The position numbers and the translations under genes are program-made. This document shows positions 1-55,120 of a stretch of DNA of 55,120 nt, piece by piece. Source of the stretch: an uncultured Caryophanales bacterium (GTDB taxonomy: Bacteria > Bacillota_I > Bacilli_A > RFN20 > CAG-826); contig CAMYVX010000007.1 in NCBI GenBank assembly GCA_947302535.1, positions 1-55,120 of the forward strand, in the 5' to 3' direction. How positions within the stretch are numbered: the stretch's first letter is position 1; each line of letters opens with the position of its first letter. Below the pieces are notes generated by a model. That model did not search any database, was not told the DNA's origin, and was given only the letters and a program-made list of their open reading frames with translations.

Positions 1-71
1 AGGTAGACGCACAGGACTTAAAATCCTGCGGTAGCGATACCGTACCGGTTCGATTCCGGTCCCGGGCACCA
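1..71 (+). tRNA. tRNA-Leu (UAA anticodon), 5' end outside the window
   Basis: The visible part holds the anticodon arm (stem CAGGA/TCCTG, loop CTTAAAA, anticodon TAA reading UUA), a long class II variable arm (CGGTAGCGATACCG), a T arm with GGTTCGATTCC, and the 3' acceptor strand ending in an encoded CCA at 69-71. The long variable arm together with the UAA anticodon identifies leucine. The 5' acceptor strand and most of the D arm lie before base 1. A terminator-like hairpin follows directly. Confidence 0.93.
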
Positions 72-78
72 GGTGAAT

Positions 79-117
79 AAAATCCCCAGTTTGCTAGACG
101 AATTGGGGTTTTCTTTT
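79..117 (+). terminator. Rho-independent terminator after tRNA-Leu
   Basis: CCCCA and TGGGG pair, extended outward by AAAA/TTTT across a one-base bulge, and are followed by a T-rich stretch (TTTTCTTTT). It separates the tRNA from the promoter of the next operon. Confidence 0.75.
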
Positions 118-144
118 GTCTATTTTTTCTTGATATTATGTTCG

Positions 145-173
145 TTGACCTTACTTAGAAAAATTTGTATAAT
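145..173 (+). promoter_or_regulatory. SigA-type promoter of the lipid operon
   Basis: A TTGACC -35 box at 145-150 and a perfect TATAAT -10 box at 168-173 are separated by 17 bp. The predicted start is near 180, about 20 nt before the first ATG at 200, with AGAGGT as ribosome-binding site. Confidence 0.85.
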
Positions 174-199
174 TTTTTCAAGTAAAAGAGGTAATACAT

Positions 200-1138
200 A
201 TGAAACATTTAATTGTTATCAATCCGAAGTCAGGTTTTGTTATTAAAAACTATTCTTCTATCACCGCAAAAATCACAAAAGCATTCGCTGGTCTAGATTA
301 CGAGATTTATGAAACTGTTTCTCCGAAAGATTTAACAACTTATCTAAAGAAACATTTATCAAAAGAAAAAGAACCAATCCGTCTCTATGTTTGTGGAGGA
401 GACGGCACTATTCAAGAAGCTATTTCTGGAGTCATTGGAAATCCTAATGTTGAGTTAGCTATTTTCCCATGCGGAACAGGAAATGACTTTGTCAAAATCT
501 ATGGAGCTACAAATGAAACAATTGATGAGTTTAGAAACTTTGAATCTTTAATTAAGGGCAAAGCTATCCCTATCGATGTTTCAAAGATTGATGGACCATC
601 TCTAGAAGAACCTTTATATTCATTAAATGTTATCAACTTTGGTTTTGATGCCATCGTTGGTGCTAAAGGTAATGAAAATAAACTTAAAGGCAAAGCAAAT
701 CCTTATGGATTTAAAAATGCTATTTTACCTGCAATCTTAAGAGGTAGATTCAATAAAATTATCGTCTCTGCTGATGGTAAACAATTAAATAAGAAAAAAT
801 TACTTCTTTGTTCCTTGGCCCAAGGTCAATGGGTTGGCGGAGAATATCATGCTTCTCCAAACAGTGATAATACCGATGGTTTAATCGATGTTGTTATTTT
901 AAAGACTATGACCTTATTTGGTTTATTACTAAAAATGTTCAACAAATATAAAGCTGGGCAACATTTATCCAATCCTAAACTTAGAAAGAAAATCATCTAT
1001 GTTAAGGCTAAATCTATTAAGATTGAAGCCACAAAAGATATTGATATTTGTGTTGATGGCGAAATCATTAAAGGCCAAACATTTAATGTCGATATCATTC
1101 CTCATGGAATTAAAATCATCCCACCAGCAAAGCTTTAA
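200..1138 (+). CDS. Diacylglycerol kinase family lipid kinase (DgkB/YegS type)
   Basis: A soluble lipid kinase of 312 residues. The catalytic-domain signature GGDGT is at residues 66-70 and the second nucleotide-binding motif PCGTGNDF is near 90-97, both diagnostic of the DAGK catalytic family. Members phosphorylate diacylglycerol or related lipids with ATP; DgkB recycles diacylglycerol released during lipoteichoic acid synthesis. Length matches the family. It is first in an operon with a PlsC-like acyltransferase four bases downstream, which supports a role in phosphatidic acid supply. The start is set by the SD AGAGGT and the promoter just upstream. The exact lipid substrate cannot be read from sequence. 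Confidence 0.9.
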   Translation: MKHLIVINPKSGFVIKNYSSITAKITKAFAGLDYEIYETVSPKDLTTYLKKHLSKEKEPIRLYVCGGDGTIQEAISGVIGNPNVELAIFPCGTGNDFVKIYGATNETIDEFRNFESLIKGKAIPIDVSKIDGPSLEEPLYSLNVINFGFDAIVGAKGNENKLKGKANPYGFKNAILPAILRGRFNKIIVSADGKQLNKKKLLLCSLAQGQWVGGEYHASPNSDNTDGLIDVVILKTMTLFGLLLKMFNKYKAGQHLSNPKLRKKIIYVKAKSIKIEATKDIDICVDGEIIKGQTFNVDIIPHGIKIIPPAKL

Positions 1139-1141
1139 TAT

Positions 1142-1972
1142 ATGATCATTGAATTATTTTGCTGCGCATCCGCTGCGGCAGCGTTGACTTTACATCTGTT
1201 ATCAAATGATTTAACAAAATGGTATAGCTATATTTTTGCTTTGCTCGCAGGTTTTGGAGCGTATTGCTTGTCTTTACTCATTGTCTACGTGGCTTACTAT
1301 TTAATGGCTTTACCGGTTAAAGTTAAAAAAGAATTTAAAAAGCCTTCAAGATTTTACCGCTTCCTTTATAAGGAAGGTGTCGATTATATTTGTTTTCACG
1401 CTAATATTTCTTGCCGTTTTAAAGGCAAAGACCTACTTCCTCGCGGTAGACGCTTTGTTTTAGTGTGTAATCACCGCAGCAAATTTGACCCCATTCTTAT
1501 CTCTAAAAAATGTATGAAATATGATATTGCATTTATCTCTAAACATGCAAACTTCAAGATTCCAATGGTTAATCGTATCATCACTGCTTTGTGTTATATG
1601 CCTGTTGATAGAGACGATCCTTTACAATCGTTGAGTATATTTAAAAGAGCATCCAACTACATCAATAACAACATTTGCTCGGTTGGTGTCTTCCCTGAAG
1701 GGAAAAGATACATAGGGGATGGTTTAGAAGGATTCCACGAAGGCTTCTTTAATCTTGCTATTAAAAATAATGTTCCTCTAGTTGTTTGTACAGTTAAAGG
1801 AACTGATCAGATAGTTCATAATTTCCCATTCAAGAGAACAAAGGTCAAGATTGAGGTTTTAAGGATTTTTGAGCCAGAAGAAATTAATACCTTACCAGCA
1901 AAAACAATTAGTGATACTGTCCATCAAATGATGGAAGAAAATATGAAAGAAGGAATTACTAATGTTAAATGA
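1142..1972 (+). CDS. 1-acyl-sn-glycerol-3-phosphate acyltransferase family protein (PlsC-like)
   Basis: 276 residues. The N-terminal third is hydrophobic (about residues 1-58, probably two membrane segments), followed by the acyltransferase core. The catalytic NHx4D motif is present (NHRSKFD, His111 and Asp116) and the phosphate-binding FPEG motif is at 184-187. These enzymes transfer an acyl chain to lysophosphatidate at the membrane to give phosphatidate. The gene starts four bases after the lipid kinase stop and overlaps the next gene by 11 nt, so it is translationally coupled within the operon. It may be the housekeeping PlsC or a paralogue; only one copy is visible here. It ends in TGA. 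Confidence 0.88.
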   Translation: MIIELFCCASAAAALTLHLLSNDLTKWYSYIFALLAGFGAYCLSLLIVYVAYYLMALPVKVKKEFKKPSRFYRFLYKEGVDYICFHANISCRFKGKDLLPRGRRFVLVCNHRSKFDPILISKKCMKYDIAFISKHANFKIPMVNRIITALCYMPVDRDDPLQSLSIFKRASNYINNNICSVGVFPEGKRYIGDGLEGFHEGFFNLAIKNNVPLVVCTVKGTDQIVHNFPFKRTKVKIEVLRIFEPEEINTLPAKTISDTVHQMMEENMKEGITNVK

Positions 1973-2825
1973 AAAGGCTTTAGACATTATTCATAAATCT
2001 TTAGGCCCAACCGCCACAATTCTTCATCCATTAATTGGCGGTATGATGAACCAATCTTTTGTTGTGGAAAATAATAAGAAGAAATATGTGCTTTATATCT
2101 CCACCGAGCAAGCTAATGAGATGGTTGATAGACCTATAGAAAAAGAACACCAAAAAATAATATTTGATTTAGGAATTACTTCAAAAAACGTCTATTTTGA
2201 TACGGAAAACGGCATAAAAATCAATGAATTTATTGAAGGAACATCGATTGATAAGATTGATGAATTTGATTATAAAAAGTTGTCTGTTCTCTTCCATAAG
2301 CTTCATGAAAGTAAAGAGCTTGCTAAGTTTAATTACAACCCATTTTTACGTTTTGCGGGTTACGAAAAAGAGGCTTTAGAATTCGTAAAAGATTTTGGCA
2401 AAGATTATCAAGACCTTAAAGATATTTTGTTCAAGAATAAATCATTCCTTGAAGAACAGAAATTAGTTCTCTCTCATAACGACGCCCAGAGGAGCAATAT
2501 TGTTAAAGACACTAATGATGATTACTATTTTATCGACTTTGAATTCGTTGGTAACAATGACGAGATTTATGATATAGCCTGTTTTGCTAATGGAAAGGTT
2601 GAAGAGGGATATAAGTTATTAGAAGCTTACTTTGTCAATCCTTCAATTGAACAAAAGAAGAGATTTTATCTCTGGCGTATTTACATTTCCTTACAATGGT
2701 TCTTAGTAGCAATTGTTAAACACTATCGTGGAGAAGGGAAAACACATAACTTTAACTTTTTAGCCGTTGCTGATCATTTCTTAAATAATGCCAAAACAGC
2801 TTATTCATATTTGATAAAACTATAA
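1962..2825 (+). CDS. Choline/ethanolamine kinase-like phosphotransferase (LicA-like)
   Basis: 287 residues with an aminoglycoside phosphotransferase/choline kinase fold. The catalytic loop reads LSHNDAQRSNIV (HxD plus N) and the metal-binding segment is FIDFEFVGNNDEIYDIA, typical of choline/ethanolamine kinases. The N-terminal half carries the nucleotide-binding lobe beginning at a glycine-rich GGMMNQSF stretch. It overlaps the plsC-like gene by 11 nt. The operon context (lipid kinase, acyltransferase) and a LicD gene at 12239 suggest phosphocholine or phosphoethanolamine decoration of a glycolipid or envelope polymer. That is inference; related kinases act on other small alcohols or sugars. 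Confidence 0.75.
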   Translation: MLNEKALDIIHKSLGPTATILHPLIGGMMNQSFVVENNKKKYVLYISTEQANEMVDRPIEKEHQKIIFDLGITSKNVYFDTENGIKINEFIEGTSIDKIDEFDYKKLSVLFHKLHESKELAKFNYNPFLRFAGYEKEALEFVKDFGKDYQDLKDILFKNKSFLEEQKLVLSHNDAQRSNIVKDTNDDYYFIDFEFVGNNDEIYDIACFANGKVEEGYKLLEAYFVNPSIEQKKRFYLWRIYISLQWFLVAIVKHYRGEGKTHNFNFLAVADHFLNNAKTAYSYLIKL

Positions 2826-2837
2826 GGAGGCGAACAT

Positions 2838-4661
2838 ATGATTTCTTCAGATGAATTATTAAAGCCACTACAAACTTTTAACCGCGCCATGAGCGAGCAC
2901 GATCAAATCACTGCGGATTATTTTGATGACTTAGTGAAAAAATCTGGAATCAATACGGCGGAAAATACAGTTACTGTTGAAAAATATAAAAAGAAACTGG
3001 CTATCTTTGATAACCAAAACAAAAGGCTCTCTAAATTTAAAGGCCTAAGGGCTTTCCTTATTGTCTTAGCAGTTCTTGCTTTATTAGCGGGTATCATCTT
3101 ATTAGTTTTAGGAATCACCGGAACCTTATCAAGCACTATCGGTATTATTTCTATTTCTGTCGGCGGTGCTTTAGCTATTTTCTTCATTGTTTTAATTTGT
3201 ATTGGTCCAAATAAAAGAATTAAGGAATTAAAAAGCGGCCTATCAATTCTTAAAAAAGAATTAGAGGAATTAAAAGACGAAGGCTATGCACAATGTGCGG
3301 CACTTAATCGTTTGTTTGAATATGATATGCAAATAGATATCATGAACAAAACATTTGATTCAATTCATTTCCATAAAACCCTTGCACCCGACCAGCTACA
3401 AATGTTTATTGAAAACTACGGAGATATAGAAAATAGAGGAAATGATTCATCCACTGTTCATGTTATCTCAGGAGACATCATTGGCAATCCATTTGTCATT
3501 GAAACATCCCATATCATGAAAATGGGAAACTATATCTATACTGGTACTTTAGCCATCACTTACCCTGTAAGAGTTTCTAATGGTAAAGGTGGATACACTA
3601 CTACCATGAGAACGCAAATTCTTACAGCTTCTGTAACTAAACCTAAGCCATTATATAATTATGAGAAAGTTATATACTTTGGTAACGACATTGCGCGTGC
3701 GTTATGCTTTTCACGTAAACCTAGCGGCATGAGCGGAAAGAGCGATAAAGAAATTAATAAATATGTGAAAAGTGAGTATAAGAAATTCACTGATAAATCA
3801 CGTAAAGATTTAGCCAAAGGTTTTACTGCTTTAGGCAATGAACAATTTGAAGCCTTATTCCATGCAATTGATAGAAATAATGAAGTTGGATTTAGAACTC
3901 TCTTTACACCTTTAGCCCAACAGAATTTCGTTGCCCAAATTAAGAATAATGATCCATATGGAGATGACTTCATATTTAAAAAAGTTAAGACACTAAATAT
4001 TTTAAGAAATGAACATAATCAGTACGTTGACTATGTCGGTAATCCTTTAGACTTTGTCGATTTCGATTATCAAAACGCGAGAGAAAAGTTTGTGAATTTT
4101 AACCGCACATTTTTCAAGAGTGTTTATTTTGATTTAATGCCTATCTTAAATATTCCAAGTTATCAACAATTGGCAAAAAATAATACTTTTTCTAAAAAAT
4201 ACCGCGGAAATAACACAATTTTCGAAATAGAAACGTTGGCTAACCTATTAGATAAAAGCTATTTCAAACCAGAGCATTGTGCCACTGATATTATCCTTAA
4301 AGCACATCATATATCCAAAGAAGGAACACGTGGTGATTATGTTAAAATTACAGCTCACGGACATTCCACAATCGAACATATTGATTTAGTTCCTACACTT
4401 GGCGGAGATGGCTTAATGCACCCCGTTCCTGTTCATTGGTTAGAATATGTTCCAATAGAAAAAGACACCTATATGACCGTCATTAAGAAAGAACAAACTC
4501 GTGCTGACTTTATGCAAAAACAAAGGATGCCAAACTATCAAGACTTACTAAATAGAATAATAGATAAAAACGCCATCACATATTACCGCGGTAACTATGC
4601 AGTAATTAATAACGGCGATAAACCTTTATTAAAAGAAGACTTAGATATATTAAGGAATTAA
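2838..4661 (+). CDS. Unknown two-TM membrane protein with a long cytoplasmic domain
   Basis: 607 residues, not assignable to a family I can name. Residues 71-93 and 101-123 are strong membrane segments joined by a very short loop. They are preceded by about 70 charged residues and followed by a lysine/glutamate-rich, coiled-coil-like stretch (about 125-150). The remaining roughly 450 residues are hydrophilic and mixed alpha/beta, probably cytoplasmic. An excellent SD (AAGGAGG) precedes the ATG. It is last in the lipid operon, convergent with ldh; the two stop regions overlap by 4 nt. The context suggests a membrane or lipid function, but nothing in the sequence proves it. Confidence 0.85.
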   Translation: MISSDELLKPLQTFNRAMSEHDQITADYFDDLVKKSGINTAENTVTVEKYKKKLAIFDNQNKRLSKFKGLRAFLIVLAVLALLAGIILLVLGITGTLSSTIGIISISVGGALAIFFIVLICIGPNKRIKELKSGLSILKKELEELKDEGYAQCAALNRLFEYDMQIDIMNKTFDSIHFHKTLAPDQLQMFIENYGDIENRGNDSSTVHVISGDIIGNPFVIETSHIMKMGNYIYTGTLAITYPVRVSNGKGGYTTTMRTQILTASVTKPKPLYNYEKVIYFGNDIARALCFSRKPSGMSGKSDKEINKYVKSEYKKFTDKSRKDLAKGFTALGNEQFEALFHAIDRNNEVGFRTLFTPLAQQNFVAQIKNNDPYGDDFIFKKVKTLNILRNEHNQYVDYVGNPLDFVDFDYQNAREKFVNFNRTFFKSVYFDLMPILNIPSYQQLAKNNTFSKKYRGNNTIFEIETLANLLDKSYFKPEHCATDIILKAHHISKEGTRGDYVKITAHGHSTIEHIDLVPTLGGDGLMHPVPVHWLEYVPIEKDTYMTVIKKEQTRADFMQKQRMPNYQDLLNRIIDKNAITYYRGNYAVINNGDKPLLKEDLDILRN

Positions 4662-5596
4662 TATAAACCTTTAAGTTTATTAGCGCTTTCAATTAAAGCG
4701 CTTTTTTCATCTTCAGAATAATCTGGCCAAATAGTTTTACTAACCCCATCTCTTCCAACGACTGAAGGAACGGAAAGGTAAACATCACTAATCTCTCCGT
4801 TATATGCATATTCAATATAACTAGAAACAGTCATAATGCTCTTGGTGTCATTAATTATTGCATCTATTATTCTATGTACTGCAGCAGCAATGCCATAATA
4901 GGTGCTACCTTTCTTTTGAATTATTTCATAAGCGGAATTAATTACATCTTCTTCAATCTTTTCTAGATTGAGGCCTCGTTTGCATCTTCCACAACTTTGA
5001 CAATACGTATTAATAGAAACTCCTCCGATTGAAGTTACAGAATAAGCGGCTAATTCACTATCTCCATGTTCACCAACGACAAAAGCATGAATGTTACGTG
5101 GGTCAATGCCAGTATCTTCGCTTAATAAGAATTTTAATCTAGCAGTATCTAATACTGTTCCACTACCAATGACTTGTTGAGCCGGTAAACCAAGTTTTGT
5201 ATAGGTATAGTAAGACAAAATATCAACAGGATTAGTGACAATTAAAACTATGCTTCTAGGATCTAGATAAGGCTTCATTTGTTCAAAGATAGAATCAAAA
5301 ATCATTTCATTTTTATGAAGGAGATCTATTCTAGTTTCTCCAGGCTTTTGTGCGGCTCCTGCAGTAATTACAATAATGCCGGCCTCCTTGATATCTTCAT
5401 AATCCCCTGACTTTATTTCCTTAGGTGAAAATAAACTCATTGCATGGTTCATATCAAGAGCATCGCCTTCAGTTTTATCTTTATTAATATCAATGATTGT
5501 AATGCTATTGACATTGCTTTTAACAATTAAGGTATAAGCAATAGATGATCCTACCATTCCATCACCAATAATGGCTACTTTTCGTTGAGTAAACAT
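4658..5596 (-). CDS. ldh: L-lactate dehydrogenase
   Basis: Reduces pyruvate to L-lactate with NADH, the terminal step of homolactic-type fermentation. 312 residues, the usual length. The Rossmann motif GDGMVGSS is at 11-18. The specificity loop AAQKPGETR has Gln83, which marks lactate rather than malate dehydrogenase (Arg there in MDH). GEHGDSE at 175-181 carries the catalytic histidine, and the VTNPVDILSY segment is also conserved. The SD AAGGAGAAAG supports the ATG. The start overlaps the end of the VanZ-like gene upstream by 22 nt. Downstream it is convergent with the lipid operon, whose terminator it contains. Confidence 0.96.
   Translation of the reverse strand: MFTQRKVAIIGDGMVGSSIAYTLIVKSNVNSITIIDINKDKTEGDALDMNHAMSLFSPKEIKSGDYEDIKEAGIIVITAGAAQKPGETRIDLLHKNEMIFDSIFEQMKPYLDPRSIVLIVTNPVDILSYYTYTKLGLPAQQVIGSGTVLDTARLKFLLSEDTGIDPRNIHAFVVGEHGDSELAAYSVTSIGGVSINTYCQSCGRCKRGLNLEKIEEDVINSAYEIIQKKGSTYYGIAAAVHRIIDAIINDTKSIMTVSSYIEYAYNGEISDVYLSVPSVVGRDGVSKTIWPDYSEDEKSALIESANKLKGLY
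4682..4707 (+). terminator. Terminator of the lipid operon, embedded in the 3' end of ldh
   Basis: A perfect 8-bp stem AGCGCTTT/AAAGCGCT (4682-4689, 4695-4702) with a 5-nt loop is followed by a six-T tract on the + strand. It lies about 20 nt beyond the stop of the unknown membrane protein gene, inside the last codons of ldh (which read Ser-Ala-Leu-Ile-Glu-Ser-Ala there). Confidence 0.85.
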
Positions 5597-6096
5597 ACTT
5601 CTTTCTCCTTTTTCTTTTTCTCATATAAATAAATAATAAGGAAAACAATTAAAAATGTTATCGTATAACCAAGAAAGTCAATCATCACATCACTAAACTG
5701 TCCACTTCTTCCAGGAACAAGTAATTGAATGATTTCGCTTAAAGATGCCCAGAAAAGACCAAACACCAAACTAATAGAGATTAAATAATAAAACTTGTAC
5801 CACTTTTTCTTATTAATAAGAAAATATATTGATAATGTTGAAAAAATACCACTTACAAAGAAAAAACCAAAGTGGCCGACAAGTTTTCTAATGACACCTT
5901 TAAATTGATCTCTATTAGAGTTAGTAACAGCAGTAGGATTAAATGTATTAACAACATTCTCCACAACAGTGGCTACTCGAGATGATTGTGTGGATGAACG
6001 ATATCCATTAAAACAAGAATAAACAATAATAAGCGTATTAATAGCAACCGCTAATGAATAGATAATAATGTGAATTGCGAGTGTCTTTTTATTCAT
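5575..6096 (-). CDS. VanZ-like family membrane protein
   Basis: 173 residues, with a membrane segment near the N-terminus and three more in the C-terminal two thirds. The VanZ signature is visible: KLVGHFGFFFVSG followed by the conserved SEIIQLLVPGRSGQFSDVMIDFLGY stretch (E-x-x-Q-x6-GR-x3-D-x3-N/D). VanZ confers low-level teicoplanin resistance in enterococci; the function of most homologues is unknown. There is a long extracytoplasmic loop between the first two membrane segments. It abuts gpsA (stop and start share base 6096) and overlaps ldh, so it sits in a gpsA-vanZ-ldh transcript. Confidence 0.8.
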   Translation of the reverse strand: MNKKTLAIHIIIYSLAVAINTLIIVYSCFNGYRSSTQSSRVATVVENVVNTFNPTAVTNSNRDQFKGVIRKLVGHFGFFFVSGIFSTLSIYFLINKKKWYKFYYLISISLVFGLFWASLSEIIQLLVPGRSGQFSDVMIDFLGYTITFLIVFLIIYLYEKKKKEKEVCLLNEK

Positions 6097-7082
6097 TATT
6101 CACTAATTTGTTTTCTATCAAATAACTCACTAACAGCTACTAAAGGTTTTTTGCCTTCATAGATTACAGAGTAAACAGCATTGACAATAGGCATTTCTAC
6201 ATTAAGCTTCTTAGCCAATTGTTTCGCGGAAACTAATGCATTAATACCTTCGACAACCATACCAACTTGCTTAAGTGTTTCTTCTAGGCAAACACCTTTT
6301 CCAAGAAGCACACCAGCATTATGGTTACGAGAATGTAAAGAAGTCGCTGTCACGACAATATCTCCAATACCAGCTAAACCATAGAAAGTGGTTTCTTTGC
6401 CACCATAGGCTAATCCTAAACGTGTAATCTCTGTTAAGCCACGTGTGATGATTGCGGCTTTAGCATTATCTCCAAATCCCATACCATCAGACATACCAGC
6501 GGCTAAAGCGATAATGTTCTTAAGAGCGCCACATAATTCGACAGCTTTAATATCGGTGTTTGTATAAACACGTAAGACTTCATTAGAGAAGGCTTTTTGA
6601 ATAACCTTTGCTATTTCAATATCACTGCAGCTAGAAACAATTAATGTCGGTTGACCAATTGCTACTTCTTCAGCATGAGTCGGCCCAGATAAAGCTACAA
6701 CTTTAATATCTTTACCTAATACATCCTCCAAGATTTCGCTCATGCTAAATAAAGTGTTCTCTTCTATACCCTTAGCGACAGTTACTATAATCTGATCTTT
6801 ATTAATGAACTCTTTAGCGTTAATCGCTGTTTGGCGAATAAAAACAGAAGGGACCGCAAAGATAATTACTTCTTGATTTAAACACGCTTTAGAGATGTCT
6901 GTTGTAAAAAGAATTTCTTTATTAAGTTCACATCCAGGAAGATTCTTATGAATGCGATTTTCGTTTAAATAATCAATTTCTGCAGCAAATTTACCATAAA
7001 CAACGACTTTATGGTGCATATTCGCTAACATGTTGGCTAGGGCTGTTCCCCAAGTGCCACTACCTAAAATTCCAATTTTCAT
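6096..7082 (-). CDS. gpsA: NAD(P)-dependent glycerol-3-phosphate dehydrogenase
   Basis: Converts dihydroxyacetone phosphate to sn-glycerol 3-phosphate, the backbone for phospholipids. 328 residues, standard length. It begins with the Rossmann motif GILGSGTWGTALA. AVPSVFIRQ, ALSGPTHAEE and the C-terminal ELCGALKNIIALAAG segment with the catalytic lysine are all conserved. No Shine-Dalgarno precedes the ATG. Instead a TATAAT box ends 6 nt before it (7089-7094), so the mRNA is predicted to be leaderless. The upstream rubredoxin terminator isolates it from the redox operon. Confidence 0.96.
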   Translation of the reverse strand: MKIGILGSGTWGTALANMLANMHHKVVVYGKFAAEIDYLNENRIHKNLPGCELNKEILFTTDISKACLNQEVIIFAVPSVFIRQTAINAKEFINKDQIIVTVAKGIEENTLFSMSEILEDVLGKDIKVVALSGPTHAEEVAIGQPTLIVSSCSDIEIAKVIQKAFSNEVLRVYTNTDIKAVELCGALKNIIALAAGMSDGMGFGDNAKAAIITRGLTEITRLGLAYGGKETTFYGLAGIGDIVVTATSLHSRNHNAGVLLGKGVCLEETLKQVGMVVEGINALVSAKQLAKKLNVEMPIVNAVYSVIYEGKKPLVAVSELFDRKQISE

Positions 7083-7088
7083 GGAAAC

Positions 7089-7094
7089 ATTATA
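7089..7094 (-). promoter_or_regulatory. -10 box of a predicted leaderless gpsA promoter
   Basis: TATAAT on the minus strand is followed by GTTTCC and then ATG. With initiation normally 6-7 nt after the -10 box, transcription would start at the A of ATG. The -35 region is T-rich and poor. Confidence 0.7.
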
Positions 7095-7102
7095 AAAGAT
7101 TC

Positions 7103-7133
7103 AAACAAAAAAATAAACGGGATTAAACCCGTT
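7103..7133 (-). terminator. Terminator after the rubredoxin gene
   Basis: A 6-bp stem AACGGG/CCCGTT (7116-7121 and 7128-7133) is followed on the minus strand by TATTTTTTTG. It closes the glpA-like to rubredoxin operon immediately before the gpsA promoter. Confidence 0.85.
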
Positions 7134-7138
7134 ATATT

Positions 7139-7294
7139 TTATTGAGGTTGGAACATGTCTTTGCCGACGCCACACCATGGACAAGCAAAATCTTCTGGTA
7201 AATCTTCAAATTTTGTTCCTGGAGTAATTCCTAATTCTGGGACGCCTTGATCTTCATCATAGACATAACCGCATGCAACACAAACGTACTTCAT
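7139..7294 (-). CDS. Rubredoxin
   Basis: A 51-residue one-iron electron carrier. It starts [17 protein letters not shown], with the first CxxCG knuckle, and ends with [13 protein letters not shown], the second CPxCG knuckle, separated by the usual [11 protein letters not shown] segment; all four iron-ligating cysteines are present. The SD AAAGGAG lies just upstream of the ATG. It is 11 nt after the flavo-diiron protein, whose own C-terminus also carries a rubredoxin domain, and is last in the operon. It probably passes electrons to the flavo-diiron protein or accepts them from the upstream flavoprotein (inference). Confidence 0.96.
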
Positions 7295-7305
7295 CTTCTT
7301 CTCCT

Positions 7306-9093
7306 TTATTCTAATTTTTCAAAATCACTTGCCCCATGTTTACAAAGTGGACAAATGTAATCTTCTGGTAATTCATCGCCTTCATAGACGTAGCCACACA
7401 CCTTACAAACCCAGCCCTTCTTCTTTTCTTGAGGTTTAGGTTTAACATTCTTTTGATAATATGTATAGGTCATAGTTTCCTTATTAGAAATAACACGTGA
7501 TTCTTCTACTGTACAAATGAATAAGCCATGTGTTTTCATATCAATACATTTTTCAACTTTTAAAGAGATGAAAGAATTAATGTATTTATCTAAGAAAACC
7601 AAACCATTATGGCTTCTTAAAATTGTCTCATCTTTGAATTTATCGGTGTCTCTACCAGAAACAAAACCAAATTGTTGGAAGGTAGAGAATGGAGCTTCAA
7701 CTGATAAACAGTTGACGTTTAATAAGCCAGTCTTATTAATCACTTCATATGTATAATTGGCTTTATTAACAGCGACAGCGACTTTTAATGGATCACTAGT
7801 AAGTTGAACAACAGTGTTAACGATACAACCATTATCTTTCTTACCATCATTAGTGGTGACAACATATAAACCATATCCGATATTAAACAAGGATGTTGGA
7901 TCAATTGTCTTCTCTTTTTCTTCTTTTTGAGCACGATATTCTTGAGTCAAGATAGCACAAACTTTATCAAGTTGTTCCTCGTTTTCTTTCTTTAAAGCAG
8001 AAAGGATTTTGACAGTAGGTTCAACAAATGTTAAATTCTTGCAACCCGCTAGTTTATCCTTGATAACTTTTGCAGCCATTGGAGCCCAAGTGCCATTTTC
8101 GATAATCGCAATAGTTTTATTTTGATAATTCCTTTCCACTAAGTGTTCAATGAAGGTATTCATAAATGGGAAGATAGAAGAATTATATGTAGTAGTTGCT
8201 AAAACAATCTTTCCATATCTAAATGCATCTTCTACTGCTTCCGCCATATCTTCACGCGCTAAATCAGCAATAGCCACTTTAGGAGCGCCAGCATTTTCTA
8301 ATTTCTCTTTTAACAAAAGAGCTGCTTGTTTTGTGTGACCATAGACAGAGGTATAGAAAATAGCAACGCCTTCTGTTTCGGTACGATAAGAGGACCAAAT
8401 ATCATATAGCCTGAGATAATGTCCTAAATCTTCTTTTAAAATAGGTCCATGCAAAGGACAAATAATTTGGATATCTAAAGTAGCAGCTTTCTTAAGGAGC
8501 GCTTGAACTTGCATACCATATTTACCAACGATACCGATATAGTATCTACGAGCTTCACAGTCCCATTCTTCATCAACATCAAGAGCGCCAAATTTTCCAA
8601 AGCCATCAGCCGAGAATAAAACCTTATCTAACGAATCATAGGTGACCATGACTTCTGGCCAATGAACCATAGGAGCAAAGACGAAATGAAGAACATGATG
8701 TCCAAGTTCTAATGTATCGCCTTCATTAACAACTAATTGATGTAGAATTTCTTCATCAAAGAATTGAGACATCATCTTAAATGTCTTAGCGTTACCAACG
8801 ACAGTGGTTTCAGGATATTGCTTTAAGAAGTTAATAATATTAGCAGAATGATCTGGCTCCATGTGTTGAACAACAAGATAATCAGGTTTTCTACCATTAA
8901 GAACTTCCTTAATATTATCAAGCCATGGTTTTGTGAAATTAACATCCACAGTATCCATGACAACAATCTTATCGTCTAAAATGACATAAGAATTATAGGC
9001 CATGCCGTTTGGCACGTCATATTGGCCTTCAAATAAATCGATTTTGTGGTCGTTAACACCAACATAGAAAATTGAGTTTGTAACAGATTTCAT
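7306..9093 (-). CDS. Multidomain flavo-diiron protein with flavin reductase and rubredoxin modules
   Basis: 595 residues. Order: metallo-beta-lactamase-like diiron domain (about 1-245), flavodoxin domain (about 250-390, FMN loop [12 protein letters not shown]), flavin-reductase-like domain (about 400-550), C-terminal rubredoxin (about 560-595, CKVCGY and CPLCK). The diiron ligands are intact: His77, Glu79, Asp81, His82, His144, Asp163, His215. The family reduces O2 to water or NO to N2O in anaerobes; which one applies here cannot be told. The SD AGGAGGAAGG precedes the ATG. It sits between a DUF1667 gene and a free rubredoxin in a glycerol-3-phosphate oxidation operon. Having both a flavin reductase and a rubredoxin module suggests it can take electrons from NAD(P)H or from reduced rubredoxin. 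Confidence 0.93.
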
Positions 9094-9108
9094 AATTTAA
9101 CCTTCCTC

Positions 9109-9453
9109 CTATTCAATTTCTTTTGTAATTACTATATCAATATTTAAATTGAGAATGTTTTTCTTCACTACTTGTCCAACATGGCATGGTGCTGAAACTG
9201 ATAATGAATTGATAATAGACATGACCTCATTAATTTGCTCTTTTGGAACTGCATTAGAAGTTTTAACTGACACTAATAAGTCGTCTCTATTATTCACTCG
9301 AATGGAAGATGTTACCATTCTAGTCGGATTAGTTAATTCACTAATCGCATATGCTTTTCCACGAGGGCAAAAATTACCAGTTACATTCATTGCAGAATCA
9401 ACTTTCAATTGACATCCACGAGGGCAAACAATACAAACAAATTCTCTATCCAT
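9109..9453 (-). CDS. DUF1667 family cysteine-rich protein
   Basis: 114 residues, with a CIVCPRGC motif near residues 7-14 and a fourth cysteine in NFCPRG about 20 residues on. These four cysteines are the family hallmark and could bind a metal or Fe-S cluster. The rest is a small alpha/beta domain. DUF1667 genes typically follow a GlpA-like dehydrogenase and a pyridine-nucleotide-disulfide-type flavoprotein, exactly as here, so it is probably the small third subunit or electron-transfer partner of that complex. It overlaps the upstream flavoprotein by 8 nt and ends just before the flavo-diiron protein. Confidence 0.85.
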   Translation of the reverse strand: MDREFVCIVCPRGCQLKVDSAMNVTGNFCPRGKAYAISELTNPTRMVTSSIRVNNRDDLLVSVKTSNAVPKEQINEVMSIINSLSVSAPCHVGQVVKKNILNLNIDIVITKEIE

Positions 9454-10705
9454 TATTGCGATTCTCCAAATATATAGTTATATCTTGTGGATTATCCATA
9501 AGCTTTTCTTTTTTAACATTTATCATAACCATCTCACTTGGAATAAGAACTGGTTTAACAATTTTTGAAATAAGATTATCGCCGTTTTTAACAACGATAT
9601 TTACATCTTTAATCGGCTTTTTAACGCGAAATTTGAATGAAATATCATCATTTATAGGTAAAGCGATCTTTTGAGGAACAACATAATTAACGCCTTCTCC
9701 TGGTTTAACTAAAATACTCTTATTGTTCAATTTATCGCCTTGAATATATAAGGCAGCACCGCGTCCAGCTTCTCTTCCTTCGTTAGTTACAAAGTCAACA
9801 ACATCATGAACATGGAGGCAATTACCACATGTAAAAATACCTTCAATATCAGTTTGTAAATATTGATCCACTATTGCTCCTTTAGTGGTGGAAGTTGGGC
9901 AGTCAATATATTCTAATAATGATATATAAGGGATTAAACCGACGGAAAGAATTAAGGTATCACATTCAATTTCCATCTCCGTTCCTTTAATGAATTGGAA
10001 TTTCTCATCAACTTGAGATAAGGTAACTTTGCAAAGCCTTCCATCCTTAGATTTTACATTGCTTACAGAACGAGAAAGATATAATGGAATATTAAAATCA
10101 TTTAAACATTGGGCGATATTACGATTTAACCCATTACTATATGGCATTATCTCACTAACACATATGACTTTCGCACCTTCTAAAGTCAGCCTTCTAGCCA
10201 TGATTAAGCCAATATCACCACTACCTAAAATAACAATTCTTTTTCCACAAAGATATCCATGTATATTCAAATACTTTTGTGCTGTACCAGCAGTAATGAT
10301 ACCAGCGCATCTATCACCAGGAATTTGGATGGCTCCAGCATTTCTTTCATAGCAGCCAGTAGCGATAATAATAGCCTTGGCTTGTACTTTAACTAATCCT
10401 TTTTTCTTAGAGGAATATGTCACAACTTTATTTCTATCAATAGAAGAAACATAAGCGTTTAATTCATAAGGAATGTGCAATTCTTTAACTTGATCAACAA
10501 ATCTTTGCAAATATTCAGGCCCAGTTAGTTCTTCTTTGAATTCGGTTAAACCAAATCCATTATGAATGCATTGATTTAAAATGCCGCCAAGATTGCCATC
10601 TTTTTCTAAAATTAAAACATTCTTAACCCCACGGTTATGAGCTTCGATTGCCGCTGCCATGCCAGCAGAGCCACCACCAATAACTACTAAATCAATGCGC
10701 TCCAT
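9446..10705 (-). CDS. FAD/NAD(P)-dependent oxidoreductase, partner of the GlpA-like dehydrogenase
   Basis: 419 residues of the pyridine nucleotide-disulfide oxidoreductase superfamily. An N-terminal FAD Rossmann motif GGGSAGMAAAIEA is followed by GGILNQCIHNGFGL, where a lone cysteine replaces the usual CxxxxC redox pair, then ATGCYERNAG. A second NAD(P)-binding motif GSGDIGLIMA lies mid-protein, and GNCLHVHDVVDFV is the late FAD motif. The C-terminal ~90 residues form a beta-rich extension. It starts one base after the GlpA-like stop. It is presumably the NAD-reactive subunit that moves electrons between glycerol-3-phosphate oxidation and NAD or another acceptor. HcnB-type annotation is possible; the exact acceptor is unknown. 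Confidence 0.87.
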   Translation of the reverse strand: MERIDLVVIGGGSAGMAAAIEAHNRGVKNVLILEKDGNLGGILNQCIHNGFGLTEFKEELTGPEYLQRFVDQVKELHIPYELNAYVSSIDRNKVVTYSSKKKGLVKVQAKAIIIATGCYERNAGAIQIPGDRCAGIITAGTAQKYLNIHGYLCGKRIVILGSGDIGLIMARRLTLEGAKVICVSEIMPYSNGLNRNIAQCLNDFNIPLYLSRSVSNVKSKDGRLCKVTLSQVDEKFQFIKGTEMEIECDTLILSVGLIPYISLLEYIDCPTSTTKGAIVDQYLQTDIEGIFTCGNCLHVHDVVDFVTNEGREAGRGAALYIQGDKLNNKSILVKPGEGVNYVVPQKIALPINDDISFKFRVKKPIKDVNIVVKNGDNLISKIVKPVLIPSEMVMINVKKEKLMDNPQDITIYLENRNNG

Positions 10706-12148
10706 CTATTTATTATCCTTAATCTTTTCAACAAGAATTTCGCTTCCGTCATTATCTAAAGGTATAGCTAATGGGGATACTCCATAATGCTTTGCTAACA
10801 ACAAGACGATTCGTGGTTGGCAGAATCCACCTTGACATTTTCCAAAACCTGCACGTGTTCTTCTTTTTAAAGCTTTAACGCTGTAAGGAGGACAACTACG
10901 AGAAAGAACATCTTTAATTTCTCCAAGAGTAACTTTTTCGCAGTTACAGATAACATCACAATAATCATGATTATCTTTTAAGAAGTCATTGGAGTCTTTT
11001 AATAGTTCATTATATAAACGATGATATCTTCTCACACGAGGGTTGAAATCATCTTTTTCTTTCAATTGAATTAAAGGGCGAATCAAAGATTCGACAACAT
11101 ATTTAGCAATAGCAGGAGAAGAAACTAAACCTGGTGATTCAATTCCTCCAACATTAATAAAATCATTATATTTTTTACTATGCTCAATAACAAAGTCGTG
11201 ACGAGTACATGTAGCACGCATGCCTGAAAAAACACGAATTACTTGATTAAATGGAATACTCGGAACCATGCCTGTCGCTCCGGTTCTAACCATATTCAAA
11301 GTGTCTTTATCAGTAGAGACATCATCTCTATCTAGCACTTCTTCACTAGTAGGGCCAAGAATATAATTACCAGAGCTAGTAGGAGAAACTAATATACCTT
11401 TCCCCTTCTCATTTGGAAGAGGAAAAATAGTATGATTCACAAGGCCAGCTTTATAGTGATCAAGTATAAAATATTCGCCTTTACGAGGAGTAATTTTCCA
11501 ATCAATTCCTTCAATCATAGAAGCAATTTTATCTGAATATACACCAGCGGCATTTATAACAATTTTTGAAAAATAATCGCCTTTCGTAGTAGAAATTTTA
11601 TAATAATTATCACTTTTTGTTATATCCTCCACGCGGCAATTTCTTTCTAATTTCACTCCATTATCAATGGCATTTTCCATAGCGTGGACACATAAATTGA
11701 AAGGATCAACAATGCCAGCGCTTTTAGCTAACAATGCTCCTTTAACTATTGGATTAATATTTGGTTCAAGTTTTTTAACTTCTTCACCGGTAAGCAATTC
11801 AACATCGACACCATTTTGTTTAGATCTTTCTTGTAATGATTTAAGCAAAGGTAATTGCTCATCATATAAAGCCACGGTTAAAGAACCAATGCGATAAAAA
11901 GGAACATCAAGTTCATCACACAAAAGGTCAAACATTTTATTTCCTTCGACATTAAATCTTGCTTTTAATGTACCAGGAACGGGATCATAGCCAGAATGAA
12001 CAATCGCGCTATTGGCATTTGTGGTTTTATTGCCAACATCGTTCTCTTTTTCCAAAACTAAAACATCTAAATTATATTTAGATAATTCTCTAGAAATCAT
12101 CGCGCCGACAATACCAGCGCCTATAATAATCACATCGTGACAAATCAT
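10706..12148 (-). CDS. FAD-dependent glycerol-3-phosphate dehydrogenase, GlpA-like with BFD-type [2Fe-2S] domain
   Basis: 480 residues from the chosen ATG (12148). The N-terminal FAD motif is GAGIVGAMISREL, with the DAO-family substrate domain through about 370. A C-terminal BFD-like domain follows, with CNC and CQGGFC cysteine pairs expected to hold a [2Fe-2S] cluster. It oxidises sn-glycerol 3-phosphate to dihydroxyacetone phosphate in the cytoplasm or at the membrane face. The frame stays open to a TTG at 12172, but that extension overlaps a TATAAT box, so 12148 (seven bases after the box) is the better start and predicts a leaderless mRNA. It is first of five genes ending with rubredoxin. 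Confidence 0.88.
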   Translation of the reverse strand: MICHDVIIIGAGIVGAMISRELSKYNLDVLVLEKENDVGNKTTNANSAIVHSGYDPVPGTLKARFNVEGNKMFDLLCDELDVPFYRIGSLTVALYDEQLPLLKSLQERSKQNGVDVELLTGEEVKKLEPNINPIVKGALLAKSAGIVDPFNLCVHAMENAIDNGVKLERNCRVEDITKSDNYYKISTTKGDYFSKIVINAAGVYSDKIASMIEGIDWKITPRKGEYFILDHYKAGLVNHTIFPLPNEKGKGILVSPTSSGNYILGPTSEEVLDRDDVSTDKDTLNMVRTGATGMVPSIPFNQVIRVFSGMRATCTRHDFVIEHSKKYNDFINVGGIESPGLVSSPAIAKYVVESLIRPLIQLKEKDDFNPRVRRYHRLYNELLKDSNDFLKDNHDYCDVICNCEKVTLGEIKDVLSRSCPPYSVKALKRRTRAGFGKCQGGFCQPRIVLLLAKHYGVSPLAIPLDNDGSEILVEKIKDNK

Positions 12149-12155
12149 TAAATAC

Positions 12156-12184
12156 ATTATATACAATATCAAAGATGATATGAA
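12156..12184 (-). promoter_or_regulatory. Promoter of the glpA-like/flavo-diiron operon
   Basis: TTCATA (12179-12184) and TATAAT (12156-12161) on the minus strand are 17 bp apart. The ATG at 12148 lies 7 nt after the -10 box with no Shine-Dalgarno, a leaderless arrangement. Confidence 0.7.
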
Positions 12185-12222
12185 TGATTAAATTTTTAAT
12201 TTAAGAGCAATACTGATTGTGT

Positions 12223-12228
12223 TATAGT
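12223..12228 (+). promoter_or_regulatory. Probable -10 box of licD
   Basis: TATAGT lies 10 nt before the ATG at 12239, leaving a leader of about 4 nt or none, and there is no Shine-Dalgarno. The -35 box is weak. It is divergent from the redox operon promoter. Confidence 0.45.
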
Positions 12229-12238
12229 ATATGTACCT

Positions 12239-13156
12239 ATGTCCAAAGAGAAATCTACTTACCCATACGTTAAACCGGAAAAGACCTATTCTTTAGGAAA
12301 AGATACTGATGGTGTTTTACATAATTCAGAGGAATTACATGCTTTACTTTTGGAAGCTGTTTTAGAACTTGACCGCGTTTGTCGTAAAAACGACATTCCT
12401 TATGCTCTTGCGTATGGAAGTGCTTTGGGCGCTTATAACTATGGTGGCTTTATTCCATGGGATGATGATGTTGATATTGCTATTAGATATGAAGATATCA
12501 ATCGTCTTGTTGTAGCTTGTGAAAAAGATTTAGATAAGAAATATGTTTTTGAATGTTACGAAAACAACAAAAAGTATAATGTTCTAGTTCCTACCGGAAA
12601 ACTTAGATTAAAGGAAACATATTTCAAAGAAAAGAACTGGTTCTTCCTCCCTAATAGATGTGGTACAGGCCAAACATTCTTTATAGATATAGTTGCCTTT
12701 ATGGGAGTTCCAGAAGACCATAAAGAACATTGTAAATTAATCAACAAAGCCAAATGGGATATTGTTCCTTATTGTTTCTTGGATGCTTTCTTACGAATTC
12801 ATCCAATGTGTATCAAAAAGAAGCTCAAAAAGTTTGAGAAAAAAATCGCTGAGAAATATAAAGATTCACCAATGGTTAGCCAAACAATTATCATACCTTT
12901 CCAAGATATGGATAAATCATTCTATGATAACGCTTTTCCACGCGACGTAATTTTCCCGTTTAGAGAATATGATTTCTGTGGACATAAATTATATTCATTC
13001 AATGACTTAGAGACATTTTGTAGAATGAGATTTTCTGATAAGGGCTTAAAAAAATGGGATGGAGAGAAATATATCGATCCTTATCCAGAAAGCAAAAGAA
13101 AATTCCAACACTTAAACAAATATAATTTCAAACGAAAAGAAAAGAAAAAGAGATAA
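12239..13156 (+). CDS. LicD family phosphotransferase
   Basis: 305 residues of the LicD/nucleotidyltransferase-fold family. The core motif is clear: LLEAVLELDRVCRKNDIPY, then AYGSALGAYNYGGFIPWDDDVDIAI, holding the metal-binding aspartates of the WDDDVD block. LicD proteins move phosphocholine (or related phospho-groups) onto teichoic acids, capsules or glycolipids at the inner membrane face. The C-terminal half is lysine- and aromatic-rich with no membrane segment. It is followed 6 nt later by an nfu gene. A choline-kinase-like gene at 1962 could supply the first step, but no LicC or choline transporter is visible in this window. Confidence 0.87.
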   Translation: MSKEKSTYPYVKPEKTYSLGKDTDGVLHNSEELHALLLEAVLELDRVCRKNDIPYALAYGSALGAYNYGGFIPWDDDVDIAIRYEDINRLVVACEKDLDKKYVFECYENNKKYNVLVPTGKLRLKETYFKEKNWFFLPNRCGTGQTFFIDIVAFMGVPEDHKEHCKLINKAKWDIVPYCFLDAFLRIHPMCIKKKLKKFEKKIAEKYKDSPMVSQTIIIPFQDMDKSFYDNAFPRDVIFPFREYDFCGHKLYSFNDLETFCRMRFSDKGLKKWDGEKYIDPYPESKRKFQHLNKYNFKRKEKKKR

Positions 13157-13162
13157 ATCAAC

Positions 13163-13393
13163 ATGGATGATACAGAGAAACTGATAATAAGTACGCTAGA
13201 AAAAATTCGCTTCTTCTTACAGAAGGATGGAGGAGATGTCGAATTTGTTTCTTTTAAAGACGGAATTGTCTATGTAAAAATGAAAGGCGCTTGCCAAGAT
13301 TGCATGTACGCAAACGCAGACATCGAACAATTAGTGGAAGTTATTTTACAAGAAGAAGTTCCAGGCGTTGTCGCGGTGAAACTCGCTGAATAA
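13163..13393 (+). CDS. NifU C-terminal domain (Nfu-type) Fe-S scaffold protein
   Basis: 76 residues, a stand-alone Nfu domain. It has KDGGDVEFVSF, the strand that defines the family, and GACQDCMYANADIE with the CxxC pair that binds a [4Fe-4S] cluster between two monomers. Nfu proteins carry clusters from the SUF machinery (encoded at 46427-51095) to apoproteins. It starts six bases after licD and precedes tRNA-Gln by two bases, so the three are likely co-transcribed to the terminator at 13482. Confidence 0.92.
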   Translation: MDDTEKLIISTLEKIRFFLQKDGGDVEFVSFKDGIVYVKMKGACQDCMYANADIEQLVEVILQEEVPGVVAVKLAE

Positions 13394-13395
13394 GT

Positions 13396-13470
13396 TGGGG
13401 TGTAGCCAAGCGGTAAGGCAGCGGACTCTGAATTCGCCACTCACTGGTTCGATCCCAGTCACCCCAGCCA
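13396..13470 (+). tRNA. tRNA-Gln (CUG anticodon)
   Basis: A 75-nt cloverleaf. The acceptor stem is TGGGGTG/CACCCCA, the D arm contains AGCCAAGCGGTAAGGC, the anticodon loop CTCTGAA gives anticodon CTG, and the T arm is CTGGTTCGATCCCAG. The CCA end is encoded at 13468-13470. The CUG anticodon reads only CAG, so a UUG-anticodon tRNA-Gln should exist elsewhere in the genome. Confidence 0.95.
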
Positions 13471-13481
13471 CTATCGATAAT

Positions 13482-13508
13482 AACTAATGGGAAGCCATTA
13501 GTTTTTTT
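13482..13508 (+). terminator. Terminator after licD-nfu-tRNA-Gln
   Basis: A perfect 9-bp stem AACTAATGG/CCATTAGTT with a GAAG loop is followed by a run of T residues. Confidence 0.92.
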
Positions 13509-13509
13509 A

Positions 13510-13535
13510 TAAAAGAAAACTCCTATTTCTAGGAG
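13510..13535 (-). terminator. Terminator after the argS-rpoE-nrnA-cysQ-like operon
   Basis: On the minus strand CTCCTA/TAGGAG with a GAAA loop is followed by TTTTCTTTT. It lies back-to-back with the + strand terminator. Confidence 0.9.
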
Positions 13536-13548
13536 CTTAAATTCTTAT

Positions 13549-14328
13549 TTATAAAAGGATGTTTTCTTTACAGTTAGCAATTACATAGCCTTTACGATTA
13601 TAAACATCTTCACGGTTATATGTTAATCGTTTACCATCAGGTTCAACGAATACTCCGCCGGCTTCCTCAACAACAATTTGGCAAGCTGCAGTATCCCATT
13701 CTTTTGTGCCAGCACTCATTCTATAGGTTAACTCAGCTTTTCCATGTGCAATATGACAAGCTTTAATTGATGAGCCAACTTTAGAAACGTTTGTAATCTT
13801 ATCTTTATGTTTTTCGATAAGCGCTAATTCCTTTTCATTTGTATGGAAAACGCTACAAAGAACAGTTAAATTGTCTGTTTTTGCGTTAACATGAATCTTT
13901 TCAGCATATGATTCATCCTTCATGTAGAACGAGCCATTATCTTTTGAAGCATAATATATCTCACCGGTAACAGGGATGACGACAACACCGACAACGAGTT
14001 CGTGTTTGTAGGCTAATGCAATATTAGTGGTAAATCCACCATCACGAGCCACAAAATCCTTTGTTCCATCAACTGGATCAACAATCCAAACATAATCATT
14101 AGAAAGTCTATCTTTATGGTCTTCGCTCTCTTCTGTTAAGAAGGCATGAGTTGGGAATATCTCATGAAGATAATCGCGGATAATTTTATCAGCTGTTTTA
14201 TCAGCTAATGTCACTGGGGAGTTATCTTCTTTAATTTCAACATCAAAACCTTTTTCATAAATCTCCATGATTTTGATTCTAGCTAAGCGACCAGCTTCAA
14301 TAGCGGCTTTTAGTTCTTTTTCCCACAT
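13549..14328 (-). CDS. Inositol-monophosphatase family protein, CysQ-like 3'(2'),5'-bisphosphate nucleotidase
   Basis: 259 residues. The lithium-sensitive Mg-phosphatase motifs are intact: TEESED, the metal-binding WIVDPVDGTKDF (about residues 79-90), and the late AGTKEWDTAACQIVVEEAGG. The GTKDF variant and overall length favour CysQ, which clears adenosine 3',5'-bisphosphate, over inositol phosphatase. It starts one base after the NrnA-like gene. The pairing is meaningful because pAp inhibits oligoribonucleases and Bacillus NrnA itself degrades pAp. The SD AAGGAG precedes the ATG. Substrate assignment is by family resemblance. Confidence 0.83.
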   Translation of the reverse strand: MWEKELKAAIEAGRLARIKIMEIYEKGFDVEIKEDNSPVTLADKTADKIIRDYLHEIFPTHAFLTEESEDHKDRLSNDYVWIVDPVDGTKDFVARDGGFTTNIALAYKHELVVGVVVIPVTGEIYYASKDNGSFYMKDESYAEKIHVNAKTDNLTVLCSVFHTNEKELALIEKHKDKITNVSKVGSSIKACHIAHGKAELTYRMSAGTKEWDTAACQIVVEEAGGVFVEPDGKRLTYNREDVYNRKGYVIANCKENILL

Positions 14329-14329
14329 A

Positions 14330-15286
14330 TTATTTGTTCTCCTTGAATGCTTTTACTACATCATCAAGTTCTTTAATTATTTGGTTAATTAATTCTTCAC
14401 TACTATTATCCAATGTTACACCAGCAGCATGCAAGTGGCCGCCACCTCCATGGTTCGCGGCAATTGGTTGGACTGCAGGTCCATTAGATCTAAATTCAGC
14501 ATGGTTAGTTCCATCTTCGTTTTCACAGAAAAATGCCCAAACAGGATAGCCATCAATGTTACCTAATAGATTAACCATATTTCCTGCTTTATTAGCGGGG
14601 AGATTATATTCTTTCAAAGTTTCTTTATCTAACAATAGATAGATAACACCATTCTCTGTTTTTTGATAATGGGTGAAAACATATCCCTTAAAAGCCATAA
14701 CGGCTTCATAGGTAATGTTAAGTATTTTATTTAATGGTCCAGGTTCACAACCCTGTTCGCAAAGCCACGAAACTTCTTTAAAAGCAGAAATGTAATCATA
14801 GATATATTGGAATCTACCTGTATCTGTAAGAATACCTAAATATAAGGCTTCCGCTCCGGCTTTGTTGAGTTTTAGTCCATAGTCCATGATTATTCTAGTA
14901 ATGATTTCACAACATGAGTTTGCTCTATCATCAACGAATTGAGGTCCTTCAACGAAATGGCCTGTATCAACATGATGGTCGAGTTTTGCCCAGCACTTAG
15001 CTTGGTAAACTCTAGAATCTTCCATTCGTGATAAATCATTTCCATCAACAAGGATAGCTAGACTTTGTTTAATAACTTCATCGCTAACTTCATCCATGTA
15101 AGATATACGTTCATGGAAGCGACGATAACCAGACCCAACAGCGTAAACTTTTTTATAAGGATAAGAAAGCCTCAAACTTTCACGTAGTCCAATTTGACTT
15201 CCATAACAATCTCCATCAGGAAAAGAATGACCAAAGATCACTATTGAATCATTATCTTCAATGGCTTTAAGTACTTCCTTAAGCAT
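14330..15286 (-). CDS. DHH/DHHA1 phosphoesterase, NrnA-like oligoribonuclease
   Basis: 318 residues. The DHH catalytic domain shows GHSFPDGDCYGSQIGL, LVDGND and the KLDHHVD motif with the Mn-binding DHH. The C-terminal DHHA1 domain has GGGGHLHAAGV, the nucleotide-binding GGGH loop. NrnA degrades very short RNA oligomers left by RNases and dephosphorylates pAp to AMP. It sits between rpoE and the cysQ-like gene with gaps of 1-2 nt. Related DHH proteins can act on cyclic dinucleotide products (pApA), so that role is possible too. Confidence 0.87.
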   Translation of the reverse strand: MLKEVLKAIEDNDSIVIFGHSFPDGDCYGSQIGLRESLRLSYPYKKVYAVGSGYRRFHERISYMDEVSDEVIKQSLAILVDGNDLSRMEDSRVYQAKCWAKLDHHVDTGHFVEGPQFVDDRANSCCEIITRIIMDYGLKLNKAGAEALYLGILTDTGRFQYIYDYISAFKEVSWLCEQGCEPGPLNKILNITYEAVMAFKGYVFTHYQKTENGVIYLLLDKETLKEYNLPANKAGNMVNLLGNIDGYPVWAFFCENEDGTNHAEFRSNGPAVQPIAANHGGGGHLHAAGVTLDNSSEELINQIIKELDDVVKAFKENK

Positions 15287-15288
15287 GA

Positions 15289-15693
15289 TTAGGCCTCAAA
15301 ACGGTCTTCCTCATTAATCTCGATGTCATTATCATCGTCGCCTTCTTTTTTCTCTTCAAAGGCTTCGTTATATTTTTTCTCTTCTTCGTCCTCTTTCTCT
15401 TCTTCATCATCATCGGACTCTTCAACGTCACTATAGACATCTCTCATATCGATGTGAACTTTATCAAAAGTATGACGAGTTCTTAAATCCCATTGGTTGT
15501 CACCTAAGTTAACAAATCTTCCATCCAATAGAAGATTGGTATAGAATCTAGCGGCTTTATTCGCTAATTCTTCTTCGCTTAAATCGCCGAAATCAGAAAC
15601 TGAAAGAATGTATTGCCATAAATCTTGGAAAGCAACACTATCTTTACTTTTGCTGACATAGTCATAAGCGTGTTCAATTAAGGGTTTGTTCAT
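15289..15693 (-). CDS. rpoE: DNA-directed RNA polymerase delta subunit
   Basis: 134 residues. The N-terminal HARE-HTH winged domain (about 1-75, including DLWQYI and NLGDNQWDLR) is followed by an extremely acidic, disordered tail of Asp and Glu runs. This two-part structure is diagnostic. Delta binds core RNA polymerase, displaces nucleic acids and aids recycling; it is restricted to Bacillota. A strong SD AAGGAG precedes the ATG. It lies 18 nt after argS and 2 nt before nrnA. Confidence 0.93.
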   Translation of the reverse strand: MNKPLIEHAYDYVSKSKDSVAFQDLWQYILSVSDFGDLSEEELANKAARFYTNLLLDGRFVNLGDNQWDLRTRHTFDKVHIDMRDVYSDVEESDDDEEEKEDEEEKKYNEAFEEKKEGDDDNDIEINEEDRFEA

Positions 15694-15711
15694 AATAATA
15701 ACTCCTTCTCC

Positions 15712-17331
15712 CTACATATGTTCAGGGGCACTAACACCAACAAGCGTTAATGCATTTTTCATAACAATTTTACATGCCATGCATAAAGCAAGGCGAGAAG
15801 AGGAAACTTCAAGGTTTTCTCTATCTATTACTCTACATTCTGTATAGAAGTTATGGATTAATTCTGCTAACTCATGAATGTAGTTAGTAATCTTAAATGG
15901 GGCTTTTTCTTTCACCGAATCCTCAATAGCTTTATTAAATGAGGATAGATGTTTTAATAAACTAACTTCACTTTCTTTATTTAAATTATTAGCTGCTTCA
16001 TTAAGAGGAATGTCCTTCCCTTGTTCAATGATGGAGCACAAACGAGCATGCGCGTATTGAGCGTAATATACTGGGTTGTTTGAACTTTGTTCAACAGCTA
16101 AATCCATATCAAAATCCAAATGACTGGTTGGGGCTCTCATAGCGAAGAAATAACGCATAGAATCAACACCAACTTCATCGCAAATCTCTCTTAAAGTAAT
16201 CGCGTCACCAGCACGCTTAGAGGCCTTATATTCAACGCCGTTTTTGATAAAGCGAACCATCTGAACTAAAGAGACTTCATAACAATCAGGAGAATATCCG
16301 TGCATCATTAAAGAAGACTTCATTCTATTGATATAGCCATGATGATCAGCTCCCAAAACAACAATCAACTGACTGAAACCACGATTCATCTTATCGACAT
16401 GATAAACAATGTCAGGCATGAAATAAGTGTATTCACCATTACACTTTTTAATGACACGATCCTTATCATCAAGATAACGAGATGTTGCTAAGAAAAGCGC
16501 TCCATCTTGTTCATAAACATTATCACCTAAATAGGCAATTTCCTTTTCAATAGCGCCGTTCTTTCTAATGTCTTTTTCAGAGGTAAAAACATCAAATTTA
16601 ACACGGAAAACATCTAAATCACGCTTGATTTTGTCTAATTCAAGCTCAATACCACGTTTAGCAAAGCATTCTAAGCGCTTATTATCTTTAAGAGCCTTGT
16701 CGCCAATTTCGTTATAAATTTGTTGAGCGATAATCCTTACGTCTTCACCATGATATCCATCTTCAGGAAGAGTGAAAGGAAGACCAAGAATTTCGAAATA
16801 ACGAGCTTCAATAGATTCCGCTAAATGAAGAATTTGACTTCCGGCATCATTGACGTAATACTCGCGTGTGACATCATATCCGCACTTACTATAAATACGG
16901 CACAAAGAATCGCCGATAGCGGCTCCACGAGCATGGCCAACATGCAAATCACCAGTAGGATTCGCTGAAACAAATTCAATATTGACTTTAATATTTTTCT
17001 TTGGACTTTGACCGTATGCATCTCCCTCTTTAATAATTCTTTGAATTATTGATGTTAAAGAATCGTTACTCATAAATAAGTTAATAAATCCTGGTCCAGC
17101 AATTTCAATATGATCAATACTAGACATATCAATAGAAGCAATAATCTTCTCGGCAAGCATACGAGGATTCATAGCGAAAAGACGAGAACATTTCATTGCC
17201 ACATTAGAAGCATAATCTCCATGTGTTGGATCTTTTGTTCTTTCAATAACAATGTCATTTAAAGGAATATCTTGTCCTAATTCGTGACATGCTTTTTGTA
17301 TTTTAAGTTTAAGTGATTCGACAATATCCAT
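15712..17331 (-). CDS. argS: Arginyl-tRNA synthetase
   Basis: 539 residues, class I. The N-terminal additional domain (about 1-110) contacts tRNA. The HIGH motif appears as HVGH within NPTGDLHVGHARG (about 130), and the KMSK loop is replaced by KASKRAG. The C-terminal DALR anticodon domain has the typical PVYYAQYAHARL lead-in. It charges tRNA-Arg. No Shine-Dalgarno is evident; a promoter with a spacer palindrome lies just upstream, giving an mRNA leader of only about 12 nt. It leads the argS-rpoE-nrnA-cysQ-like operon; argS next to rpoE also occurs in Bacillus. Confidence 0.96.
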   Translation of the reverse strand: MDIVESLKLKIQKACHELGQDIPLNDIVIERTKDPTHGDYASNVAMKCSRLFAMNPRMLAEKIIASIDMSSIDHIEIAGPGFINLFMSNDSLTSIIQRIIKEGDAYGQSPKKNIKVNIEFVSANPTGDLHVGHARGAAIGDSLCRIYSKCGYDVTREYYVNDAGSQILHLAESIEARYFEILGLPFTLPEDGYHGEDVRIIAQQIYNEIGDKALKDNKRLECFAKRGIELELDKIKRDLDVFRVKFDVFTSEKDIRKNGAIEKEIAYLGDNVYEQDGALFLATSRYLDDKDRVIKKCNGEYTYFMPDIVYHVDKMNRGFSQLIVVLGADHHGYINRMKSSLMMHGYSPDCYEVSLVQMVRFIKNGVEYKASKRAGDAITLREICDEVGVDSMRYFFAMRAPTSHLDFDMDLAVEQSSNNPVYYAQYAHARLCSIIEQGKDIPLNEAANNLNKESEVSLLKHLSSFNKAIEDSVKEKAPFKITNYIHELAELIHNFYTECRVIDRENLEVSSSRLALCMACKIVMKNALTLVGVSAPEHM

Positions 17332-17349
17332 AATTATTTTTGATATTTC

Positions 17350-17377
17350 ATTATACTCATTAAAGAGTATGATGCAA
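17350..17377 (-). promoter_or_regulatory. argS promoter with an inverted repeat in the spacer
   Basis: TTGCAT (17372-17377) and TATAAT (17350-17355) on the minus strand are separated by 16 bp. The hexamer pair ATACTC/GAGTAT (17353-17358 and 17365-17370) forms an inverted repeat overlapping the -10 box and could be an operator. Confidence 0.65.
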
Positions 17378-17379
17378 TA

Positions 17380-17859
17380 CTATTTTCCTTTTTCCTTTAA
17401 TAATACGATTGACTCGGCTTTAACAGCAATTCTTGCTCCGACAGCATCTAATGATTCATTGGTGCCTGCTTTTAAAGAGACATTCTCAATATCGGTATGG
17501 AGCAAACGAGCAATATTCTCTCTCATTTGCTGTTTATAATTTTTAAGTTTTGGTTCTTCTAAAGTGATTGAAACATCAATATTAGATATTTCATATCTTA
17601 TTTCATCCATCATTTGGAAAACCCTATCCATAATAATTGCGCTATCCATGTTTAGAGTTTCATTGCTGTTATCAGGAAAGTGAGTTCCTAAATCTCCAAG
17701 AGCTAACGCGCCTAAAATTGATTCCGCAATGGCATGATAGACAACGTCGCCATCAGAGTGAGCTAATTCGCCTTGATAATAAGGAACTGTCACGCCTGCT
17801 AAGATTAATTTTCTTCCAATAACTAAGCGATGAATATCGCTGGCAAACCCAATTCTCAT
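17380..17859 (-). CDS. ispF: 2-C-methyl-D-erythritol 2,4-cyclodiphosphate synthase
   Basis: 159 residues, normal length. It starts MRIGFASDIHRL, with the Asp-x-His zinc ligands. AHSDGDVVYHAIAES carries the next conserved His and the DGD motif, and LGDLGTHFPD the substrate loop. It cyclises the CDP-methylerythritol phosphate intermediate in the MEP isoprenoid pathway, so this organism makes isoprenoids by MEP rather than mevalonate. Its start shares base 17859 with the stop of ychF, so the two are coupled. Confidence 0.95.
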   Translation of the reverse strand: MRIGFASDIHRLVIGRKLILAGVTVPYYQGELAHSDGDVVYHAIAESILGALALGDLGTHFPDNSNETLNMDSAIIMDRVFQMMDEIRYEISNIDVSITLEEPKLKNYKQQMRENIARLLHTDIENVSLKAGTNESLDAVGARIAVKAESIVLLKEKGK

Positions 17860-18977
17860 TATTTTCTCCCCGATACATTAAATTTGAAGAACATGATATC
17901 TCCATCTTTTGGACAATATCCTTTTCCTTCTGTTCTCATTTTTCCCGCTTCTTTCACTGCGGCTTCGCTTTTAAGTTCATAAATATTTTCATAAGAATAG
18001 ACTTCAGCGCAAATAAAACCTCTTTGGAAATCAGTATGGATAACACCCGCACATTCAGGAGCAGACATTCCATTTTTAAAAGTCCATGCACGGCATTCAT
18101 CCGCACCAACAGTAAAGAATGTTGCTAAATTCAATAAAGCATATGTTGCTCTAATCACTTTATTTAATCCAGATTCATCAATATGTAAATCTTCTAAGAA
18201 CAATTTCTTTTCCTCGCTTGGAAGTTCAGAAATCTGGCTTTCAATTTCACAAGAAACAGGAATAACTTGGCTGCCTTCATTTTTGGCAAAGTCCACTACT
18301 TTTTGATAGTTACCACAATTTGATAAATCTAATAGGTCGCTTTCAGAAACATTAGCGACATACAAGATAGGCTTTTTGGTTAATAAATGATAATTTGTGC
18401 GGCAATAATCTTCTTGCTCCTGATTAAGCTTTAATTCTCTAGCGGCTTTACCTTCTTCCAATAAAGCCTTTAAAGGGATAAGAATGCTCATCTCTAAAAG
18501 AGATTCTTTATCTTTATTAATTCTTGCTTTATTTTCAATCTTTTCAATACGCTTGTTCACAGTGTCTAAATCCGCCATAACAAGTTCAAGATTGATAACA
18601 TCAATATCACGTAAAGGATCAACAGAACCTTCAACGTGGATGATATCTTGATTTTCAAAGCATCTAACAACTTCAACAATCGCATCACACTCACGAATAT
18701 GAGAAAGGAATTGGTTTCCAAGACCCTCTCCTTTTGAGGCGCCTCTAACTAACCCAGCAATATCATAAAATTCAACAGTTGCGGGAATTGTTCTTTCTGG
18801 TTTAAAAAGAGATGATAAGAAATCTAATCTATTATCAGGAACAGCAACAACTCCAGTATTTGGATTAATAGTCGCAAAAGGATAATTCGCTGCTTCAACA
18901 TGCGAATTAGTAATCGCGTTAAATAAGGTAGATTTTCCTACATTAGGAAGTCCAACAATGCCAGCTTTTAAACCCAT
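17859..18977 (-). CDS. ychF: Redox-regulated ATPase/GTPase YchF (Ola1 family)
   Basis: 372 residues. The P-loop GLPNVGKSTLFNAIT (about 8-22), the switch region FYDIAGLVRGASKGEGLGNQFL and the C-terminal TGS-like domain ending MFKFNV-type residues are all present. YchF prefers ATP over GTP, binds ribosomes and is linked to translation and stress. The SD GGAGG precedes the ATG; a TATACT box lies near 19001 on the minus strand. It is upstream of ispF with a 1-nt overlap. Confidence 0.96.
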   Translation of the reverse strand: MGLKAGIVGLPNVGKSTLFNAITNSHVEAANYPFATINPNTGVVAVPDNRLDFLSSLFKPERTIPATVEFYDIAGLVRGASKGEGLGNQFLSHIRECDAIVEVVRCFENQDIIHVEGSVDPLRDIDVINLELVMADLDTVNKRIEKIENKARINKDKESLLEMSILIPLKALLEEGKAARELKLNQEQEDYCRTNYHLLTKKPILYVANVSESDLLDLSNCGNYQKVVDFAKNEGSQVIPVSCEIESQISELPSEEKKLFLEDLHIDESGLNKVIRATYALLNLATFFTVGADECRAWTFKNGMSAPECAGVIHTDFQRGFICAEVYSYENIYELKSEAAVKEAGKMRTEGKGYCPKDGDIMFFKFNVSGRK

Positions 18978-19050
18978 AATTATCCTCCGTAAGCCAAATT
19001 AGTATACACGCGCAAGAGGAAAAACAAAAGAATTATTAAAATAATTGCTA

Positions 19051-21858
19051 TTAAATTTTCAATACTTCAATAGGGTTTATCTTGCTAATACGTTGAGAAA
19101 TAATGAAAGAGGAGATAAGACTTATTCCTAAATCGAGTATAAACATATATAAAAAAGCGATTGGGTTTAATTGAAGCATTGTAGTTAATGCTAAAGAGTT
19201 AGAAATCATGATAGAGATAACAATTGAAAGAACAACCAATTGAATAGATGCGATAAGAAAAGATGTTAAAGAAATGATGATTGAGTATGTGTAAAGAAAC
19301 TTTTTAGCTTCTCTTTTATTAATGCCTAAGCAACGGGCTAGCCCAACATCCTTGCTGTTTTCTAAAACGTGAAGATAATTTGAAATCGTTAATAGAAGAG
19401 AAGACACGACAATTGCGATTAATGAAAATACAATTAAAGCTATTTTAATATAAGAGCAAATCTCTTCAACACCTTCGGTTAAATCACTAAGAGGATTGAC
19501 AAATTCAAATTCAGGAAAGTGGGTATTTAAATCATCTATTGATTCATCCATCAAATTCTTGTGGACAACTTGAAAGCACATAGTGTTTACCGATAATTCA
19601 AAGATAGAAATATCAAGTCTTGATTGAAAAAACCTAACAGTCCAATAGTTATGATGATAAATAAGGTTTCTTTCGCTATTAATAACTCCACAAATATTCA
19701 AAGTGTAGGTTTTAAAATCTTTTAAAATTTTGTTATTCTCTCCAACTCTTTCGTTGAAGGAAAAAGCAAGATATAGCGGTTTATTAATTACATCATTTGA
19801 ACCAAATAAAGATTTAGCCATAGAACTTGATATAACAATGTCATCTAGACTTTTAGGATTAGAGCCACTAAAGAGGTTTTCATTATCCAAAACTGAAAAA
19901 TGCACCCCATTTTCGCTTGTTTTTGTAAAATGTCCACTTAAAACGCCTTTTGGTACATACTCTTCTTCGTTTCCGTAAATGGATATTTCCATGCTGGCGT
20001 CCATTGTTTCATAGAGCAAATCTTCTTCGGAAGAGAAATAAGTGAAATGAGAAAACCCCATCATCATGGAATATGGATAAATTGAATATCCACCCGTACT
20101 TCCAAATATAGGCTTTTTGAGGTTAGAACAATAATCTAAAAAATAGTTCTCATAATATAGAGGAATACTCTTTAAAGAATTTAGGAAGAACAATACTCTA
20201 TGTCGTTTTTGTATTTCAACATCATGATATAGCCAAGGGTAATAACGATTATTAGCAACCTCTAGAGTGAAGTCTTTCATCTTTTCGCTATATAAACACT
20301 TGTTTAAAAACTCATCCGTATTTCCATAAGTATGAAAGTAATAGATTTTCTTCATTATCCAAGGGTAGGATGGATTGCTATTTTGTTCAGTCGTTGGGAA
20401 ACGCATTTGCTCTTCAAACATGTGCTCATTCCAGCGATGATTAAAGTGATAAATACAAGGCTCATTAGTAAACACAAATCCCACCATTTTAACTAATTGT
20501 TCATCTTCGTAATACCAATTCAAATTAGCAAAATCAAAGCATAGATAAATATCGTTATACATAAGAAAGTCAGATAAGGATTCTACAGTTTTTACTATTC
20601 TTAATTCATAGCAGATATCACGAATCATCCTTATGTTTAAGCCAAGAACAATTTCATCGTCTTTTAAAGAAGATAGATTCTGTGGATATATAGTTGGTTG
20701 TTCATAATCAATCCAGCGAAATTCATTAATACTTCTGGCGGAAATTCCATCAATCACAGATCGATATATTGTAGAGGCAATAAAGATTTCGTTTCTATTA
20801 GGAAAGAATGATTCATAATCAATATCGTAAGTAACACCAACATCCATCACGTATTGAGGATATGAAGTTGCAATGTCAATCGCCTCTTCATAATTCGCGG
20901 GGAGATAAGCATAAATGCTTTCCTCTTCGTTTTTCCTACTAGCCATAATCATTGAATCATCAATTATCTGACTATAAGCAGACGTAATGTTCTTCGATAT
21001 TAAAGAAGAAATAGTTACCGCAAGGCCAACTCCTATAAGGCCTAATGAAGTTACGCTTGTACAGATTAATGTTCTAAACTTTTTCTTTTTAACGCTATTC
21101 ATTGAATGAGAAAAAAGAAATGATAATGGTATCTTTGTCTTTTTATTACTTAGTGGATTCTTCCCTATAAGGAACGAACTGGTTTCTTTTATATAATTTA
21201 ATTTATCAACGGAGATTACCTTTCCATCCCTCATATGTATAATTTCGTCAGCGTACTGTTTCATTAAAGAAACATCGTGAGAAACAATAATGACTAAAGC
21301 ATGTCGAGCGATGTTTCTTAAAATCTTCATAGTCTCTATTGAATTAAAAGAATCTAAGGCTCCGGTTGGCTCATCCGCCATAATGATTTTTGGATCATTA
21401 ACTAGAGCTCGAGCAATAGCGACTCTTTGCTTTTCTCCACCGCTCAAACGATTAACTGGTTGATTTAAGTTAGCTTTTAAAGAAACAGTTTCAATCAAAT
21501 CTAAACACTTTTGTTTTTTTCTTCTATAAGATGCATTACTAATAGAATCTAAAGGCAAAAGTATATTGTTAAATACTGTTTCATGTTCATAGAGTTTAAA
21601 GTCTTGAAAGATATAGCCAAAATTCCTTAAGCGAAAATCGGATTGGTCCTTATCAGATAATCTATTTAAAAACAAATTGTTAATGCTAATATCGCCTTCA
21701 TAATCAATAAAAGAAGATAGACAGTTTAATAAGGTAGTCTTTCCACAACCAGATGGACCAGTAATTGCAATAAGTCCATTTCTTGGAAATGATAAAGATA
21801 CGTCATCGAGAACTTTACGATTTTTAAATGTTTTCGTTAAATGAGAGATAGTAATCAT
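19051..21858 (-). CDS. ABC transporter ATPase/FtsX-type permease fusion, large extracellular domain
   Basis: 935 residues, MacB-like layout. The ATPase domain (about 1-220) has Walker A GPSGCGKTT, signature LSGGEKQRVAIARAL and Walker B ADEPTGALDS. One membrane segment follows near 265-293, then about 470 extracytoplasmic residues rich in Tyr, Asn and Phe, then three C-terminal membrane segments forming the FtsX domain. Such proteins work as mechanotransmitters or in peptide and antimicrobial efflux rather than ordinary import. The start overlaps the end of the companion gene by 4 nt, so a heterodimer with it is likely. The extracellular part is much larger than in typical MacB (about 200 residues) and I cannot assign it. 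The substrate is unknown. Confidence 0.88.
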   Translation of the reverse strand: MITISHLTKTFKNRKVLDDVSLSFPRNGLIAITGPSGCGKTTLLNCLSSFIDYEGDISINNLFLNRLSDKDQSDFRLRNFGYIFQDFKLYEHETVFNNILLPLDSISNASYRRKKQKCLDLIETVSLKANLNQPVNRLSGGEKQRVAIARALVNDPKIIMADEPTGALDSFNSIETMKILRNIARHALVIIVSHDVSLMKQYADEIIHMRDGKVISVDKLNYIKETSSFLIGKNPLSNKKTKIPLSFLFSHSMNSVKKKKFRTLICTSVTSLGLIGVGLAVTISSLISKNITSAYSQIIDDSMIMASRKNEEESIYAYLPANYEEAIDIATSYPQYVMDVGVTYDIDYESFFPNRNEIFIASTIYRSVIDGISARSINEFRWIDYEQPTIYPQNLSSLKDDEIVLGLNIRMIRDICYELRIVKTVESLSDFLMYNDIYLCFDFANLNWYYEDEQLVKMVGFVFTNEPCIYHFNHRWNEHMFEEQMRFPTTEQNSNPSYPWIMKKIYYFHTYGNTDEFLNKCLYSEKMKDFTLEVANNRYYPWLYHDVEIQKRHRVLFFLNSLKSIPLYYENYFLDYCSNLKKPIFGSTGGYSIYPYSMMMGFSHFTYFSSEEDLLYETMDASMEISIYGNEEEYVPKGVLSGHFTKTSENGVHFSVLDNENLFSGSNPKSLDDIVISSSMAKSLFGSNDVINKPLYLAFSFNERVGENNKILKDFKTYTLNICGVINSERNLIYHHNYWTVRFFQSRLDISIFELSVNTMCFQVVHKNLMDESIDDLNTHFPEFEFVNPLSDLTEGVEEICSYIKIALIVFSLIAIVVSSLLLTISNYLHVLENSKDVGLARCLGINKREAKKFLYTYSIIISLTSFLIASIQLVVLSIVISIMISNSLALTTMLQLNPIAFLYMFILDLGISLISSFIISQRISKINPIEVLKI

Positions 21859-23966
21859 TCGTCTTTTAGCTCCTCCTTTAAAGAAATCTTCTTTGAAAAA
21901 ATAATAGGTAGGCTCGTAGAAATGATGGATAGTAATAAACTAGCTACCACTAATATGAACGGAAGCAAAAAAGGAACGTTCAAGAATGAAGAAAAAGGAA
22001 TACTGATAAGATTAGTGAAGCCTAATGTATTTCTAACGATGAAGTTTATTAATAAACTTAATGGGTAAGATAATATCAATGATAATGTTACAGAAATCAA
22101 AGAAATAAAGATGTTCTCCATCATATAAATAGAGACAATGTCACTTCGCTTTGCTCCTAAACACTTTAAAATAGCAATCTTCTTTCTATCTTCTACAAAT
22201 GATGAAAACGAAACTATTCCAAGAATTAAAGCAGTACCAATAAAAGCAATGGCAAGGAAAAAACCTAAGCCATAATTAGCCGCTGATACTAAAGATATTA
22301 GCGCTTCATCAATCATCAAAGAATTAGAAGTGATAGCAAAAGGTTCTTTTAAAACCTCGACATAACTTCTTAGGTTTGTCTTATCTTTATCATCCTTTAA
22401 AAATAGTTTTAATGAATAAGATGATATTGGGTCATTAACTTCACTACTAGAAACAATATCGCCCCACGAATAATCTTCCTCTAAATAAGACGACAAATTA
22501 TTCAGTAACGAATTATTTAAGTAATCGTCAAGAGCAACATACGAATAATAGACTTTAGGAGTGTTTAAGAAGTCAAATTCCTGAAAAACACCTGTAATTT
22601 TCGCATTTTTTTCATAAATAAAGTAATCTGTGATGACAGGATGAAGGTAATCGTCTTCTGGATAATAGTTATATGTGTAAGAAGATGTAATAGTTAAAAT
22701 AGCCTTAAAAGGATCTATTCCTGTTTTCTTAATAACTTCATAAGCCTTTTGGTTAATCAATACCTCTTGAAGACTATCTTTTGAAGGGATAAAACCATCC
22801 TTCAATAAACCATAGTTCAATGTTTTTTCACTAAAAGAATAAACGGGCTGATAGTAAATGTTATCAATAGTCTTGCCTTCACTTTTAATCGAAAGAGCCA
22901 TAGGGACTAAGGCATCATAGTTATCCATAATATGAAAGTAAGGCAAATCATCAATAATCTGTTTCTTCTCTTCTTGATTAGGTTTAAATAAGTGCTTAAG
23001 GGTCATACCACTATCAGAAATACGAGTACTTGTTTCTTTACTTATGCTTGCTACCCCGTAATCCACTTGTTTATATGATTCATTAATGATTGATTCTTCG
23101 CTTCCATAAGAAAAGCCAATAATTAAAAGAGATGAAACCAAACAAAGAGTGAGAGATACCATTGAGATGACGTTACGTTTTATTCTTTTAATAAAATTAG
23201 AAATAGCTAAATGACTTATCCAATAGTAATGCTTCTTAATAATTGGTGGTTTACTAACTGGGCGTCCATTGTTTTCCTCAACTCTAATTTTGTTCTTAAC
23301 AATTTCACCATCTTGTAGATAAATAATACGGTCTGCAAATTCTTCCACTAGCTCTTCGTTATGGCTAACTAATATGACAAGTTTTTTCCTCGATGCCTTT
23401 TTAAGCATCTGCATGATAATTCGAGAATTAGTGGAATCTATAGCGCCTGTAGGTTCATCCGCTAATATAATTTTTGGAGAATTAATTAAAGAACGTAAAA
23501 TCGCTACTCTTTGCTGTTCACCACCACTAAGGTCGTAGGTTCTTTGTTTATATAATTCTTGATTGAAGTTAATTCCTTCAAGCATCATCGATGCATCTTT
23601 TTGTCCTTCTTTTTTGCTATATCCAGCAATCATCATCGGCAAAGAAACATTAAACAGAACATCCTCATCAAGAAGTAACTGATAATGTTGAAAGATAATG
23701 CCTATTTCTTTATTGCGATAATTAAGATTTTCTTTATCCTTGTAAGATGTTAGTTCCTTGTTGTTAAACAAGATGTTTCCGCTATCAGGTTTGTCAAGTA
23801 AAGCAATCATATTAATAAGAGTTGATTTACCTGATCCTGATTTACCGCAAATAGCAATTAAACCCGAAGAAGGGAATATAATTGTAACGTCCTTAAGAGC
23901 GTATTTTTCTCCTCCATCTTCACTTTTATAAATCTTATTAACGTGCTTGATTTCAAGTAGCGACAT
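21855..23966 (-). CDS. ABC transporter ATPase/FtsX-type permease fusion (companion subunit)
   Basis: 703 residues. The ATPase domain (about 1-230) has Walker A GKSGSGKST, signature LSGGEQQRVAI and Walker B ADEPTGAIDS. A membrane segment follows near 265-290, then roughly 250 extracytoplasmic residues, then three C-terminal membrane segments ending in the typical FtsX tail (the middle part reads EDRKKIAILKCLGAKRSDI). It is translationally coupled to the 935-residue partner. Its SD (AGGAGG) lies inside a hairpin followed by TTTTT that directly abuts the ATG, suggesting regulated expression. No sensor kinase gene is adjacent, unlike many Bce-type systems. Function unknown; envelope stress or peptide export is a guess. 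Confidence 0.88.
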   Translation of the reverse strand: MSLLEIKHVNKIYKSEDGGEKYALKDVTIIFPSSGLIAICGKSGSGKSTLINMIALLDKPDSGNILFNNKELTSYKDKENLNYRNKEIGIIFQHYQLLLDEDVLFNVSLPMMIAGYSKKEGQKDASMMLEGINFNQELYKQRTYDLSGGEQQRVAILRSLINSPKIILADEPTGAIDSTNSRIIMQMLKKASRKKLVILVSHNEELVEEFADRIIYLQDGEIVKNKIRVEENNGRPVSKPPIIKKHYYWISHLAISNFIKRIKRNVISMVSLTLCLVSSLLIIGFSYGSEESIINESYKQVDYGVASISKETSTRISDSGMTLKHLFKPNQEEKKQIIDDLPYFHIMDNYDALVPMALSIKSEGKTIDNIYYQPVYSFSEKTLNYGLLKDGFIPSKDSLQEVLINQKAYEVIKKTGIDPFKAILTITSSYTYNYYPEDDYLHPVITDYFIYEKNAKITGVFQEFDFLNTPKVYYSYVALDDYLNNSLLNNLSSYLEEDYSWGDIVSSSEVNDPISSYSLKLFLKDDKDKTNLRSYVEVLKEPFAITSNSLMIDEALISLVSAANYGLGFFLAIAFIGTALILGIVSFSSFVEDRKKIAILKCLGAKRSDIVSIYMMENIFISLISVTLSLILSYPLSLLINFIVRNTLGFTNLISIPFSSFLNVPFLLPFILVVASLLLSIISTSLPIIFSKKISLKEELKDE

Positions 23967-23996
23967 AAAAAGCCCTCCTAATAATTAATAGAGGGC
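23967..23996 (-). promoter_or_regulatory. Terminator-like hairpin that sequesters the SD of the ABC operon
   Basis: On the minus strand GCCCTC (23996-23991) pairs with GAGGGC (23977-23972), followed by TTTTT and then ATG. The 3' arm contains the ribosome-binding site AGGAGG. It could terminate fhs transcripts, block translation, or do both as an attenuator. The same design appears at 42080-42102 downstream of the FMN riboswitch. Confidence 0.7.
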
Positions 23997-24025
23997 AATT
24001 TATATCAAAAATTGTAAAATAATTT

Positions 24026-25630
24026 TTATTTTCTTTCCATTAATACAGCGGCTGGGACTTTTGGTAAGCCTGGCATTGTCATAATTTTACCAGTCAAAGC
24101 AACAAGGAAATTAGCACCAGCAGATAATCTAATTTCTCTAATAGTCACAGTGAATCCGGTAGGAGCATTTAACACTTTAGGATCATCAGTCAAGGATTGT
24201 GGTGTCTTAGCGATACAGATAGGAGTTTTATCATACCCAATGGCCTTAAATTCTTCGATTTGTTTTAAAGCTAAATCAGAATAAACAACATCACCGGCAC
24301 CATAAATTTCCCTGCAAATTGTGTCTATTTTTTCTTTAATCGGCATATTTACATCATATAAAGGAGCATAGTGAGATGCTTCTTTTTCTAACACTTCTTT
24401 AACTTTCTTAGCGATTTCTACGCCACCAATACTGCCTTCGCTATAGGAAGAACAGAACGCATATTCATAACCTTCTTGTTTACACCAATCACATAGGGCT
24501 TTAGTTTCTTTTGCACTATCACTTTCAAAATGATTGATGTTAATGACAACAGGAATATGGTACTTTTTCATATTCTCCATGTGTTTCTTTAAGTTAGCTG
24601 TTCCAATCAATAAGGCTTCGACATTTTCTTTATCAAGTTCTTCAAATGGTTGACCACCATGAAGTTTCAACGCTCTAATAGTTGCAACCATGACAACGCA
24701 ATCTGGATGTAAATTCCCAACTCGACATTTAATATCAAGGAATTTCTCCGCACCAAGGTCAGCACCGAATCCGGCCTCTGTTAAGACAATAGGTGCTAAC
24801 TTCAAAGCAAGCTTTGTGGCCATCAAAGAGTTGCATCCGTGAGCAATATTAGCAAATGGCCCGCCATGAATAAATACAGGATTCTCTTCTAAAGTTTGCA
24901 CTAAGTTCGGTAAAAGTGCTTGTTTCATTAATTTCATGATGGCGTTAGAGATTTCTAATTGCCCTAAACGAACAGGATTATTATCAAAGTCATAAGCAAC
25001 GATAATATCTTTAACACGCTTTTTAAAATCATCCGCATCACTTGCTAAACATAAAATCGCCATGAGTTCAGAAGCAACAGTAATGACAAATTCATCATGA
25101 CGCGGAGTTCCTTTTTTCTCATCTTGCATAACAGTCACACTTCTTAAAGCGCGATCATTCATATCTAAAGCTCTTTTCCAAAGAATTCTCTCTGGATTAA
25201 TCCTTAAAGAATTACCTTGGAAAATATGATTATCAATAACTGCAGAAATTAAGTTAATGGATGAAGTTAATGCATGCATATCTCCAGTAAAATGAAGATT
25301 GATATCTTCACTAGGAATAACCGAAGCTTTTCCTCCACCAGTGGCTCCACCTTTTAAGCCGAATACAGGTCCTAAAGATGGTTCTCTTAAACAAAGCAAA
25401 GATTCTACTCCAATACGACGTAAACCATCATGAATAGCAATAGATGAAGTAGTTTTTCCTTCACCAACTTTAGTGGGTGTAATCGCGGTTACCAAAACTA
25501 GCTTTCCATCTTTTCTATCTTTGATTTTATCAAACAAAGAATAATCGATTTTGGCTTTGTCGTTTCCATAAGGAATGACGTATTCTTTCTCAATATTAAT
25601 CTTTTTAGCGATGTCATAGATGTTTTTCAT
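24026..25630 (-). CDS. fhs: Formate-tetrahydrofolate ligase
   Basis: 534 residues from ATG 25630. It makes 10-formyl-tetrahydrofolate from formate, THF and ATP, feeding purine and fMet-tRNA synthesis. The P-loop TPTKVGEGKTTSSIA and the downstream GLKGGATGGGKASVIP, FTGDMHAL and NIAHGCNS segments are characteristic. A GTG at 25642 could extend the frame by four residues, but that GTG overlaps the SD GTGAGGG for the ATG, so the shorter form is preferred. It overlaps miaA by 17 nt. A stand-alone Fhs is common in anaerobic Bacillota. Confidence 0.95.
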   Translation of the reverse strand: MKNIYDIAKKINIEKEYVIPYGNDKAKIDYSLFDKIKDRKDGKLVLVTAITPTKVGEGKTTSSIAIHDGLRRIGVESLLCLREPSLGPVFGLKGGATGGGKASVIPSEDINLHFTGDMHALTSSINLISAVIDNHIFQGNSLRINPERILWKRALDMNDRALRSVTVMQDEKKGTPRHDEFVITVASELMAILCLASDADDFKKRVKDIIVAYDFDNNPVRLGQLEISNAIMKLMKQALLPNLVQTLEENPVFIHGGPFANIAHGCNSLMATKLALKLAPIVLTEAGFGADLGAEKFLDIKCRVGNLHPDCVVMVATIRALKLHGGQPFEELDKENVEALLIGTANLKKHMENMKKYHIPVVININHFESDSAKETKALCDWCKQEGYEYAFCSSYSEGSIGGVEIAKKVKEVLEKEASHYAPLYDVNMPIKEKIDTICREIYGAGDVVYSDLALKQIEEFKAIGYDKTPICIAKTPQSLTDDPKVLNAPTGFTVTIREIRLSAGANFLVALTGKIMTMPGLPKVPAAVLMERK

Positions 25631-26507
25631 ATTTTCCCTCACTTACATCTTTAATTAATGCTTCTTTATCTTGATAATGAATGGCGTCAAATTGATGGTT
25701 GAAGAAGGTAAATTGTCTCTTAGCGTAATTACGGCTTCTCTTTTTAATCAATTCAATACATTCTTCTAAACTGATTTGTTTATCTAAATAAGTTATAACT
25801 TCTTTATAACCAATCGCTGCTTTCGCGGTTAAAGAGAGATTATATTTATTTAATAAATATTTTACTTCTCTTATAAGCCCATTCGCAAACATTTTATCGA
25901 CTCTTTTATTGATATTTTCATACAAAATGTCTCGGGGTGTATCAATCATTAAAAACACAACATCATCATAAATAAGGTGGTGCTTTTGTTCTGCTTCAAT
26001 TTCACTCTTATTTTTATCTTGAGTTAAAGCTATACTTAACGCTCTTAATACTCTTTTACGATTATGAGGATGAATCTTTAAAGCGGACTCCTTGTCTAAA
26101 GATAAAAGCTCCTTATATAATTCCTCATCATTTTTTAAAGAGAATTGACTCATATCGAAAGGTATTTCTTCATTGAATACATAATCATATAAAGCGGCTT
26201 TAATATATAATCCAGTACCACCACAAACAATGATGTTGTTATAGGTTTTGCTTAACAAAGACAATGTCTTTCTAAAATCATCCTGATAATCTTTAACAGA
26301 ATAAGTTTTTTCAGGAGAACAAATATCTAATAGATAATGCTTTTTATAATTTGGATCATCGCTAGATATCTTTGCTGTTCCAATATTCATTTCTTGATAT
26401 ATTTGAAAAGCATCCCCATTAATAATAGGGGCTTTTAATAAATCCGCTAAACGGATTGCTACTTCTGTTTTTCCACTACCAGTTGGACCAATGATGACAT
26501 AAATCAT
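25614..26507 (-). CDS. miaA: tRNA dimethylallyltransferase
   Basis: 297 residues. The P-loop GPTGSGKTEVAI is at the N-terminus, INGDAFQIYQEMNIGTAK carries the DSxQ-like catalytic aspartate region, and VVCGGTGLY-type and KRSRNYAKRQFTFF segments bind prenyl donor and tRNA. It adds an isopentenyl group to A37 of tRNAs reading UNN codons. MiaB, encoded just upstream in the same direction, then methylthiolates this base. No Shine-Dalgarno; TATAAT sits 6 nt before the ATG, after a terminator closing the miaB-ricA transcript. Confidence 0.95.
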   Translation of the reverse strand: MIYVIIGPTGSGKTEVAIRLADLLKAPIINGDAFQIYQEMNIGTAKISSDDPNYKKHYLLDICSPEKTYSVKDYQDDFRKTLSLLSKTYNNIIVCGGTGLYIKAALYDYVFNEEIPFDMSQFSLKNDEELYKELLSLDKESALKIHPHNRKRVLRALSIALTQDKNKSEIEAEQKHHLIYDDVVFLMIDTPRDILYENINKRVDKMFANGLIREVKYLLNKYNLSLTAKAAIGYKEVITYLDKQISLEECIELIKKRSRNYAKRQFTFFNHQFDAIHYQDKEALIKDVSEGKYEKHL

Positions 26508-26513
26508 AGTATG

Positions 26514-26519
26514 ATTATA
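26514..26519 (-). promoter_or_regulatory. -10 box of a predicted leaderless miaA promoter
   Basis: TATAAT on the minus strand is followed by CATACT and ATG, with no ribosome-binding site between. TTGACT directly precedes the box, so a canonical -35 at 17 bp is not present; the recognised -35 is unclear. Confidence 0.68.
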
Positions 26520-26531
26520 GTCAATAAAATA

Positions 26532-26555
26532 TAAAAAGCGAAACTAAATTTCGCT
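26532..26555 (-). terminator. Terminator after ymdB-miaB-ricA
   Basis: A 7-bp stem AGCGAAA/TTTCGCT with a 5-nt loop, followed by TTTTTATA on the minus strand, overlaps the ricA stop region. Only 36 nt separate ricA from miaA, and they contain both this terminator and the miaA promoter. Confidence 0.88.
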
Positions 26556-26825
26556 AATTATATTTTTTATAGATTGGAGCAGTTCTTTTATCTCTTCTTT
26601 TACTAAAAAGAAATTATTTACTATTGGATGAGAATTATATTCATTAAGCAAACTAGAGTACTCATCTTTATTATGTATTTTGGCTTCCGTTATTCTTTTT
26701 CTTAGAAATGATAATTCTTTATCGTTTTCATAAATATCTTTTAAGCGTAAGTACTCTTGATATATAGGTTCCTCTAGTAGTAGATAATGAAGCTTTTTAC
26801 TGATAGTAATAGGATCATTCATCAA
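26544..26825 (-). CDS. YlbF/YmcA (RicA-like) family protein
   Basis: 93 residues, all helical and charged, matching the YlbF/YmcA family by its YQEYLRLKDIYENDKEL helix and by position directly after miaB, as ymcA (ricA) is in Bacillus. In Bacillus, RicA/RicF/RicT form the Y-complex that binds Fe-S clusters and directs RNase Y to specific RNAs; rny and ymdB are the neighbours here. This copy has no cysteine and lacks the C-terminal extension of the Bacillus protein, so it cannot itself ligate a cluster through Cys. It overlaps miaB by 11 nt. Confidence 0.78.
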   Translation of the reverse strand: MMNDPITISKKLHYLLLEEPIYQEYLRLKDIYENDKELSFLRKRITEAKIHNKDEYSSLLNEYNSHPIVNNFFLVKEEIKELLQSIKNIISEI

Positions 26826-28254
26826 CGATTTCTCCTAATAAAGAATAAGTATGAGACTCATTAATCCTGACATTAATAATTTTGCCAATTAGGTCTTTGC
26901 TACCTTTAAAATGAACAATCTTATTAGATTCAGTATAGCCAGATAATAGATCAGGATTATTCTTGCTTGGTCCATCAACCAAAACCGGATAAACCTTGCC
27001 TAACAAAGAATTAGAATACTCTTCGATGTGCTTTTCTAAATGTTTAACTAATTCGATAAATCTTTGCGATTTAACTTCATAAGGTACATTGTCCTTAAGT
27101 CTTGCGGCCGGAGTTCCTTTTCTTGGAGAATAAATAAATGTAAAAGCCGCTTCATATTTCACTTCATCCACTAAAGAAACAGTATCTAAGAATTCTTCTT
27201 CACTTTCATTAGGGAAGCCCACGATAATATCGGTAGATAAAGTTAAAGAAGGAATCTTTCTTCTCATTTCTTTAACCAAAGCTAGATATTGTTCCCGATT
27301 ATAACGACGTCCCATTTTTCTTAGGATTTCATCATTACCAGACTGAACAGGAAGATGGATAAATTTCATGATGTTATCGTATTTAGCAATGACATCAATC
27401 ATCTTGCTAGAAAAATCCCAAGGATGAGAAGTTGTAAAACGTAAACGAGGAATACCTAACTTAGCGACTTCTTCTAATAAATCAGCGAAGTCTTTTCCTT
27501 CATTTAAATCTTTTCCATAGGCATTAACATTTTGTCCTAATAAAGTAATTTCTTGATAACCACTATCAACGAGAGTTTGACATTCTCTTATTACATCAAC
27601 AAAGCGTCTACTTCTTTCTTTCCCGCGCGTATAAGGAACGATACAGTAGGTACAGAATTTATCGCATCCATACATTACATTAACAAATGCTTTAAAAGAA
27701 TTATTTCGACATACAGGTAAGCCTTCGATAACTTCACCTGGTTTACTTTCAACCGCAATAACTCTTTCCTGTTTAGTTAAACAAGTATATAAGAGAGAAT
27801 ATAGTTCACTAATCTCGTGTGTTCCAAAGAATAAGTTAACCTCTTTGTATACATCTAATAATCGTTGAAGAATTTCTGGTTCTTCCACCATACACCCACA
27901 TATAGCAAGGATTAGATTTTTGTTGTGCTTTCTTAGGTATTTAATGTTACCAATTTCACCATAAACTTTATCTTCAGCATTCTCTCTAACGGCACATGTA
28001 TTGATGATAATTAAATCTGCGTTTTCCACGTTTTCAGTAGGTAAATAGCCAGCATTTTCCAATAAACCACGCATTGTTTCTTCATCTCTCACATTAGCTT
28101 GGCAGCCATATGTTTTAATAAAATATTTAAGTCCTTTTACTAGTGATTTAATGGCATCAAATTTATCGAGGTTTAAATAAGAAAAAACAGTGGCGTCTTT
28201 CTGGCGATTCGCCGCTAATTTCATGTCGGGTTTGTTGATAATATTCGTTTTCAT
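26815..28254 (-). CDS. miaB: tRNA-2-methylthio-N6-dimethylallyladenosine synthase
   Basis: 479 residues. The N-terminal UPF0004 domain has three cluster cysteines (TYGCQAN, NTCAVRENA, ICGCMVEEP). The radical-SAM core has CDKFCTYC (CxxxCxxC), and a TRAM domain closes the protein. It converts i6A37 to ms2i6A37 in tRNA, after MiaA. An N-terminal extension of about 40 residues precedes the first domain, as in Bacillus homologues. It overlaps ymdB by one base and ricA by 11 nt. Confidence 0.95.
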   Translation of the reverse strand: MKTNIINKPDMKLAANRQKDATVFSYLNLDKFDAIKSLVKGLKYFIKTYGCQANVRDEETMRGLLENAGYLPTENVENADLIIINTCAVRENAEDKVYGEIGNIKYLRKHNKNLILAICGCMVEEPEILQRLLDVYKEVNLFFGTHEISELYSLLYTCLTKQERVIAVESKPGEVIEGLPVCRNNSFKAFVNVMYGCDKFCTYCIVPYTRGKERSRRFVDVIRECQTLVDSGYQEITLLGQNVNAYGKDLNEGKDFADLLEEVAKLGIPRLRFTTSHPWDFSSKMIDVIAKYDNIMKFIHLPVQSGNDEILRKMGRRYNREQYLALVKEMRRKIPSLTLSTDIIVGFPNESEEEFLDTVSLVDEVKYEAAFTFIYSPRKGTPAARLKDNVPYEVKSQRFIELVKHLEKHIEEYSNSLLGKVYPVLVDGPSKNNPDLLSGYTESNKIVHFKGSKDLIGKIINVRINESHTYSLLGEIVDE

Positions 28255-29039
28255 TATTTAACCTCTTCAACATAATATATTGGGAATATCTCTTTTGCTA
28301 GGCCTGTTTGTTCATCGATATCAATAACAACTGCAGAGAAAATCGCTTGTCCTTCGTCAGGAATATCAAATTTTGATTTTTCTCCGTAAGTTATTTTCCC
28401 TAATACCGATTTCTTTTCAAAACCGAGCACAGAGTCGTAGGCTCCACACATTCCAACATCACTAATGAACGCTGTTCCTTTATTTAGAATACGGTAATCA
28501 CGTGTTTGTACATGTGTATGCGTTCCAAGAACCGCAGATACCTTGCCATCAAACGCTAAAGCAAAGCACATCTTCTCTGCTGTCGCTTCTCCATGAAAGT
28601 CTACAATGTTAATCATGGCGGGTTCATTAGATAAAACCTCAAGCATGGAATAATATGGATTATTGACTTCTTCATTAATGAAGGCCGCACCAAGGATGTT
28701 TGTAACTCTAATGCTCACGCCATCAATATCGTACATAGCGCTTCCATCTCCAGGAAACTCTTTAACCAGATTTACTGGTCTTAAGCAGAATTCTACTTTA
28801 TCAATATAAGAAGAGATTTCGCTTTTAGAGTTATAGTGATTACCTAATGTAATAACGTCAATACCGCTATTGATCAACTCGTCATAATGATGACGATTAA
28901 GACCTTTACCATGTGTAGCGTTCTCTCCATTTGCGATAACAAAACCAATGTCATATTTTTTGACATATTCAGGTATTTTTTCTTTTACGATACGGCGACC
29001 AATCTTTCCGACTATATCACCGATAAATAATATTCTCAA
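28254..29039 (-). CDS. ymdB: YmdB family metallophosphoesterase
   Basis: 261 residues. Metal-ligand motifs in order: FIGDIVGKIGRR, ANGENATHGKGL, LGNHYNS, DFHGEATAEK, GTHTHVQTRD. These match the YmdB/TIGR00282 family of dinuclear-iron phosphodiesterases active on 2',3'-cyclic nucleotides; in Bacillus YmdB affects biofilm and motility choices and is tied to RNase Y. It lies between rny and miaB, the conserved order. Confidence 0.93.
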   Translation of the reverse strand: MRILFIGDIVGKIGRRIVKEKIPEYVKKYDIGFVIANGENATHGKGLNRHHYDELINSGIDVITLGNHYNSKSEISSYIDKVEFCLRPVNLVKEFPGDGSAMYDIDGVSIRVTNILGAAFINEEVNNPYYSMLEVLSNEPAMINIVDFHGEATAEKMCFALAFDGKVSAVLGTHTHVQTRDYRILNKGTAFISDVGMCGAYDSVLGFEKKSVLGKITYGEKSKFDIPDEGQAIFSAVVIDIDEQTGLAKEIFPIYYVEEVK

Positions 29040-29066
29040 AAGGTATTCTTTCTATAAATAGTCTAA

Positions 29067-30620
29067 CTATTTAGCTGTTTCAACAGCGCGGTATTCACGA
29101 ATGACACTGACTTTAATTTGGCCAGGATAAGTCATTTCATTTTCAATTCTTTCTCTAATGTCACGAGCTAATTTAAAGGCAGCGACATCATCGATTTTTT
29201 CAGGGAGAACCATAACACGCAATTCTCTACCAGATTGCATAGCGAAGGATTGATAAACTCCCTCATAGGAATTACAAATCTCTTCTAATTGTTCAATACG
29301 TTTGATATAGTTCTCTAAAATCTCGCTTCTAGCCCCTGGACGAGCGGCAGATAATGTATCGGCAGCTTGGACTAAATTAGCGATAACTGATTTAGCAGGA
29401 ACATCGCCATGGTGTGATTCAATAGAATTAATAACCACATCTGGTTCTCCATATTTTCTTGCTAAACGTGAACCAATCTCCACGTGACTTCCTTCAATTT
29501 CAAAGTCAGCGGCCTTACCAATATCGTGTAATAAACCTGCTCTTCTAGCTAAGTTTTGATCTAAGCCTAATTCAGCAGCCATAATGCCGGCTAAATAAGC
29601 AACTTCCACAGAATGGTCTAAAGCGTTCTGACCATAAGAAGTACGATATTTTAAACGACCAACATAATCTAATAATTCGCGATTAATCTTTGGTAAACCG
29701 AGCTTAAATGCCACTTCTTGTCCAGCTTTATGAATGGATTCTTGAACTTCGTTTTTGCACTTTTCAACAATCTCTTCAATTCTGCCTGGTTGAATACGCC
29801 CATCTTTAATTAATGCTTCTAAAGATAAACGAGCGATTTCTCTTCTAATAGGGTTAAAGCAAGAAACAGTAATTACTTCAGGAGTATCATCAATAATTAA
29901 ATCAACTCCTAACATTTGTTCTAAGGTACGGATGTTTCTTCCTTCACGGCCAATGATTCTTCCTTTCATTTCATCATTAGGTAAAGCGACAACAGAAACT
30001 GTTTTTTCAGTTGTGGTCTCTTGAGCGTATTTACTCATGGCTAAGCCTAATAATTCACGAGCTTTATCATCGGCTTGTTCTTTAGCTTCATCTTCTTTGT
30101 TTTTGATGTATAAAGCAATTTCTTTTCCGATCTTACTTTCTACACGATCAAACAATTCTTTACGAGCTTCTTGTGTGGACATTTGAGCAACTTTTTCAAG
30201 TTCAGAAATAATGCTATCAATCTTACTTTGAAGAGTGGCTTCTTTTTTGTCCATTTCCTTTAAACGACGATTTAGAATTTCATTCTTTTCGTCTAAAGCT
30301 GTTTCTTTGGCAACTAAAGCCGCATCACGACGATCAATAGTTTGTTCTCTTTGAGAAAGTTTATTCTCTAAAGAGGCAACTTCTTGTTTTCTTTCTTTGA
30401 TTTCTTTGTCGGCTTCTTGTTTCATTTCTAAGACAACTTGCTTGCCATCAAGTTGAGCGTTTTTGGTTAAGTGTTCTGCTTTAATTTCGGCTTCACGGAT
30501 AATCTTTTGGGCTTTGTTATTGGCTCTTTGTTTACGAAAAACAGGCACTAAGAAAACAACTAAAGCACCAACAATAAGACCACCGATAGCGCAAAGTATT
30601 GCTAATAATACTTGATCCAT
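29067..30620 (-). CDS. rny: Ribonuclease Y
   Basis: 517 residues. An N-terminal membrane anchor (about 5-28) is followed by a long coiled coil (about 30-190, heavy in Lys, Glu, Ala), a KH domain with [15 protein letters not shown], and an HD domain with [12 protein letters not shown]. It is the membrane-bound endonuclease that starts mRNA decay in Bacillota. The SD GAAGGAT precedes the ATG. An mRNA leader of about 165 nt with several hairpins separates its promoter from the start, unusual in this compact genome. Downstream are ymdB, miaB and ricA. Confidence 0.96.
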
Positions 30621-30785
30621 GTTCTATCCTTCTTTCTATGATATGAAGATTACTACTAAATGTAGTAATAAATTACCCTAAAACTACTCACTGATATCAG
30701 TAAAGTAATTAAATTTATATGTAACAGGTTGCCCTGGTAACAATGTTTCTCGTTTGAGAATCTATAGGTAAGTACTAAAAAGTAC
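30621..30785 (-). ncRNA. Structured 5' leader of rny
   Basis: Four short inverted repeats occur within the predicted leader: GTACT/AGTAC (30772-30785), TTCTC/GAGAA (30747-30760), the self-complementary ACTGATATCAGT (30690-30701) and TTACTAC/GTAGTAA (30650-30668, the last just above the ribosome-binding site). I do not recognise a known riboswitch core. A target for autoregulation by RNase Y is plausible. Confidence 0.5.
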
Positions 30786-30791
30786 GGCTTT

Positions 30792-30820
30792 ATTATAAAA
30801 AATAAAAAGGTTGTAGTAAA
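30792..30820 (-). promoter_or_regulatory. rny promoter nested in the recA terminator
   Basis: TTTACT (30815-30820) and TATAAT (30792-30797) on the minus strand are 17 bp apart. The -35 box lies in the loop and 3' arm of the recA terminator and the T tract forms part of the spacer. Confidence 0.68.
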
Positions 30821-30825
30821 CAACC
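30800..30825 (-). terminator. Terminator after recA
   Basis: On the minus strand GGTTGT/ACAACC with a 5-nt loop is followed by TTTTTATTTTTT. Confidence 0.88.
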
Positions 30826-30854
30826 AATTTATTAAAAGACTCTAATTGTCTTTA

Positions 30855-31856
30855 CTAATCTTTTTTAATTTCGCCAGAACGAATTTGTTCTACAAGGGTT
30901 TGCATGACATCTTCGTTGGTCTTTAAATACTCTTTTGCAGCGTCACGGCCTTGGGCAATTTTCTCACCTTTATATTCAAACCAGGAACCGCTCTTTTTGA
31001 TTAATCCATACTCTACAGCTTTATCAAGAACTTCTGCTTCTTTAGAAATACCTTGGCCATAGATAATATCGATTTCACAGCTTCTGAATGGAGGAGCGAC
31101 TTTGTTTTTAACAATCTTCACTTTGACTGTATTTCCATAAATATCCGCACCAGATTTTAAAGCTTCACTACGGCGAATATCAATACGGATAGAGGCATAG
31201 AATTTTAATGCTCTTCCTCCAGAAGTAGTTTCAGGGTTACCGTACATTACTCCAACTTTTTCTCTTAATTGATTTAAGAAGATGACAGCGCATTCTTTCT
31301 TGTTAAGAACGCCAGCAATCTTTCTCATAGCTTTGCTCATTAAACGAGCTTGTAAACCAACAGAGTTATCAGACATCACTCCATCAAGTTCGGCTTGAGG
31401 AACTAAAGCGGCAACTGAGTCCACAATAATTAAGTTAATTCCACCAGAACCAGCAAGCATCTCGACAATCTCTAGAGCTTGTTCACCACTATCAGGTTGA
31501 GAAAGAATCAATTCATCAATATCTACTCCGAGGTTTTTGGCATAAACAGGATCGATCGCATGTTCAGCATCAACGAAGGCAGCGTGACCGCCTTTCTTTT
31601 GGCATTCTGCAATAGCGTGTAAAGCTAAAGTGGTTTTACCACTACTTTCAGGACCATAGATTTCAATAATACGGCCTTTTGGATAACCTCCAACTCCAAG
31701 GGCGTCATCTAAAAGAAGTGAGCCAGATGGAATGACATCAACTTCAACTTTTGGACGATCACCTAAACGCATGACAGAACCTTTGCCATAGAGTTTTTGG
31801 ATTTCTTTTAACGTTTCTTCGAGTGTTAAATTCTCATTAGTATTTGTTTTTGGCAT
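30855..31856 (-). CDS. recA: Recombinase RecA
   Basis: 333 residues. Walker [14 protein letters not shown], the [17 protein letters not shown] segment and the L1/L2 DNA-binding loops ([16 protein letters not shown]) are intact. It drives homologous recombination and LexA-type self-cleavage responses. The SD AAGGAG precedes the ATG. No Bacillus-type SOS box (GAAC-N4-GTTC) is visible upstream; instead an inverted repeat lies at 31877-31899. The order cinA-recA-rny matches Bacillus. Confidence 0.98.
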
Positions 31857-31876
31857 AATTTTTCTCCTTACTAATT

Positions 31877-31899
31877 AATAGACGGGGAAAAAGTCTATT
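31877..31899 (-). promoter_or_regulatory. Inverted repeat upstream of recA
   Basis: AATAGAC/GTCTATT (31877-31883 and 31893-31899) with a 9-nt T/C-rich loop sits between cinA and the recA ribosome-binding site. There is no T tract, so an operator or mRNA hairpin is more likely than a terminator. Confidence 0.45.
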
Positions 31900-31913
31900 T
31901 TTGTAAAATTTTT

Positions 31914-32384
31914 TTATCTTTTTTCTTCGAGAATATTCACTAATAACTCGCAAGCAATATTAATTGCTTGTTGTTGAATCTCTTCTCTTGTGCCAGTTAA
32001 TTGATAAGAGAAAGCTTTGGTAACATCATAAGCTGCAACAGCGATATAAACTTCTCCAACTTTCTTACCTTCCATCGCATCTGGGCCAGCATTACCAGTA
32101 AAGGCAACGCAATAATCAACATTGAGTAAGGACTTACCACGGCCCGCCATAGCAGCCGCACATTCTTGGGAAATGACCCCGTGTTCATCAATTAGGTCAT
32201 AACCTATTCCTAATAAACGATTCTTTTCTTCAGTCGAATAGGTGACTAATCCACCTTTATAAAAACGACTAGCGTGTGGAACTTTGGTCACTTCATGAGC
32301 AAATAAACCACCAGTAAATGATTCAACACTTCCTAATGTACGACCAATGTCTCTAAATTTCTTGTTGAGTTCGACAAAATCCAT
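31914..32384 (-). CDS. CinA C-terminal domain protein, nicotinamide-nucleotide amidohydrolase (PncC-like)
   Basis: 156 residues, the amidase domain alone without the N-terminal CinA molybdopterin-binding-like domain. TLGSVESFTGGLFAHEVT and CVAFTGNAGPDAMEGKKVGEVYIA are the family motifs, the first with the catalytic serine. PncC deamidates nicotinamide mononucleotide for NAD recycling. It starts four bases after pgsA and precedes recA, as full-length cinA does in Bacillus. Confidence 0.9.
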   Translation of the reverse strand: MDFVELNKKFRDIGRTLGSVESFTGGLFAHEVTKVPHASRFYKGGLVTYSTEEKNRLLGIGYDLIDEHGVISQECAAAMAGRGKSLLNVDYCVAFTGNAGPDAMEGKKVGEVYIAVAAYDVTKAFSYQLTGTREEIQQQAINIACELLVNILEEKR

Positions 32385-32388
32385 AATC

Positions 32389-33024
32389 CTATTCTCCTTT
32401 GAAGACTTTTTTATTTTGTACTACATAAATAATACCCGAAATCACGGACACTAATGTAGTGATATAAACAATAAAATCAGTAATATGTAAGCCAGCTGGC
32501 CAATTTGCGTCAAAATAATTGAATGGGAAACCATTAAGTAAAACAAAGGAAATGGCTACCATTTCTAAGACGGTTTTAAGTTTTCCAAAGATGTTTGCGG
32601 CAATAACAACATTCTTTTGTGCAGCGATAAATCTTAAAGCATCGACAACAATATCACGGGCCACTAAAATAATCGCACACCACACATTAAAAGAAACAAT
32701 TTGCACTCCATTAGTGTATGGGGCAAATAAAGAAGGGGCCACAAGGAAAATAACAATAGAGTTGATAAGTAACTTATCAGCAACTGGATCTAAGAATTTT
32801 CCTAAATCAGTAATTTGATTATTCTTTCTCGCTAGATGACCATCTAGATGGTCTGTATAACTAGCAATAAGGAAGAAAATGAAGATGATAAGGAAAACTA
32901 CATTAATTCCTGTATTACCAATTTCTGGTGATTTGAAGTTGATGAATGACATCACAAATAAGGCAACAAGAAGTAAAACCGTTGCAATGATTCTTGAAAA
33001 AGTAATTTTAGTTGGAAGATTCAT
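32389..33024 (-). CDS. pgsA: CDP-diacylglycerol-glycerol-3-phosphate 3-phosphatidyltransferase
   Basis: 211 residues with several membrane helices. The CDP-alcohol phosphotransferase motif is complete: DHLDGHLARKN followed by GKFLDPVADK (DG-x2-AR-x8-G-x3-D-x3-D). It makes phosphatidylglycerophosphate, the first committed step to phosphatidylglycerol, using glycerol 3-phosphate such as that made by GpsA. The SD AGGAG precedes the ATG. It lies immediately after the RNase P RNA gene and may be read from the same promoter. Confidence 0.93.
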   Translation of the reverse strand: MNLPTKITFSRIIATVLLLVALFVMSFINFKSPEIGNTGINVVFLIIFIFFLIASYTDHLDGHLARKNNQITDLGKFLDPVADKLLINSIVIFLVAPSLFAPYTNGVQIVSFNVWCAIILVARDIVVDALRFIAAQKNVVIAANIFGKLKTVLEMVAISFVLLNGFPFNYFDANWPAGLHITDFIVYITTLVSVISGIIYVVQNKKVFKGE

Positions 33025-33040
33025 AATTCACTCCTAGTGA

Positions 33041-33378
33041 GTATTCGATCCTATAAGCCATGTTTTGTCGAAGGATAATTATTTATCTAAGCAAAGCTTA
33101 CCAGAGTTGATTCGTTTCTCTTCTCCGGTTTCCCCTACCAAATTTGGGTTTCTCGCTTGTGGGGTTTACCGCGTTCCACTTTGTTGTTTCCAACAAACTA
33201 CGTCACTGTGGCACTTTCAGGCTTTCCACCATAGTTTCCCTTAGGTCTCAAACCGCCGTTATGTACTCCTACATACCTAGCGTTATCTTTTCCGCTAGCG
33301 CAATCACTACAGCCATCACAGACTGTGCGAGCATGGACTTTCCTCTAACCGAAGCCAGCAATTATCCAGATCGAAGTT
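33041..33378 (-). ncRNA. rnpB: RNase P RNA (bacterial type B)
   Basis: On the minus strand the conserved blocks are clear: GAGGAAAGTCCATGCTCGCA near the 5' end, GGAACGCGGTAAACCCC and GAGAAACCCAAATTTGG in the specificity and P-region, and ACAAAACATGGCTTAT near the 3' end. TTCGATC/GATCGAA at the two ends forms P1. It is the catalytic RNA that trims tRNA 5' ends. The 5' end abuts the gpsB stop codon, and gpsB-rnpB is also the Bacillus order. Confidence 0.97.
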
Positions 33379-33740
33379 TATTTAATTGTATGAGGATTAT
33401 ATCCTAATTTATAAAGAAATGATTCATATTTATTGATTTTCTTTACTAAATCAATATTGTCGAGAGTGACATTATCGCTTTCTTTAATGTTGGCAAATCT
33501 AGCTTTGTATCTTTCATTTTCAATTTCTAAAGATTTAATTTTGCTTTCTAATGTCTTAATCTTACTTTCTAAAGAATCATACTTGCTTTTTTCAATGAGC
33601 AGATTATTCTCTATTGTTCGATAATCAGCAAGAACACTATCAAGAAAAGAATCGACTTCAAATGGGTCATAACCATTACGAGTAGAAGGAAATACTTTTT
33701 CTAAAACCTTTTCGGAATTTAATGTAAGTTTAATTGCCAT
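33378..33740 (-). CDS. DivIVA-domain protein, GpsB-like
   Basis: 120 residues. The N-terminal DivIVA/GpsB membrane-binding region (GYDPFEVDSFLDSVLADY, about 21-38) is followed by a coiled coil (about 40-85) with heptads of Leu, Ile and Lys. GpsB coordinates cell-wall synthesis and division and is next to rnpB in Bacillus as here. The C-terminal 25 residues are unlike classic GpsB and the protein is slightly longer (98 residues in Bacillus), so a short DivIVA is possible. The SD AGAGGA and a good promoter lie upstream. Confidence 0.85.
   Translation of the reverse strand: MAIKLTLNSEKVLEKVFPSTRNGYDPFEVDSFLDSVLADYRTIENNLLIEKSKYDSLESKIKTLESKIKSLEIENERYKARFANIKESDNVTLDNIDLVKKINKYESFLYKLGYNPHTIK
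33396..33401 (-). promoter_or_regulatory. Probable -10 box of rnpB inside gpsB
   Basis: TATAAT on the minus strand lies in the last codons of gpsB, about 20 nt before the mature RNase P RNA. The -35 match is poor. Confidence 0.5.
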
Positions 33741-33757
33741 CTTTAATCCTCTAATCT

Positions 33758-33786
33758 ATAATATATAATGTTAAGAGATATTACAA
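33758..33786 (-). promoter_or_regulatory. gpsB promoter
   Basis: TTGTAA (33781-33786) and TATTAT (33758-33763) on the minus strand are 17 bp apart, followed by a normal leader with an SD. Confidence 0.65.
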
Positions 33787-33818
33787 TCTTTTTTCTTAGA
33801 AAAAAGTAGACTAGACTG

Positions 33819-34544
33819 ATGAAAGAATTAGAAAAAGCAATTAAACGAAATAATCACCTCGTCTTCATGGATTTTGAAGGGACACAATATAGTGCGGAAA
33901 TGATTGCCATTGCCGCGATTAGTGTTGTGCTTGATAAGAAAGGTCGTATCAAAAGCAAAAAGCCCCCTATCACTATCTATGTTAAAGCCAAAAACAAGAT
34001 TGGCTCTTTTGTAACAGACTTAACAGGTATCACAGAAGAAACGCTTATTAAAAAAGGTGTTTCATTTTTAGAAGCGATGAACATGTTTAAGAAATATGTT
34101 GGTCATAGTTTTAACAAATCTACATTCATCACTTATAACAATCACGATATGAGAATTCTCTCTCAATCAATAGCCTACAATTTAGATTATCCAAAAGAGA
34201 TTTGCTCGAAAATACAAAAGAATTACCTAGATTTTGCTGCTTTTTTAGATAATTACATTAGGGATACAAACGGAAATCAATTATCCTTAGTTCATGCTTG
34301 TGAACTTTTTGGGCTCCCTCTTGCGGTGCCTGCTCATGATCCTGCAAACGACACAATTAACTTAATGAATTTGTATGAAGCTTTTATTTCGCATCCAGAA
34401 ATCGTAGCTCATGAATATAAAAAGAATTTATCAAAATTCAAACATCTCCCTAATCCAATCAAGAAGGTCGTAAATAAACTCAATGAAGGCCAAGATGTGA
34501 GCGTGAATGATTTTGATAATTATATAAAGGAAGATTTAGAGTGA
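33819..34544 (+). CDS. DEDDh-type 3'-5' exonuclease domain protein
   Basis: 241 residues. The exonuclease motifs are in order: Exo I FMDFEGT with Asp and Glu (about 18-22), Exo II in YNNHDMRIL, and Exo III AHDPANDTINL with the catalytic His and Asp. This resembles the KapD/DnaQ-like group that trims RNA or DNA 3' ends. No polymerase or helicase domain is attached. No Shine-Dalgarno is present; TAGACT lies 6 nt before the ATG, so a short or absent leader is likely. It overlaps recU by 4 nt and ends in TGA. The substrate is unknown. Confidence 0.82.
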   Translation: MKELEKAIKRNNHLVFMDFEGTQYSAEMIAIAAISVVLDKKGRIKSKKPPITIYVKAKNKIGSFVTDLTGITEETLIKKGVSFLEAMNMFKKYVGHSFNKSTFITYNNHDMRILSQSIAYNLDYPKEICSKIQKNYLDFAAFLDNYIRDTNGNQLSLVHACELFGLPLAVPAHDPANDTINLMNLYEAFISHPEIVAHEYKKNLSKFKHLPNPIKKVVNKLNEGQDVSVNDFDNYIKEDLE

Positions 34545-35131
34545 TTAAATATCCTGATGGTAGCACATATACCCCAAGCGTTAAGAAGAGAAAGAAAACA
34601 AAAAGTGAACTATCTTTTTCTAGCGCTAATAGAGGTATGAATCTAGAGAACGATATTAATCTTTCTAATGAATATTATTTAAACAAGGATTTAGCTCTCA
34701 TCACTAAAAGACCGACTCCAATCAATGTGGCTAAGGTTGATTATTCTCGTGGCGCGAGAATTGTTGATGCTTATTTTGAAAAACAATCCACTACCGACTA
34801 TAACGGAGTCTACAAAGGAAAATATTTAGACTTTGAAGCAAAGAATACCAGAAGTAAGACTTCTTTCCCTATTGCTAACATTAGCAAACACCAAATTGAA
34901 CACTTGAAGAATGTTATTCATCATGGTGGTATTGCTTTTTTCATTATCGAATTTCAAACAAGAAAAGAAGTATTTTTATTGGATGCTCAATTTGTTATCG
35001 ACTTTTATGAAAATGGCGATAGGAAATCTATTCCATATGACATCTTCTTAAAAGAAGGGGTCTTATTAAAACAAGGATATAATCCACCAATTGATTATCT
35101 TCCCGCTGTTGAAAAAAAATACTTCCACTAA
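34541..35131 (+). CDS. recU: Holliday junction resolvase RecU
   Basis: 196 residues. The RecU nuclease core is visible: NRGMNLENDINLSNEYY, then RGARIVDAYFEKQSTTDYNG, then YLDFEAKNTRSKTSFPI with the Asp/Glu/Lys active site. It resolves four-way junctions and works with RuvAB and RecA in Bacillota. It is coupled to the exonuclease gene by a 4-nt overlap. Its stop is 4 nt into the nth stop region, and the shared hairpin at 35121-35141 terminates both. Confidence 0.93.
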   Translation: MIKYPDGSTYTPSVKKRKKTKSELSFSSANRGMNLENDINLSNEYYLNKDLALITKRPTPINVAKVDYSRGARIVDAYFEKQSTTDYNGVYKGKYLDFEAKNTRSKTSFPIANISKHQIEHLKNVIHHGGIAFFIIEFQTRKEVFLLDAQFVIDFYENGDRKSIPYDIFLKEGVLLKQGYNPPIDYLPAVEKKYFH

Positions 35132-35146
35132 TTGTGGAAGTTTTTA
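35112..35146. terminator. Bidirectional terminator overlapping the recU and nth stop codons
   Basis: An 8-bp stem ACTTCCAC/GTGGAAGT (35121-35128 and 35134-35141) has TTTTT on the + side and ATTTTTTTT on the minus side. Both stop codons lie in the hairpin. Confidence 0.85.
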
Positions 35147-35769
35147 CAAAATGCTTTCATCTTGCAGCCCTCACAGTGAGGGTTTCTTGCTAAACAATGA
35201 TAGCGGCCAAAATGAATTAACTGGTGATGGGTTTTAATCCATCTATCTTCCGCTATTAGTTTTTTAAGAGTTAATTCTGTTTCTAACGGCCCATTACTAT
35301 CTTTAACTAATCCAAGACGTTTAGATATTCTGAGAATATGGGTATCAACTGGTAAATCAGGAATATGAAACGCCTCCGCGCGTATCACTCCAGCGGATTT
35401 GTTTCCAATACCAGGTAGGGTTTGTAAAGCATCCTTATCACTTGGTAAAGCACCACCATAATCCCGAAGAACTTTTTGACAAGCTAAAACTAAATTAGTA
35501 GCTTTATTTTTATATAAGCCAATAGAATGAATTATGTCTTCGACATCCTTAATATCAGCATTAGCGATTGCTTCTATAGTTGGGTATTTCTTGAAAAGAA
35601 TTGGTGTTACCTTATTCACACTAGCATCCGTTGTTTGAGCACTTAACATCACGGCAATCATTAATTCATAATCTTTATTATAAAAAAGTTCGCAACTAGC
35701 GAAAGGTAAGATCTCGTCTAAATATGGTAAAAGTGTATTAATACACTCACTTTTTCTTTTTGTCTTCAT
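35128..35769 (-). CDS. nth: Endonuclease III
   Basis: 213 residues. A helix-hairpin-helix LPGIGNKSAGVI holds the catalytic Lys, VDTHILRISKRLGL the catalytic Asp, and C-x6-C-x2-C-x5-C near the C-terminus binds a [4Fe-4S] cluster. It is a bifunctional DNA glycosylase/AP lyase for oxidised pyrimidines. It overlaps the end of dnaD by 23 nt; dnaD-nth is the Bacillus order. Confidence 0.96.
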   Translation of the reverse strand: MKTKRKSECINTLLPYLDEILPFASCELFYNKDYELMIAVMLSAQTTDASVNKVTPILFKKYPTIEAIANADIKDVEDIIHSIGLYKNKATNLVLACQKVLRDYGGALPSDKDALQTLPGIGNKSAGVIRAEAFHIPDLPVDTHILRISKRLGLVKDSNGPLETELTLKKLIAEDRWIKTHHQLIHFGRYHCLARNPHCEGCKMKAFCKNFHN

Positions 35770-36412
35770 CGATGATATCGAGCCATGGGGTTTGAGCGAT
35801 TTTAATTGTTTCTTCTAAATTATTTCTCCAGTCATCTCTTAAAGGGGAGACTCCTTCTTTTTCAATGTCTTCTCTCGTCTCCCAAGACAATAAAACTTTA
35901 TCGACAGAACGAAGTGTTTTCTTTCCTTTGGAAAGAGCTTCTTTTAATGCATTGATAATTTCTTCGTCAGTAAATCCATGGTCAATCCATTCACCAATCT
36001 TATTAATCTCTACTGGCGCTAAAGGACGATTTAATAATTTTTCAAATTCGCCATATATGTTAAACAAAGATTCTTCCATCTTTTCTTTTGCGTTTCTTGC
36101 TTCTTCCTTAGAAGCATTGATTTGGAATTGGCGGAACAAGCGATTCTTTAAAGGATCTAAAGTGGTAATTGTTTCTTTGCCTTTAGAAATATATTCAATA
36201 TGTCCTCTTACCAACAAGTTAGCTAATATCTTATCGATATCTTTAACACTAAGAGACATCTTGAGCGACAATAAATCCGCGGTAATAAATGGATTACCCA
36301 TATTGATAAAATGATCAATCATTAAAATAGTAGTCACTTCTTGTTCATTAAGTTTTAATGACTTATAGTTTTCTAATAACAAGTAACGAAAATCAACCGC
36401 TTCAATATACAT
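35747..36412 (-). CDS. dnaD: DnaD family replication protein
   Basis: 221 residues. The N-terminal winged-helix oligomerisation domain (about 1-100, with TTILMIDHFINMGNPFITADLLS) is followed by the DnaD/DnaB C-terminal domain (EFEKLLNRPLAPVEINKIGEWI, then DEEIINALKEALS and a YxxxIL-like VDKVLLSWE). It helps load the replicative helicase at origins and restart sites. It ends in a lysine-rich tail and starts 7 nt after the cca stop with no obvious SD. Confidence 0.92.
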   Translation of the reverse strand: MYIEAVDFRYLLLENYKSLKLNEQEVTTILMIDHFINMGNPFITADLLSLKMSLSVKDIDKILANLLVRGHIEYISKGKETITTLDPLKNRLFRQFQINASKEEARNAKEKMEESLFNIYGEFEKLLNRPLAPVEINKIGEWIDHGFTDEEIINALKEALSKGKKTLRSVDKVLLSWETREDIEKEGVSPLRDDWRNNLEETIKIAQTPWLDIIDEDKKKK

Positions 36413-36419
36413 AGTGTTA

Positions 36420-37106
36420 TTACTTTATCATTTTTAAAGGATATTTAATATTAAATAAGGAAAAACTTTTTTTAATATCTTCTTCATTGATATTTTTCAT
36501 CTTCCTAATTTCTTCTTTTATCTTCTCTTCGTTTAATTCATTTACTAAATAAGAATAGCGTTTCATAGCTTTCTCTAGCTTCTTATCATAAGAATATCCA
36601 TAGGTTAAAGAGAACCTAATAGCGCGAATAATTCTTAATGGATCTTCATTAAATCTTTTACGGCAATTCCCAATCATTCTTAGTTTATTTGCTTTTAAAT
36701 CTCTTTGTCCGTGATGGTAATCAATAATTTGAAGAGCACTAGATAAATACATCGCATTAAGTGTAAAATCACGTCTTCTAGAATCAACACGTTTAGATTT
36801 AATAAACTTGATAGTCTTAGGATGACGATGGTCATCGTACCCACTTTCTTTTCTTAATGTTACGATATCAAACTTTACGTCATCAAAAAATAATTTAACA
36901 GACCCCATTCTGGCAAAAGTAAAATCTGCCTTATATTCTTTTAAGAATTCTTTCATCTCCTCAGGGGTGGCATCGCTCACAGCGTCCATATCTGTTAATG
37001 GTATGGCGGAAAGATGATCTCTAACCGTACCACCAACTAGATAAAGGTGATGGTTATTCTTTTCAAATAAATCCGCTAATTTTAAGAATGAATCAATTTT
37101 GCTCAT
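36420..37106 (-). CDS. CCA-tRNA nucleotidyltransferase-like protein, half length
   Basis: 228 residues against about 400 for Bacillus CCA enzymes. The class II head is intact: LVGGTVRDHL, the Asp-x-Asp metal site in LTDMDAVSDATPEE, and SRRRDFTLNAM. The neck motif with the NTP template is present (NEDPLRIIRAIRF, ED-x2-R). The protein ends soon after, without the body and tail domains that hold the tRNA elbow. There is no frameshift sign; the stop is followed by dnaD 7 nt on. It may be a minimal CCA-repair enzyme or a relative with another nucleotide-adding role. TATAAT lies 6 nt before the ATG without an SD, predicting a leaderless mRNA. Confidence 0.82.
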   Translation of the reverse strand: MSKIDSFLKLADLFEKNNHHLYLVGGTVRDHLSAIPLTDMDAVSDATPEEMKEFLKEYKADFTFARMGSVKLFFDDVKFDIVTLRKESGYDDHRHPKTIKFIKSKRVDSRRRDFTLNAMYLSSALQIIDYHHGQRDLKANKLRMIGNCRKRFNEDPLRIIRAIRFSLTYGYSYDKKLEKAMKRYSYLVNELNEEKIKEEIRKMKNINEEDIKKSFSLFNIKYPLKMIK

Positions 37107-37112
37107 GAATAC

Positions 37113-37118
37113 ATTATA
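37113..37118 (-). promoter_or_regulatory. -10 box of a predicted leaderless cca promoter
   Basis: TATAAT on the minus strand is followed by GTATTC and ATG. It follows directly on the terminator of the upstream lipoprotein gene. Confidence 0.7.
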
Positions 37119-37134
37119 TAGAACTTTTTTAAAT

Positions 37135-37161
37135 TAAAAAAGAACACGGCGAACCGTGCTC
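37135..37161 (-). terminator. Terminator after the lipoprotein gene, UUCG loop
   Basis: On the minus strand GAGCACGG/CCGTGTTC with a stable TTCG tetraloop is followed by TTTTTT. Confidence 0.95.
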
Positions 37162-37182
37162 TTATATTCCTAATTACTTAAA

Positions 37183-38205
37183 TTAAGCAACTGTAGGTAA
37201 TTTGTAGTCAGCAGCCTTGACTTCTTTGACTGTGGCGTCTTTATCCTTGACTGAGAATTCGTAATATTGTTCAGCTTTGAATTCAATCTTGTCGTTAGCA
37301 AATGCGGAATAAGAATAGCCAGACACAGGATCGGACATTGTGCCATCCTTGAAAACACTACGTGTACCTTCGGTAACAATGCTATATCTAGCAGCTTCGG
37401 CACCAGAAGTTAAATCGATTTGGTAAGTAGCTGTTGTGGTTTGAGAATCCATATAGTACTCGTTAGCTTTGCTGTAGTTGACAGCGGCTTCAACAGTGAA
37501 GACTTTACCAGCGTTTTCATATAAGGTAACAGTTAATGTTGTACCATCAATGATGATTGGTGAGCCAGATTGTTGATGGATAACATAGTTAATGTATTGG
37601 CTTGCACCATCGAAACCTTGGCTTAAATTTTGAGCGCCAAGACCCTTAATATAAGAACTGAAAATGAGATTTAATGGTTGTTCAGCAGTTATTTGAGCAA
37701 TTGGGCTACCAGTTTTTAAATCATTGTCATATGCAATAAGGCATTGAATGGAATTCCAAACACCACTTTGAAGAGTGTAATCAGTGGATGACTTAACACT
37801 GCGAGAATCGCTACCATTTGGTTCATCAACAGAGTTCTTCTTTGTGTCAGAAGTTTCAGAAGAAGCTCTTAAATTGGCGGAATCATATTTGTAGCTACCC
37901 TTTTCTGATTCGCTGGCTTCAACAGTAATGATTTTCTTTTCTTTGCCTTCAACTGTTCTCTTGATTGTAGTTTTAACGCTGGAACTAGACTTTGTTTCAC
38001 CAACTTTGCTTGTCATTGGGGAAATAACACCACTAGTGTTTTCCATGAAATATTGGTTACCTAACATAGCAGCAGACAAGGAAGTAGCAAATTGAGTTCC
38101 GGATTGAACAACGTTACCTTTATCGGCAAACTTTGGTTTACTCGAGCCACAGGACGCTAATAGAGCTGTCAAGATAGCAACGGGAATAAATTTAATTGAT
38201 TTCAT
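37183..38205 (-). CDS. Putative lipoprotein of unknown function
   Basis: 340 residues from the ATG at 38205, chosen for its SD AAAGGAG (the frame stays open upstream into the promoter). The signal peptide MKSIKFIPVAILTALLASC has lipobox LASC with Cys19. The mature part is Ser/Thr/Lys-rich, with repeated beta-strand-like alternation and long polar linkers, and no enzyme motif. It is expected to be anchored on the outer face of the membrane. A clear promoter and a UUCG terminator make it a single-gene unit. I cannot assign a family. Confidence 0.85.
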   Translation of the reverse strand: MKSIKFIPVAILTALLASCGSSKPKFADKGNVVQSGTQFATSLSAAMLGNQYFMENTSGVISPMTSKVGETKSSSSVKTTIKRTVEGKEKKIITVEASESEKGSYKYDSANLRASSETSDTKKNSVDEPNGSDSRSVKSSTDYTLQSGVWNSIQCLIAYDNDLKTGSPIAQITAEQPLNLIFSSYIKGLGAQNLSQGFDGASQYINYVIHQQSGSPIIIDGTTLTVTLYENAGKVFTVEAAVNYSKANEYYMDSQTTTATYQIDLTSGAEAARYSIVTEGTRSVFKDGTMSDPVSGYSYSAFANDKIEFKAEQYYEFSVKDKDATVKEVKAADYKLPTVA

Positions 38206-38238
38206 ATTTTCTCCTTTGCAAATAAATTTACTGATTAC

Positions 38239-38266
38239 ATTATAGTAATAAATACACAATTATCAA
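38239..38266 (-). promoter_or_regulatory. Promoter of the lipoprotein gene
   Basis: TTGATA (38261-38266) and TATAAT (38239-38244) on the minus strand are separated by 16 bp. The predicted start is about 28 nt before the ATG. Confidence 0.8.
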
Positions 38267-38274
38267 GATATATC

Positions 38275-38297
38275 GAAAAAAAACGGATGTAATCCGC
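38275..38297 (-). terminator. Terminator after the HU gene
   Basis: A short GC stem CGGAT/ATCCG with a TAC loop is followed by eight T residues on the minus strand. Confidence 0.85.
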
Positions 38298-38320
38298 TTT
38301 TTCTCTTCGTGAATATTTCC

Positions 38321-38605
38321 TTATTTTCTGATGTCTTCTTTAAGAGCAACAGAAGGTTTGAAGACGATTGTTTTACCACCTTTAATTTCTAATGGTGTGT
38401 GTTTCTTAGGGTGTGTACCCTTTCTGGTTTTGCGTTCTTTAATAACGAAGGAACCAAAATTTGTAATAACAACTTCTTGACCGTCAAGTAGAGATTCTCT
38501 CATTAAATCGAATAAGCAGTCAACAGTGGCTTTTACTTCTTTTTTAGAAAGATGTTCTTTTTCGGCAACAACTTCAATAATTTCATTTTTATTAAATTTT
38601 TTCAT
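38321..38605 (-). CDS. hup: HU family DNA-binding protein
   Basis: 94 residues from the ATG at 38605, preceded by SD GGAGG; a TTG five codons upstream overlaps that SD and is rejected. The HU core is recognisable: NKNEIIEVVAEKEHLSKKEV, then VVITNFGSFVIKERKTRKG, the KTIVFKPS-type ending, and the flexible DNA arm (residues around THPKKHTPLEI, replacing the usual RNPQTG). It bends and compacts DNA. It follows der after 102 nt. Confidence 0.94.
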   Translation of the reverse strand: MKKFNKNEIIEVVAEKEHLSKKEVKATVDCLFDLMRESLLDGQEVVITNFGSFVIKERKTRKGTHPKKHTPLEIKGGKTIVFKPSVALKEDIRK

Positions 38606-38707
38606 GGCTGAGCCCTCCAATACAATATGGTAAAGAAAATAACTGAATCATTCTATTAAATTCATCATTCTTGATATTAAAATGCGATATTTTGTTGCAG
38701 TTTTTGA

Positions 38708-40021
38708 TTATTTGCTGTTTCTTTGTTTAAGAACGATTCTTAATGGAGTGCCATCAAAATTGAATGTTTCTCTTAATCTATTTTCCAAGTAGCGTTGATA
38801 AGAGAAATGCATAAAGTTTGGATTATTTACAAATAATGCAATTGTGGGAGGAGCGCTATCAACTTGGGAAGCATATAGAATCTTTAATCTTCCTCCGTTA
38901 AAGTCAGGAGCCAAGTTCATCATTTGTGCATCTTGAATAACTTGATTTAACAAACTTGTTTTAATACGAGTGTGATAGGCTGTATGAACATTTTGTAAGG
39001 CTTCGAAAATAGTATTTATACGAGCTTTTGTTTTCGCTGACACAAAGCAAATGGGCGCATAATCTAAGAACTTATATTCGTTTCTTATTTGTTTTGTGAA
39101 GTTCGACATCGAGTTAGTATCTTTGTCCACTATGTCCCATTTATTAACCACGATGATAACAGCTTTACAAAGGTCTGTAGCGTATTGAATTACGTGCTTA
39201 TCTTGCTCGGTAATTCCTTGATTTCCATCAATTAATAAAAGCACAATTTCGCTTCTTTCAATGGCTTTTAAGGCCCTTATTGCGGAATATTTGTCAATTG
39301 ATTCATAAATTTTACCACGTTTTTTTAAACCTGCTGTATCAATAACAACATACTCATTTCCATCTTTAGTAAATGGGGTATCAATTGAATCTCTAGTCGT
39401 TCCAGAGATGTTGGAAACAATAACTCTTTCTTGGTTCAATAAAGCATTGGCTAATGAGGACTTTCCAACGTTAGGACGGCCAATCAAACAGAAGGTAATC
39501 TTTTCGCTTTCTTTCTCTTCTTCTTGTTTTGGAAAATAAGACACAATTTTGTTCAATAAATCACCGATACCGATGCCGTGAGAACCAGAAACAAGAATAG
39601 GTTCACCTAAACCAAGTGAATAAAACTCTTGAGCATCCGCTACATAGGAAGATTCATCAACTTTATTGACAACAAGAATGACTGGTTTTTTAACTTTATA
39701 TAATAAGCGAGAAACTAAGCGGTCGTCATTGCTCACACCTAAACGAACATCGGTCACAAAGACAATAACATCCGCTTCATCAATAGCGATCTCAGCTTGC
39801 ATTCTTATTTGTTCTTGGAAAGGTCTTTGTTCTAATTCAATACCACCAGTATCGATCAAGGCAAAATGATGGGATAACCAATGGCAATCAGCATATAAGC
39901 GATCGCGAGTAATCCCGGCTTCATCATCTACGATAGCGTGTCTTTGTCCCAATAAACGATTAAAAATCGTTGATTTACCAACGTTTGGACTTCCGACAAT
40001 AGCAACAACAGGTTTAGCCAA
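38708..40021 (-). CDS. der: Ribosome biogenesis GTPase Der (EngA)
   Basis: 437 residues. Two tandem GTPase domains (P-loops GSPNVGKST near 10 and GRPNVGKSS near 180, each with its NKxD: VVNKVDE and VVNKWDI) and a C-terminal KH-like domain ending LRIVLKQR. It is needed for 50S subunit maturation. It overlaps cmk by 8 nt, the common cmk-der pairing, and the hup gene follows. Confidence 0.97.
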   Translation of the reverse strand: MAKPVVAIVGSPNVGKSTIFNRLLGQRHAIVDDEAGITRDRLYADCHWLSHHFALIDTGGIELEQRPFQEQIRMQAEIAIDEADVIVFVTDVRLGVSNDDRLVSRLLYKVKKPVILVVNKVDESSYVADAQEFYSLGLGEPILVSGSHGIGIGDLLNKIVSYFPKQEEEKESEKITFCLIGRPNVGKSSLANALLNQERVIVSNISGTTRDSIDTPFTKDGNEYVVIDTAGLKKRGKIYESIDKYSAIRALKAIERSEIVLLLIDGNQGITEQDKHVIQYATDLCKAVIIVVNKWDIVDKDTNSMSNFTKQIRNEYKFLDYAPICFVSAKTKARINTIFEALQNVHTAYHTRIKTSLLNQVIQDAQMMNLAPDFNGGRLKILYASQVDSAPPTIALFVNNPNFMHFSYQRYLENRLRETFNFDGTPLRIVLKQRNSK

Positions 40022-40688
40022 GATTCTTCTCCTTAATTTTGTTATCTATTTTTTCAATAACAGCATTAACAACTTCTTCAATACTCATAAATGAAGTGTC
40101 TAAAAGTATGGAATCAGGAGCGGGCTTAAGAGGGGAGAATTCTCTATGAGAATCGATATAGTCTCTTTTTCTTACATCATCTTCAATTTCTTCTAAAGTA
40201 CAGGCGATGCCTTTAGAGAGATTCTCTTCATATCTTCTTACAGCACGTGTTTCAACGGAAGCAATTTGATAAATTTTCACATCAGCATTAGGAAGAACAT
40301 AAGTTCCGATATCTCTTCCATCCATAATAACAGAGGATGATTCTGCCATTTTACGTTGTAAATCAACTAAGGCTAAACGGATATCTTTATAAGAAGCAAT
40401 ATAGGAAACATTTGCAGAAACATTAGTTTGTCTAATGTCAGTAGAAACATCAATACCATTACATAAGACCACGTGCCCTGGTTTTAATTCAATCTTTACT
40501 TCAGGAATTAAAGCTACACAAGCTTTTTCATCTTGGCAGTCAACACCTTTTTGTAAACAGTACCAAGTAAAAGCACGATACATAGCTCCAGTATCGATAT
40601 AAGTATATCCTTTAATTTCCGCTACTCTTTTAGCGACAGTAGATTTTCCAGCAGCGGCCGGACCATCAATGGCAACAACAACTCTCAT
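40014..40688 (-). CDS. cmk: Cytidylate kinase
   Basis: 224 residues. Begins with P-loop AIDGPAAAGKSTVAKRVA. YIDTGAMYRAFTW and MDGRDIGTYVLPNADVKIY bind nucleotide and substrate. It phosphorylates CMP and dCMP. The SD GGAGAA precedes the ATG. It lies 12 nt after the small membrane protein gene and overlaps der. Confidence 0.97.
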   Translation of the reverse strand: MRVVVAIDGPAAAGKSTVAKRVAEIKGYTYIDTGAMYRAFTWYCLQKGVDCQDEKACVALIPEVKIELKPGHVVLCNGIDVSTDIRQTNVSANVSYIASYKDIRLALVDLQRKMAESSSVIMDGRDIGTYVLPNADVKIYQIASVETRAVRRYEENLSKGIACTLEEIEDDVRKRDYIDSHREFSPLKPAPDSILLDTSFMSIEEVVNAVIEKIDNKIKEKNLG

Positions 40689-40700
40689 AACATCGTTCTC

Positions 40701-41000
40701 CTAATTTAACGCTTTGATTAGTAAAAATACTAAGAGGAAGATAACAACAGCTCCAAGAAGACCAAACAAAGAATATTTAAGTAGCTGTTTTTGCTTTCTC
40801 TTTTTTAAAAAAGCCACTTCGGTTTCGTTTTGCTTTTGATAGGTCCCCATAACTTGTTCAAGGGGCAACGATGAAGTGGTGTTTAAAGATAAGTTTTTTG
40901 ATTCAGGAAGGGATTTTTTGGGGGTTTCAAAATTAGAAGCACCGCCATTGATTATGGATTCACGATAGATTTTGTACTTTTCTATGCGAGTGTTAGCCAT
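40701..41000 (-). CDS. Small tail-anchored-like membrane protein, unknown function
   Basis: 99 residues from the ATG at 41000, chosen because AGGAGG lies just upstream; the open frame continues to 41045 without support. The first 70 residues are polar and charged, with Ser/Asn-rich low complexity and a KKRKQKQ basic stretch. Residues about 74-97 are one hydrophobic helix ending only two or three residues before the stop. This gives a cytoplasmic head with a C-terminal anchor. It precedes cmk by 12 nt. No family recognised. Confidence 0.75.
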   Translation of the reverse strand: MANTRIEKYKIYRESIINGGASNFETPKKSLPESKNLSLNTTSSLPLEQVMGTYQKQNETEVAFLKKRKQKQLLKYSLFGLLGAVVIFLLVFLLIKALN

Positions 41001-41097
41001 AACTCCTCCTTTTTCTTTGAAAAGTCTACTACAAATAAAAGTCATATCATAGAGAAAAATATATTTTTACGAAAAAAATCATTTTTATGATAAAGGT

Positions 41098-41126
41098 TTG
41101 CAAATAGAAGATACTGAATATATAAT
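41098..41126 (+). promoter_or_regulatory. Ferredoxin gene promoter
   Basis: TTGCAA (41098-41103) and TATAAT (41121-41126) are 17 bp apart, with the predicted start about 22 nt before the ATG at 41155. Confidence 0.8.
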
Positions 41127-41154
41127 TTTCGTAAATAACAAGGAGGCTGTATCG

Positions 41155-41334
41155 ATGGCAAAGAAAAAATTAAGAATCGATAAATCACAATGCATTGGTT
41201 GCGGCTGCTGCGCTGGTACTTATCCTGATGATATCACTATCGGTGATGACGGATTAGCAGAACTCATTTCTGGAGAAGGCGAAGAAGAAGCCGTTGGCGT
41301 GTGCCCTGTTAGTGCAATTTCCCTAGCGGAATAG
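41155..41334 (+). CDS. Single-cluster ferredoxin
   Basis: 59 residues from the ATG at 41155, preceded by SD AAGGAGG. An in-frame ATG further upstream would put the promoter inside the coding region and is rejected. The cluster motif CIGCGCC near residue 12 plus a distal CPVSAI cysteine give the ligands for one [4Fe-4S] cluster, as in Bacillus-type Fer. The middle is very acidic (GEGEEEA). It is a low-potential electron carrier, as a single-gene unit with its own promoter and terminator. Partner unknown. Confidence 0.92.
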   Translation: MAKKKLRIDKSQCIGCGCCAGTYPDDITIGDDGLAELISGEGEEEAVGVCPVSAISLAE

Positions 41335-41342
41335 TTATAATG

Positions 41343-41374
41343 AAAAACCAGGTTGAATTATCCCTGGTTTTTTT
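41343..41374. terminator. Terminator between the convergent ferredoxin and ribU genes
   Basis: AAAAACCAGG (41343-41352) pairs with CCTGGTTTTT (41363-41372), followed by further T residues on the + strand and by TTTTTCATT on the minus strand. It is probably bidirectional. Confidence 0.85.
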
Positions 41375-42077
41375 ATGCCTCATTAACTTTGATTTTATCA
41401 ATTATAAGATGAAGTCGTTTATATAAAATAAACGTTAATACTATGACCGCTATGTCTTTTATCGCGTTAAACGGTAAAGAGATAATAAAGAAGAATGGCC
41501 ATGTTAAATTTGTAACCGCTGGATTAACAGCTTGGCATGCTCCTAAAAGCATTTCTTCGCTCATACCCATAACGTTCATGTAGAAACCTAAAATAATAAA
41601 TGTTGTGATGAAGGTGGAAGCAAGTAATTGGAAAACCATTCCCACAAGGAAAGCGATAAGCGCTCCTTTAATAGAATGATGCTTGCGATAGATAAAACAA
41701 GCAGGAAGAATAAATGCTAATGAATAAATAAGATCCGCTAATTCACCAACACCAAAAGTGATTGTTAATGGTAATTTCACTAATGTCTTCACCATCAAAA
41801 TAAAGACAGCAGACATAGGACCATAAGCAAATCCTGCGATAAAAATAGGGATCTCATCAAAGTGAAGTTTTAAGAAACTAGGGAAAATGGGAAGCGGAAT
41901 ATTGAATATCGGAACAATATACAAAATAATGGAAAAAGCCGCAAAAATGGCACTTCTTACCAAAAATTTAGCAGAAAAGACTCTTTTTTTGCCTTGAGAA
42001 TGAGTATAAGCAAAAGTCAAAATTAAAATCGCTATTAGACTTGCAAAGATGAATCTAGATAAATCAAAACCTTCCAT
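41373..42077 (-). CDS. Riboflavin ECF transporter S component (RibU-like)
   Basis: 234 residues from the ATG at 42077; a second ATG at 42092 lies within the SD hairpin and is less likely. About six hydrophobic helices, with the ECF S-component pattern of small residues in the first helix and GPMSAVFILMVKTLVKL in the middle. It binds riboflavin and works with the shared EcfA/EcfA'/EcfT module, which is not in this window. The FMN riboswitch directly upstream makes the riboflavin assignment strong. A long N-terminal segment of about 35 residues with its own hydrophobic stretch precedes the S-component core. Confidence 0.88.
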   Translation of the reverse strand: MEGFDLSRFIFASLIAILILTFAYTHSQGKKRVFSAKFLVRSAIFAAFSIILYIVPIFNIPLPIFPSFLKLHFDEIPIFIAGFAYGPMSAVFILMVKTLVKLPLTITFGVGELADLIYSLAFILPACFIYRKHHSIKGALIAFLVGMVFQLLASTFITTFIILGFYMNVMGMSEEMLLGACQAVNPAVTNLTWPFFFIISLPFNAIKDIAVIVLTFILYKRLHLIIDKIKVNEA

Positions 42078-42079
42078 AT

Positions 42080-42102
42080 AAAAAGCCCTCATTATCCAGG
42101 GC
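42080..42102 (-). promoter_or_regulatory. Riboswitch expression platform: terminator/SD hairpin
   Basis: On the minus strand GCCCT (42102-42098) pairs with AGGGC (42089-42085), then TTTTT. The 3' arm includes the ribosome-binding site GAGGG used by the ATG at 42077, so ligand binding could stop transcription, block translation, or both. Confidence 0.75.
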
Positions 42103-42113
42103 CATAATAATTA

Positions 42114-42226
42114 CATTTCTTCTTTCATCCAGACTTTACTGTCGCCACTTGAATCTCACAAGTTCCTGCCATTAAGGCTCGCGGGGTATACCGCCGGTCA
42201 CGATTTTCACGTTGCCCTGAAGTACA
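42114..42226 (-). promoter_or_regulatory. FMN riboswitch (RFN element)
   Basis: On the minus strand the RFN blocks are complete: ACTTCAGGGCAACGTG, GACCGGCGGTATACCCCGCG, CTTAATGGCAGGAAC, GTGAGATTC and GCGACAGTAAAGTCTGGATG, closed by CTTC/GAAG. FMN binding should repress the downstream riboflavin transporter gene. Confidence 0.97.
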
Positions 42227-42229
42227 TTA

Positions 42230-42235
42230 ATTATA
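42230..42235 (-). promoter_or_regulatory. -10 box of the riboswitch transcript
   Basis: TATAAT on the minus strand lies just upstream of the RFN element. The -35 region (TTAAAT) lies in the 3' end of parB. Confidence 0.65.
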
Positions 42236-42241
42236 AACTGA

Positions 42242-43045
42242 TTATTTTAAAGATTTAAGAAAATCTTCTTTATCTTTTTGATTATTAAAAGTTAGTGTTA
42301 CCTCGTTTCCTTTTATTCTTAATGAATACTTACTGATTTTATCGTCATCTTTCTTTTTAAAATTCTTAACGAGCCTTTCAAGTTCTCTTACAGAGATATT
42401 CTTTTCCTTAATAAGATTTACAAAGTAAACAATATCTTCTTCTTCAAGAGTAGATAAAGCACGAGCATGGCCAAAAGAGATATTCTCATCGGCTATATCG
42501 CGTAATACCCATTCAGGCATTTTAATTAAACGCATAATATTGGTAATCTGTGAACGAGATTGATTCATCATCTCCGCAATCTCTTTTTGACGGTATTTAA
42601 ACTTCTTTGCTAATCTATTTAAGATTAAAGATAACTCAATGATATTGCTTCCTTTTGTGTCTCTAAGTCTAGTCGCTAAGAACACAAGCATATCTTCTTC
42701 ATTAATATCGATAACGATGCAAGGTAAACAATCCCATTTAAGCTTTTTAGCCGCCATATAAACGATACGAGGATAAAGTACTTCGTAGCGATCTTCGTTG
42801 GCCATGATAAACAAAGGTGTATTTACACCTTTTTCAGATATATTAACCATAACTTCGGATAAGCGTTTGTCATTAATACGAGCTTTTTTTAAAACGTGGT
42901 TATCATCAATTTGATAGATGTGAATATATCCAGGAGCGGTGGAATTATATTGCTTGTCTAAAGAAGAGATTAAATCAGTATCCGAAAATCTCTTTAATAA
43001 AGTCGATAAAGATGAACGTAGAAGTTTGTCTTTATTATCTTTCAT
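42242..43045 (-). CDS. parB: ParB/Spo0J-family chromosome partitioning protein with altered N-terminal motifs
   Basis: 267 residues from the ATG at 43045; a TTG two codons upstream is rejected. The central helix-turn-helix is typical ([23 protein letters not shown]), and [15 protein letters not shown] follows as in ParB/Noc. In the N-terminal nucleotide-binding domain, the place of the GERRYRAA box reads YPRIVYMAA, and the place of the ENLQR box reads [10 protein letters not shown]. The expected arginines for CTP binding are therefore not recognisable. The C-terminal dimer region is short and lysine-rich. Gene order parA-parB and overlap with parA (11 nt) support ParB over Noc. Confidence 0.87.
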
Positions 43046-43799
43046 GATCAATAACTTCCTTAGCTAAAGCAAAATAAGCTAAGGCTCCTGCGCTTGTAGG
43101 ACGATATACAGTAACTGGTATACCACGGGCATTACTTTCAGGAACGGAAATATTTCTAGGAATTTGACAAAGGAAAGTGTTCTCCTTAAACAAGGAACGA
43201 ATCTGCATTGTAATTTCTGTCGCTAAACGACTCTTTGAGTCGTACATAGTCATAAGGAAACCTTCAATTTGTAATGTGGGATTATGACTTTGTTGAATAC
43301 GAGAAATAGAGGCTAATATCTGGGCAACTGCTTCCATAGCGAAATATTCGCATTGAACAGGAATTAATACTGAATTCGCGGCCACCAAAGAATTAACAGT
43401 AAGTAACCCTAAGCTAGGTGGGCAATCAATAATAATGTAATCAAACTCTTTAGTTATACTTAGCAAGGCATTCTTCAATAATAAGAAAGGCTCTTTTTGC
43501 CCAGAAACAAAGCTGTCAACAGAAGCAAGAAGTAACTTAGCAGGAAGTAACGACATATTCTTCACATTAGTTTTACGAATCACAGAGTTAATATCGGCTC
43601 CGCCGATTAAAACATCGAAAACGCTTTTGTTAATTAAAGTAATATCCACTCCCATACCTCGAGATGAATTACCTTGTGGATCTAAGTCCACTAATAAAAC
43701 GCGACGATTATAATGCGCTAAAGCTGCTGATAGATTTATCGCAGTTGTGGTTTTTCCAACCCCGCCTTTTTGATTAGCGATTGCAATAATTTTTCCCAT
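43035..43799 (-). CDS. parA: Chromosome partitioning ATPase ParA/Soj
   Basis: 254 residues. The deviant Walker [18 protein letters not shown] is at 11-27, followed by [16 protein letters not shown] (Walker A') and [16 protein letters not shown] (Walker B). It is a DNA-binding ATPase that moves ParB-parS complexes and, in Bacillus, controls DnaA. The SD GAGGAA lies inside a near-consensus parS site. It follows rsmG after 59 nt and overlaps parB by 11 nt. Confidence 0.96.
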
Positions 43800-43805
43800 A
43801 TAGAA

Positions 43806-43821
43806 TGTTCCTCGTGAAACA
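43806..43821 (-). promoter_or_regulatory. Candidate parS site over the parA ribosome-binding site
   Basis: On the minus strand the 16-mer TGTTTCACGAGGAACA matches the bacterial parS palindrome TGTTTCACGTGAAACA at 14 of 16 positions. The left half is perfect. The two changes in the right half create the GAGGAA Shine-Dalgarno of parA. Confidence 0.75.
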
Positions 43822-43858
43822 TTTTACAACAAAAAGATAAAGACATAAAGAAAACTTC

Positions 43859-44557
43859 CTACAAAGGAAGCTCTTTAATCAATTTATATTCACGAGGATA
43901 CTTTTTATTTGTGGTCTTATTTTTCTTAATAAAGATTAAAAATCTTTGTTCTCCATTTGGAAGTGTATAAGAATCGACCTTATCTACTTCACAATCTAAT
44001 CTCTTAAATGCCTTGGAAGATTCCATAATTTCTTCTTCATATCCCGGACCTTTCAAAGCAATAAAATGGCCATTTACTTTTACTAAAGGAATAATAATTT
44101 CAAGTAAAACTCTTAAAGGAGCAACGGCACGGGCTAAAGCGTAATCGTATACTTCTTTATGTTTTGAAGCATAATTTTCAGCTCTATCACAAATCGTCTC
44201 AACTTTATATCCTTTTACTTCGCAATAATCCTTAAGATGATTAATCTTTTTAGAGGTGCTATCTAAAAGAGTCATCTTAATATCCTTATTTAATATATAT
44301 AAAACTAAGCCAGGGAAACCGGCTCCAGTTCCAACATCAATAACTTTTTTATTGCTTAAGTCAATTGAAGAAAGGACCAATCCGCTATCAAGGAGCATTT
44401 TTTCAATGAAGGAGTTCTCATCTTTTATCGCGGTAAGATTAAATGTTTCATTAACTTCTAAAGTCTTACGCATAAAAGAAAGTAGTTCCTCATAGGTCAA
44501 AGAAGAAATAGAAATATGATATTTAGCAAATAAATTAACGAACTCTTCTTTATTCAT
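43859..44557 (-). CDS. rsmG: 16S rRNA (guanine-N7)-methyltransferase RsmG
   Basis: 232 residues. The SAM-binding motif KVIDVGTGAGFPGLVL (about 70-85), TLLDSTSKKINHL and ARAVAPLRVLLE are the GidB family signatures. It methylates G527 of 16S rRNA. It overlaps mnmG by 8 nt, the usual gidA-gidB pairing, and precedes parA. Confidence 0.95.
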   Translation of the reverse strand: MNKEEFVNLFAKYHISISSLTYEELLSFMRKTLEVNETFNLTAIKDENSFIEKMLLDSGLVLSSIDLSNKKVIDVGTGAGFPGLVLYILNKDIKMTLLDSTSKKINHLKDYCEVKGYKVETICDRAENYASKHKEVYDYALARAVAPLRVLLEIIIPLVKVNGHFIALKGPGYEEEIMESSKAFKRLDCEVDKVDSYTLPNGEQRFLIFIKKNKTTNKKYPREYKLIKELPL

Positions 44558-46427
44558 GATTAAGGTGCTTTCTCACATTAAAAATCAATATACTAACATC
44601 GCTTGGATTAACCCCGGAAATACGTGAGGCCTGCCCAATAGTTAAAGGTCTAATCCTATTAAGTTTTTCACGAGCTTCAAGAGCCAATCCATTCATATTT
44701 AAATAATCAAAAGATTCGGGAATTTTCATTTCTTCAATCTTAATCATGTTCTCAGCTTCACGAATCTGTTTAACTATATAGCCCTCGTATTTGGATTTGA
44801 TTTCAATCTCTTCATTTGACTCCTCATCAAGCAAAATTCCAGCAATTTCGGGAATAAACTTTTGAATTTCACTAAATTTGATATAAGGACGCTTTAATAA
44901 ATCAATGGCTAAAACTCCACCTTTAAGATCATCATAACCCAAAGAATGAAGATAGTCTTTAACTCCTTTTTTGTTTCCAATATAAGTCTTTTCTAAAACC
45001 GACATGATAAATTCGATGTTTTTCTTTTTGATGATAAATTGTTCATATCTTTTGTTAGAAATTAAACCTATTTTATAACCTATTTCCGTTAATCTTAAGT
45101 CTGCGTTATCATGTCTCATCAATAAACGGAATTCCGCCCTTGAAGACATAAGTCTATATGGCTCCTCGGTGCCCTTAGTTACTAAGTCATCAATCATAAC
45201 GCCAATATAGGATTGATCTCTTCTTAAAATGAGAGGTTCTTTTCCTTCAATCTTCAAGCAAGCATTGATGCCGGCCAATAAACCTAAGCCTGCGGCTTCT
45301 TCGTATCCCGATGTTCCACATATTTGCCCAGCAATATATAGACCTGGCCATTTTTTAATCTCTAAAGTAGGACCATATTCTTCGGTAATAATTGCGTCAT
45401 ATTCAATCGCGTAAGCGTATTTTAAAAATACAGCATTTTCAAATCCAGGAAGTGACCTAACCATTTCTTCTTGAACTTCTACTGGCATTGATGTTGAAAA
45501 ACCTTGAACATAGATTGAATCGGTATCACGAGATTCAGGCTCCAAAAACAGTTGATGTCTTTCTTTATCAGCAAAATTAAGAATTTTGCTTTCGATAGAA
45601 GGACAATATCTAGGGCCTGTCCCCACAATACTTCCATTAAATACTGCTGATTCAGATAAATGTTCACGAATTATTTCGTGAGTTTTAGGAGTTGTATAAA
45701 TTAAATAGCAAGGAACTTGTTCTTCTACTGGAATAAACGTAGTTGTTTCATATGAAAAAGCAAGATGGCCTTTAGTACCTGGTTGAATGCTTGCCTTAGT
45801 GAAATCAATACTATCTCTTTTAATTCTTGGTGGAGTACCAGTTTTTAATCGATAGGTCTTAATACCCATAGAACGTAGGTAAGGAGATAGACCTAAAGAA
45901 GGTGGTTCTCCATCAGGACCCTCTTCTTTAACAACTTTTCCACGGAATATTTTACTTTCCATATATGTTCCGGTTGTTAAAATGACAGCTTTAGAAAGGT
46001 ATTCATTCCCTTTTTTAGTTTTAACGCCAAAAACATGTTTATCATCATGAAGTAGGGAAATAACCATATCTTCAACAACATCAAGATTCTCAGTTTTTAA
46101 AACAATTGACTTAATATATGCAGGGTATTCGATCTTATCTTGTTGGGCTCTTAAACATTGAACACCTGGACCTTTTCCGGTATTAAGCATCTTCATTTGT
46201 AGATAATGATGATCTGCAAACTTACCCATCATACCACCAAGGGCGTCAATTTCACGAACGACAATGCCTTTAGCAGATCCCCCAATAGAAGGATTGCAGG
46301 GCATATTACCAACGAGATTAATATTTAACGTAATTAAAAGAGTAGAGTGTCCTTTGTGAGCACTAGCAAAAGCGGCTTCTAAGCCTGCATGACCACCACC
46401 AACAACAATGACATCATATTCTTTCAT
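44550..46427 (-). CDS. mnmG: tRNA uridine-5-carboxymethylaminomethyl modification enzyme MnmG (GidA)
   Basis: 625 residues. FAD-binding VVGGGHAGLEAAFASA at the start, CNPSIGGSAKG and GTGPRYCPSIE with the catalytic cysteines, and the C-terminal helical tRNA/MnmE-binding domain ending GVNPSDVSILIFNVRKHL. With MnmE (not in this window) it modifies wobble U34. Its ATG shares the last base of the sufB stop (TAATG), so it is coupled to the SUF operon. Confidence 0.97.
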   Translation of the reverse strand: MKEYDVIVVGGGHAGLEAAFASAHKGHSTLLITLNINLVGNMPCNPSIGGSAKGIVVREIDALGGMMGKFADHHYLQMKMLNTGKGPGVQCLRAQQDKIEYPAYIKSIVLKTENLDVVEDMVISLLHDDKHVFGVKTKKGNEYLSKAVILTTGTYMESKIFRGKVVKEEGPDGEPPSLGLSPYLRSMGIKTYRLKTGTPPRIKRDSIDFTKASIQPGTKGHLAFSYETTTFIPVEEQVPCYLIYTTPKTHEIIREHLSESAVFNGSIVGTGPRYCPSIESKILNFADKERHQLFLEPESRDTDSIYVQGFSTSMPVEVQEEMVRSLPGFENAVFLKYAYAIEYDAIITEEYGPTLEIKKWPGLYIAGQICGTSGYEEAAGLGLLAGINACLKIEGKEPLILRRDQSYIGVMIDDLVTKGTEEPYRLMSSRAEFRLLMRHDNADLRLTEIGYKIGLISNKRYEQFIIKKKNIEFIMSVLEKTYIGNKKGVKDYLHSLGYDDLKGGVLAIDLLKRPYIKFSEIQKFIPEIAGILLDEESNEEIEIKSKYEGYIVKQIREAENMIKIEEMKIPESFDYLNMNGLALEAREKLNRIRPLTIGQASRISGVNPSDVSILIFNVRKHLNHE

Positions 46428-47827
46428 TAACCAACACTACCTTCCATATCCATTTTGATAAGTTGATTTAATTCTACAGCATATTCCATAGGAAGTTCTT
46501 TAGAGAATGGCTCAATAAAGCCCATAACAATCATTTGGGTTGCCTCTTTTTCAGATATTCCACGACTCATTAAATAGAATAATTGTTCTTCACTAATCTT
46601 ACTTACTGTAGCTTCATGTTCAATATAAGAAGAATTATTTCTTACTTCGTTATTTGGAATAGTATCACTTCGTGATATATCATCAAGAATTAAAGTGTCG
46701 CATTCGACATGGCTGCGACAATTCTTGGCAGCATGATGGTGTCTTACTGTTCCTCTATAATTAGCAATACCACCATTTTTAACAATTGATTTAGATATAA
46801 TTGTGCTAGTTGTATTATTTGCCTCATGAATCATACGAGCACCAGCATCTTGAATCTGATCCTTGCCCGCAACAGCAATAGAGATACAAGTTCCTTTTGC
46901 GCCTTCTCCTTTTAAAATGCAGGCTGGGTATTTCATATTGACCATACTACCGATATTACCGTCAATCCATTCCATTTGTGCATCTTCAAAACAAACAGCG
47001 CGTTTTGTTACTAAATTAACAATATTTGTTGACCAGTTTTGAACTGTTGAATAGCGGCATTTGCCACCCTTTAAAACAATAATTTCCACGACTGCAGCAT
47101 GTAATGATTCTTTAGAATAAGTTGGAGCGGTACATCCTTCAACATAATGAACATCAGCACCCTCATCCACAATGATTAAAGTTCTTTCAAATTGCCCTGA
47201 TTTTTCATTATTTATACGGAAATAACTTTGTAATGGCTTTTCTAAATGAACGCCTTTAGGAACATAAATAAAACTTCCACCAGACCAAACCGCGCCATTT
47301 AAAGCAGAAAACTTATTATCAGCAACAGGTATCACACTACCAAAATATTTCTTAAATAAGTCAGGACAAAATTTTAAGGCAGAGTCAGTAGAAAGAAAGA
47401 TAACGCCTTTCTCCTCAACTTCTTTAAGCATGTTATGGTAAACAACTTCAGATTCATATTGAGTTGAAACACCAGCTAAATATTTTTGTTCAGCTTCAGG
47501 GATACCAAGTTTATTAAATGTATTTTTAATTGTTTCAGGAACATCATTCCAAGATTGGGCTTCTTTAGAGCTTGGACGAGTAAAATAAGTATAAGAATCA
47601 AAATCTAAAGAGGTTAAATCTGGACCAAACTTAGGTAAGGGTAAAGCCTTAAAAGCTTTGAGTGCCTTTAAACGATATTCAAGCATCCATTCAGGCTCGT
47701 TTTTAAGAGCGGATATTGTCCTTACAACTTCTTCATTTAAACCTTTTCCGGTATTAATGATAGATATATCTTTATCCTTAAAGCCATATTTATAATCTTC
47801 TTGAAATTTTATATCTTCCTTGGCCAT
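46427..47827 (-). CDS. sufB: Fe-S cluster assembly protein SufB
   Basis: 466 residues. The SufBD beta-helix core ([23 protein letters not shown], then [16 protein letters not shown]) and the C-terminal [20 protein letters not shown] are characteristic. Part of the SufBCD scaffold where clusters form. It starts one base after sufU and shares base 46427 with mnmG. Confidence 0.97.
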
Positions 47828-47828
47828 A

Positions 47829-48260
47829 TTATTTACCTTTCAGGATCATTTCAGCGGCATTAAAGCCAATAGTTGCGCATCTAATTCTCGCAGCTTGTTT
47901 GCTTGTATTAATAAAGGCTAATGCTTCATCTAAAACTTCAGCATCGAATTCTTCTTCATGAACCATTTTTTGATATTGTTCAATAATATAAAGCGCTTCT
48001 TTAATGCTCTTTCCTTTAAATAAATCACACATAATATCGGTAGAGGCTGTCGAGATTGTACAACCAATTCCATCGAAGCAAGCATCTTCAACTACACCGT
48101 TTTTAACAAGCAAAAAAATGTCTAAATCGTCGATACAATTGTCAGAATGCATATGAATTTTAACAAATTGGTCATTTAGCGGTTGATGTTTATTGTTAGG
48201 ATTTGAGTAATGATCCATGATGATTGCTCTCATCATATTGTTATCAAGAGAAATAGGCAT
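47829..48260 (-). CDS. sufU: SufU-type sulfur-transfer/scaffold protein
   Basis: 143 residues from the ATG at 48260, which has the strong SD GGAGGTGA; the frame extends six codons further into suf[21 protein letters not shown] is the SufU/IscU N-terminal block. Three cysteines are placed as in SufU: NCIDDL (a C-x-D, where Bacillus reads CGD), DGIGCTIS, and RCATIGF. In Bacillus SufU is a Zn-dependent sulfurtransferase that relays sulfur from SufS. It overlaps sufS by 17 nt. Confidence 0.93.
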
Positions 48261-49479
48261 CGAGAATGTCACCTCCATTAATCAATGCATCCACAAATGC
48301 ATCAACTTCTTCTTTTGTTGTATATAAATAAAAGGACGCGCGACAAGTAGATGGAACACCTAAAAATTCAGGCAACATCTTTGCACAGTGTAAACCGGAA
48401 CGAATAGCAATCCCTTTATGATTAAATAGTGTTGCTTCGTCTTGAGAAAAGACTCCTTCAATATTAAAAGTTATAATCCCACCGCGAGCATGAGCATTAT
48501 AAATATAAATGTTTTTATATCCTTTTAATCTTTTTAATGCGTATTCTTGTAATTCAACTTCATGAGCATGAATATTGTCCATACCTAAGTCCATTAAAAA
48601 CTCAACTGCAGCTTTAAAACCATAAATACCACTGAGGTTTAAAGTTCCTCCTTCAAACTTGCTGGGTGGGTTAAGATATTCTATAGTGGCATCTTTATGG
48701 AACGTCACGTTCATACCACCACCAAGTGAGAAAGAATCCATCCTATCGAGAAGGTCATATTTACCAATTAAACAGCCAATACCTGTTGGCCCGCACATCT
48801 TATGGGCGGAAAAAGTTAAAAAGTCAATGTCTAAATCTTTGAAATCAATCTTGCTGTGTGGGACTGATTGAGCTCCATCCACCACCATTACTGCTCCAAA
48901 TTGATGGGCGATTTTGGCAAATTCTTTAATATCAACAGTGTACCCTAAGACGTTACTAACATGGGCAACTGAAACAATTTTAGTCTTTGAAGAAAGTGCT
49001 TTTTTAAGGTTTTGAACCGTAATTTGCCCATATTTATTCAAGGGAATATAAGAAACTTTGGCCTTAGTTAATTGAGCTACTTTAAACCAAGGAAGTAGAT
49101 TTGAAGCATGTTCTTCAATAGAAAGAAGAATTTCATCCCCTTCCTTAAGAAACTTCAAAGCGTAACCATACGCCAAAAGATTTAAAGCTTGAGTATCGCC
49201 ACTCGTGAAAACAACTTCGCGTGAATCACAGTTTAAAAATTTAGCAATAGTATCACGAGTCTTTTGAACCATCATATCAGCGTCATACGCTAAATCATAA
49301 TCTCCTCTATGAGAGTTTGAATTATGTTCTTCATAATAAGAAGAGCATGCATCTATAACTGATCTAGGTTTAAAAGTGGTTGATGCATTGTCAAGGAATA
49401 CAAGAGGTTTACCTTGCATTGTTTTATCTTTTCTAAGCATAGGGAACAGTTCCCTGATTTTATAAACATCGTAGGCCAT
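48244..49479 (-). CDS. sufS: Cysteine desulfurase SufS
   Basis: 411 residues, PLP class V fold. FLDNASTTFKPRSVID at the start, LTFSAHKMCGPTGIGCLIG with the PLP lysine, and IRSGLHCAKMLPEFLG with the catalytic cysteine loop. It takes sulfur from cysteine for cluster assembly. It follows sufD by one base and overlaps sufU. Confidence 0.96.
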   Translation of the reverse strand: MAYDVYKIRELFPMLRKDKTMQGKPLVFLDNASTTFKPRSVIDACSSYYEEHNSNSHRGDYDLAYDADMMVQKTRDTIAKFLNCDSREVVFTSGDTQALNLLAYGYALKFLKEGDEILLSIEEHASNLLPWFKVAQLTKAKVSYIPLNKYGQITVQNLKKALSSKTKIVSVAHVSNVLGYTVDIKEFAKIAHQFGAVMVVDGAQSVPHSKIDFKDLDIDFLTFSAHKMCGPTGIGCLIGKYDLLDRMDSFSLGGGMNVTFHKDATIEYLNPPSKFEGGTLNLSGIYGFKAAVEFLMDLGMDNIHAHEVELQEYALKRLKGYKNIYIYNAHARGGIITFNIEGVFSQDEATLFNHKGIAIRSGLHCAKMLPEFLGVPSTCRASFYLYTTKEEVDAFVDALINGGDILDAYFS

Positions 49480-49480
49480 A

Positions 49481-50275
49481 TTACATTTTTCCTTCGATTA
49501 AATTCTCAATTTCATTTTTGATATTATTATCATTAAAACCAATTAATATTGGTTTAAGATAGCCAAAAGTAATTAATTCTTTAGCTTGAGCTTCATTAAG
49601 GCCACGAGAAGTTAAATAGAATAAATGTTCATCATTGATCTTACCCACTACAGCAGAGTGCGAGGCCAATAGATCATTCTCGTCTATCTTAAGAATGGGC
49701 TTAGCAACAGCAATGCTATCTTCATCAAACACCATTATTTTAGCGTTTTGATAAGTTTCACTCTTCTTATTTCCTTTATATATAGAGGATGTGCCAGAGA
49801 ATACAAGTCTAGCTTTATCTTTACAAACACCATAATTATCACTTCGAGCAAATGTTAAGGGGTGATTATGATTAATAAAAATAGAGAATTCTTTATCATC
49901 TTCTTTTGCGGATAAAGAGGATAAATGCCAATCACAACTTGCTCGTTCTTCATTTAAATCAACAGTAACCTTAACTTTATTATTCCCAAAAGAGAAATCT
50001 GCGAAAAATAAAGAAATATGAGAGTTTCGACCAACTTTTGCGTTTATTTCTACATTATTAATATTATTTTTAGCTAGCACCGCTAAAGATAAATTCGAGT
50101 CTTTTTCTAATTCAATATCAACAACTTTATCATTTGCAACATCCAATAAAAGTAGGTCAATATTTTCACCAGAAAAAATCTTGATTTCATTTCTCTTTTT
50201 GTCTTTTATAGAGAGATGGGTCAAAACTCGTTCTTTATTTCTATTTATGTTTCTACTTTCAAAAGCTATCGACAT
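49481..50275 (-). CDS. sufD: Fe-S cluster assembly protein SufD
   Basis: 264 residues from the ATG at 50275, one base after the sufC stop; longer in-frame starts lie within sufC and are not favoured. It has the SufBD beta-helix repeats and a C-terminal VVGKINDEHLFYLTSRGLNE block like SufB. It is shorter than Bacillus SufD (about 437), mainly at the N-terminus. It forms SufBC2D with SufB and SufC. Confidence 0.88.
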   Translation of the reverse strand: MSIAFESRNINRNKERVLTHLSIKDKKRNEIKIFSGENIDLLLLDVANDKVVDIELEKDSNLSLAVLAKNNINNVEINAKVGRNSHISLFFADFSFGNNKVKVTVDLNEERASCDWHLSSLSAKEDDKEFSIFINHNHPLTFARSDNYGVCKDKARLVFSGTSSIYKGNKKSETYQNAKIMVFDEDSIAVAKPILKIDENDLLASHSAVVGKINDEHLFYLTSRGLNEAQAKELITFGYLKPILIGFNDNNIKNEIENLIEGKM

Positions 50276-50276
50276 T

Positions 50277-51095
50277 TTACTTAATACTTTCTTTAACTGC
50301 ACAACTTCCAATAGAGACTTTATTCATATACGTCTCTTCTTTTTCAATATTTATTCCAAGCTCGCTTCTAATAAACTCATATCCGTTTTCATCGATGCGT
50401 TTAATTAAGGAACTATCACCTTCTAAAACGATACGACCATTAATCATCACTACAGCACGAGATGGATGAATGAGATCAAACAAACGAGCATAATGAGAAA
50501 TAACGAGGAATCCTTTCGATTCACCTTTGACTTTATTGATGACATCGCTCACTACTTGAATAGCGTCGACATCTAAACCTGAATCAATTTCATCAAGTAA
50601 AACAAATTCAGGATTTAAAAGAAGCATTTGTAAAATTTCATTTCTTTTCTTTTCTCCACCAGAAAAACCTTCATTTAAATTTCTAGTAGCCAAATCAAAA
50701 GGAACCTTAACTTCCTTAGTCGCGGAATCCAATGTTTTATAGAATTGATAAGTAGATACTTTCTTTTCGCTTCTAGTATTAATCGCCGCTCTTAAAAAGT
50801 CAGCATTATTAACTCCTGGTACTTCTGGAGGATTTTGCATAGCTAGAAATAGACCTAATCTCGCTCTTTCATCAATGGACAAAGATAAGACATCTATATC
50901 ATTATAATAAATACTACCTTCGGTAACTTTGTATTTCGGATGTCCCATCAATACATTTAATAGAGTGGATTTGCCATGCCCATTAGGACCTAGTAAAGCA
51001 ACCACTTCACCTGTTTCAAAAGATAGATTAATTCCTTTAAGAATTTCTTTTCCTTCGACTTCGGCGTGTAAATCATTAATCTTAATTAGTGCCAT
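50277..51095 (-). CDS. sufC: Fe-S assembly ATPase SufC
   Basis: 272 residues from the ATG at 51095, supported by an AAGGTAG-type ribosome-binding site and the promoter at 51122. Walker A GPNGHGKST, signature FSGGEKKRNEIL and Walker B FVLLDEIDSGLDVDA are the SufC forms. Energises the SufBCD scaffold. First gene of sufCDSUB, a conserved Bacillota order, with translational coupling throughout. Confidence 0.97.
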   Translation of the reverse strand: MALIKINDLHAEVEGKEILKGINLSFETGEVVALLGPNGHGKSTLLNVLMGHPKYKVTEGSIYYNDIDVLSLSIDERARLGLFLAMQNPPEVPGVNNADFLRAAINTRSEKKVSTYQFYKTLDSATKEVKVPFDLATRNLNEGFSGGEKKRNEILQMLLLNPEFVLLDEIDSGLDVDAIQVVSDVINKVKGESKGFLVISHYARLFDLIHPSRAVVMINGRIVLEGDSSLIKRIDENGYEFIRSELGINIEKEETYMNKVSIGSCAVKESIK

Positions 51096-51121
51096 AGTGT
51101 CTACCTTCTCAAATCTCAATT

Positions 51122-51150
51122 ATTTTAAATGCCCCTTTATGCATAATCAA
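51122..51150 (-). promoter_or_regulatory. suf operon promoter
   Basis: TTGATT (51145-51150) and TAAAAT (51122-51127) on the minus strand are 17 bp apart, with a predicted leader of about 20 nt. Confidence 0.7.
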
Positions 51151-51170
51151 TTGATATGATAATTTTTTAA

Positions 51171-51228
51171 AATGCTACATAGGCTTGCTCGCCCTCGTGG
51201 ACACTTCCGTGCGAAAAATAGTTGCATT
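51171..51228. other. GC-rich foldable intergenic element of unknown function
   Basis: AATGCTAC (51171-51178) pairs with GTTGCATT (51221-51228) with one mismatch, enclosing a core (51181-51212) that is about 66 percent GC, while the flanks are roughly a quarter GC. Shorter pairings (TCGC/GCGA, GGA/TCC, GGC/GCC) occur inside. It lies between the divergent suf and prsA-like promoters; its right arm overlaps the -35 box of the latter. I do not recognise it as a known riboswitch, ribozyme, 6S or SRP RNA. No convincing ORF. Confidence 0.5.
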
Positions 51229-51250
51229 AAATTTCAATAATATTTAGAAT
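51222..51250 (+). promoter_or_regulatory. Promoter of the PrsA-like lipoprotein operon
   Basis: TTGCAT (51222-51227) and TAGAAT (51245-51250) are 17 bp apart. AAGGAGAG precedes the ATG at 51284. Confidence 0.75.
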
Positions 51251-51283
51251 ATTAACGCTGTATTTCAAAAAAGGAGAGTAAAC

Positions 51284-53215
51284 ATGAAAAAAAGTAAACT
51301 ATCAATTAGTCTAGTTGCTTCGTTCGTTGCCGCCTTGGGAATGTCCTCATGTTCAAGTGTTAAATCCAGCGATACAAGTATCTTATCTTTCAAAGGATAT
51401 GATGGAGCCACATATGATATTGTGACTGACGACATGTATGCTGAATATCAAACCACTGACAACATCACCAAGTTCTATGACCAAATCTTAGAAGTCATGA
51501 TCCGTAACGAATTCAGTAAAGATGATAGTGATCTCGCTAAGAAGAAATCTTATGCCACTATCAAACAAGAAGCCGAAGACAGAGTTAGTGATGAAAAACA
51601 AAAGGCTGAAGACAGCAGCGAATCCTACAAAACAGCCTGGAATAATATCTTGGAATCATATGGTGTTGAATCCGAGAAAGAATTATTAGAACACTTCATT
51701 TATGAAGGTGAAAAAGAAGCTGCTGAAGATTGGTATTATGAAGCCAACAAAGATAACTTAACCAAAGAATATATTGGTGTTACCGATGAAGGCAAAGCTT
51801 ACGAAGTTTCCGAAGATGATTATATCGGTGGAAAAATCAATAGCAAAATGCCATATCACATCCGTCACATTTTAGTTAATACCTCTGGAAGTGGTAGCGA
51901 ATACAGTGTTGATACCATTTCTGAAGATAACGCTAAAAAGTTATCCCGTGTTGCTATTCGTTTAGCAGGCGGCAAAGAAACATTTGGTGATGTTGCCAAA
52001 GCTGAATCCGATGATGGCAGTGCCTCTAAATTCGGTGATGTCGGCATTATGACAAACAGTGTTTCTGATGATGGAAAATTACAAATGGTCAATGAGTTCC
52101 AACTCGGTATCTATGCATTTGATACTATGTTTGGTGCGAATAAAGACGTCAAAACCGAAGATTCCAAAGGAAACGATGTTGTTAGAGATTCTTTAGGTAT
52201 TTCTACAGTAGTTTCTAACTTTGTTAAATCCAGTGCCTTTGCTCCAGCAGATGACAAATCTGGCACAAGCATTGCTGGCTTAACCAGAGTTCCTTATTCT
52301 GTCTTTGAAGATTTAGCGGATTACGCTGAAACCGAAGAAGATGAAGCTGGTTATGACGTTTCTGATGGTAAAGAACAAATCTTCCCAAGAAATATTCTTT
52401 GGAATAAATACTTAAACCGTCACAACCCATTTATTATCACTGATAATAAGAGAGTTTCCGAGACCACAATCGTGAAGAACCAAACCTCCGCTGATTACGA
52501 AGGTTACATTGCTTCTGGTTCCTTAACTGTTGGCCCAAGATTTGTTTCCGCTAAAGAATTAGGAATTATTGGCTCTAGCGCTACTGATTTCAAAGTCTTA
52601 TGCGATGAAAACAAAAACCCAATCATTGGTGTTCGTTCCACTTACGGAATCCATTTAATGATTATCCAAAAATCCGTTTTAGACTTTAACAAAGGTGAAG
52701 GCGATGATGTGTCCTTAGAAGAATACTACACCACATACGTTCCAAGTGACTCCGACTTCCCAAAATATGACAAGTCTTCTAGCAAGGCTGGTCAAAACAA
52801 AGCCACATATGTGAATTATATGAATACATCTACATCTGATTACAGATCTCGTTCCGACGAATTAAAAGATGCAATTAAGAGCTATGATTCCACATATGAA
52901 TATCGTTTATATGAAGTTCTTTATAAGATGAACAAGAACAGCTTCGACTTAACCGATGCTGGTAAAGAACTTATCGATAATATCGATAACTACATCGAAG
53001 TTCAAAGAACTGACAAACTCTATAAACAAGCGTCTGGTATGGAAAGAGTTTGGGATACCTTCTTAGAATTAATCGAAGCCCAAAACACCACACGTCAAAA
53101 TGCTAAACGTCGTATTCCCGAAGGATGTATCGTCGGTTTCAAAGACAGCGATTTCTTAAAGGATAACGAAGAAGAATACAAGGAAGGAGGAACATGTTAC
53201 TATGGCAAAAAATAA
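51284..53215 (+). CDS. PrsA-like lipoprotein with a parvulin (PpiC) domain interrupted by an insertion
   Basis: 643 residues. Signal peptide with lipobox MSSC, Cys23. Residues about 40-185 form the SurA/PrsA-like chaperone region (helical, charged). The parvulin begins at YHIRHILVNT (191-200) and continues with FGDVAKAESDDGSASKFGDVG (234-254) and MVNEFQLGIYAFD (268-280). The closing strand YGIHLMIIQKS appears only at 454-464, so about 150 extra residues seem to sit inside the domain. The C-terminus is helical. It probably folds secreted proteins at the outer membrane face. It is rich in C-ending codons, unlike its neighbours, suggesting high expression. It overlaps the next gene by 14 nt. Confidence 0.85.
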   Translation: MKKSKLSISLVASFVAALGMSSCSSVKSSDTSILSFKGYDGATYDIVTDDMYAEYQTTDNITKFYDQILEVMIRNEFSKDDSDLAKKKSYATIKQEAEDRVSDEKQKAEDSSESYKTAWNNILESYGVESEKELLEHFIYEGEKEAAEDWYYEANKDNLTKEYIGVTDEGKAYEVSEDDYIGGKINSKMPYHIRHILVNTSGSGSEYSVDTISEDNAKKLSRVAIRLAGGKETFGDVAKAESDDGSASKFGDVGIMTNSVSDDGKLQMVNEFQLGIYAFDTMFGANKDVKTEDSKGNDVVRDSLGISTVVSNFVKSSAFAPADDKSGTSIAGLTRVPYSVFEDLADYAETEEDEAGYDVSDGKEQIFPRNILWNKYLNRHNPFIITDNKRVSETTIVKNQTSADYEGYIASGSLTVGPRFVSAKELGIIGSSATDFKVLCDENKNPIIGVRSTYGIHLMIIQKSVLDFNKGEGDDVSLEEYYTTYVPSDSDFPKYDKSSSKAGQNKATYVNYMNTSTSDYRSRSDELKDAIKSYDSTYEYRLYEVLYKMNKNSFDLTDAGKELIDNIDNYIEVQRTDKLYKQASGMERVWDTFLELIEAQNTTRQNAKRRIPEGCIVGFKDSDFLKDNEEEYKEGGTCYYGKK

Positions 53216-55040
53216 AAGAATAAGCAAAATTTGTTTATTATCTCTCCTTACATTATTTGGTGTTACTGCTTGTGGTAGCGATGATGTCATTGCCAAACCA
53301 AGTAATTATGATGATCCAATTCTTAAAACAACAGAGGACATCTATAACAACTCCATGGAAACCATCTACGATGCCATTCGTAATGGTGAATTAGCAGAAG
53401 ACGTTTTAAATAAGGTCTTATATCAATATGCTATATCTGCCTTTGGTAGATATAACAACTACATTCCTAAATTAGCTGGCGGTAGCGATGATGTCAACAT
53501 CACCTTAAAAGCCGCTGCTAGTGATATCGAAATCAATCCTAGCAACCCAACAGTCGCTAAGAAATTTATCGAAGCCCACGAAGCTTATTGGTCCAAAGAT
53601 AACGATGGCAATCGTGTCAATGATGGCCGTGAATTAGCTCGTGTCAGCGCTAAATGGGAAACCATTGAAAAACGTATTGCTGAAAAACTTTACAGCGATA
53701 TTGGCTCTTCCTCATTTGCCTATCGTAATAAATTTGATGAAAGTAAGTACTACATGTCTTTAGTCAAAGACTTAAAGAACGTTGTTGATTATTCTGATGT
53801 TAAAACTTACGAACCACAAATCATCAACCCAGATGTCGATAAATACGATATCTTTACAGCTACCGGTTTCTTACACCGTGATAACTATCAATCCAACTAT
53901 GACATCCTTACCAAAGTTGAAGATAGTTCTAAGGTTGAAAAATACGATGCGACTTATGTCGAAGATGAAATTGTTCCAGCTATTTATCGTACATTATTAA
54001 CAGAACAATACTTATTTGAAGAAACATATAACACACTTGGACGTTCATACGCCCGTGCAATTAATGTTATTTCCTTAACAAAGAATAGCAATTATCCAAC
54101 ATCCGCTGAATATTTAATGAGAGAGTTTGTTGGTGAAAAAGTTATCTCTGCTGCTCCAAATGCTGCCAAGATTGCTAAAAGCACTAATAAAGTTGATATT
54201 GACGACTTCAATATGATCTCCAATATCTTCAAAGGTGTTGGCTTAGCCTCATCCACCGATGAAACAGTAAAAGCTATTAGAGATAGCTTAGTTGCTGATA
54301 AAGCTATTGTTAAAGACACTGTTGAAGGCGAAGATTATTACAAAGGTACCGAATATGGTGAAATGATGGAAGATTATTCCAAAATCAAAGATGATCCAGT
54401 CTTAACTGATACATCTATTGAAAGCGAATTCACCGGAAGTGGTTCCTACACCAAAGAAGTTGGTAAAGAAATCAAAACTGATGACGTTAGATTAAAGAAT
54501 CACGTCACTAAGGGATGGTTCATTAAAGGTGGAGACTTAAGTGTTTCTGAAGAAATCAAAACCCGCTTATTCTCTGTCAGTGTAGCTGCTGCCTTAAATA
54601 CTGATGATAGCAATGATCGTTGGTATCGTGATGGCGATCTTTGGAAGTATGATAGCAGCCGTGACTTCAATAAATATGTCGCGCGTATCAATGGTTCATA
54701 TTTCTTAAAAGTTGAAACCACAGAAGCTCACGATGAAACTGATCCAATCGCTTCTGCAAAGGATATCTTATTCTCCGATGGCGGAACTTACTATGTTGTC
54801 CAAATCTTAGAAGCTGCTAATACTGCTAAACTCTCTAAGACCAACGAAAATAACTACGCTCATATCTATGATGACGAAGTTATGGAAAGTTACGTCAACG
54901 AAATCGCTAAAGTTATCTCTAGCGGTGACACATACGAATCCTTAGCAAAGAAATACTGGTTAAGTAAAATGGATATCGTTTATCACGATACCGTCATCTA
55001 CGATTACTTCAAAGAAAACTTCCCAGAATTATTCGACTAA
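53202..55040 (+). CDS. Large lipoprotein, possibly a divergent PrsA relative
   Basis: 612 residues. Signal peptide MAKNKRISKICLLSLLTLF with lipobox VTAC, Cys24. AAGGAGG lies upstream, 11 nt before the ATG. The early helix ELAEDVLNKVLYQYAIS resembles the SurA/PrsA N-terminal pattern of the preceding protein. WFIKGGDLSVSEEIKTRLF and GTYYVVQIL could be remnants of a parvulin domain, but HIRHILV is missing. It is co-transcribed with and overlaps the PrsA-like gene. It may be a partner subunit or non-catalytic chaperone; I am unsure. It uses the same C-ending codon bias. Confidence 0.8.
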   Translation: MAKNKRISKICLLSLLTLFGVTACGSDDVIAKPSNYDDPILKTTEDIYNNSMETIYDAIRNGELAEDVLNKVLYQYAISAFGRYNNYIPKLAGGSDDVNITLKAAASDIEINPSNPTVAKKFIEAHEAYWSKDNDGNRVNDGRELARVSAKWETIEKRIAEKLYSDIGSSSFAYRNKFDESKYYMSLVKDLKNVVDYSDVKTYEPQIINPDVDKYDIFTATGFLHRDNYQSNYDILTKVEDSSKVEKYDATYVEDEIVPAIYRTLLTEQYLFEETYNTLGRSYARAINVISLTKNSNYPTSAEYLMREFVGEKVISAAPNAAKIAKSTNKVDIDDFNMISNIFKGVGLASSTDETVKAIRDSLVADKAIVKDTVEGEDYYKGTEYGEMMEDYSKIKDDPVLTDTSIESEFTGSGSYTKEVGKEIKTDDVRLKNHVTKGWFIKGGDLSVSEEIKTRLFSVSVAAALNTDDSNDRWYRDGDLWKYDSSRDFNKYVARINGSYFLKVETTEAHDETDPIASAKDILFSDGGTYYVVQILEAANTAKLSKTNENNYAHIYDDEVMESYVNEIAKVISSGDTYESLAKKYWLSKMDIVYHDTVIYDYFKENFPELFD

Positions 55041-55079
55041 TAAAAACTATAAAAAGAGGCTCACATGGAGTGCTAGGAT

Positions 55080-55119
55080 AAAAGTGGACAAGGGCAAAAA
55101 AGCCCCATCCACTTTTTTC
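55080..55119 (+). terminator. Terminator of the lipoprotein operon
   Basis: AAAAGTGGA/TCCACTTTT with an inner GGGC/GCCC stem is followed by TTTTTT-C-T at the window end. Confidence 0.9.
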
Positions 55120-55120
55120 T

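Follow-up and report, generated by a model that had tools for sequence, protein, structure and literature searches.

Genes with a TATAAT box directly before the start codon

The window, i.e., the whole 55,120-nt stretch of DNA that was analyzed, contains four minus-strand genes in which a TATAAT box ends 6 nt (gpsA, miaA and cca-like; TATAAT-N6-ATG) or 7 nt (glpA-like; TATAAT-N7-ATG) before an ATG start codon. All four sites, which the first-pass annotation had reported as lacking a Shine-Dalgarno (SD) sequence, were found in place. The gpsA gene (6096..7082, minus strand; ATG at 7082) encodes an NAD-dependent glycerol-3-phosphate dehydrogenase (Pfam PF07479/PF01210/PF20618) and is predicted to be leaderless, with its -10 box at 7089..7094 (site TATAATGTTTCCATG, 7080-7094). 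The glpA-like gene (10706..12148, minus strand; ATG at 12148), also predicted to be leaderless, encodes an FAD-dependent oxidoreductase with a DAO and a BFD-like domain (PF01266, PF04324), and its box is located at 12156..12161 (site TATAATGTATTTAATG, which ends with the ATG at 12146-12148). The other two predicted leaderless genes are miaA (25614..26507, minus strand; PF01715), which encodes a tRNA dimethylallyltransferase and keeps its layout in orthologs, and a cca-like gene (36420..37106, minus strand; PF01743) for a nucleotidyltransferase with a polyA_pol head domain. Their boxes lie at 26514..26519 (site TATAATCATACTATG, 26505-26519) and 37113..37118 (site TATAATGTATTCATG, 37104-37118), respectively. 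The first T of the box is 12 nt upstream of the start in gpsA, miaA and cca and 13 nt upstream in glpA, and no SD 4-mer was found at -20 to -4 upstream of any of the four.

Three of the four genes had been described as sitting directly behind a terminator, and this was borne out for gpsA, miaA and cca, each with a terminator hairpin and T-run immediately upstream, and not for glpA. The hairpin upstream of gpsA (7116..7133, minus strand) is AACGGG-TTTAAT-CCCGTT followed by a T-run, and the aligned -35 position of gpsA overlaps its end. Those upstream of miaA (26537..26555, minus strand) and cca-like (37140..37163, minus strand) are AGCGAAATTTAGTTTCGCT and AAGAGCACGG-TTCG-CCGTGTTCTT, respectively, each with a T-run.

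As the start codons of the four genes are themselves predictions, we considered that they had been mis-called, such that the true starts lie downstream behind SD sites and TATAAT gives an ordinary leader. However, the N-terminal Pfam domains open near residue 1 (PF01210 from residue 2 in gpsA, IPT from residue 2 in miaA and DAO from residue 5 in glpA), and ortholog starts mostly fall within 1-2 codons of the ATGs of gpsA, miaA, cca and glpA. Because the domain positions and the ortholog starts agree, the ATGs, judged from sequence, are the natural starts of the four genes, and mis-calling is exceedingly improbable.

The cca-like protein has only 228 aa, and its Pfam match is the polyA_pol head domain alone. 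Usual CCA-adding enzymes are longer than this protein. Orthologs of the family are mostly similar short open frames of about 200-270 aa.

Three further genes in the window had been proposed as near variants of the layout, and they proved weaker. The leaders of licD, with a box at N10, and argS would be about 3-12 nt long, and the exonuclease at 33819 has only TAGACT as its box and a G at -1.

Spacing of the box relative to gene starts

Within the window, the raw count of the motif was not significant (4 vs 1.84 expected; 9 of 100 shuffles reached 4), and the relaxed TANAAT-N6-ATG was at expectation (7 vs 7.0). Raw counts, which are blind to gene starts, were dropped as a test, and the position relative to gene starts was used instead. 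The sample comprised the window and 400 kb of the same genome (455 kb, about 39% of the 1.17-Mb genome; 399 ORFs). When TATAAT was placed relative to in-frame ATGs in these ORFs, spacings N0 to N8 were found in 0, 2, 0, 0, 0, 0, 9, 6 and 1 ORFs, so that N6 and N7 together accounted for 15 ORFs where the other spacings predicted 1.45 (P about 5e-11). The window alone had N6 or N7 in 4 of about 52 ORFs vs 0.19 expected (P about 5e-5), and the 206 ORFs with their own upstream region had 13 vs 1.3 expected. With relaxed boxes, the N6/N7 excess amounted to 8-13% of these 206 ORFs, perhaps the leaderless share among genes of this type. GTG or TTG starts in the 399-ORF sample did not exhibit a clear N6/N7 peak.

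The first-pass annotation had offered, as grounds for abandoning its reading, a spacing no commoner than chance; at gene starts the spacing is about tenfold in excess, although the raw window count by itself is unremarkable. Its statement that most other genes have strong AGGAGG-like sites was overstated, since an SD-like site precedes a candidate start in 210 of the 399 ORFs vs 68 in a shifted control. A search of the draft genome for the 16S rRNA, whose anti-SD was of interest, came up empty.

TATAAT is common in a genome of 34% GC and could happen to fall near ATGs by chance. The unremarkable raw count in the window fits this, as does the number of genome-wide TATAAT-N6-ATG matches (31 in 1.17 Mb) that lie away from gene starts, since only about half open a real gene. 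Yet the peak is sharp and confined to N6/N7, and the same spacing recurs in orthologs whose upstream sequence is unrelated. Chance is highly improbable as an explanation and is refuted for the set by the N6/N7 peak, while any single site could still be a chance match. Elsewhere in the genome, N6-led genes identified by eye from their N-termini include look-alikes of dCMP deaminase, DNA polymerase IV, IspG and MntP.

Conservation in orthologs and promoter register

Orthologs were drawn from the family's other genera, giving 120 upstream regions (cca, n = 30; miaA, n = 30). Among all 120, TANNNT was found at N6 in 42 and at N7 in 14, compared with 0-12 at the other spacings, and the 42 N6 starts were all ATG. 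TANNNT stood exactly 6 nt before the ATG in 18 of the 30 cca orthologs and in 14 of the 30 miaA orthologs, with 5 more miaA orthologs at N7 and the remaining spacings close to background. The layout of gpsA is poorly conserved, many of its orthologs being SD-led or operonic, close behind another gene. A terminator lies in front of 27 of the 41 predicted leaderless miaA/cca orthologs vs 2 of 19 other orthologs, and the terminator sequences upstream of cca and miaA differ between orthologs and are often unrelated. The layout is non-randomly spaced, used across the genome and conserved in other genera.

In the glpA-like orthologs (upstream regions L260-L289), TATAAT-like boxes are located 6-11 nt before the ATG without an SD, which suggests that these genes may be leaderless or have ultra-short leaders of a few bases.

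To place the promoter, A of the ATG was taken as +1. Among the 15 genome-wide N6 gene starts, T was present at -35 in 13/15 and at -34 in 13/15, C or T occupied -1 in 15/15, and no extended -10 (TGn) was seen. In 39 ortholog N6 cases, T was present at -35 in 26/39 and at -34 in 26/39 (P 0.002 each), and C or T at -1 in 37/39 vs 42/59 orthologs without the layout (P 0.004). The match to TTGACA at -35 was weak overall (mean 3.5/6 vs 3.05 shuffled), though T at -35 and -34 was enriched in register. As SD-led starts favor T at -1 too (T or C in 81 of 110), the pyrimidine at -1 is only supportive. The T's of the -35 region and the pyrimidine at -1 count as supporting evidence that A of the ATG would be +1. 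Together with the uniform ATG starts and the N6 spacing kept across genera, they favor the earlier proposal that transcription begins at this A.

The -10 box could also be real with initiation usually a few nucleotides off the A, which would give an ultra-short leader or a slightly truncated mRNA. The N7 cases and licD (N10) fit such a continuum, as do the SD-less N6-N11 boxes of the glpA orthologs, and in M. pneumoniae, transcripts whose leaders do not exceed 8 nt have been called 'leaderless-like' (PMC10568206). However, the spacing of cca and miaA is concentrated at N6, and taking A as +1 puts the -35 T's and the -1 pyrimidine in register. We therefore consider such short-leader promoters improbable.

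Distribution among related genomes

The spacing preference was further compared between genomes by counting TATAAT-N{6,7}-ATG against N{3,4}. The counts were 82 vs 40 in the own genome, 1535 vs 1197 in 22 genomes of the same family (reversed-pattern control, 857/864) and 1927 vs 1771 in 16 genomes from other families of the order. In small samples of single relatives (26-100 kb), an N6-7 peak was present in G005, G017, G022 and G013 and absent from G002, G029 and G032. When 129 genomes of the class were tabulated, the N6-7 excess was found mainly in families f25, f22 and f1 (the own family), with ratios of 1.50, 1.46 and 1.39, respectively, and the own genome ranked 11th of the 129. In the class-wide draw, f11 and f18 had a weak excess and most other families were at about 1. 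Based on the larger excess in f25 and f22, leaderless use appears to occur in separate lineages.

Proposed mode of expression

Taken together, gpsA, miaA, cca-like and glpA-like are very probably leaderless genes transcribed from sigma-A-type promoters. These promoters would presumably be read by the housekeeping sigma factor; their -10 box stops 6 (or 7) nt short of the start codon, and their weak -35 box, 17 bp above the -10, often lies within the tail of the preceding operon's terminator. Transcription would start at the A of the ATG or at most one base away from it. The ribosome would then initiate on the 5'-terminal AUG without an SD, probably in the form of an undissociated 70S carrying initiator tRNA, a route suggested by work in other bacteria. 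A more tentative and rather unlikely idea is that selection keeps leaderless initiation for particular genes, here cca and miaA with their role in tRNA maturation, in the form of a compact, insulated cassette of terminator, promoter and AUG; this would free them from SD-dependent control or let their translation differ under stress.

Comparison with known leaderless systems

Leaderless genes have been predicted in 56 of 209 Firmicutes genomes, at an average of 4.2% (range 2.4-16.6%) of genes, and are concentrated in Lactobacillales and Mycoplasma, with five Mycoplasma genomes averaging 18.3% (Zheng et al. 2011, PMC3160421). Because of these predictions, the view that such use is notable for Bacilli was only partly right. 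Our literature search, which covered few subscription journals, yielded no publication on such genes in Erysipelotrichia-type Bacilli. The phenomenon belongs to a known type, no description of which was found for this lineage, and its density fits earlier values: the relaxed-box estimate for ORFs with their own upstream region falls inside the Firmicutes range of genes (PMC3160421). What is new is the host family, together with the finding that individual terminator/promoter/ATG cassettes are conserved across genera; this gene-by-gene conservation of a compact cassette is of more interest than the density. An uncultured gut/rumen Bacilli family would thereby join the lineages with substantial leaderless expression and provides a comparative data set in which the leaderless state of one gene can be traced across genera. 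Leaderless starts may be misplaced by gene-calling programs built around an SD.

In low-GC genomes, the boxes of leaderless genes are of the TATAAT type, and TA-led genes include those of Lactococcus/Streptococcus, Oenococcus/Leuconostoc and Mycoplasma (PMC3160421). The genes described here resemble them in placing TANNNT/TATAAT about 12 nt ahead of the start, in lacking an SD and in using the TATAAT form of low-GC Firmicutes. They differ from that set in their host, an uncultured Erysipelotrichaceae-labelled Bacilli family that is not named there, and in the conserved cassettes of cca and miaA, and from Lactococcus in having no TG before the -10 (PMC3160421). As in Deinococcus-Thermus (PMC12340547), the -10 box adjoins the ORF and is predicted to drive a leaderless mRNA, whereas the phylum is different and, in the genome studied here, a weak -35 signal can be discerned 17 bp further up. 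Nine transcripts of M. gallisepticum appear to be leaderless (PMC4245973). In M. pneumoniae, 16% of transcripts are leaderless-like and are translated as well as leadered genes (PMC10568206). The genome studied here shares with M. pneumoniae, a small-genome, low-GC relative, the very short, here predicted, leaders, but differs from it in SD usage: an SD is present in only 8.1% of M. pneumoniae genes (PMC10568206), and an SD-like site in about half of the sampled ORFs here.
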